Source of the DNA: an uncultured Paracoccaceae bacterium
GTDB lineage: Bacteria; Pseudomonadota; Alphaproteobacteria; Rhodobacterales; Rhodobacteraceae
DNA: 32,566 nt
Assembly: GCA_903930735.1 (NCBI GenBank)
Contig: CAIYZT010000197.1
Coordinates: 1 to 32,566, forward strand
Direction: 5' to 3'
Below the pieces are notes generated by a model. The model saw only the letters and a program-made list of their open reading frames with translations. It was not told the DNA's origin and searched no databases. A program made the translations under genes and the position numbers. Within the stretch, counting starts at the first letter, position 1. Each line of letters opens with the position of its first letter. Shown piece by piece: positions 1 to 32,566 of the stretch.

Positions 1-1064
1 CGCCACTCAGTCGGCAAAAGCGCGGGCTGGGCCATGAACAAAGGGAACAGCCCGTCGATGACCTGCGTGACCCGCGCCCGTTCGATCATCACGCTTGGCG
101 CGCGGTACATGCGGTGAAAGAGGAAGGACCGGACGGCCTTCAGGTCCTGATACAAGGGCTTTGAAAACCGGATCACCGTGGTGCCCATCGCGCGGACCTC
201 TTCCGCCGATTGCGGCCGCGCGGCTTGCAGGCGCCCCTGCGCCACCGCAATAACATCCTCGACCATCCGCCCGAAAACCCGCCGCAGCGCCTCGTGCCGC
301 CGCCGCATCTTTTCCAGCCCGGGATAGATCCGGTCCACCTCGGCAAAGGCCGGGCCGGTCACCGGCAGATCCATCAGGTCCGCCTCGTCGAAAAGGCCCG
401 AGCGTAGCCCATCATGCAAATCGTGATGCGAATAGGCGACGTCATCGGCAATCGCGGCCACCTGCGCCTCGGCGCTGGCATGGGTGTGCAATTCCAGATC
501 CCAAGCCGCGTTGACCTGCGCGAGGGCATAGGGCAGCGGCCCCCCGCCGTCAGTTTTGCCGTGTTTCTCATCCGCATTGGGGCCGATCAGCGGGCCGTTA
601 TGCTTGGCGATGCCTTCAAGGCTCTCCCAAGTCAGGTTCAGACCGTCAAACTCGGCATAATGCCGCTCCAGCCGGGTAACGATGCGCAGGGCTTGGGCGT
701 TATGATCAAAGCCGCCATAGGGCTGCATCAAAAGCGCCAGCGCATCCTCGCCGGTATGGCCAAAGGGCGTGTGGCCCAGATCATGGGCCAGCGCGATGGC
801 CTCGGCCAGATCGGTATTCAGCCTCAGCACCCCCGCAATCGTGCGCGCCACCTGCGCGACCTCGATCGTATGGGTCAGGCGGGTGCGGTAATAATCGCCC
901 TCATGCTCCACAAAGACCTGCGTCTTGTGCTTGAGCCGCCGAAAGGCCGAGGAATGGATGATCCGGTCCCGGTCACGCTGAAAGGCCGAGCGGAAAGACG
1001 AAAGGTCTTCGGGATAAAGACGTCCGCGCGACGCATCGGGCTGGCAGGCATAGGCAGCAAGCAT
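1..1064 (-). CDS. dgt: dGTPase-like HD-domain phosphohydrolase (3' end cut by window)
   Basis: Deoxyguanosinetriphosphate triphosphohydrolase-like protein. The family removes triphosphate from dGTP or related dNTPs in the cytoplasm and so affects nucleotide pools. The gene reads leftward and runs off the window start, leaving 354 codons of a family usually near 380 residues. Visible HD-superfamily marks are the early block QRDRDRIIHSSAFRRLKHKT, then RTRLTHTIEVAQVAR, the metal-binding HDLGHTPFGH, and LNLTWESLEGIAKHNGP. The ATG at 1064 gives MLAAYACQPDASRGRLYP, which resembles the N-terminus I recall for Rhodobacteraceae homologs. It is divergent from the erpA-type gene, 88 bp away. The family is certain; the true substrate is inferred. 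Confidence 0.93.
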   Translation of the reverse strand, partial: MLAAYACQPDASRGRLYPEDLSSFRSAFQRDRDRIIHSSAFRRLKHKTQVFVEHEGDYYRTRLTHTIEVAQVARTIAGVLRLNTDLAEAIALAHDLGHTPFGHTGEDALALLMQPYGGFDHNAQALRIVTRLERHYAEFDGLNLTWESLEGIAKHNGPLIGPNADEKHGKTDGGGPLPYALAQVNAAWDLELHTHASAEAQVAAIADDVAYSHHDLHDGLRSGLFDEADLMDLPVTGPAFAEVDRIYPGLEKMRRRHEALRRVFGRMVEDVIAVAQGRLQAARPQSAEEVRAMGTTVIRFSKPLYQDLKAVRSFLFHRMYRAPSVMIERARVTQVIDGLFPLFMAQPALLPTEW

Positions 1065-1079
1065 GGGCGGGCACCGTTC

Positions 1080-1108
1080 TTGTTTATGTCCTTGGGAAAA
1101 CCTATATT
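1080..1108 (+). promoter_or_regulatory. candidate sigma70-like promoter of erpA
   Basis: In the divergent dgt/erpA gap there is TTGTTT (1080-1085), a 17-bp spacer and TATATT (1103-1108), about 45 bp before the erpA ATG. It is a plausible housekeeping promoter by spacing and by the AT-rich -10. No experimental support can be seen, and such matches occur by chance. Confidence 0.35.
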
Positions 1109-1152
1109 CGCCTCAGGCCCAAAGGAACAGGCCCCGCACGAGGAAGCCGCAC

Positions 1153-1491
1153 ATGTCCATGACCTTCACCCTGCCGCCCCGCGTGACCGCCCGCGCCTTT
1201 GCCCGGCTGTCTGAGATTGCCGTGCTGACAGGCGAAAAACGCGCCTTGCGGGTGGCCGTCGATGGTGGCGGCTGTTCGGGCTTTCAATACGACATCAAGC
1301 TGGATGCGGCGGCGAGCGGGGATCTTGTGATCGAACAGGACGGCATGCAGGTGCTGGTCGACGAGATCTCGTTGCCCTTTTTGCAGAACGCGGTCATCGA
1401 CTTTACCGAAGAGCTGATCGGCGCCCGGTTCGTCATCGAGAACCCCAACGCAACCTCCTCATGCGGCTGCGGCACCTCGTTTTCGCTGTAA
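1153..1491 (+). CDS. erpA: iron-sulfur cluster insertion protein, ErpA/IscA (A-type carrier)
   Basis: A-type iron-sulfur carrier of 112 residues, the usual size. The family takes Fe-S clusters from the scaffold and delivers them to target apoproteins in the cytoplasm. The three ligand cysteines are present: Cys41 in DGGGCSGFQY, and Cys104 and Cys106 in the C-terminal SSCGCGTSFSL. The ATG at 1153 is chosen over upstream in-frame codons because AGGA sits at 1141-1144 and the protein then starts MSMTFTLPPRVT, as in A-type carriers. It stands alone between a divergent dGTPase gene and a palindrome-rich intergenic stretch. ErpA versus IscA cannot be fully settled without an alignment; the lack of nearby isc or suf genes favours the stand-alone ErpA name. 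Confidence 0.93.
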   Translation: MSMTFTLPPRVTARAFARLSEIAVLTGEKRALRVAVDGGGCSGFQYDIKLDAAASGDLVIEQDGMQVLVDEISLPFLQNAVIDFTEELIGARFVIENPNATSSCGCGTSFSL

Positions 1492-1495
1492 GGCA

Positions 1496-1529
1496 GATTG
1501 CCTTCACTCTGAGTCAGATGAAGGCAATC
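1496..1529. repeat. long palindromic hairpin element, copy 1
   Basis: Perfect 11-bp arms (GATTGCCTTCA at 1496-1506, TGAAGGCAATC at 1519-1529) enclose a core that is itself palindromic (TCTGA-G-TCAGA, 1508-1518). It begins 5 bp after the erpA stop, so it may stabilise or end that transcript, but no T-run follows. A related element lies about 30 bp downstream. Confidence 0.8.
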
Positions 1530-1558
1530 CAAGACCGGTCAAGGCTGGGAATGTTGCG

Positions 1559-1594
1559 GTTGCATTCAATCGGGTGAACCAGATTGAACGCAAC
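1559..1594. repeat. long palindromic hairpin element, copy 2
   Basis: Arms of 13 bp (1559-1571 GTTGCATTCAATC; 1582-1594 GATTGAACGCAAC) with a single mismatch enclose GGGTGAACCA. It resembles copy 1 when aligned: both start TTGC-n-TTCA-n-TC and end GAT, GAA and GCAA blocks. It lies just past the 3' end of the VOC pseudogene, which reads toward it. Confidence 0.75.
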
Positions 1595-1599
1595 ACGCC

Positions 1600-1970
1600 T
1601 TAAGTTTCGCAAAACCGGATCCGGTTTCCGAACGGATCGGTAACCTGCAGCTCCAGCCCCCCAGTCTTGCCGCTAAAACCCTTGCAGCAGGACAAATTCA
1701 GGTTTGGCCGCCCATTCGCGGTGCACCTCTTTCAGGCCCGCGATACAAACGAAAAGGCAGCCGTGCAGCGGCGCATCCCCCCTCACGCCCCGAGAGATGC
1801 AGGATCAACCCGCCCCGGCTGACCGCCATGTAGAGCGGCAAATGCGGCTCGAACCGGTGCTCCCAATCGACGGTAAAGCCCGGATGGCCGACATAGAACG
1901 CCCGCGCCTGCGCCTCGTCAAAAATGGGAAAGATCGGGCAGGTTTCCAGAACTTGCATGTAATTTCCCAT
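1600..1970 (-). pseudogene. glyoxalase/bleomycin-resistance (VOC) superfamily protein, disrupted
   Basis: The remnant encodes a vicinal-oxygen-chelate fold protein of about 122 residues in three frames. The first frame (from 1970) gives an N-terminus with FYVGHPGFTVDWEHRFEP and LYMAVSRGGLILHL. After a C6 run at 1777-1782 (G6 on the coding strand) the sense moves by one base and continues as APLHGCLFVCIAGLKEVHRE. That frame meets TAG at 1673-1675. A second one-base shift at another C6 run (1657-1662) then restores LELQVTDPFGNRIRF and a TAA at 1600-1602. Dropping one base from each run rejoins the whole family pattern, leaving only the stop. Two frameshifts plus a nonsense codon indicate decay, although both indels lie in homopolymers where sequencing errors also occur. 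Confidence 0.85.
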
Positions 1971-2066
1971 CAGCTCCGCTTAAAGCCGCGATTTATACCC
2001 CTTCTAGCGGATTTTATTGGACAGCCAAAGCCCGCACCCCATCTCTATTGTTTGAAAGGGGCACCC

Positions 2067-2798
2067 ATGTCCATCGTCCTCATCCTCGGCTCTGCCCCAA
2101 ATGCCGTTGCCGCCCGCGACTGGCCGCGCGGCGCCTTTGACCGCATCGTGGCGATCAACAATGCCTACCTTTTGCGCCCCGATTGGGACGATCACATCTT
2201 CCCTTGGGACTTTCCTTCTGCCGCCCTGCCCCCCCTCGGCCCCGGTCAGCGGCGCATCGAGCAAGAGGTTTTCGTGCCCGCCCAAAACGCGCTCGGCGGT
2301 TTTGTCTATGCCGGCGGCACCATGGCCTTTACCGCCGGCTATTGGGCTCTGCACGCCCTGCGCCCCCGTGTTCTGGCCTTTTTCGGCTGCGATATGCACT
2401 ATCCCGCCGAAGGGGCAACGCATTTTTACGGCAAAGGCACGCCCGATCCCCTGCGCGAAGATCTGACCCTGCGCTCGCTCGAGGCGAAATCGGCCCGGCT
2501 GATGATCCTTGCGGCGCGGGCGGGCTGCGCGGCGGTGAACCTGTCCGCTGGGCCCTCGCGGCTGGTACTTCCGCGTGCGGAATTGGCGGATCTGCCGAAC
2601 TGTACGCCCGTACAATACGACCCTGACCTGACCGACGACGCCCTCGGGCGCGAAGCGGTGTTGGGTTACTTCAGCCCCTCAGGCCGCTACTGGCAAGAAG
2701 CGGAGCGTTACGATCTGCATGAGATCGACGCGCTCGACGCGCTTTGGCTGCAAGCCGCCGCCCCACCACCGCTTTCCAACGCCGCGCAACTGCCCTAG
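2067..2798 (+). CDS. conserved hypothetical protein, possible MptE/DUF115- or GT42-like Rossmann fold
   Basis: Protein of 243 residues, not firmly recognised. It opens with a hydrophobic strand and glycine turn, MSIVLILGSAPNA, then FDRIVAINNAYLLRPDWDDHIF. Mid-protein it has GGTMAFTAGYWALHALRPRVLAFFGCDMHY and then THFYGKGTPDPLREDLTLRSLEAK. The order (glycine loop, a strand ending in Asn, a helix before a strand ending GCDMxY, then a His-rich loop) recalls DUF115/MptE-like proteins and GT42 sialyltransferases. This is pattern resemblance only and no activity is assigned. The ATG at 2067 follows GAAAGGGG at 2054-2061. The exonuclease III gene starts 31 bp downstream on the same strand, so the two may be co-transcribed. 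Confidence 0.6.
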   Translation: MSIVLILGSAPNAVAARDWPRGAFDRIVAINNAYLLRPDWDDHIFPWDFPSAALPPLGPGQRRIEQEVFVPAQNALGGFVYAGGTMAFTAGYWALHALRPRVLAFFGCDMHYPAEGATHFYGKGTPDPLREDLTLRSLEAKSARLMILAARAGCAAVNLSAGPSRLVLPRAELADLPNCTPVQYDPDLTDDALGREAVLGYFSPSGRYWQEAERYDLHEIDALDALWLQAAAPPPLSNAAQLP

Positions 2799-2829
2799 AC
2801 TTCGCCAAAATCGGCAAGGGGCCCGGGCC

Positions 2830-3609
2830 ATGAAAATCGCCACCTATAATATCAATGGCATCAAGGCCCGGCTTGAGGCGCTGACCGACTGGCTGACCAT
2901 GGCCGCGCCCGATGTCGCCTGCCTGCAGGAAATCAAATCGCTCGACGAAAACTTTCCGCGCGCGCATTTCGAGGCGATGGGTTACCGCGTCGAAACCCAT
3001 GGCCAGAAAGGCTTTAACGGGGTCGCGATCCTGTCAAAGCTGCCGCTTGAAGATGTGCAGCGCGGCCTGCCGGGGGACCCTGAGGATCTGCAGGCCCGCT
3101 GGATCGAAGCGACGGTTGTCGGGGCCAAAAAGGTGCGCGTGGCCGGGCTTTACCTGCCCAACGGCAATCCGGCACCGGGGCCGAAATATGATTACAAGCT
3201 GGCTTGGATGGGCCGGATGCGCGCCCATGTGGCGCAGCTTTTGACGCAGGAAATACCGCTGGTGTTCTGCGGCGATTACAATGTGATCCCGCAGCCGCAG
3301 GATGCCGCCAAGCCGGAGGCCTGGACCACCGACGCGCTGTTCCTGCCGCAAACCCGCGCCGCCTTTCGCCGCTTGAACACGCTGGGCCTGACCGAGGCCT
3401 TTCGCGCCCGCAACCAAAAGCCGGACCAATATTCGTTCTGGGATTTTCAGGCCGACGCATGGGAGCGGAACAACGGCATCCGCATCGATCATCACCTCTT
3501 GTCGCCCCAGGCCGCCGATCTGCTGCTGGATTGCCAGATCGACAAGCAGGTGCGTGGGGGCGAGCGGCCCTCGGATCACGTGCCGGTCTGGATCACACTG
3601 GACGCTTAA
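2830..3609 (+). CDS. xthA: exodeoxyribonuclease III
   Basis: AP endonuclease/3'-5' exonuclease of 259 residues. It cuts DNA at abasic sites and trims blocked 3' ends in base excision repair, using Mg2+. Catalytic elements of the exonuclease-endonuclease-phosphatase fold are visible: MKIATYNINGI (Asn7), CLQEIKS (Glu34), LYLPNGNP, the GDYNVIP strand with Asp/Asn, GIRIDHHLLS, and the terminal RPSDHVPVW with the catalytic His. Length matches the family. Its stop lies 3 bp from the stop of the convergent ccmG gene, leaving no room for a terminator between them. Confidence 0.96.
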   Translation: MKIATYNINGIKARLEALTDWLTMAAPDVACLQEIKSLDENFPRAHFEAMGYRVETHGQKGFNGVAILSKLPLEDVQRGLPGDPEDLQARWIEATVVGAKKVRVAGLYLPNGNPAPGPKYDYKLAWMGRMRAHVAQLLTQEIPLVFCGDYNVIPQPQDAAKPEAWTTDALFLPQTRAAFRRLNTLGLTEAFRARNQKPDQYSFWDFQADAWERNNGIRIDHHLLSPQAADLLLDCQIDKQVRGGERPSDHVPVWITLDA

Positions 3610-3612
3610 GGT

Positions 3613-4146
3613 TCAGCCGCCCGTCAGCGCCTTTTCCAGCTCCGGGCGGAACCTTTGTTCATAGTCCGAGCCCACCAAGGGCCCGATGAATTTGAACAAA
3701 ACCGTGCCATCGGCGCCGAGGATAAAGGTTTCGGGCGGGGCCGTGACGCCCCAATCGATTCGCATCAAGCCCTTGGGATCAAACGCAATAGCGGCAAAGG
3801 GATTGCCCGCCTCGGCCAGAAATTCCTGCGCATCGGCTTCGCGGTCCATCATGTTGACGCCGTAAACCGTAATACCTTCGGCCGCGAGTGCCTTCAGCGT
3901 CGGGTGCTCGGCCCGGCAAGGCGGGCACCAGGAGGCCCAGAAGTTCACGATCTTGACCCCGCCGCTTTGCAGCAATTCCGGGGTCAGTTGCGGGATGCCG
4001 GGCAGAGCCAGTTCCAGCACCGCAGGCGCCGGGCGGCCGATAAATACCGAAGGCAGGCCCTCGTCCTTGGTTTCCAGCCCAATCCAGAACAAGGCCGCAA
4101 GCCCCGCAAAAAGCAGCGGCGGGATCAGCATGAGGGGTCTAAACAC
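3613..4146 (-). CDS. ccmG: thiol:disulfide interchange protein CcmG/DsbE (HelX)
   Basis: Membrane-anchored periplasmic thioredoxin-like protein of 177 residues. In System I cytochrome c maturation it keeps apocytochrome CXXCH cysteines reduced for heme attachment. A single N-terminal membrane segment (about residues 5-23) is followed by the thioredoxin fold with active site WCPPC at 73-77 and the family loop PPETF. The longest start is GTG at 4146, overlapping the end of ccmD by 8 bp; an ATG at 4131 is an alternative that would shorten the N-terminus by five residues. It is the last gene of the ccmABCDG run, the same order as Rhodobacter capsulatus helABC-orf52-helX. Confidence 0.95.
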   Translation of the reverse strand: MFRPLMLIPPLLFAGLAALFWIGLETKDEGLPSVFIGRPAPAVLELALPGIPQLTPELLQSGGVKIVNFWASWCPPCRAEHPTLKALAAEGITVYGVNMMDREADAQEFLAEAGNPFAAIAFDPKGLMRIDWGVTAPPETFILGADGTVLFKFIGPLVGSDYEQRFRPELEKALTGG

Positions 4147-4297
4147 TGCCGGTCTCCGAAGAAACTTCGATCTCGGCCAGCCGCGATTTGGCGCGGCGCG
4201 ACTGCACCCAAGTCACGGCAATCAGCGCCGCCAGCAGCACAATCGTCGCGCCATAAGCCGACAGAACCGTAAAGGCGTATTTTCCAAGGTCGGGCAT
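4139..4297 (-). CDS. ccmD: heme exporter protein CcmD
   Basis: Tiny inner-membrane protein of 52 residues. CcmD associates with CcmC and CcmE and helps release heme-loaded CcmE from the CcmABC complex. The sequence MPDLGKYAFTVLSAYG leads into one membrane helix (about residues 9-30) and a basic cytoplasmic tail, SRRAKSRLAE, which is the family pattern. The ATG at 4297 has a strong Shine-Dalgarno AGGAG 6 bp upstream and shares one base with the ccmC stop (TGATG). R. capsulatus carries an orf52 at this place, so the length fits. Confidence 0.93.
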   Translation of the reverse strand: MPDLGKYAFTVLSAYGATIVLLAALIAVTWVQSRRAKSRLAEIEVSSETGSV

Positions 4298-5025
4298 CAG
4301 GCTCTCCTTTGGCGCGACATCAGCGCCGAGGCGCGGCGCAGGCGAATTTCGGTGCGGGTGCGCACCAGAACGAGGGTCGCGAACATCAGCCCGAAACCGA
4401 CGATGGCAATCACCAGGGGAATCCAGAACACATCGCTGACATTCTCCTTTTCGTCCAGGGACAGGCTTGCGCCCTGATGCAGGCCCTGATTCCAGAAATT
4501 CACCGCATAGCGCGACAGAACCGCGAAAACCGAGCCGACGATACACAGGACCGAGGTCAGATCGGCGGCGGTATCGGGGTCCTCGATCGCCTCCCACAAG
4601 GCAATATAGCCGAGGTAAAACAGGAAAAGGATCAGGAACGAGGTCAGCCGCGGATCCCAGGCCCACCAGGTGCCCCACATCGGCTGGCCCCAGATCGCGC
4701 CGGTCACAAGGCCGATGAGCGTCAGCACCATGCCCACAGGCGCCGCCGCCTTGGCCGCAAGCGCCGAGACGTGATGGCGCCGGACCAGCCAGATCAGCGA
4801 GCCCGCCAGCATCATGAACCAGGCCGAAACCGCCATGGTCGCAGAAGGCACATGAATATAAAGGATCTTGGCGGTCGAGCCCTGTTTGTAGTCATCGGGC
4901 GTAAAGAAAAACCCCCAGATCACCCCCATCAGCACCGTCAGAACCGCCAGCGCGCCGAGGACCGGCAACATCCGCTCGGTCAGGCGCATGAAGCGCGCGG
5001 GGTTGGCATATTCCCAAAGTGACAT
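4297..5025 (-). CDS. ccmC: heme exporter protein CcmC
   Basis: Integral membrane protein of 242 residues with about six membrane helices. It binds heme and passes it to the chaperone CcmE in the periplasm. The tryptophan-rich signature WGTWWAWDPR is at residues 117-126. The two heme-ligand histidines of the family are visible at His58 (LYIHVPSA) and His183 (NQGLHQG). It starts 61 bp after the ccmB stop and its stop overlaps the ccmD start, implying coupled translation. Confidence 0.97.
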   Translation of the reverse strand: MSLWEYANPARFMRLTERMLPVLGALAVLTVLMGVIWGFFFTPDDYKQGSTAKILYIHVPSATMAVSAWFMMLAGSLIWLVRRHHVSALAAKAAAPVGMVLTLIGLVTGAIWGQPMWGTWWAWDPRLTSFLILFLFYLGYIALWEAIEDPDTAADLTSVLCIVGSVFAVLSRYAVNFWNQGLHQGASLSLDEKENVSDVFWIPLVIAIVGFGLMFATLVLVRTRTEIRLRRASALMSRQRRA

Positions 5026-5086
5026 GCGGTTTCCTTACGCTATGAGCGGGTCCGGTCAAGGCTCGCCGCAGACTATCACGAGAATT

Positions 5087-5743
5087 TCAGCGCAGGCAGA
5101 TCCGAATTGCCGCAGCCGCCGCATAGGGCAAAAGGCCGAGCGATCCGGCCGTGATCGCGGCAAGCAACAGCAGCGGGGTTTGAACCGGCAGCCCCAGCGC
5201 GCCGCGCCGCACCACCTCGGCGCCAAAGATCAGGGTCGGCAGGTAAAGCGGCAGGACCAGCAGCGACAAAAGCAGCCCGCCGCGCTTGACCCCCACCACC
5301 AATGCCGCGCCAAAAGCCCCGATGATCGACAGCGCGGGCGTACCCAGAAGAAGCGACAGGATCAGCCAGGGATAGCCCGGCCCCGGCAGGTTCAGCATCA
5401 GGCCCAAAAGCGGCGACAGGGCGGTCAGCGGCAGGCCGGTGACCAGCCAATGGGCAAGCGCCTTGACGCCGACCACCCCCTCCATCGGCATTGGCGAGGT
5501 GGCCAAAAGGTCGAGTGAGCCATCCTCGTAATCCAGCGCGAACATCCGGTCGAGCGACAAAAGACAGGCGAGCAGCGCGCCAACCCAGAGGATACCCGGC
5601 GCAATCCGGCCCAGAATCTCGGTCAGCGGGCCGACGCCGAGGGGCACGATGACCGCCACCAGCAGGAAAAACGCCAGCGCGAGGCCAAAGCCGCCGCCGG
5701 CGCGAAAGGCGAGGGTCAGATCGCGGATCAGGAGGGCCTTCAT
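5087..5743 (-). CDS. ccmB: heme exporter protein CcmB
   Basis: Membrane subunit (218 residues, about six helices) of the CcmAB ABC transporter that powers release of holo-CcmE. It shows the family start MKALLIRDLTLAFRAGG, the conserved cytoplasmic segment DRMFALDYEDGSLDLL, and a long hydrophobic C-terminal half with LPLYLPTLIFG. The start codon overlaps the ccmA stop (ATGA at 5740-5743), a sign of translational coupling and fixed subunit ratio. Confidence 0.96.
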   Translation of the reverse strand: MKALLIRDLTLAFRAGGGFGLALAFFLLVAVIVPLGVGPLTEILGRIAPGILWVGALLACLLSLDRMFALDYEDGSLDLLATSPMPMEGVVGVKALAHWLVTGLPLTALSPLLGLMLNLPGPGYPWLILSLLLGTPALSIIGAFGAALVVGVKRGGLLLSLLVLPLYLPTLIFGAEVVRRGALGLPVQTPLLLLAAITAGSLGLLPYAAAAAIRICLR

Positions 5744-6390
5744 GTGAAAGCCTCGTCAAAGCCGCCGCGGCTAGGGGCATCATGGAGCGCGCGGTATCGG
5801 GTCAGTTCCATCACCTCGGCTTCGGGCAGACCAAGGTCGATATGGCTCGCGATCACCGCGCTGCCGCCCTGCCCCAGATGGGCGCGCAGAACCGAGACGA
5901 ACAGCGCGGCTGAGGCGCTATCGAGGCTGACGGTCGGCTCGTCCAAAAGCCAGAGCCAACGCCCGGTGACCAACAACCGGGCGAGACCGAGGCGGCGCTT
6001 TTGACCGGCGGAAAGGTCGGCGGCGCGGCGGTGGGCGAGGGTTGTCAGGTCCATTGCGGCCATGGCACGGCCCGTGCCGGTCTGCCCCGCGACCTGCGCC
6101 CAAAAGGACAGGTTTTCCTGAACGCTGAGAACCGATTTCAGCCCGTCCGCATGGCCGGCATAGGTCAAGTCTTCGGGAGGCACCTGCAGCACCCCGACAA
6201 ACGGCGGCTGCAACCCGGCAAGGGTGCGTAACAGGCTGGTCTTGCCGATCCCATTCACGCCGCGCAGCACCAGCGCCGCACCTGACGCAAGGTTCAGATC
6301 AATCCCCTCAAGCACCGCCAGCCCGCCGCGTGCGACCGACAGGTTTTCGGCGACAAGGCGGTGCGCGCGCCAGTTTTGGGGATCACTCAT
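5740..6390 (-). CDS. ccmA: cytochrome c biogenesis ATP-binding protein CcmA
   Basis: ABC-type ATPase of 216 residues partnering CcmB. Walker A is GVNGIGKT (44-51), the signature DLSAGQKRRLGLARL comes near residue 130, Walker B is LWLLDEPT, and the H-loop is IASHIDLGL. The family LSAGQ variant of the ABC signature is present. The ATG at 6390 (MSDPQNWRAHRLVAENLS) is preferred to a longer upstream reading because it sits 4 bp after the preceding stop and matches family length. Confidence 0.96.
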   Translation of the reverse strand: MSDPQNWRAHRLVAENLSVARGGLAVLEGIDLNLASGAALVLRGVNGIGKTSLLRTLAGLQPPFVGVLQVPPEDLTYAGHADGLKSVLSVQENLSFWAQVAGQTGTGRAMAAMDLTTLAHRRAADLSAGQKRRLGLARLLVTGRWLWLLDEPTVSLDSASAALFVSVLRAHLGQGGSAVIASHIDLGLPEAEVMELTRYRALHDAPSRGGFDEAFT

Positions 6391-6394
6391 GGCT

Positions 6395-6793
6395 TTATTG
6401 GCATGGCTGGATTGGCAGCGGCAGGGCCACCATGGCAACACGGCGCCCCTCGCTCAGCAGTTGGTTGAATACCCGCGCGGCCGATAGGCTGGACATCGGC
6501 TCCAGCCCCATGCCCGCCGCCTCGAGCGCTGCGCGAAAGGCAGCCGGCGCGATAGCAATGTCTTGGCCGCCACCAAAAATCAAGACATCAATGCGCCCAG
6601 CGAGTGTCAGGGGGCCTTCGGTGTCGGCCAGCCCCCCCCAAGGCCGCGCGCCCCAAGGCGAGATCAGGACGGGGCCACGCAGCAGATAGGTGCCGAGCCG
6701 GAAAAACCCCGGCCCGATGCCCTCAACGCGCAGCGCGCTCGCAAATTCCAGCGGCGCAAAGCGCGCCTCAGGCGTCGATATTGGCGAATTCAT
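6395..6793 (-). CDS. Mth938-like domain-containing protein
   Basis: Small cytoplasmic protein (132 residues) of the Mth938/NDUFAF3-like family. Typical features are GIGPGFFRLGTYLLRGPVLISP near residue 25, the IDVLIFGGGQDI strand-turn, and GMGLEPMSSLSAARVFNQLLSEGRRVAMVALPL, which resembles the family end. Eukaryotic relatives help assemble respiratory complex I; the bacterial role is unknown. The ATG at 6793 lies inside the end of secF, a 26-bp overlap, and the stop is 4 bp before ccmA. It is therefore wedged into the secDF-ccm run and probably co-expressed. Confidence 0.85.
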   Translation of the reverse strand: MNSPISTPEARFAPLEFASALRVEGIGPGFFRLGTYLLRGPVLISPWGARPWGGLADTEGPLTLAGRIDVLIFGGGQDIAIAPAAFRAALEAAGMGLEPMSSLSAARVFNQLLSEGRRVAMVALPLPIQPCQ

Positions 6794-7745
6794 GGCTCGC
6801 CCCCTTGTCCGATTTGGGCTTGTCGCTGCGATCAAGCCCGATCATCAGCACGATATTCTTGGCAACATAGACCGAGGAATAGGTCCCCAGGACGATGCCG
6901 ATGAAGATGGCAAAGGTAAAGCCGCGGATCACGTCGCCGCCGAAGATCAGCATGGCCCCAACCGCGATCAGCGTGGAGACCGAGGTCATCAGCGTGCGCG
7001 ATAGGGTTTCGTTGACCGACAGGTTCATCACGTCGCGCAGGGGCATGGTCTTGTATTTCACCAAATTCTCGCGAAGCCGGTCGAAAACCACCACCGTATC
7101 GTTGATCGAATAGCCCAGGATCGTCAGCAAGGCGGCGATGATCGACAGGTCAAACTTCAGCTGGAACAGTGCGAAAATGCCGACGGTGATAAAGACGTCA
7201 TGCAGCAGCGCCAGAATCCCGCCAAGCGCGAACTGCCATTCGAACCGCAGCCAGATATAGGCCATGATGCCCAGACTGGTGACCACAACGGCGATGATCG
7301 AGGTCCAGATCAACTCACCCGAAACCTTGGCCCCGACCGATTCGACCGAAGTGATTTTCAGCGCGTTGTCCAAACCCGTCAGGGCCGCCGTTACCGCCGT
7401 CATGGTCTGCGGCGTCACGGCTTCAGTGCCGTCCAGCGCCGCGATCCGGATCGAAGCGACGTGTTTATCGGGGCCGAAGGAAGGATCAAAAACCTCGGTC
7501 ACCGCGACATCGCCCACTTCAAGCGCGTTCAGCGTCTCTCGGATCGCGCCGACATCGACCTGGGTGGAGCTTTCGGTGCGGATCGTGGTGCCGCCCTGAA
7601 AATCGATGCCGTAATTCAGCCCCATCACGCCCCAAACGATGAACGCCATGACCATTAGGGCCATCGAGCCGCCAAAGGTGGCCAATTGCCAGCGGAAGAA
7701 GTCGATGTTGGTTTTTTCCGGAGCAAGCCGCAGACGAAATGCCAT
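6768..7745 (-). CDS. secF: protein translocase subunit SecF
   Basis: Inner-membrane RND-type protein of 325 residues. With SecD it uses the proton gradient to pull proteins emerging from SecYEG into the periplasm. A first helix is followed by the family motif GLNYGIDFQGGT, a periplasmic domain, then five clustered helices containing GYSINDTVVVFDRLREN, a hallmark of SecF, and RTLMTSVSTLIAV. It starts 10 bp after secD ends. Confidence 0.97.
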   Translation of the reverse strand: MAFRLRLAPEKTNIDFFRWQLATFGGSMALMVMAFIVWGVMGLNYGIDFQGGTTIRTESSTQVDVGAIRETLNALEVGDVAVTEVFDPSFGPDKHVASIRIAALDGTEAVTPQTMTAVTAALTGLDNALKITSVESVGAKVSGELIWTSIIAVVVTSLGIMAYIWLRFEWQFALGGILALLHDVFITVGIFALFQLKFDLSIIAALLTILGYSINDTVVVFDRLRENLVKYKTMPLRDVMNLSVNETLSRTLMTSVSTLIAVGAMLIFGGDVIRGFTFAIFIGIVLGTYSSVYVAKNIVLMIGLDRSDKPKSDKGASHEFANIDA

Positions 7746-7755
7746 GGATCCGCTC

Positions 7756-9420
7756 CTATACGATAATCGAGGTTGGGCGGGCTCGATTGAACCAGACCAT
7801 GATGATAACGCGCGTAACATAAACCGCCGTGAACACCGAGGAGATCACGCCGATCCCCAGGATCACGCCAAAGCCGCGCACAGGGCCTGAGCCGAGCGTG
7901 AAGAGCACGACAGCAGTGATCAACGTGGTCAGGTTCGCATCGACAATCGCCGACAAAGCGCGCTCGAACCCCAGCTCGATCGCCCGCGCCGGGCTCTTGG
8001 CCACGCGAATCTCTTCGCGAATCCGCTCGAAAATCAGCACGTTGGCATCCACCGCCATGCCGATGGTCAAGACCAGACCGGCGATCCCCGGCAGGGTCAG
8101 CGTGCCGCCGATCATAGACAGAAAGCCAAAGATGATCCCCATGTTGACCGCCAGCGCCAAGACCGCAAAGACGCCGAAGAGGCCGTAGGAGGCGACGATA
8201 AAGGCCGAAACTGCGAGCATGGCGATTACGGCGGCGGTCTTGCCGGCATCAATCGAATCCTGCCCCAGTTCCGGGCCGACCGTCTTTTCCTCAAGGAAAA
8301 CCATCTTGGCCGGCAGCGCCCCTGCGCGCAAAAGCACGGCCAGATTGGTGGATTCCTCCAGCGAGAAATTGCCGGTGATGATGCCCGAGCCGCCCGCGAT
8401 ATGGCTTTGGATCGTCGGAGCCGAAATCACTTCGTCGTCCAGAACAATGGCGAAAGGCTCGCCGATATGGGCCGCGGTATAATCGCCAAAAGCCCGCGCA
8501 CCCGAGGGGCCAAAGCGGAAATTGACCGCCGGGCGGTTGTTTTGGTCGAAATCGGGCTGAGCATCGGTCAGATCTTCGCCTGAAACAACCGGGGTCTCGT
8601 CGATGACATAAAAAACGCCCTCATCGCTGGCGTCGGGCAGGATCGTTTGCCCCGGACCCGTAGGATCATCTGCCGAGGAGGCCAACGAATAGACCTGATT
8701 AAAGGTCAGCTTGGCCGTGGTGCCGATGATGTCTTTCAATTCCTGCGCCGAGCCGAGGCCCGGCACTTCGATCAGAATCCGGTCAGTGCCTTGCCGCAAA
8801 ATGGTCGGCTCGCGGGTGCCGGCCTCATCGACGCGGCGGCGGATAATCTCCAGCGATTGCTGGACGGTGCGGCTGTCGGTTGCCAGCTTTTCGGCGTCGG
8901 ACAGGACCACGGTGATCACCGCGCCCGCGCCCGTCACCTCGAAATCAACCGATCCCGCGCCGGTCAGCGAAGAGACCGGCTGCGCCAGCGCCTTGACCGC
9001 CTCAACCCCGGCGGCAAGGCCCTCGGGGCTCGACAAGGTGATCTTCAGCACGTCGGGCGCCGATTTTTCGCGGCGCACGGTGCCGACCTGATCGCGCACC
9101 TCTTTCAAAGCATCGCGCGCATCCGGCCAAAAGCCGTCGATCCGCTGTTTATGGACATCCGCGACCTGAACCTCGGCCAGAATAGACGCACCGCCGCGCA
9201 GATCGAGACCCAGATTGACCAGACCCGAAGGCAGAATGTCGGGCCAAAGCGCCCGGTTCGCATCGGTTTCGGGCGTTGTCACCCCGGTCAGGTCGATCTC
9301 GGCCACAGCGTCATTATGCGCCTCGACCTGGGTGTAAAACAGGTTCGGCACGGCGTAAAACAGGCCAAACCCGACCACGATCAGGATAAAAAAACGCTTC
9401 CATAGCGGCATTTCCAGCAT
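7756..9420 (-). CDS. secD: protein translocase subunit SecD
   Basis: Inner-membrane RND-type partner of SecF, 554 residues, normal for alphaproteobacteria. One N-terminal helix is followed by LGLDLRGGASILAEV, a large periplasmic region including RVDEAGTREPTILRQG and RILIEVPGL, and the C-terminal membrane block with GMAVDANVLIFERIREE, the conserved SecD motif. It lies 5 bp after yajC in the usual yajC-secD-secF order. An ATG three codons inside the chosen start (9411) is also possible. Confidence 0.97.
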   Translation of the reverse strand: MLEMPLWKRFFILIVVGFGLFYAVPNLFYTQVEAHNDAVAEIDLTGVTTPETDANRALWPDILPSGLVNLGLDLRGGASILAEVQVADVHKQRIDGFWPDARDALKEVRDQVGTVRREKSAPDVLKITLSSPEGLAAGVEAVKALAQPVSSLTGAGSVDFEVTGAGAVITVVLSDAEKLATDSRTVQQSLEIIRRRVDEAGTREPTILRQGTDRILIEVPGLGSAQELKDIIGTTAKLTFNQVYSLASSADDPTGPGQTILPDASDEGVFYVIDETPVVSGEDLTDAQPDFDQNNRPAVNFRFGPSGARAFGDYTAAHIGEPFAIVLDDEVISAPTIQSHIAGGSGIITGNFSLEESTNLAVLLRAGALPAKMVFLEEKTVGPELGQDSIDAGKTAAVIAMLAVSAFIVASYGLFGVFAVLALAVNMGIIFGFLSMIGGTLTLPGIAGLVLTIGMAVDANVLIFERIREEIRVAKSPARAIELGFERALSAIVDANLTTLITAVVLFTLGSGPVRGFGVILGIGVISSVFTAVYVTRVIIMVWFNRARPTSIIV

Positions 9421-9425
9421 GTTGA

Positions 9426-9764
9426 TTACTCTTTGACTGTCGCTGGCTCGGTTTTGGAAACGATCGAGGTGATGGTCGATTTGATCACCCGGACCTTGAC
9501 GCCTTCGGCGATCTCAACCTCGACGATACCGTCGTCATTGACCTTGAATACCTTGCCCATGATCCCGCCAGAGGTCACGACCTGATCGCCGCGGCGCATC
9601 GCCTCGACCATGGCGCGGTGCTGTTTCATCTTTTTTTGCTGTGGACGGATCAGCAGGAAATACATGATCCCGAAGACAAGAATAAGCGGCATGATATTGG
9701 CGATAATCGCCCCGCCTCCGGCGGCTCCGGTTGCGGCTTGAGCATAGGCTGGCGTGGCAAACAT
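9426..9764 (-). CDS. yajC: preprotein translocase subunit YajC
   Basis: Small membrane protein (112 residues) associated with SecDF. A single hydrophobic helix (IMPLILVFGIMYFLLI) is followed at once by the family motif RPQQKKMKQHRAMVEAMRRG and then GDQVVTSGGIMGKVFKV, a beta-rich cytoplasmic domain. It is probably the first gene of the leftward run down to ccmG. Confidence 0.96.
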   Translation of the reverse strand: MFATPAYAQAATGAAGGGAIIANIMPLILVFGIMYFLLIRPQQKKMKQHRAMVEAMRRGDQVVTSGGIMGKVFKVNDDGIVEVEIAEGVKVRVIKSTITSIVSKTEPATVKE

Positions 9765-9819
9765 ATTGACCCTCGTTTGTTATCGGAAAAGCGCTGTTCC
9801 CGACCAATTCGGCGGGCAC

Positions 9820-9843
9820 CCTATCGCCGGGGGGGGCGATAGG
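9820..9843. repeat. hairpin with G6 loop upstream of yajC
   Basis: Nine-bp perfect arms CCTATCGCC (9820-9828) and GGCGATAGG (9835-9843) flank GGGGGG. It lies between the end of the acyltransferase gene (stop at 9874) and the yajC start, on the leader side of yajC. There is no T-run on either side, so a simple intrinsic terminator is doubtful. Confidence 0.6.
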
Positions 9844-9873
9844 CAAGCCGCGCCGCATCGCAGAATAGGCGGT

Positions 9874-10803
9874 TCAAACGAAATTGCGCAGGACCGGCAG
9901 GCGTTGCAGGATCAAGGTCAGCGCCCAGCAGAGCGCGAAGGCGAAAATCGCGGCAAAGCTGCGGTCAACATCAGCGCCAAAGGCCTTGTAAGCCACCAGC
10001 ATGGCGGCGGGATGCAGCAGATAGATGCCAAAGGCCGCCCCCGCCAGCAGCGTCGGCCAGGTGCCAACCAGACGCCAGCGCCAGAGCAGCTCAAACCCGA
10101 CGGCGACCAGGATCATCTGCACAGAGGCAAACTCGGGCGCGTAGAGAAAGAGGGCAACGGACACCGATGCCGCGCTGCCAACCGCAATCATCGGCTGATT
10201 TAGGCGGTGCGCAATGGCCGCGAGCGCCCCATACAGAAACAGCGGAATCGAGAAAAACCATTGCGGCAAGGGCTGATGATATAACCAGACATCCCGGAAC
10301 CAACCCGCCGACCCGACATCGGCGTGCAAGATGCCCATCGGCACGCAGACCAGAAACAAGACGCCCGCGCCGACCCAGAGATCGCGCCTTGTCCGGATCG
10401 ACAGCGACAGGATCGGTATCAGCGGCAGCATCAGGATGACAAAGGGCAGGAACCACAGATGGATCGAGGGACCAATGAGGAATGTCATGGGATCACGGAG
10501 CACCTCAAAGCGTTCATCCGCGACAATCTCGAAAATCACCCGATAAACGGCGCACCAAAACAGCCAGGGCAGCGCGATCCGGCGGGCCCGCGACAGCCAA
10601 AAGTGCCGATTGCCATGCTGATCGCCCGAACGGTCAAAGGAGCCCACCGCCAGAAAGGCCGTCAGCATCAGGAACAGGGCCAGCGCGAAATAGCCGATAT
10701 CGGCATAGGGCGCGCGGGCATGGTTCCAGACAATGCCGAAACAGGCCAGAAACCGTGCCAGATCAAGCGAGCGGCGATAGTCCGTTTTGACAGCAGCTTC
10801 CAT
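9874..10803 (-). CDS. acyltransferase 3 family membrane protein
   Basis: Polytopic membrane protein (309 residues, about ten helices) of the acyltransferase-3 type. The family moves acyl groups onto sugars, lipids or glycans at the cytoplasmic membrane. Family signs are LDLARFLACFGIVWNHARAP near the N-terminus with the conserved His, an SRARRIALPWLFW segment, a WFLPFVI segment, and the late LLHPAAMLV helix. ATG 10803 has AAGGG upstream; a TTG at 10827 is a weaker alternative. The substrate cannot be told, as no polysaccharide gene cluster adjoins. It is divergent from serS. Confidence 0.85.
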   Translation of the reverse strand: MEAAVKTDYRRSLDLARFLACFGIVWNHARAPYADIGYFALALFLMLTAFLAVGSFDRSGDQHGNRHFWLSRARRIALPWLFWCAVYRVIFEIVADERFEVLRDPMTFLIGPSIHLWFLPFVILMLPLIPILSLSIRTRRDLWVGAGVLFLVCVPMGILHADVGSAGWFRDVWLYHQPLPQWFFSIPLFLYGALAAIAHRLNQPMIAVGSAASVSVALFLYAPEFASVQMILVAVGFELLWRWRLVGTWPTLLAGAAFGIYLLHPAAMLVAYKAFGADVDRSFAAIFAFALCWALTLILQRLPVLRNFV

Positions 10804-11019
10804 TTTTTGGCCCTTAACCACACCCAAGTAGTTTTTTCGCTAGTGCAGGCATTGACGTTAGCCAAGCAGTTGTTTGCAAAAGGCGCATTTCGCCCTTCCC
10901 TCCAATCCACGATTGTATTTGGCTCGTTTCGGCGCGCCGGTGCGCCCCCTTTCGCCGCCCGCCGATCTGGGGCATAAAACCGCCAAAGCCCCACCCCAAA
11001 TTGCCGCAAGGACGATCCC

Positions 11020-12309
11020 ATGCACGACATCCGCGCCATCAAAGACAATCCTGCCGCCTTTGACCTGGCCCTTTCGCGCCGCGGGCTTGAGGCGCTGGCT
11101 TTGGTTGTTCTAGGCATCGACGAGGCGCGCCGGGCAAAGATTCTGGCGTCCGAGACCGCGCAGGCCGCCCAAAATGCAGCCTCCAAAGAGGCTGGTGCGG
11201 CCAAGGGGCGCGGCGATGAGGCCGAGTTTCAGCGTCTGCGCGCCCTCGTCAGCGAGAAAAAAGAAGAGATCGCCCGTCTGACCGCCGAGGCTGAGGCCGA
11301 GGGCGCCCGTCTGAAAGCCGCCCTCGAAGTGGTGCCTAACCTGCCCCTTCATGAGGTGCCCGACGGCCCGGATGAGAGCGGCAATGTCGAGATCCGTCGC
11401 TGGGGCAATCCGCGCAATTTCGATTTCACCCCGGCCGAGCATTTCGAGATCAAGGGTGTTGCCCCGCTGATGGATTTCACCCGCGCCGCCAAGCTTTCGG
11501 GCGCGCGCTTTGTCGTTCTGCAAGGCGCTGTGATCCGTCTGCACCGGGCGCTGTCACAGTTCATGCTGGATACCCATGTGAATGAGCACGGGCTTTTGGA
11601 GACCTGGACCCCGGTTCTGGTGAAGTCCGAAACCATGTATGGGACTGGAAACCTTCCGAAATTTGCCGAGGACAGCTATCAGACCACCAACGGCTGGTGG
11701 CTGGTGCCGACCTCCGAGGTCTCGTTGACCAATCTGGTCGCGGGCGAGATCAAGGACGAGGCCGAGTTGCCGATCCGCATGACCGCCCATACCCAATGCT
11801 TCCGCTCGGAGGCGGGCTCGGCCGGGCGCGACACCAGCGGGATGCTGCGCCAGCACCAGTTTGAAAAGGTCGAGATGGTGACGATCTGCACGCCGCAGAC
11901 CGCGCTGGAGGAACACGCGCGCATGACCGCCTGCGCCGAGGCGATCCTGGAAAAGCTGGGTATTCCGTACCGGACGATCGTGCTCTGCACCGGCGATATG
12001 GGCTTTGGCAGCCAGAAAACCCACGACATCGAGGCTTGGCTGCCGGGTCAGGCCAAATACCGCGAGATATCCTCGGTCTCGACCTGCGGCCAGTTTCAGG
12101 GCCGCCGGATGAACGCGCGCTACCGGGCGCCGGGCGGCAAGCCAGATTTTGTGGCCACGCTGAACGGCTCGGGGCTGGCCGTGGGGCGCTGCATGATCGC
12201 GGTTCTGGAAAATGGGCAGCAGGCGGATGGATCGGTGGATCTGCCGGCGGTTCTGCACCCCTATCTGGGCGGCAAGGGGCGGATTTCGGCAACGGGTGAT
12301 CTCGTTTGA
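11020..12309 (+). CDS. serS: seryl-tRNA synthetase
   Basis: Class II aminoacyl-tRNA synthetase of 429 residues that charges tRNA-Ser and tRNA-Sec with serine. It begins [22 protein letters not shown], continues with an Ala/Glu-rich coiled-coil arm (about residues 35-105) that grips the tRNA long variable arm, then motif 2 ([14 protein letters not shown] near residue 261, followed by RQHQFEKVE) and motif 3 (NGSGLAVGR near residue 382). AAGGA lies 8 bp upstream of the ATG. Length is standard. Confidence 0.97.
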
Positions 12310-12443
12310 TCAGGAGCGCGGCATCAGGCGGCGGCGAGGCGGATTTGAATCGCCCACCCAAAAAGGGACCAGATTTGGTTTCATACCGCCTATCGCGCAT
12401 TTACCCTGCGTCACAAACAAATCCAAGCTGAGCTCCTTTGCGT

Positions 12444-13169
12444 ATGAATTGCATGAAAAATCAGTTCCTCCCCCCCGCCCTCCTCGTTGTCCTCACCCTC
12501 GCCTTCCTGGCAGCTCCCTCCGTGACCCCGCCTTTCATGGGCTATCTGCCCGGCCAGATGCCCGTCGATATCGGCCGCGCGGCAATCCAGCCTGCGGGCT
12601 ATGCCTTTTCGATCTGGGGCGTGATCTATCTTTGGCTGATCTTGCATGCTGGCTTTGGCCTGATCAAACGGCGCGGCGATGAGGTTTGGGCCGCGCCGCG
12701 CCCGGCCTTGATGGTCGCGGTGGCGCTGGGCACGGTCTGGCTGGCCATCGCCGCGCAGTGGCCCCTCGGCGCGACGCTGACCATCGCGGTCATGGCCATC
12801 GCAGCGATCACCGCGTTTATGCAGGCAAGTCCGACGAAAGACCGCTGGCTTCTGATCGCCCCTTTGTCGATTTTCGCGGGCTGGCTGACCGCCGCGACGC
12901 TTGTTTCGATCGGGCTGGTGCTGGCGGGCTATGGGGTGATGTCCAACATCGCCTCGGCCTACACGATGCTTGGCGTCGCCGCCGTGCTGGGGCTGGTGCT
13001 GCAATCGCGCCAACCCAGCATGCCGGTTTACGGCGGCACCTTGGTTTGGGCGCTGGTCGCGGTCTGGCAGGTCAATGCCGAGCAGATCCCAGGCGTGGCC
13101 ATGGCCGCCGCAGCAGCCGCCGGCGCCACCGCTCTGGGCACCGCGATCCTTTGGAAGCGTTCGGTCTGA
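12444..13169 (+). CDS. TspO/MBR-related (tryptophan-rich sensory protein-like) membrane protein
   Basis: Hydrophobic protein of about 241 residues with six or seven predicted membrane helices. PSVTPPFMGYLPG followed by QPAGYAFSIWGVIYLWLILHAGFG resembles the larger TspO-like proteins found in alphaproteobacteria; classic TspO is shorter, near 160 residues. TspO proteins bind tetrapyrroles and modulate pigment or stress responses, but ligand binding here is unproven. Starts at 12438 (TTG), 12444 (ATG) and 12453 (ATG, MKNQFLPP) share a frame, and no clear ribosome site separates them. Its stop lies within an inverted repeat, and der converges from the other side. Confidence 0.6.
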   Translation: MNCMKNQFLPPALLVVLTLAFLAAPSVTPPFMGYLPGQMPVDIGRAAIQPAGYAFSIWGVIYLWLILHAGFGLIKRRGDEVWAAPRPALMVAVALGTVWLAIAAQWPLGATLTIAVMAIAAITAFMQASPTKDRWLLIAPLSIFAGWLTAATLVSIGLVLAGYGVMSNIASAYTMLGVAAVLGLVLQSRQPSMPVYGGTLVWALVAVWQVNAEQIPGVAMAAAAAAGATALGTAILWKRSV

Positions 13170-13185
13170 CCCCTTGGGGTCAGAC
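13164..13185. terminator. perfect inverted repeat between convergent genes
   Basis: GTCTGACCCC-TT-GGGGTCAGAC has 10-bp perfect arms and spans the TGA stop (13167-13169) of the TspO-like gene. It lies 8 bp from the der stop. The position between two convergent genes suggests a two-way terminator, but only short T stretches follow, so termination strength is uncertain. Confidence 0.6.
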
Positions 13186-13193
13186 TAACTTTC

Positions 13194-14663
13194 CTATTGC
13201 CCGGTATTGGTTTCTTTGTGTTTGCGCAGGCGGCTTGGCGTGTGAAACTTGCGTTCCTTCCAAGGGTTCTGATCTCCCTGAGAGCGGAAGAACAGCCGGA
13301 TCGGCGTTCCAGGCATATCAAAATGTTCGCGCAAGCCATTGACAAGATAGCGCTTGTAGCTTTCGGCCAGCTCATCGGGCCGCGAGCATTTGATCACGAA
13401 ACCGGGCGGGCGGGTCTTCACCTGAGTCATATAACGCAGCTTGATCCGGTGCCCGCCCGGCGCTGGCGGTGGATGCGCCTCGGTCATGGCGCCAAGCCAG
13501 GTATTCAGCCGCGCGGTCGGGATCCGCTTGTTCCACATGTCATGCGCGGCCCGGATCGCATCATGGAGCCGGTCAAGCCCGCGTCCGGTCTTGGCCGAAA
13601 CCGTGACCAGAGGCGCGCCGCGCAGTTGCGGCAAAAGACGGCCAAAACTTTCCTTCAGATCGGCAAGCTTGACCTGCTTTTCCTCTTCCAGATCCCATTT
13701 ATTGACCGCGATGACCACAGCGCGGCCCTCGGATTCCGCATAATCGGCGATGCGCAGATCTTGCTGTTCAAAGGGAATTTCGACGTCCAGCAGCACAACC
13801 ACGACTTCAGCAAAGCGCACGGCCCGCAACCCGTCGGCCACCGACAGCTTTTCCAGCTTTTCAAAAATCCGCGCCTTTTTGCGCATCCCCGCCGTGTCGA
13901 AAATCCGGATCGGCGTGCCCAGCCAGTCCGATCGGACCGAGATGGCATCGCGCGTGATCCCCGGTTCCGGCCCGGTCAAAAGACGGTCCTCGCCGATGAT
14001 CTTGTTGATCAAAGTGGATTTTCCAGCATTGGGACGCCCGATCACCGCGATCTGCAACGGCTTTTTCGCGGTTGGCCGGTGCGCGGTCTCGTCGGCCTCT
14101 TGCTCGGCCTCTTCTTCGGACAGATCGATATCGGTCAGCGGCGTATTTTCCGCTTCGCGCTCGGCATATTCGCCCTCCAGCGGCTTGAGGATGTGATAAA
14201 GATCATCCATCCCCTCGCCATGTTCAGCCGACATGCGCACCGGCTCGCCGAGGCCCAGCGACCAGGCCTCGATCGCGCCGCCGTCGCCAGCCCGGCCCTC
14301 GGCCTTGTTCACGCCAACGATGACCCGCGAAGACCGCTTGCGCAGAATCTCGGCAAAAACCTCGTCCGAAGGGGTCACGCCGACGCGGCCATCGATCAAG
14401 AAGAGACAAATATCGGCCATATCGACGGCGCGCTCGGTCAAGCGGCGCATCCGGCCCTGAAGGCTGTCATCGGTGACCTCTTCGAGGCCCGCCGTGTCGA
14501 TCACGGTAAAGCGCAGATCGAACAGCTTTGCATCGCCCTCGCGCAGATCGCGGGTCACGCCGGGCTGGTCATCGACCAGCGCCAGTTTGCGCCCGACAAG
14601 GCGGTTGAAAAGGGTAGATTTGCCCACATTCGGGCGGCCCACGATGGCGAGGGTAAAGCTCAT
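13194..14663 (-). CDS. der: ribosome biogenesis GTPase Der (EngA)
   Basis: Tandem-GTPase protein of 489 residues needed for 50S ribosomal subunit maturation. The first G domain has GRPNVGKST (9-17), DTAGL (from 56) and NKAE (119-122). An acidic linker (about 170-195) precedes the second domain with GRPNAGKST (209-217), DTAGM and NKWD. A KH-like C-terminal domain follows, including [10 protein letters not shown] and [18 protein letters not shown]. It is downstream of bamB, 47 bp apart, in a widely conserved order. Confidence 0.98.
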
Positions 14664-14710
14664 GATTGGTCAGCGTCCTAAAGAAGCGCTTCCCATACAG
14701 CGGAAATCGG

Positions 14711-16063
14711 CTAGCGGAAAGCCAGAAGTTGTCCCTGGGCCGAGACGACAAACATCATCCCCCCCGCCAGCGCCGGGGCTGCGGCAGCCCCGCCCGGAAT
14801 CTCGGCGGTGGCCTGCAGCGCGCCGTCGGCCGCGCCAAAGAGCCTGAGCAGCCCGTCACCCGACACAACCGCCAACCGCCCGCCCGCCAGAACCGGGCCG
14901 TAATGGGCGTAGATCCCCTTACGCTTTTTCGGATCGTCCTTCAGGAAATAGGGCATCTCGACCTGCCAGATCAGCGCGCCAGATCCGGCATCGAGCCGCA
15001 CCAGTTTGGCCTCGTCATTGACCACAAAGACCGAGCCGCCGACGACCAAGGCTGGGTTCAGCGCGCCTTGGGGGGCGGTCCATATCCGCTGGCCCGTCTG
15101 AGCGTCGAGCGCCGCCGTGGTCCCCGAGGCGGAGCCGGAATACACAGTGCCGCCCGACAGGACCGGATCGCCGGTCAGATCGTTGATCCCCGCATGGCCG
15201 CGCCCTGCCCGATCGCCCACGACCGAGCCGGACCAAAGCGGCGCGCCATCGGTGCCAAAGGCGAGAATATCGCCAGAGGTCATCGGGAAATACACGGTGC
15301 CGTCGCCCATCGCCGGGGACGAAGACCCCAAAACGCCGCTGGCAGACTGCACGCCGGTTTCGGTCCACAAAACGCGCCCGTCCGAGGCGCCAAGCGCCCA
15401 GACCGTGCCGTCACGGCCCGCAACATAGACCGCGCCGCCGCTGGCGAGCGGGCCGCCGGCGGTGACGCTATCAAGCCGTTGACGCCAGCGAATTGCGCCG
15501 GTCGCAGAGTCGAGCGCGATGACCTCACCATAACCTGTGGCGGCGAAAACGCTGCCGCCGTCGACCGACAGACCGCCGCCCGACAGGGCGGAATTGGCGT
15601 CAAATTCGGGCGTCAGATCGGCCTGCCACAGCACCGCACCTGCCGTTGAAACGGCGGTCAGGCCGGCGAGGGCATCCAGCGCAAAGACCCGGCCATCGGC
15701 CACAACCGGGGCGGCCGCGACGCGGTTTTGGCGGCTGTTACCGCCGCCGATGTCCACCGCCCAAACCAGCGCCGGGGCCGCGGAAAAGGAGCCATGCGGG
15801 CTGTCATGGCGCGCGGAACCTGCACGCTGCGGCCAGCCGGCCAGCACTTGCGCGCCGGGCAGATTGATGGCGGCGGATTGGTTTTCAGGGCCGCTCGGTG
15901 GGGCTACCGGATTTGGGTTTTCCTCGGTCGGAACGGAGGCATCCAGATCGGTGCGCAGATCAAACCGCTCGCCTTCCAAGATCACGTCCGGCGCGCAGGC
16001 CGAGAACAACGCGACCAGCATCACCCCAAAGCCAATTCTGAAAAGCCCTTGCCGCATTGCCAT
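14711..16063 (-). CDS. bamB: outer membrane assembly lipoprotein BamB-like (PQQ-like beta-propeller)
   Basis: Predicted lipoprotein of 450 residues. The signal peptide ends in a lipobox, LFSAC, with Cys23 as the lipidated residue. The rest is an eight-bladed PQQ-like propeller: repeats such as VFALDALAGLTAV, VIALDSATGAIRWRQ, VWALGASDGRVLWTE, TAALDAQTGQRIWTA and LVRLDAGSGALIWQ are visible. BamB supports BamA in inserting beta-barrel proteins in the outer membrane. Placement between a YfgM-like gene and der fits this role. AAAGGG precedes the ATG at 16063; a second in-frame ATG lies two codons in. Confidence 0.92.
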   Translation of the reverse strand: MAMRQGLFRIGFGVMLVALFSACAPDVILEGERFDLRTDLDASVPTEENPNPVAPPSGPENQSAAINLPGAQVLAGWPQRAGSARHDSPHGSFSAAPALVWAVDIGGGNSRQNRVAAAPVVADGRVFALDALAGLTAVSTAGAVLWQADLTPEFDANSALSGGGLSVDGGSVFAATGYGEVIALDSATGAIRWRQRLDSVTAGGPLASGGAVYVAGRDGTVWALGASDGRVLWTETGVQSASGVLGSSSPAMGDGTVYFPMTSGDILAFGTDGAPLWSGSVVGDRAGRGHAGINDLTGDPVLSGGTVYSGSASGTTAALDAQTGQRIWTAPQGALNPALVVGGSVFVVNDEAKLVRLDAGSGALIWQVEMPYFLKDDPKKRKGIYAHYGPVLAGGRLAVVSGDGLLRLFGAADGALQATAEIPGGAAAAPALAGGMMFVVSAQGQLLAFR

Positions 16064-16131
16064 AGGCCCTTTGCCTTTCTGTCATTTTCATTGCCCACCC
16101 CTTTCGATTCAAAGGGCCGGCCCTGTATTTT

Positions 16132-16788
16132 CTACCCTTGAACGGCCTCGGGCAGCGTGCCGCCAAGCGCCGTGATGACCTGCCGCAGGCGGTCTTTCAT
16201 GGCCACACTCGACTCTTGATCGGTCAAAAGCGCGATCAAGGCCACAATCGCCTCGTCCGTCTTGCCCTCTTCCAGCGTCAGATAAGCCAGTTGCTCCTGC
16301 GCCAAAACGCGGTAGGGGCGGCCCGCGCCCGCCATGACTTCCAAAAGTCCGCGGCGATCGGCGATCGGCATATCGGTGCCGCTGACCAGGATCAGCCGCA
16401 GATTGGCCAGATCGCGGTAACTCTGCGGCACGGCCTGATCCGCGCCAAGCGCGCGCAGGGCCGCCAAAGCCTCGGCCGGGTCCGAGTTTGGATCCGAGGC
16501 CAGCAAAAGCTGCACGATGGCGGTCTGATTGCCGGTTGCAGGCGCCGCCTTTAGCGCAGCAAGCCGGTCCGCGGGCGCGCCCAGATCGGCCGAATCCAGT
16601 ACGGCGTCGCCAAAGGCCTGTGCCCGGCCCCGATCGGAGGCCACTTTCCACTGGGTCCAGGCGGTTCCGCCGACAATACCGGCGATGACCAGCGCCCCGA
16701 TCCATCCATATTTGCGAAACATCGCAAAGAGTTGGTCGCGCCGGACCTCTTCTGTCACTTCATTGATAAAGCTGTCGCTCTCGCTCAA
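16132..16788 (-). CDS. YfgM-like tetratricopeptide SecYEG-associated protein
   Basis: Membrane-anchored periplasmic protein of 218 residues resembling YfgM, which contacts SecYEG and periplasmic chaperones. The cytoplasmic N-terminus SESDSFINEVTEEVRRDQLF leads into one helix (IGALVIAGIVGGTAW) and a helical-repeat domain. TTG at 16788 is preferred because GGAGG stands 5 bp before it and the product then starts (M)SESDSFINEVTEEV, as I recall for relatives. The upstream in-frame GTG at 16800 lacks such a site. It is followed 68 bp later by bamB. Confidence 0.82.
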   Translation of the reverse strand: MSESDSFINEVTEEVRRDQLFAMFRKYGWIGALVIAGIVGGTAWTQWKVASDRGRAQAFGDAVLDSADLGAPADRLAALKAAPATGNQTAIVQLLLASDPNSDPAEALAALRALGADQAVPQSYRDLANLRLILVSGTDMPIADRRGLLEVMAGAGRPYRVLAQEQLAYLTLEEGKTDEAIVALIALLTDQESSVAMKDRLRQVITALGGTLPEAVQG

Positions 16789-16971
16789 GTCCGCCTCCAC
16801 GTTCTTAGCCTCTCTCTTATAGGCAAAGCCTAACGAGGAACAAGCCCCGCACCGCCCCCTAGCCCCCAAACCCCGCCGGGCACGCCAATAAGCGCCCGTC
16901 GGCAGCGAAGCCTCAATTTTATCATAATTTCAGGCGATCCTGCCTCGGTCAGCTTTGTTACGGGTGAGAAG

Positions 16972-17550
16972 GTGGACTTTGGTGCGATTGCGAATTTGCT
17001 TTTGTTTCTGGGAGCCTTTGGCATCAGACAGTTCATGCAATTGGACAACGAGGACGAGGGCACCAGCAATAGCGATCCGCTTTATGACGCCAATGCCTAT
17101 GACGAGACCCGCAACGGCACCAATGGTGACGATGTGGAAACCGCTGACAAGGATAATCTGGCCTGGTTCCTCAAGGACGGCGACGATGATCTGACCGGCT
17201 CCAGCACCGCTGATTACGCCAATCTGGGCGACGGCGAATATCTGCTGTTGCTCGGCCAGGGCGACAGCGCTTACGGCGGCGCGGGCGAGGACAGTTTCAG
17301 CTTGGATATCCGCTGGGATCAAACCTCTGGCTCGGCCTCCATTCACGATTATGATGCCGATCTGGATGATATCATGCTGATCTACGAGCCGGAGTTTGAC
17401 GCGGAGGGCGCCGAAATTCCGCCCGTGGTGACCATCGTGCAAAACGTGGCAGGCGGCTATGCGGCCATTCTTTTGAACGGTGAGCAGGTGGCAACGGTCA
17501 CGGCAGTGCCGGATATGTTGGCCGCGGAAATCGCGCTGACCGCCGGGTAG
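16972..17550 (+). CDS. small RTX-like calcium-binding repeat protein
   Basis: Acidic protein of 192 residues. A short hydrophobic segment (about 5-20, IANLLLFLGAFG) precedes an Asp/Asn-rich region with degenerate RTX-type nonapeptides: NGTNGDDVE, LKDGDDDLTGS, LGQGDSAYGGAGEDSF. A C-terminal portion of beta pattern follows. Such repeats bind Ca2+ and are common in secreted alphaproteobacterial proteins, but here there are too few for a long RTX domain. The only usable start giving the hydrophobic segment is GTG 16972, with a weak GAGAAG just before it; ATG at 17035 would remove it. No secretion genes adjoin. Function unknown. Confidence 0.7.
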   Translation: MDFGAIANLLLFLGAFGIRQFMQLDNEDEGTSNSDPLYDANAYDETRNGTNGDDVETADKDNLAWFLKDGDDDLTGSSTADYANLGDGEYLLLLGQGDSAYGGAGEDSFSLDIRWDQTSGSASIHDYDADLDDIMLIYEPEFDAEGAEIPPVVTIVQNVAGGYAAILLNGEQVATVTAVPDMLAAEIALTAG

Positions 17551-17575
17551 AACGGCGCCAAAACCCAAGGAATTC

Positions 17576-17608
17576 AAAAGGACCCCCGCCGCGGCTGGGG
17601 TCCTTTTT
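17576..17608. terminator. bidirectional intrinsic terminator
   Basis: AAAAGGACCCC (17576-17586) pairs perfectly with GGGGTCCTTTT (17597-17607) around a 10-base loop, with A-runs on one side and T-runs on the other. It works for the rightward RTX-like gene (stop at 17550) and for the leftward ABC exporter gene (stop at 17631). Confidence 0.92.
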
Positions 17609-17630
17609 CATGTCGCCGCTCAGGGGCCGA

Positions 17631-19469
17631 TCAGGCAGCCTGCGACTCCGGCTCTTCGACCAGCTGGCGGTGCCACATGGCGGAGTATTTACCGCCCTGG
17701 GCCACCAAAACGTCATGCGTGCCATGCTCGATCACGCGGCCATCCTCCATCACCAGGATCTGGTGGCTGTCCGCAATCGTGGACAGGCGGTGGGCGATGG
17801 TGATGACCGTGCGCCCCTGCCCCATTTCCTTGAGCGATTCTTGAATGCTCCGCTCGGTCTGGGTGTCCAGCGCCGATGTCGCCTCGTCCAGAATCAGGAT
17901 CGGCGGGTTTTTCAGCAAGGTGCGCGCAATGCCCACCCGCTGCTTTTCGCCGCCCGAAAGTTTCAGCCCCCGCTCGCCCACCTTTGTCTCGTAGCCGTCC
18001 GGCAAGGAGGCGATGAAATCATGGATCTTGGCAGCGCGGGCGGCGGCATGAACCTCGGCCTCGCTGGCTTCGGGGCGGCCATAAGCGATGTTGTAATAGA
18101 CGCTATCGTTGAACAGAACGGTGTCCTGCGGCACCACCCCGATCGCGGCATGCAGGCTGCCTTGTTGCACATCGCGGATGTCCTGCCCGTCAATGCGGAT
18201 CGCCCCCGCCGTCACATCGTAAAAGCGGAACAAAAGCCGCCCGATGGTCGATTTACCCGAGCCCGTGGTGCCCACCAGCGCCAGCCTTTGTCCGGGTTTC
18301 AGCGTAAAGGACACGCCCTTGAGGATCTCGCGCGCCGGCTCATAGGCAAAGCTCACTCCCTCGAAAACGATCTCGCCTTGGCGCACGTCCAGCGGCTTGG
18401 CCCCATCGCGGTCCAACACTTCAGCCGGATGACCCAAAAGCGCGAACATCTCGCCCATGTCGACCAAAGCTTGCCGGATCTCGCGGTAAACCGTGCCCAG
18501 AAAGTTCAGCGGCAGGGTAATCTGGATCATATAGGCGTTGACCATCACGAAATCGCCGACGGTCAGCAGCCCTTGCGAGACGCCCCGCGCCGCCATCACC
18601 ATGACGATGACCAGACCGGCGGTGATGATGAAAGATTGCCCCGCGTTCAGCAGCGACAGTGATTGCCCGGACTTCACCGAGGCCGTCTCATATTGCTGCA
18701 TAGCGCCGTCATAGCGATGTTCTTCGCGCGCTTCGGCGTTGAAATACTTGACGGTTTCAAAGTTCAGAAGGCTGTCGATGGCCTTTTGATTGGCATCGGT
18801 ATCCTGATCATTCATCTCGCGGCGCAGCTTGACCCGCCATTCGGTGACCCGAAAGGTAAAGGTGACGTAGATCGTGATCGTGACCACGACGACCGCCATA
18901 TACTGCCAGCCGAACAGCACCGCAAAAAGCACCGAGACCATGGTCAGCTCCAGGATCAGCGGCCCGATGGAAAACAGCATGAATCGCAGCAGAAAATCGA
19001 CGCCCTTGACCCCGCGTTCGATCACCCGGCTGAGCGCGCCAGTTTTGCGCGAGATGTGGTAGCGCATCGACAAAGCATGGATATGGCCAAAGGTTTCCAG
19101 TGCGAGACGCCGCAGCGCCCTCTGCCCGACGCGCACGAATATCATATCGCGCAATTCGCCAAAGATCACCGCTCCCAGCCGGGCCATGCCGTAGGCCACA
19201 GTCAATCCGACCGCGCCGAGCATCAGGAAAGTCGCCGGATCGGTGGTGTCCTTTGCCAGCACATCAACGGCCTGTTTGTAGAAAAACGGCGTGGTCACCG
19301 CGATGATCTTGGCCGCGACCAGCATCAATACCGAGCCGACAACCCGGCGTTTGATCCATCCCTGTCCCTTTGGCCAAAGATAGGGCGCGACGCGCCGGAT
19401 CGTTTGCCAGCCACTGGCCCCGGTTTCGGATTTATCGCTCGAAGTTGCAGATTTGGTCACGCGGCGCAT
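17631..19469 (-). CDS. Atm1/ABCB7-type ABC exporter (permease-ATPase fusion)
   Basis: Half-transporter of 612 residues. The N-terminal six-helix membrane domain is of the Atm1 subtype: the region YFNAEAREEHRYDGAMQQYE and an AVDVLAKD segment resemble mitochondrial Atm1 and bacterial relatives that export glutathione-linked sulfur or metal species. The ATPase domain shows Walker A GTTGSGKST (near 400), signature LSGGEKQR (near 503), Walker B ILILDEATSALD (near 525), and H-loop IAHRLST. It forms homodimers in the inner membrane. It is divergent from an ArsR-type regulator 85 bp away, hinting at metal-linked control. The family is firm; the substrate is inferred. Confidence 0.9.
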   Translation of the reverse strand: MRRVTKSATSSDKSETGASGWQTIRRVAPYLWPKGQGWIKRRVVGSVLMLVAAKIIAVTTPFFYKQAVDVLAKDTTDPATFLMLGAVGLTVAYGMARLGAVIFGELRDMIFVRVGQRALRRLALETFGHIHALSMRYHISRKTGALSRVIERGVKGVDFLLRFMLFSIGPLILELTMVSVLFAVLFGWQYMAVVVVTITIYVTFTFRVTEWRVKLRREMNDQDTDANQKAIDSLLNFETVKYFNAEAREEHRYDGAMQQYETASVKSGQSLSLLNAGQSFIITAGLVIVMVMAARGVSQGLLTVGDFVMVNAYMIQITLPLNFLGTVYREIRQALVDMGEMFALLGHPAEVLDRDGAKPLDVRQGEIVFEGVSFAYEPAREILKGVSFTLKPGQRLALVGTTGSGKSTIGRLLFRFYDVTAGAIRIDGQDIRDVQQGSLHAAIGVVPQDTVLFNDSVYYNIAYGRPEASEAEVHAAARAAKIHDFIASLPDGYETKVGERGLKLSGGEKQRVGIARTLLKNPPILILDEATSALDTQTERSIQESLKEMGQGRTVITIAHRLSTIADSHQILVMEDGRVIEHGTHDVLVAQGGKYSAMWHRQLVEEPESQAA

Positions 19470-19529
19470 TACAAAGGGCTTTCTGGCAGGCGGGAGTTGA
19501 TATGGGCGAAGAGTTCGGTTACAAACAAT

Positions 19530-19551
19530 TCAATATCTCATGAGTAGTTGA
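19530..19551. promoter_or_regulatory. putative ArsR-family operator
   Basis: Imperfect palindrome TCAATATCTCATGAGTAGTTGA (16 of 22 positions symmetric, core CTCATGAG). It lies in the 85-bp gap between the divergent Atm1-type and ArsR genes and ends 3 bp before the ArsR start codon. ArsR/SmtB proteins bind such AT-rich dyads. It could serve autoregulation and control of the exporter; this is an inference from position and symmetry. Confidence 0.5.
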
Positions 19552-19554
19552 ACG

Positions 19555-19935
19555 GTGGACCGAGATCAAGCCCTGAACGCCTTTTCCGCGCTGGCCCATG
19601 GGGATCGGCTGGATCTGGTCCGTTTGCTGGTGCGACACGGGGCCGAAGGGCTGGCGGCGGGCCAGATCGGGGCGGCTTTGGGCGGGCTGACGGCCTCGCG
19701 CTTGTCGTTTCATCTCGCAGCCCTTGAAAATGCGTCGCTGATTACCTCGCGCCGGGTGGCGCGCAATGTGATCTATGCCGCGCGCCCTGAGGCGCTGGGC
19801 GGGCTTTTGGGGTATCTGATGCGCGATTGCTGCGCAAGCGATCCCCAGATCATGGATTGCTGCGAGCGTCATAGGGCCAAGCTATCGGCAGAGCCCGCGC
19901 CGGATCACGGCGCGGCAGGCACCGAAAGCACCTGA
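19555..19935 (+). CDS. ArsR-family transcriptional regulator
   Basis: Winged-helix regulator of 126 residues. ALAHGDRLDLVRLLVRHG and GLTASRLSFHLAALENASLI (recognition helix) are typical. The C-terminal cysteine cluster, Cys92-Cys93 and Cys102-Cys103 in RDCCASDPQIMDCC, recalls the arsenite sensors whose three C-terminal cysteines bind As(III), as in Acidithiobacillus ferrooxidans ArsR. No arsenic-resistance genes adjoin; the neighbours are the divergent Atm1-type exporter and a convergent LysM gene. The start is GTG, giving MDRDQALNAFSALAH, matching the family. The last 31 bp overlap the LysM gene on the opposite strand. Confidence 0.92.
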   Translation: MDRDQALNAFSALAHGDRLDLVRLLVRHGAEGLAAGQIGAALGGLTASRLSFHLAALENASLITSRRVARNVIYAARPEALGGLLGYLMRDCCASDPQIMDCCERHRAKLSAEPAPDHGAAGTEST

Positions 19936-21206
19936 CCGGGATAGATCAGGTCGGGATCCTTGATCTTGTCCTTGTTCGCCTCAAACACCTGCACATAGAG
20001 AATGCCCGAGCCAAAGCTCTCTTCTGCGATCGCCCAAAGGGTGAAACCGGGCTGCACCGTAATCGTGATCGGCCCCGGCGAGGCGGCGGGAGCGGGGTCG
20101 GCTGCAGCCTCGGTCGCGGGCGCTTCGGGAGCAGTTGCGGCGATCTTGGCACTGGGTTCGGTTTGCGGCGCAGCTGCGGGCTCAGCGGCAGGTTCGGCCG
20201 TTAATTCTTGCGCGGCAGGGGCCGCAGGCGCCGGCTCGGGTTCGGCAGCGGGTTCGGCAGCGGGTTCGGCAGCGGGTTCGGCAGCGGGTTCTGCGGCAGG
20301 TTCTGCGGCGGGCGCTGCAGCCTCGGCCAGCGTCACCAGAGTTTCGCGTTTGAACGGCGTTTCCAGACGCGAGGTAACGATGCCCGCCGCGTCCAACTGA
20401 TCTATCCGCAGCGTATAGAGGCCGGGCGCGACATCGTCCGACACCAAGGACCAGGTGCCATCTTCGCCGACGGTAACCGAATCAAGTTCGGCATTATCCA
20501 GATAGAACCGCAAGAGCGCGCCGGCGGTGCCCCTGCCGCCCAACTGCACCGCACCATTGGCCGCATAGGAAATCACATCCAGCGACACTTCGGCGGCAAG
20601 CTCTGCCGGAGTGGGATTGGCGGGCTGCAAGACCTCGGCCCCTGCTTCGGTAACGATGATGGCGGCAGGTGCGGCGGGCGCGGCCGTTTCTGCGGCGGCC
20701 ACGACAACCTCTGGCTCTGCGATCGGCGCGATGGCGACCTTTTCGGTCCCCGGCAAAATGGTTCCATCGGCAAGCGTCGCCAGCAAGGAGAGCATGCGCG
20801 GGGCGGCCGAAGGGCTCAGCGTAAAGATCGTGGCGAATTGGCCTGTGCCATCGGCCATGACCGATGCAACCGCGCCGCCGTCGACCAGAACGGAAACCTC
20901 AGCCGCAATCTCGGTCCGCCCGGCGAGCGTCGCCGTGCCGTCCGGCGCGACCCTCAGCACGTCGATGCTGGGCGCGGCAAGCGCGGGGCCAGCGGCAGGT
21001 TCCGCCGCGGCGCTCACCTCAGGGGCGGGCTCAATCGTGGCGGGCTCAACCGTGACGGGGACCTCGGCGGTGCCGAGCAGGCTTGCGGGCTCAGCCAAAG
21101 GCGTGCGGCCCTGCATTACAGCCCACGCCCCCAGCGCCGCCACTACCGCAGCCGCCGCCAGTACCCCGCGCCGCGCCGATGTCGTCAGTTCCGCCCAACC
21201 CGCCAT
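19905..21206 (-). CDS. LysM-domain protein with Ala/Glu/Pro-rich linker
   Basis: Protein of 433 residues anchored by one N-terminal helix (about 14-30, GVLAAAAVVAALGAWAV). Next come Ala/Pro/Glu-rich segments, two Ig-like beta regions (VLRVAPDGTATLAGRTEI and VISYAANGAVQLGGRG), a long linker with EPAA repeats, and a C-terminal LysM domain (about 385-431) with TLWAIAEESFGSGILYVQVF and DLIYPGQVLSVP. LysM binds peptidoglycan, so it likely spans from inner membrane to the wall. Proteins of this build are common in Rhodobacteraceae. The ATG follows CAGGGG. The gene tail overlaps the convergent ArsR gene by 31 bp. Confidence 0.88.
   Translation of the reverse strand: MAGWAELTTSARRGVLAAAAVVAALGAWAVMQGRTPLAEPASLLGTAEVPVTVEPATIEPAPEVSAAAEPAAGPALAAPSIDVLRVAPDGTATLAGRTEIAAEVSVLVDGGAVASVMADGTGQFATIFTLSPSAAPRMLSLLATLADGTILPGTEKVAIAPIAEPEVVVAAAETAAPAAPAAIIVTEAGAEVLQPANPTPAELAAEVSLDVISYAANGAVQLGGRGTAGALLRFYLDNAELDSVTVGEDGTWSLVSDDVAPGLYTLRIDQLDAAGIVTSRLETPFKRETLVTLAEAAAPAAEPAAEPAAEPAAEPAAEPAAEPEPAPAAPAAQELTAEPAAEPAAAPQTEPSAKIAATAPEAPATEAAADPAPAASPGPITITVQPGFTLWAIAEESFGSGILYVQVFEANKDKIKDPDLIYPGQVLSVPAAP
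20239..20310. repeat. six tandem 12-bp repeats inside the LysM gene
   Basis: Four perfect copies of GGTTCGGCAGCG (20239-20286) and two diverged copies (20287-20310) encode the repeating Ala-Glu-Pro-Ala linker of the LysM protein on the minus strand. Copy number could vary by slippage. Confidence 0.9.
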
Positions 21207-21317
21207 CTGTATCCCCTGTCCCCGTGCAGCCGCGTTATGGATCGGGCCGTCACTATCCCTTTACAGGAAATCCCGATATCAGGGGCGAAAGCAATAGATC
21301 TCCGGGAAAACAGCGTT

Positions 21318-21872
21318 ATGGCGGTATTGGCATCAGTCTGTGTCTTTTGCGGCGCACGCAGCGGCGGCGATCCGGCCTTTGCCGAGGCCGCTGTTGCAGC
21401 CGGGCAGATGCTGGCCAAAAGGGACTGGCGGCTGGTTTACGGCGCGGGCGATGTGGGTTTGATGGGCGAGGTCGCGCGCGCGGCCATGAGCGCGGGCGGG
21501 CAGACCTTTGGCGTGATCCCGGTCCATCTGATCCCGCGCGAGATGGCGCGCGGTGATCTGACCCGCTTTGTCATCACCCAAGACATGCACGAGCGCAAAA
21601 AGGTCATGTTCATGAACTCTGATTGCGTCGTGGTCCTGCCGGGCGGCGCGGGATCGCTGGACGAGTTTTTCGAGGTGCTGACCTGGGCGCAGATCGGCCT
21701 GCACACCAAGCCGATCTTTTTGGTGGACATAAGGGGCTATTGGCAGCCGCTGATCGCGCTGGTCGATCACATCATCGCGCAGGGCTTTGCAGATGCCGGG
21801 CTGCGGGGTCAGTTCAAGGTGGTCAGCGATGTAGCGGCGCTGGAGGCTGGGTTGGCCGCCGCCCTGTCCTGA
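21318..21872 (+). CDS. LOG-family (TIGR00730) Rossmann-fold protein
   Basis: Cytoplasmic protein of 184 residues. The LOG family includes cytokinin-activating phosphoribohydrolases that cleave nucleoside 5'-monophosphates, long mis-named lysine decarboxylases. Signs are SVCVFCGARSGGDPAF, LVYGAGDVGLMG, the MHERKKVM segment (His91-Lys94) and PGGAGSLDEFFE (108-119), a Ser-for-Thr form of the usual PGGxGT. ATG 21318 gives MAVLASVCVFCG. The 3' end overlaps the convergent rarD gene by 64 bp. Confidence 0.93.
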   Translation: MAVLASVCVFCGARSGGDPAFAEAAVAAGQMLAKRDWRLVYGAGDVGLMGEVARAAMSAGGQTFGVIPVHLIPREMARGDLTRFVITQDMHERKKVMFMNSDCVVVLPGGAGSLDEFFEVLTWAQIGLHTKPIFLVDIRGYWQPLIALVDHIIAQGFADAGLRGQFKVVSDVAALEAGLAAALS

Positions 21873-22729
21873 CGCCAAAGCTCGAAGGTATAAAGCGCGA
21901 GCGCGGTCCAGATCAGCGCGAGAGCGCCTACATGCCAAGCGGTAAAAGCATCGCCCATGATCAGTGCAGCGCATAGGACCTGAAGCGTCGGATTCAGATA
22001 TTGCGAAAGGCCCAGCGTCGCCAGCCGGACCTTTTGCGCACCCGCCGAAAACAGGATCAGCGGCCAAGCGGTGATGATCCCGGTCAGGGGCAAAAGCAGG
22101 CTCGCCTCCAGATCGCGGCCAAAGCTGCCCGCGCCCTGCCCAAGATGCAGATAGGCCAGATAGCCGAGGGCAAAGGGCGACAACAGCAGCACCTCGAGCG
22201 TGACCGAGGCGGTGGCATCGGTCTTCAGCCCCTTTTTGGTGCGGGTATAGGCGGCAAAACTGGCCGCGAGCCCAAGCGCAATCCATGGCGCGACCCCAAG
22301 GCCCCAGGTCAGTAGCAGGACCGCTCCCAAGGCGAGACCGACGGCGAGACCCTGCAGCGGGCTGAGCCTTTCGCCGAGCGTCAGCACGCCCAGAACCACG
22401 GCCATAAGCGGAAAGATGTAATAGCCAAGCCCCGCCTCGATGGCATGGCCATTTTGCAGCGCCCAGATGAAGACGCCCCAATTGAAGGAAATCAGCAGGG
22501 CGGTGATGAGGATGAGCGGCAGTTCGGGGCCTTTGATCGCCGCCCGGATCAAGGACAGCCGCCCCTGCGCCGCCATCAGGACGCCAAAGGTCAGCGCCGA
22601 CCAAAGCGTGCGGTGGGCGAGCATCTCAGCCGCAGAAACCCGCGACAAGTAGCGGTAATAAAGGGGCGCAAGCCCCCATATGAGGCAGGCGAAAAGAACG
22701 CCAAGGATGCCTGCGCGGGCAGCGGTCAT
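21809..22729 (-). CDS. rarD: RarD, EamA/DMT-family transporter
   Basis: Inner-membrane protein of 306 residues with about ten helices in two EamA-like halves. RarD motifs include GVLFACLIWGLAPLYYRYLS, MLAHRTLWSALTFG, and the block NWGVFIWALQNGHAIEAGLG followed by YYIFPLMAVVLGVL. Drug/metabolite transporters of this type are often called chloramphenicol-sensitive protein; the real substrate is unknown. Its 3' end overlaps the LOG gene on the other strand by 64 bp. Confidence 0.93.
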   Translation of the reverse strand: MTAARAGILGVLFACLIWGLAPLYYRYLSRVSAAEMLAHRTLWSALTFGVLMAAQGRLSLIRAAIKGPELPLILITALLISFNWGVFIWALQNGHAIEAGLGYYIFPLMAVVLGVLTLGERLSPLQGLAVGLALGAVLLLTWGLGVAPWIALGLAASFAAYTRTKKGLKTDATASVTLEVLLLSPFALGYLAYLHLGQGAGSFGRDLEASLLLPLTGIITAWPLILFSAGAQKVRLATLGLSQYLNPTLQVLCAALIMGDAFTAWHVGALALIWTALALYTFELWRQDRAAANPASSAATSLTTLN

Positions 22730-22771
22730 GACATGACCAAGGGCGTTCGGCCAAGGTATTCAACGCGAACC

Positions 22772-22802
22772 AAAAAGCCCGCTCCGGTTTCCCGGAGCAG
22801 GC
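22772..22802 (-). terminator. intrinsic terminator of sodB
   Basis: On the minus strand an 11-bp stem GCCTGCTCCGG/CCGGAGCGGGC (one T-G wobble) closes a GAAA tetraloop and is followed by TTTTT. It lies 28 bp after the sodB stop and before rarD, ending sodB transcription. Confidence 0.9.
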
Positions 22803-22829
22803 CTGTCAGATATTCTGGGTAGATGGTCA

Positions 22830-23429
22830 CTAAAGACGCGCGGCGACGGCTTCCCAATCAACCAGCTTTTCGAGGAAGTTGGTCAGATAGGCCGGACGCT
22901 TGTTGCGAAAGTCGATGTAATAGGAATGCTCCCACACATCGCAGCCCAGCAGCGCGGTCTGGCCAAAGCACAAGGGATTGACGCCATTTTCGGTCTTGGT
23001 GATCTTCAGCGCACCGCTGGAATCTTTCACGAGCCAAGCCCAGCCCGAACCGAACTGACCCGCACCGGCGGCTGCGAAATCTTCCTTGAACTTGGCGACC
23101 GAGCCAAAAGCCTCGGTCAGCGCCTTGTCCAGATTGCCCGGCATCACCTTGCCGCCCGGCCCCATGATTTCCCAAAACAGGGCATGGTTCCAATGCTGCG
23201 AGACATTGTTGAAAATGCCATTTTGCGCCACGGAGGTAGCGTTGTAGGTGCCCATGACGATCTCTTCGACCGATTTCGCCTCCCATTCGGTGCCCACGAC
23301 CAGCTTGTTGCCGTTGTCGACATAGGCCTTGTGGTGCAGGTCGTGGTGGAATTCGAGGGTCTCTTTCGACATGCCGAGCGCCGCCAGCGCGTCATGGGCA
23401 TAGGGCAGATCGGGAAGGGTAAAGGCCAT
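22830..23429 (-). CDS. sodB: superoxide dismutase, Fe-type
   Basis: Cytoplasmic superoxide dismutase of 199 residues that converts superoxide to peroxide and oxygen. Metal ligands by family position are His28 (LEFHHDLHH), His82 (SQHWNHALFW), Asp164 and His168 (CDVWEHSYYID). Gln78 in the SQHWNH segment matches the iron-enzyme arrangement rather than the Gly of Mn enzymes; cambialistic use cannot be excluded. AGGAG lies 6 bp before the ATG. It is a single-gene unit with its own terminator. It is one base-hydrolysis step away from no neighbouring pathway, so its control is probably independent. Confidence 0.96.
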   Translation of the reverse strand: MAFTLPDLPYAHDALAALGMSKETLEFHHDLHHKAYVDNGNKLVVGTEWEAKSVEEIVMGTYNATSVAQNGIFNNVSQHWNHALFWEIMGPGGKVMPGNLDKALTEAFGSVAKFKEDFAAAGAGQFGSGWAWLVKDSSGALKITKTENGVNPLCFGQTALLGCDVWEHSYYIDFRNKRPAYLTNFLEKLVDWEAVAARL

Positions 23430-23464
23430 GGGGCTCTCCTGTGAAGGCGTGAATTGCTTGGTGC

Positions 23465-23494
23465 CAATAAGGTGCCTGCCGGGCCGAAGGTCAA
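23465..23494 (-). promoter_or_regulatory. candidate promoter of sodB
   Basis: On the minus strand TTGACC (23489-23494) is separated by 18 bp from TTATTG (23465-23470), about 35 bp before the sodB ATG. The -35 is good and the -10 poor, so this is a tentative sigma70-like promoter. Confidence 0.35.
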
Positions 23495-23538
23495 GGGCTG
23501 GCAGGCGGCCAGCCCCAGATTATCCGCATCCAAGGCGC

Positions 23539-23943
23539 CTACTCAGCCACCTTGCACACGCCGCGCGCGTGCAACTGGTCGATGTAACCAACGGGTTTGG
23601 CCTGAACGCTGAACTCTTTGTTGGCAAAGTACAAAACGGCCCGCAGGTCCATCTTGGTGCGTTGCCCGGCGCCGTCGATGACAAAGGGCGCCCAGCTGCA
23701 GGAAATCTTCGCAGCATTCCTGCCGGTCACCTTTCCTGTCACCGGCTTGCCGTCGTTGAAATACTCGATCAAACCATCATAAATTTCGATCGTTTTGCGA
23801 TCTTCCTGATATTCAAAAAAGTACTGCTCCGTAAGCCATCCACCATTAGCCGATCCGGGGTTTACGGCGCAGTCATACACCGTCGCCTGCGCGCAAGCTG
23901 CCACAAAGGCGAGGAAAATTGTTGATAAAAAAGTTGATTTCAC
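23539..23943 (-). CDS. small exported hypothetical protein
   Basis: Protein of 134 residues with a clear N-terminal export signal, MKSTFLSTIFLAFVAACAQA. Cleavage could be type I after AQA (residue 20) or type II before Cys17, since VAAC fits a lipobox. The mature part holds three more cysteines (DCAV, SCSW and the terminal GVCK), suggesting disulfides in the periplasm. It seems related to Rhodobacteraceae proteins of unknown role, judged by the YDC start and the RGVCK end, which I recall only loosely. Parts are AT-rich compared with neighbours (19 G+C of 60 at 23761-23820). No function assigned. Confidence 0.75.
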   Translation of the reverse strand: MKSTFLSTIFLAFVAACAQATVYDCAVNPGSANGGWLTEQYFFEYQEDRKTIEIYDGLIEYFNDGKPVTGKVTGRNAAKISCSWAPFVIDGAGQRTKMDLRAVLYFANKEFSVQAKPVGYIDQLHARGVCKVAE

Positions 23944-24019
23944 GGGTCACCCTTGGTTTATACAACCCCAAGTTTTTCAACGTCAATTCATTAGTCAATG
24001 ATCATATCACCTGAAATTG

Positions 24020-24047
24020 AAAAAGCCGCGCCTGAGCGCGACCTTTT
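24020..24047 (-). terminator. intrinsic terminator of the sox operon
   Basis: On the minus strand CGCGC-TCAG-GCGCG forms a stem-loop followed by GCTTTTT, 19 bp after the soxG stop. A-rich bases upstream mirror the T-run. Confidence 0.75.
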
Positions 24048-24065
24048 GAAACAATCGTCGTTTTT

Positions 24066-24617
24066 TCAGTTCAATTCTGATCCCGGCTGCGCCGAATGGG
24101 TCAGAAGCCCCATCATATAGCCCGCAACCGAGCGGAAACAGACCACGCGGTAGCCGCCGTCGATTGCCCAGAACGCGGCGGCCACTTGCGCCGCGCGGCT
24201 GCGGCGCAACTCGTCCGGTGCCATTTGGCCGATATCCACCGGCATCAGTTTGCGCAGAACCTGATCCGCCTTGCCCCCCGTCACATCAAACACCGCGCGC
24301 GCGTCCGAGACGACGGCCGCCAGATGATGCTCGGCCCCCATCGTCTTTGAAATCGCGGCCATCGCGGCTTCTGTGTCGGCGTAGGGCATGACCAGCAGAT
24401 ACTCGTCCGGGCTCATCCAGCCCGCCGCCCGATCGCCTGCGACCACAATCCGGCGCGGTGCGGGCAGCCCAGTGCCGACCGCCGCCTTGATCGCCTTGGC
24501 AAGCGCCTTGACCTCAGGCCCGGCGCGCAGGCTGATCATGCCCAGAGGGCCGATCTCTTGAACCGTGGCAAAGCCGTCGAAACGGGCCAGCCCCAAAGCG
24601 GATACAGGATCAGACAT
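24066..24617 (-). CDS. soxG: sarcosine oxidase, gamma subunit
   Basis: Gamma subunit (183 residues) of heterotetrameric sarcosine oxidase; the fold resembles folate-binding GcvT-type domains and has a structural role. Signs are SALGLARFDGFATVQEIGPLGMISLR near the start, AGWMSPDEYLLVMP, VSDARAVFDVTGGKADQVLRK, and FWAIDGGYRVVCFRSVAGYM. The ATG at 24617 overlaps the soxA stop by 8 bp (ATGTCTGA), so translation is coupled. It is the last gene of the operon, followed by a terminator. Confidence 0.94.
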   Translation of the reverse strand: MSDPVSALGLARFDGFATVQEIGPLGMISLRAGPEVKALAKAIKAAVGTGLPAPRRIVVAGDRAAGWMSPDEYLLVMPYADTEAAMAAISKTMGAEHHLAAVVSDARAVFDVTGGKADQVLRKLMPVDIGQMAPDELRRSRAAQVAAAFWAIDGGYRVVCFRSVAGYMMGLLTHSAQPGSELN

Positions 24618-27600
24618 TCTGCATCTCCCCTTCCTTGTCATAAAACACCGGATCCACGACCCGCGCTTTTACCGTGCCGTTTGGCAAGGTATTGAACTCC
24701 ACCACATCGCCCAAACGGTCCATCCCACCCACGATCAGCCCCATCGCAATCCCCCGCCCAAGCGTCGGCGAATGATAGGTCGAGGTGACGCGCCCTTGGG
24801 TATTGCGCTGGCCATTGGCATTCACGCCCTCGGCAATAATATAGGCGCCGTCGGGAATAACTGAGCCATCCAGCGTTTCAAACCCGGCGAGTTTAAAACG
24901 GTCGGGGCGCGCCAGATAAGTCCGCTCTTGCCCCCTTTTACCCAGATAATCCGCCTTTTTCTTGGAGATCGCCCAGCCCAGATTCAAATCCTGCGGGATC
25001 ACCGTGCCATCGGTTTCATCGCCCATCATGATGAACCCCTTTTCGGCCCGCATGACGTGCATAGCTTCGGTGCCGTAGGGCTGCACGCCCAGATCCGCCC
25101 CCGCCGCGATCAGCTTTTCCCAAAGCGCCAGACCCTGGCTGGCAGCGACCGCAATCTCATAAGAAAGCTCGCCCGAAAAAGAGATCCGGTAAACGCGCAC
25201 TGGCAAACCTGCCAGAGTGCCCTCGGCGAAGCCCATGAAGGGCAAGGATTCTTTCGACACATCCATCCCACCCAGCTTTTCCAGAAGCTGGCGCGCCTTG
25301 GGACCGGCCACGGCGATCTGCGCATATTGCTCGGTCACATTGGCGGTATAGACCTGCCAATCCCACCATTCACATTGCAGCCAATCCTCCATCCAGCCGT
25401 GGATCCGCTCGGCGCCGCCGGTGGTGGTGTGGCAAAGCCAGCTGTCTTCGGACAGACGTACAACCACGCCGTCATCGGACAGAAAACCCTGCTCGTTGCA
25501 CATCAGTCCGTAGCGGCACTTGCCGACCGGCAGGTTGGACATGACATTGGTGTAAAGCATATCAAGGAAACGCCCCGCATCGGGCCCCTTGACCACGATC
25601 TTGCCCAGCGTCGAGGCATCAAGCAGCCCGACATTGGCCCGCGTGTTCAAAATTTCGCGGTGCACGGCCTGTTCATGGGTCTCGGGTCCGCGCGGATAGC
25701 AATAGGCGCGCCGCCAAAGGCCGACCGGCTCCAGATAGGCGGCATGGGCCTCGTGCCAGGCGTGCATCGGCGTACGGCGCAGCGGCTGAAAGATCTCGCC
25801 GCGCGATTCGCCCGCCAGCGCGCCCAGTGGAACGGGCGTATAGGGCGGGCGGAAGGTGGTGGTTCCTACCGCAGGGATAGGCTCGTTCAGCGCGCCGGAC
25901 AACACCGCCAGACCATTGATATTAGAAAGCTTTCCCTGATCCGTCGCCATGCCAAGGGTGGTGTAACGTTTGGCATGCTCCACGCTGGTATAGCCTTCGC
26001 GGGCGGCCAGCTGTACATCCGAGACCTTCACATCATTCTGGAAATCGAGCCACATCTTGGCGCGCAGCACGGTGTTGGCACCCTGCGGCATCACCCATAC
26101 CGGCTCCATCGCGGCCTCGGAGCAAACCACAGCCTTGGCCAGTTTGCCGCGCGTTTTCAGGCCCAACTCGCCAACCACATTGCTTGCAACCCGGCCCGCA
26201 TCGGCGAGCGCCGCATCGCCCTGCAAGGCGCCATTCGCGGCCCCCGCGGCGAAAACCATGCTTGCGCCATCCTGATTGGTCGGCGGGCGCGCGGAGTCGG
26301 GGCGGAAATGCGCTTGCGCGTCGTCCCAGATCAGCTTGCCGCCGCAATGCGAGAAGAGATGCACAACCGGCGACCAGCCGCCCGACATCGCCACGACATC
26401 GCAAACGACCTCTTCCAATACCGCGCCCTCACCCGCCTGCAGACCAATCGCGACCCCGCTGACACGCGCGCCGCCCTTGACCTTGACCACCGCCCGGCCC
26501 GAGGTGATGCGAATCCCCATTGCGCGCGCCTTAGCAGGCAAATCGCCCGTCACTTCGGCGCGGGCATCGATGATCAAAGGCACTTCCAGACCGGCCTCGC
26601 GCAGCGCGATTGCGGTACGGTAGGCGTCGTCGTTATTGGTCACGAGCACGGTGCGGTCGCCGGCCGAGACGCCGTAATTCACCACATAATCGCGCACCGC
26701 CGAGGCCAGCATCACGCCCGGAATATCATTGCCCGCAAAGGCAAGCGGACGCTCCAACGCGCCGGTCGCGGCAATGATCCGCCCGGCGCGGATCCGCCAA
26801 AGACGGTGTTTCGGGCGGCCATCGCCGGGGGTATGGTCGGCGATATTTTCATCCGCGAGCACATAGCCGTGGTCATAGGATCCCGCCACCATGCAGCGGC
26901 TGCGCATGGTGACATTTTCCATCTTTCCAAGGGCTTCCAGCACGGCCTTAATCCACTCTTCAGCCGGTTTGCCGTTGATCAGATCGCCGTCAACAGGCGC
27001 ACGGCCGCCCCAATGGGCGTTTTGCTCCAGCAGCATGACGCGCGCGCCGGAACTTGCGGCAACCAGCGCCGCCTGCAGGCCCGCGATGCCGCCGCCCGCG
27101 ATCAGGATATCGCAAAAGGCATAGGCATGTTCATAGCGATCACCGTCCGCCTCGGTTGGCGCTTGGCCCAGGCCGGCGGATTGGCGGATAAAGGGCTCGA
27201 ATACATGCTTCCACGCGGCGCGCGGATGGATGAAGGTTTTGTAGTAAAATCCGGCGGGCAAAAAGCGGGCGAAAAGGCCGTTTACCACGCCGATATCCAT
27301 CTCGAGGCTCGGCCAATGGTTTTGGCTGCGTGCGGTCAGGCCAGCGAAAAGCTCGGTCGTGGTGGCGCGCTGGTTGGGTGCGAATTGCGCGCCGGTGCCC
27401 ATGTTGATCAGCGCGTTCGGCTCCTCGGCGCCCGAGGCGACGATGCCGCGCGGGCGGTGGTATTTGAACGAGCGCCCGACGAGCATCTGATCATTGGCAA
27501 GCAGCGCGGCAGCAAGCGTATCGCCTTGAAATCCGCGCATCCGCTTGGAATTGAAGGTGAATTCAACAGCGCTGCTCCGGTCGATCAAGCGGCCGCCTTT

Positions 27601-27618
27601 TTGCAAACGGGTGCTCAT
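24610..27618 (-). CDS. soxA: sarcosine oxidase, alpha subunit
   Basis: Large subunit of 1002 residues, typical length. It binds NAD+ and tetrahydrofolate and turns the one-carbon unit from sarcosine into methylene-THF. Order of domains: N-terminal ferredoxin-like fold (about 10-95, including SFKYHRPRGIVASG), Rossmann dinucleotide site DILIAGGGIAGLQAALVAAS (near 168), a second nucleotide-binding half with DRTVLVTNNDDAYRTA, and a C-terminal aminomethyltransferase-like domain with ASTLGKIVVKGPDAGRFLD and VMRAEKGFIMMGDE. Start ATG 27618 overlaps the soxD stop (ATGA). Confidence 0.97.
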   Translation of the reverse strand: MSTRLQKGGRLIDRSSAVEFTFNSKRMRGFQGDTLAAALLANDQMLVGRSFKYHRPRGIVASGAEEPNALINMGTGAQFAPNQRATTTELFAGLTARSQNHWPSLEMDIGVVNGLFARFLPAGFYYKTFIHPRAAWKHVFEPFIRQSAGLGQAPTEADGDRYEHAYAFCDILIAGGGIAGLQAALVAASSGARVMLLEQNAHWGGRAPVDGDLINGKPAEEWIKAVLEALGKMENVTMRSRCMVAGSYDHGYVLADENIADHTPGDGRPKHRLWRIRAGRIIAATGALERPLAFAGNDIPGVMLASAVRDYVVNYGVSAGDRTVLVTNNDDAYRTAIALREAGLEVPLIIDARAEVTGDLPAKARAMGIRITSGRAVVKVKGGARVSGVAIGLQAGEGAVLEEVVCDVVAMSGGWSPVVHLFSHCGGKLIWDDAQAHFRPDSARPPTNQDGASMVFAAGAANGALQGDAALADAGRVASNVVGELGLKTRGKLAKAVVCSEAAMEPVWVMPQGANTVLRAKMWLDFQNDVKVSDVQLAAREGYTSVEHAKRYTTLGMATDQGKLSNINGLAVLSGALNEPIPAVGTTTFRPPYTPVPLGALAGESRGEIFQPLRRTPMHAWHEAHAAYLEPVGLWRRAYCYPRGPETHEQAVHREILNTRANVGLLDASTLGKIVVKGPDAGRFLDMLYTNVMSNLPVGKCRYGLMCNEQGFLSDDGVVVRLSEDSWLCHTTTGGAERIHGWMEDWLQCEWWDWQVYTANVTEQYAQIAVAGPKARQLLEKLGGMDVSKESLPFMGFAEGTLAGLPVRVYRISFSGELSYEIAVAASQGLALWEKLIAAGADLGVQPYGTEAMHVMRAEKGFIMMGDETDGTVIPQDLNLGWAISKKKADYLGKRGQERTYLARPDRFKLAGFETLDGSVIPDGAYIIAEGVNANGQRNTQGRVTSTYHSPTLGRGIAMGLIVGGMDRLGDVVEFNTLPNGTVKARVVDPVFYDKEGEMQNV

Positions 27619-27938
27619 TTGAAGCCCTTCCAGTCCGGCCGTTTGGCCTTGATTTTCGCGATGATCTCGGCGGGCGGCTCGCCTACCTGCGCGGGGTAGG
27701 TGCCGAAAACCTCCAGCGTGGCGGTGTCGCGGGCAGCAAGGAACCATTTTCCGCAGCCATAAGCGTGCCGCCAGCGTTCAAAATGCACGCCTTTGGGGTT
27801 CTTGCGGGCGAACATATAAGCCTCGAATTCTTCGGGGCTGGAACTGGGACCAAAGCGCTTCAAATGCGCCTCATAGCCGGGGGCCAGTTCGGTTTCATCG
27901 GCTTTGACGCCACAATAGGGGCATTCAAGGATCAGCAT
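27615..27938 (-). CDS. soxD: sarcosine oxidase, delta subunit
   Basis: Zinc-binding small subunit of 107 residues in the heterotetramer. Ligands are visible as Cys6 and Cys9 (ECPYCG), His58 and Cys62 (RHAYGCGKWF), the family set of three Cys and one His. The ATG at 27938 begins two codons inside the end of the upstream small membrane-protein gene and the stop overlaps soxA, so it is coupled on both sides. Confidence 0.96.
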   Translation of the reverse strand: MLILECPYCGVKADETELAPGYEAHLKRFGPSSSPEEFEAYMFARKNPKGVHFERWRHAYGCGKWFLAARDTATLEVFGTYPAQVGEPPAEIIAKIKAKRPDWKGFK

Positions 27939-28303
27939 GCAAATTGCTCCCAGATCAGGTCGCCGTAAGTTGAGTGGAACATTCCGTAGATCACCAGAAA
28001 GCTTTCCCAAGCGAATACTTTCGTTACATTCTCGGAATTGTAAGGAAATATTGCTTGCCCGTTGGCCGCTGCTATTCTTGGCACTTGAGCGCGCGCGACC
28101 ATCTTTTCCAACGTCCCTCCGAATGTTAGGAGGCCGATCAGAGTCGGAAACATTCCAAACCTTGCAAACTGCTCCGCGCCTAAGTTCAACCCAATAAGCA
28201 ATGCAAAGAATAAACTTAAGATCAATGAACCAATTGCTACCTTTGCAGGGTTTCGCATCGTCAGGTCCGCAATCTTAGAAAAAGCCCGCCCTAGGTTCCG
28301 CAT
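27932..28303 (-). CDS. small membrane protein gene inserted between soxB and soxD, unknown function
   Basis: Protein of 123 residues that I do not recognise. It has a basic, amphipathic N-terminus (MRNLGRAFSKIADLTMRNP), one strong membrane helix (about 24-42, AIGSLILSLFFALLIGLNL), a likely second one (about 47-64, FARFGMFPTLIGLLTFGG), and a soluble tail rich in aromatic residues. The gene is coupled at both ends: soxB stop and its ATG share TGATG, and its stop overlaps the soxD start (ATGCTGA). Base composition is unlike its neighbours: 22 G+C of 60 at 28201-28260, against 34 of 60 in soxB at 28441-28500. The coupling argues for real translation; the composition suggests later arrival. It is not part of the known alpha-beta-gamma-delta enzyme. 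Confidence 0.72.
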   Translation of the reverse strand: MRNLGRAFSKIADLTMRNPAKVAIGSLILSLFFALLIGLNLGAEQFARFGMFPTLIGLLTFGGTLEKMVARAQVPRIAAANGQAIFPYNSENVTKVFAWESFLVIYGMFHSTYGDLIWEQFAC

Positions 28304-29550
28304 CAATGCGCCACCCCCGCCGCAACGCTTTCGTCAATGAACTGGCCTTCCTTGAACCGCCACATGTTGAACGCCTCGGCCAAAGGCCCCGGCTCGCCCT
28401 TGGCCATCAGCTCGGCCATAGCCCAGCCGGATCCGGGGATCGCTTTGAAACCGCCCGTCCCCCAGCCGCAATTGATAAAGCAATTGCCCAGCGGCGTTTT
28501 GGAGATCAGCGGCGAGCGGTCGCCGGTCATATCCACGATCCCGCCCCATTGGCGCAGCATTTTCAGGCGCGAGATCATCGGGAAGGTCTCGATCAACGCG
28601 CGTACGGTTTCCTCGATATGGTGGAAAGATCCGCGCTGGGTGTAGTTGTTGAACCCGTCGGTGCCGCCGCCGATCACCATTTCGCCCTTGTCGGACTGGC
28701 TCATGTAGCCGTGCACGGTGTTGGCCATCACGACCACATCCATGCAGGGCTTGATCGGTTCCGACACCAGCGCCTGCAGCGCCACCGCCTCGATCGGCAG
28801 GCGAAAGCCGGCCATCTCGGCCAGTTGGCCCGAATGACCCGCCACCACCATGCCCAGCTTTTTGGTGCGGATCGGGCCCTTGGTGGTGTCGATGCCCACG
28901 ACTTGGCCGCCCTCGGATCGTATGCCGGTCACTTCGCATTGCTGGATGATATCCATGCCCATGGCGCTGCAGGCGCGGGCATAGCCCCAGGCCACGGCGT
29001 CATGGCGGGCGGTGCCGCCGCGCGGCTGGTACAATGCGCCCAAAACCGGATAGCGCGGCCCGGCCAGATTGATGATCGGCACCAGCTCTTTGACCTTTTC
29101 GGGGCCGATAAATTCGGTTTTCACGCCCTGCAGGGCATTGGCATGGGCGGTGCGCAGATAGCCGCGTACCTCGTGATGGGTCTGGGCCAGCATCAAAAGC
29201 CCGCGCGGGCTGAACATGACGTTGTAATTCAGATCCTGGCTGAGCGTCTCATACAGCTGCAGCGCCTTGTCATAGATCGCGGCCGAGGGGTCTTGCAGAT
29301 AGTTGGAGCGGATGATCGTGGTGTTGCGCCCGGTATTGCCACCGCCGAGCCACCCCTTTTCGATGATCGCCACATTGCGGATCCCGTGGTTTTTGCCAAG
29401 GTAATAGGCCGTGGCCAGCCCATGCCCGCCCGCGCCCACGATGATGGCATCATATTCCGCCTTTGGCTCGGGCGAGCGCCAGGCGCGTTCCCAGCCCATA
29501 TGATAGCTCAGCGCCTCGCGGGCGATGGCAAAGACGGAATAGCGTTTCAT
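28303..29550 (-). CDS. soxB: sarcosine oxidase, beta subunit
   Basis: Flavin subunit of 415 residues that oxidises sarcosine to glycine, giving peroxide. The FAD-binding N-terminus is DAIIVGAGGHGLATAYYLG (near 34-52). The covalent FMN site of the family is the His in GGTARHDAVAWG, here His183. RNTTIIRSNY and NCGWGTGGFKAIPGSG are further marks. ATG 29550 is preceded by GGAGAC; a longer reading to 29574 lacks support. It is the first gene of the operon, downstream of a 190-bp divergent region with TTG-CAA palindromes. Confidence 0.97.
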   Translation of the reverse strand: MKRYSVFAIAREALSYHMGWERAWRSPEPKAEYDAIIVGAGGHGLATAYYLGKNHGIRNVAIIEKGWLGGGNTGRNTTIIRSNYLQDPSAAIYDKALQLYETLSQDLNYNVMFSPRGLLMLAQTHHEVRGYLRTAHANALQGVKTEFIGPEKVKELVPIINLAGPRYPVLGALYQPRGGTARHDAVAWGYARACSAMGMDIIQQCEVTGIRSEGGQVVGIDTTKGPIRTKKLGMVVAGHSGQLAEMAGFRLPIEAVALQALVSEPIKPCMDVVVMANTVHGYMSQSDKGEMVIGGGTDGFNNYTQRGSFHHIEETVRALIETFPMISRLKMLRQWGGIVDMTGDRSPLISKTPLGNCFINCGWGTGGFKAIPGSGWAMAELMAKGEPGPLAEAFNMWRFKEGQFIDESVAAGVAH

Positions 29551-29614
29551 GGCGGTCTCCGGGGGACAGAACATCTTAGACTAGTGCGCTGCGACGCAGG
29601 TTTAGGGCCTAATG

Positions 29615-29663
29615 ATTGCGCCGCAATAGGGAAAATTGCGACAAGGTTGACTCATTGTCGCAA
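29615..29663. promoter_or_regulatory. array of TTG-n-CAA palindromes upstream of soxB
   Basis: Three related motifs stand with centres 19 bp apart: ATTGCG-C-CGCAAT (29615-29627), TTGCGACAA (29636-29644) and TTGTCGCAA (29655-29663). The last two are exact reverse complements, making an inverted repeat with a 10-bp spacer. They lie 65-113 bp before the soxB ATG, in the gap shared with divergent ccmI. Regular spacing and symmetry suggest binding of a dimeric regulator, identity unknown. Confidence 0.6.
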
Positions 29664-29742
29664 GCGGGCGGACCTTGGGCCCTTTTTACCGGGCTTCAGG
29701 CAGGATAGGGATGAGTGACGGATTGTTCTAGGAGCCGCCCCG

Positions 29743-30954
29743 ATGATTGCCGAGTTCTGGATACCCGCGGCGGGCCTGCTGTTGGCGGTGGTGCTGGTTT
29801 TGGTGCGCGCGCTGCAGGTGCCGCCCGAGCCAGACCAAAGCGAGAGCGCCGATCAGCATGTCTACCGCGATCAATTGGCCGAGGTGGCGCGCGATATAGC
29901 CAAAGGCAGCCTGAGCGCCGAGGAAGGCGCGCGTTTGCGGGCCGAGGTCGCGCGGCGCCTGCTGGAGGCAGACCGGGCGGGCACGAGCGCGCCGATGGCC
30001 GTGCCGCCGATGCGCAAGCTGGCGGTCGGCGTCACGCTGGCGCTGCTGGGCGCGGGGGCGCTGACCTATACCTTTGTGTTGGGCGCGCCGGGATATCCCG
30101 ACCTGCCGCTGAGCGCCCGGATCGAACGCGCGGCGGAGTTTTACGCCAGCCGCCCCACGCAAGACCAACAAGAGGCGCAGATCGGCCAGCAGGGCTCAAT
30201 GCCCGCCGATCCGGCCGAGGCGCAGTTGCTGCTCGATCTGCGCGCCGCGGTGGCGCAGCGTCCGGATGATGTGCGCGGCCACGAGATTCTGGCAAAAGAG
30301 GAGGCAGGGATTGGCAATTATCCGGCGGCGCGGGCGGCTTTTGAGCGGGTGATCGTGCTGAAGGGCGGGCAGGCCACAGCCAAAGATCATGCCGTGCTTG
30401 CCGAAATGATGATTGCAGCGGCGGGCGGCATTGTGACCCCGCAGGCCGAAGAGCACCTGATCGCTGCGCTGACCGCTGATACCGCCAACCCCGTCGCACG
30501 CTACTATTCGGGCCAGATGCTGGTCCAGATCGGCCGCCCCGATCAGGCCTTTGCGCTCTGGCGCGCCTTGTTGGATCAGGGCCCCCCCGACGCGCCTTGG
30601 ATCCCCGCAATCCGGGACCAGATCGAAGGCTTGGCGCGGGCGGCGGGGGTGAATTATACGCTCCCTGCCCTGTCCGAGGCCGATCTTGCCGGCCCGGACG
30701 CCGCCGCCATCGATGCCGCCAGCCAGATGAGCGCCGAGGACCGGCAAGCGATGATCGCGGAGATGGTCGGCGGCTTGGAAGAGCGGCTGATGCGCGAGGG
30801 CGGGACGGCGCAGGAATGGGCGCGGCTGGTCTCTTCGCTGGGCGTTCTGGGCGAGAGCGGACGGGCCGATGCGGCGCTCGCAGCCGGACGCGCGGCGCTT
30901 GCCGCGGATGCGGCGGGTCTTGCGATCCTGGACGCGGGCGTACCAGCCCGATGA
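29743..30954 (+). CDS. ccmI: c-type cytochrome biogenesis protein CcmI
   Basis: Inner-membrane protein of 403 residues that carries apocytochrome c to the heme ligation complex. Two membrane helices (about 8-24 and 88-106) flank a cytoplasmic loop with VYRDQLAEVARDIAKGSLSAEE, the classic CcmI segment containing a leucine-zipper-like motif. The periplasmic part carries TPR-like repeats (RPDDVRGHEILAKEEAGIGNYPAARAAFERV region) that bind the apocytochrome C-terminal helix. It is first in a run with ruvX and a DUF1289 gene, each overlapping the last. It is functionally linked with ccmABCDG about 24 kb away. Confidence 0.94.
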   Translation: MIAEFWIPAAGLLLAVVLVLVRALQVPPEPDQSESADQHVYRDQLAEVARDIAKGSLSAEEGARLRAEVARRLLEADRAGTSAPMAVPPMRKLAVGVTLALLGAGALTYTFVLGAPGYPDLPLSARIERAAEFYASRPTQDQQEAQIGQQGSMPADPAEAQLLLDLRAAVAQRPDDVRGHEILAKEEAGIGNYPAARAAFERVIVLKGGQATAKDHAVLAEMMIAAAGGIVTPQAEEHLIAALTADTANPVARYYSGQMLVQIGRPDQAFALWRALLDQGPPDAPWIPAIRDQIEGLARAAGVNYTLPALSEADLAGPDAAAIDAASQMSAEDRQAMIAEMVGGLEERLMREGGTAQEWARLVSSLGVLGESGRADAALAAGRAALAADAAGLAILDAGVPAR

Positions 30955-31427
30955 TTTGCGCGGATATTCAAGAGTTTCACGCCGTCCTGCCCCCCGTCGG
31001 CGGGATCGCGGGCCTCGATCTGGGGGAAAAGACCATTGGCGTCGCGATTTCCGATCTGCGCCGCTCGATTGCGACCCCGGTGACCATCATCCGGCGGGTG
31101 AAATTCACCGAGGATGCAGCCAGCCTGCTGACCCTGCTGACCGCGCGCGGCGTGGTGGGGATCTTGCTGGGCTTGCCCCTGAACATGGACGGCTCCGAAG
31201 GCCCGCGCGTGCAATCCACCCGCGCCTTTGCCCGCAATCTGACCCGCCTGACCGAGTTGCCGATCTTTTTCTGGGACGAGCGGCTGTCCACCGTGGCCGC
31301 CACCCGCGCGCTGCTAGAGGCGGATGCGTCGCGAAAACGTCGCAAAGAGGTCATTGATCAGGTCGCGGCCAGTTATATCTTGCAAGGGGCGCTGGACCGT
31401 ATGGCGCATCTGGGAGGCCTGAAGTGA
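30951..31427 (+). CDS. ruvX: Holliday junction resolvase-like RuvX/YqgF
   Basis: RNase H-fold nuclease-like protein of 158 residues, involved in 16S rRNA 5' processing and formerly proposed as a Holliday junction resolvase. Family blocks are GLDLGEKTIGVAISD with Asp23, GLPLNMDGSEGPRV, WDERLSTVAA and RKEVIDQVAASYILQ, holding the acidic residues. The ATG overlaps the ccmI stop (ATGA at 30951-30954). A longer upstream reading in this frame is a ccmI shadow. Confidence 0.95.
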   Translation: MICADIQEFHAVLPPVGGIAGLDLGEKTIGVAISDLRRSIATPVTIIRRVKFTEDAASLLTLLTARGVVGILLGLPLNMDGSEGPRVQSTRAFARNLTRLTELPIFFWDERLSTVAATRALLEADASRKRRKEVIDQVAASYILQGALDRMAHLGGLK

Positions 31428-31657
31428 CCGATGATGTCTGGAAACGGGCCGAGATTGACAGCCCCTGCGTCAAGCTTTGCGTGATCCATCCCGAAAGCCG
31501 CACCTGTGTCGGCTGCTGGCGCACCATTGACGAGATCAGCGCCTGGTCGCGCATGTCCGCCGATCAGCGCCGCGAGATCATGCAGGTCCTGCCGTCCCGC
31601 GCTTCGCAGTTGACCAAAAGACGCGGCGGCCGGATGGGCCGGGTTCAAGGAAGTTAA
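31424..31657 (+). CDS. DUF1289 domain-containing protein
   Basis: Small protein of 77 residues. DUF1289 is defined by SPCVKLCVIHPESRTCVGCWRT, with four cysteines at 15, 19, 28 and 31, followed by IDEISAWSRMS. The cysteine set suggests binding of zinc or an Fe-S cluster, which is not proven. Start is GTG, overlapping the ruvX stop (GTGA at 31424-31427). It ends 1-4 bp into the stop region of the convergent oxygenase-like gene. Confidence 0.93.
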   Translation: MTDDVWKRAEIDSPCVKLCVIHPESRTCVGCWRTIDEISAWSRMSADQRREIMQVLPSRASQLTKRRGGRMGRVQGS

Positions 31658-32403
31658 GCCGTCGTCAGCCAGCCTTGAACAGACACCATCAGCGGCCGGA
31701 AATAGGCAATGATGCGGCCCTCGGGCGGGGCCATCGCGCCCGCTCCCCAAGGAGCAACCCCGTGCAGGACCAAACGGTGCAGCAATGTCGCCTCACCCGG
31801 AACCACGGGAAGCTCGGTCCGTTTGCAAGTGTCAAAGGCCATGCGCCGCGCCGTGACATAGGCCGCCGTGATATCCACCTCATCCCATTTCTTAGGCGGA
31901 TGGGGGGCGAGCACCTTCAGCAGGGCCTCGCGCAGGATCTCGTGACTGCCTTCCCATACGACCAAAGGCGCGGCCTGCGCCGAGCAATGGTTTAGCGGCA
32001 GGCCGAGGATCCAGGCATGCGGCTCTTTGACCATCCTTTGCCGCTCGGGCCCGATGGGCAAAAGCCCGTCCAGATGGGCCGCATCGCGGTTCTGGCGAAA
32101 GGCAAAGGCAGCGGGCGTCTCTTCGTGCGATGCTTGCGGGTAGCCGGGCAGGACAGTGGAGAGTTGTGCGCGGTGCAGGGGCTGGGGCGCAAGGCCAAAG
32201 CGCGCCCAAGGCAGGGCCACCCCGCCGACCGCGCCATCAAGGGCATTGGGCAAAAGGTCCAGCCCCACTGCCCAGGTACCGCCGCAGCGCAGGGGCTGAT
32301 CGGTGGCGGCAAGCGCGGCGCGCGCGCGGGGCAACGCCGCCGCAGCCCATTCGGTGACCTGCGGATCCGGCCCGATCTTTGCCCAGCCGCGCGTCAAATC
32401 CAC
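31654..32403 (-). CDS. phytanoyl-CoA/2OG-oxygenase-like hypothetical protein
   Basis: Protein of 249 residues with signs of a double-stranded beta-helix fold. AFRQNRDAAHLDGLLPIG contains an HxD pair (His110, Asp112), LVVWEGSHEIL follows, and a distal His (209 or 214 in TLLHRLVLHGVAPW) and Arg230 (EGRIIAYFRP) stand where Fe(II)/2-oxoglutarate oxygenases carry their third ligand and cosubstrate Arg. I recall similar unnamed Rhodobacteraceae proteins, so the oxygenase call is an inference. The start is GTG at 32403, and the preceding TauE-type gene ends 4 bp upstream, so they are probably co-transcribed. Confidence 0.65.
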   Translation of the reverse strand: MDLTRGWAKIGPDPQVTEWAAAALPRARAALAATDQPLRCGGTWAVGLDLLPNALDGAVGGVALPWARFGLAPQPLHRAQLSTVLPGYPQASHEETPAAFAFRQNRDAAHLDGLLPIGPERQRMVKEPHAWILGLPLNHCSAQAAPLVVWEGSHEILREALLKVLAPHPPKKWDEVDITAAYVTARRMAFDTCKRTELPVVPGEATLLHRLVLHGVAPWGAGAMAPPEGRIIAYFRPLMVSVQGWLTTA

Positions 32404-32407
32404 CGCC

Positions 32408-32566
32408 TTAGCCCCACAAAACCTTGCGCAGCATATTCAGCGCCAACAGCGTCAAAAACACCGCAAAGGCGCGCTTCAGCGGCTTTGGATCCATGCTATG
32501 AGCAAGCCGCGCCCCGAGGGGCGTCGTCAGCATGGTCGAGCCGATGACCACGGCAAAGGCCGGCAG
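32408..32566 (-). CDS. TauE/SafE (TSUP) family permease, C-terminal part
   Basis: The last 52 codons of a leftward gene that begins beyond the window. The sequence IGSTMLTTPLGARLAHSMDP then LKRAFAVFLTLLALNMLRKVL matches the C-terminal end of TauE/SafE sulfite-exporter family proteins, with the conserved PLGARLAH segment and a final membrane helix. The stop TAA at 32408-32410 lies just before the oxygenase-like gene. Family substrates are sulfonates or sulfite, not decidable here. Confidence 0.85.
   Translation of the reverse strand: MPAFAVVIGSTMLTTPLGARLAHSMDPKPLKRAFAVFLTLLALNMLRKVLWG

Follow-up and report, generated by a model that had tools for sequence, protein, structure and literature searches.

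An open -1 frame across variable cargo at the soxB-soxD junction of Rhodobacterales sarcosine oxidase operons: a probable cargo site and a candidate ribosome bridge

Background

Why would a small gene of comparatively low GC content, encoding a predicted membrane protein, lie inside an enzyme operon and overlap both the gene before it and the gene after it? This question is raised by the sarcosine oxidase (sox) operon in a stretch of 32,566 nucleotides from an uncultured Paracoccaceae bacterium (contig CAIYZT010000197.1), here called the window, in which a 123-codon open reading frame (ORF), P0001, separates soxB from soxD. A first-pass annotation of this DNA took the combination of coupling and foreign composition as a mark of an enzyme accessory. 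In the part of PMC10666635 that was available, coupling by reinitiation is described as nearly abolished once the distance reaches about 20 nt, and short overlaps, of which -4, -1 and -8 nt are the commonest, as enriched among subunits of heteromeric complexes. Because reinitiation is almost lost at such a distance, DNA inserted between the two genes would cut the coupling chain unless it is translated through. The portions consulted of the open-licence PMC literature on sarcosine oxidase genes and translational coupling yielded no report of the soxB-soxD junction.

Methods

Two sets of loci were compared. One consisted of 120 loci fetched by place, being the best-scoring soxB matches listed, from 365 genomes; the other comprised 80 loci of named genomes, the best 80 of 594 candidates listed, of which 76 were usable. 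L058, L059, L253, L275, L289 and L319 were dropped for the absence of a soxD match, and seven junctions common to both sets were counted once. The loci share ancestry and were taken from the highest-ranking soxB matches, genomes with a more distant soxB being under-sampled. Co-directional neighbouring genes served as control pairs; a simple gene caller delimited them in 40 stretches, each of 20 kb, taken from 20 genomes of the order. The profile of the P0001 family was built from six members found at junctions, P0001 among these seeds, and was searched genome-wide.

Results

The genes around P0001 form a sarcosine oxidase operon, as had been annotated: those for the beta, delta, alpha and gamma subunits are adjacent and all of their domains score above the cut-offs (Table 1). 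The sox genes of the window overlap at every junction (TGATG, ATGCTGA, ATGA and ATGTCTGA, or -1, -7, -4 and -8 nt). Reading the sequence confirmed the 123-residue ORF between soxB and soxD with the first two of these overlaps, by which it appears arranged for co-translation with both neighbours, as was originally argued.

Table 1. Features of the sox operon in the window
Feature	Position	Strand	Basis
soxB, sarcosine oxidase beta subunit	28303..29550	-	Pfam DAO, E 2.7e-66
TGATG, overlap of soxB stop and small-ORF ATG, -1 nt	28301..28305	-	read from sequence
P0001, 123-aa small membrane-protein gene (predicted), candidate -1-frame bridge from soxB to soxD	27932..28303	-	
ATGCTGA, soxD ATG with the small-ORF stop 4 nt downstream, -7 nt overlap	27932..27938	-	read from sequence
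soxD, delta subunit	27615..27938	-	Pfam SoxD, E 3.3e-26
soxA, alpha subunit	24610..27618	-	Pfam SO_alpha_A3, E 5.1e-32; GCV_T, E 1.4e-70
soxA start in ATGA overlap with soxD, -4 nt		-	junction read from sequence
soxG, gamma subunit	24066..24617	-	Pfam SoxG, E 1.2e-9
ATGTCTGA, overlap of soxG and soxA, -8 nt		-	junction read from sequence

P0001 runs through its 123 codons without an internal stop. Its low GC content held up (0.481, or 48%, against 0.624, or 62%, for the window), the count at 28201-28260 being 23 of 60 and not the 22 given earlier. GC at the three codon positions is 0.49/0.42/0.55, compared with 0.60/0.46/0.81 in soxB, so that the third positions stand at 54.5% and 81.2%, respectively. 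P0001 is not the part of the window with the lowest GC, which starts at 23711; the lowest 372-nt stretch (23711-24082, 45.7%) lies immediately downstream of soxG, and the ORF beyond it is one that we take to be superoxide-dismutase-like. An AlphaFold2 model (mean pLDDT 77, from an alignment of five sequences) has helices at residues 2-17, 19-41, 43-48, 51-80 and 90-122. Membrane helices, as annotated, are thus predicted, their number being two or three and not surely two.

Compared with PDB folds, the model gave no match at E <= 0.001, and among sequences of solved structures the best matches had E 0.66 and 1.3. Pfam, PHROGs, NCBIfam and PADLOC returned no family match for P0001. Single-protein scans of plasmid, phage, viral_contigs and genome_contigs collections gave no significant match except P0001 itself, which was also the sole match in its own genome, and among 147 relatives none had a significant match, which left no close relative for a comparison of purifying selection.

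Homologues were found in other genera. Searched alone against 390 genomes of the order, P0001 had one clear homologue, in G442 (25% identity, E 6.4e-10), which likewise lies between soxB and soxD. The family profile, of which P0001 is a seed, matched 31 of the 390 genomes at E <= 0.01; among 30 matches that were fetched, 22 had soxB within 1.5 kb on either side and 21 had soxD too. At E <= 2e-5, 18 of the 21 fetched matches sit at the soxB-soxD junction (13 of 16 once the five seed genomes are set aside), and three family members lie away from sox (L187, L191 and L197). A phylum-wide sample added matches at E <= 0.001 in 5 of 298 other genomes, one of them with an internal stop, and inspection by eye of the short flanks of these five revealed no sox gene. 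Two motifs mark the family, FxRxGS following a first membrane helix and GT-x-WGxGDL towards the end; P0001, itself a seed of the profile, keeps FARFG and YGDL and is without GT-x-W. On this comparison P0001 appears to belong to a wider, nameless family of small membrane proteins that is patchily distributed and recurs at this site, and its homologues in other genera, which occupy the corresponding place, rule out a chance ORF. Two genomes (G337:C2 and G308:C1) were seen to carry two family members within one soxB-soxD spacer.

Is P0001 then kept in the operon as an accessory of sarcosine oxidase, for instance as a membrane tether or in handling substrate or product? The adjacency of 18 of the 21 family matches (E <= 2e-5) to soxB speaks for such a role, as does the likely co-translation of P0001 with the enzyme genes. 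However, the tabulation of homologues that the first-pass annotation had proposed places them mostly at the junction in a small minority of genomes (the 31 of 390), whereas soxB relatives at E <= 1e-195 occur in 365 of the 390. G001, the sole other genome of the same genus examined, has a soxB that is 94% identical, a spacer of 63 bp and no match to P0001. Other cargo, moreover, occupies the same slot elsewhere, and the family has members away from sox, both in the order and in the five genomes of the phylum-wide sample. The idea that coupling and foreign composition point to an accessory was not borne out, since unrelated cargo or nothing at all lies at this junction in other genomes, and we regard an accessory role as quite unlikely. 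It also seems unlikely, if a shade less so, that the cargo, including the P0001 family, is a collection of small conflict genes exploiting a well-expressed site, with products resembling defence or toxin membrane proteins. The AT-rich composition and patchy distribution would fit this, together with a weak RTasSLATT match in PADLOC (E 0.0057) for one family member other than P0001 among 11 tested, but P0001 matched no family in PADLOC, Pfam, NCBIfam or PHROGs and is not assigned by PADLOC, Pfam or NCBIfam to SLATT or another curated defence membrane family.

Across 230 distinct soxB-soxD junctions, mostly from Rhodobacterales, the spacer ranges from -1 to 2648 bp (12 to 2648 bp in the first 149). 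Eight named records outside Rhodobacterales or unplaced (L318, L320-L322 and L326-L329) have spacers of -1 to 23 bp in seven cases and of 168 in one. The cargo varies. Some spacers code for small membrane proteins on one strand or the other, single-helix ones on the sox strand among them; some hold TfoX_N genes (Pfam E 2.3e-11 for L080) or a family of 265 aa, the tested part of which had no Pfam match; still others hold different genes or no gene. An FkbM-like identity considered for the cargo family of L062, L102, L111 and L118 was dropped, as 150 residues of L111 had no Pfam match. Antisense single-helix small proteins that are alike between loci were also seen inside the sox operon (L085, L087, L095, L115, L043, L144 and others). 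When 106 spacers were grouped by similarity they fell into 45 clusters if any blastn match was accepted and into 72 if 30% had to match; the largest cluster holds 50 of the 106, so that the cargo is partly common to loci.

Regardless of the insert, TGATG is present at 99 and ATGCTGA at 114 of the first 149 junctions. These overlap sequences therefore appear to be a property of soxB and soxD and not of the insert, and the coupling of P0001 a property of the site and not of P0001. Their earlier reading as something special to P0001 has to be given up, as the same overlaps occur with other cargo or none. A casual insertion with accidental overlaps was considered as a general account and is ruled out, because overlaps and open frame recur with differing inserts.

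Partial copies of the soxD 5' end or the soxB 3' end were observed in the spacers of L118, L133, L172, L042 and L195 (67-190 nt, 76-96% identical; the count excludes L126, L054 and L185, where matches were weaker, and loci fetched a second time). Such duplicated pieces suggest that insertion may have proceeded by recombination anchored via homology on one side.

What recurs at these junctions is an open frame. Among the 145 distinct junctions with spacers of at least 150 bp, the -1, 0 and +1 frames are open from end to end in 87, 1 and 3, respectively, and in 84 a -1-frame ORF spans the spacer and arrives in register with the TGA of the soxD ATGCTGA. Such spanning is found in 26 of 45 spacers of at least 150 bp from named genomes, and bridges reach 1543 bp (L282). 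At 150-1300 bp, a spanning -1 ORF was present in 60 of 94 sox spacers vs 3 of 98 control pairs, which are not necessarily co-transcribed. Spacer length equals 1 modulo 3 in 104 of 149 junctions. With clusters weighted, the open frames number 30.3 (-1), 0.0 (0) and 0.1 (+1), and 32 of the 45 similarity clusters of the 106 spacers include a spanning member; a single spanning ORF is absent from the TfoX_N cluster of seven loci.

A relay of at most one, two or three overlapping ORFs leads from soxB to soxD in 97, 124 and 130 of the 145 spacers, leaving 15 without a relay of up to three. The corresponding numbers are 5.8, 9.7 and 17.0 in dinucleotide shuffles of the same 145 spacers, 18.6, 26.1 and 30.9 with random genomic inserts, and 5, 12 and 15 of 104 control neighbour pairs, again not necessarily co-transcribed. 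Shifting the sox spacers by one base gives 7, 36 and 60, and by two bases 12, 59 and 73. In paralogous sox operons, 3 of the 6 junctions of at least 150 nt are crossed by a relay of at most three ORFs. Some of this openness comes at little cost from the way in which overlapping frames are laid out: of 27 conserved ORFs that occupy a different frame, 15 leave the -1 frame open, vs 10.3 expected under synonymous permutation, and the excess of openness therefore rests largely on the frame used, the spacer length and the flanks.

Bridging and a junctional start codon tend to occur together. For gaps of at least 20, spanning occurs in 92 of 138 junctions with such a codon and in 4 of 19 without (Fisher p 2e-4). 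TGATG accompanies a last soxB codon CAC (His, no TTG start) in 74 of 83 cases and CAT in 66 of 111 (p 4e-6). The start-codon association favours reinitiation over ribosomal frameshifting, by which the open -1 frame would be a C-terminal extension of SoxB. This last explanation, with which the -1 frame of L005, open upstream within soxB too, would agree, is also opposed by the 84 of 145 spacers that are spanned in phase with the TGA of the soxD start, and we hold it to be extremely improbable.

Shine-Dalgarno pairing at soxD is as strong in bridged (n=60) as in unbridged loci (n=46; p 0.31). As it is equal with or without a bridge, soxD could initiate alone, and the bridge might then serve transcription, ribosomes in the spacer blocking Rho on the sox transcript while soxD starts on its own Shine-Dalgarno sequence. 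According to the available part of PMC12548453, Rho loads onto untranslated RNA, and bridges of up to 1543 bp (L282) would suit such shielding. Bridging ORFs, however, also span gaps as short as 40-70 nt, over which little effect of Rho is to be expected, and they start and finish at or near stop and start codons; Rho shielding as the sole purpose is possible but in our opinion doubtful. Similar arrangements occur at the next junction of the operon. The soxD-soxA overlap is -4 nt in 109 of 227 cases, and where a gap of 31-250 nt separates the two genes (n=97), one bridging ORF is present in 92 vs 50.5 expected from shuffles. Among the 45 rows listed, these ORFs (e.g. L086 and L169) have 15-64 codons, starting at or near the soxD stop and finishing at the soxA start; several end in CERSA plus one residue, and others have no obvious likeness.

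Substitutions between related spacers were used to ask which frame is conserved. In L126/L154 they peak at the third position of the bridge frame, as expected if the bridging frame encodes a protein. The peak falls on position 2 of the -1 frame in L067/L068, L083/L088, L112/L150 and L157/L174, and on position 1, over an antisense ORF, in L085/L087; in those pairs the conserved frame therefore differs from the -1 frame. In 8 of the 14 spacer pairs there was no clear peak or there were too few changes. Of 84 bridging frames, 26 have their highest GC at position 3, 12 at position 2 and 10 at position 1, with 36 unclear. Indels between homologous spacers are multiples of three in 5 of 5 cases for L067/L068, 2/2 for L083/L097, 2/4 for L088/L097 and 8/10 for L112/L150, and in 1/7 for L113/L129, 1/7 for L119/L129, 1/3 for L120/L132 and 2/2 for L132/L155. 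At some loci, then, the bridging frame appears merely to shadow a gene that is read in a different frame, the coupling frame remaining open, whereas the ORF of the window seems to be a real cargo gene that serves as its own bridge.

Discussion

Judged from the sequences compared here, the soxB-soxD junction of Rhodobacterales is probably a variable cargo site in an operon arranged for coupling, where cargo is tolerated if ribosomes can bridge it. DNA would be exchanged at this site, perhaps via recombination within the sox genes on either side, which are conserved, and would persist mainly if a ribosome path remains from the soxB stop to the soxD start, either as a single ORF or as a short relay of overlapping ORFs. 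The bridge ORFs would be translated, and the benefit may consist in the delivery of ribosomes from soxB to soxD, and hence in stoichiometry, in the shielding of the mRNA from Rho, or in both. The open frames over differing cargo point to selection that would act on the open reading frame and not on a particular protein. Going one step further, we lean towards the view, at slightly better than even chances, that selection in Rhodobacterales keeps the frame between soxB and soxD open whatever amino acids it encodes, as a sequence-free ribosome bridge of about 1.5 kb at most that in places overlies sense and antisense genes in a frame that is not theirs. Our confidence in the bridge explanation is trimmed because the cargo is partly common to loci and most spacer pairs lack a clear substitution peak.

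The finding of interest thus lies in a site whose frame seems to be kept open over varied content. If this is true, a frame can be preserved although the protein it encodes is not, and perfect start and stop overlaps of a small ORF in an operon need not mean that its product is useful, which bears on the annotation of such ORFs. A compulsory translated stretch would also be a place for the capture or birth of small, often membrane, proteins, the gene of the window being one. Moreover, well over a hundred natural spacers form a set for testing how reinitiation or Rho shielding limits operon evolution.

Among known systems, the closest precedent that we found, by analogy, would be the mycobacterial MIRUs. 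According to the part of PMC12548453 consulted, these insert at a gene start and bring an ORF of their own that overlaps this start, and coupling can survive. The coupled-insert aspect is present at the sox site, with TGATG and ATGCTGA in the window and 84 of 145 spacers of at least 150 bp spanned in that register. MIRUs, however, are described in the same part of that source as short repetitive sequences, whereas the sox site holds many different sequences: the 106 spacers, in 45 to 72 clusters, are not one repeated mobile sequence, and P0001 matches in single copy. Sox bridges, in addition, extend up to 1543 bp (L282), and some cross a conserved gene that is read in a different frame or from the opposite strand. 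Termination-reinitiation coupling shares the short overlaps, for which -4, -1 and -8 nt are given as the commonest in the available part of PMC10666635, the window having -1, -7, -4 and -8; it differs in that sox coupling would be relayed via an intervening ORF without a conserved sequence. Short upstream ORFs that deliver ribosomes, as treated in the portion of PMC12548453 at hand, resemble the proposed bridge in their role, which would be to bring the ribosome to the next gene, but the sox bridge is long, lies within an operon and, at some loci including the window, would be a real gene as well.
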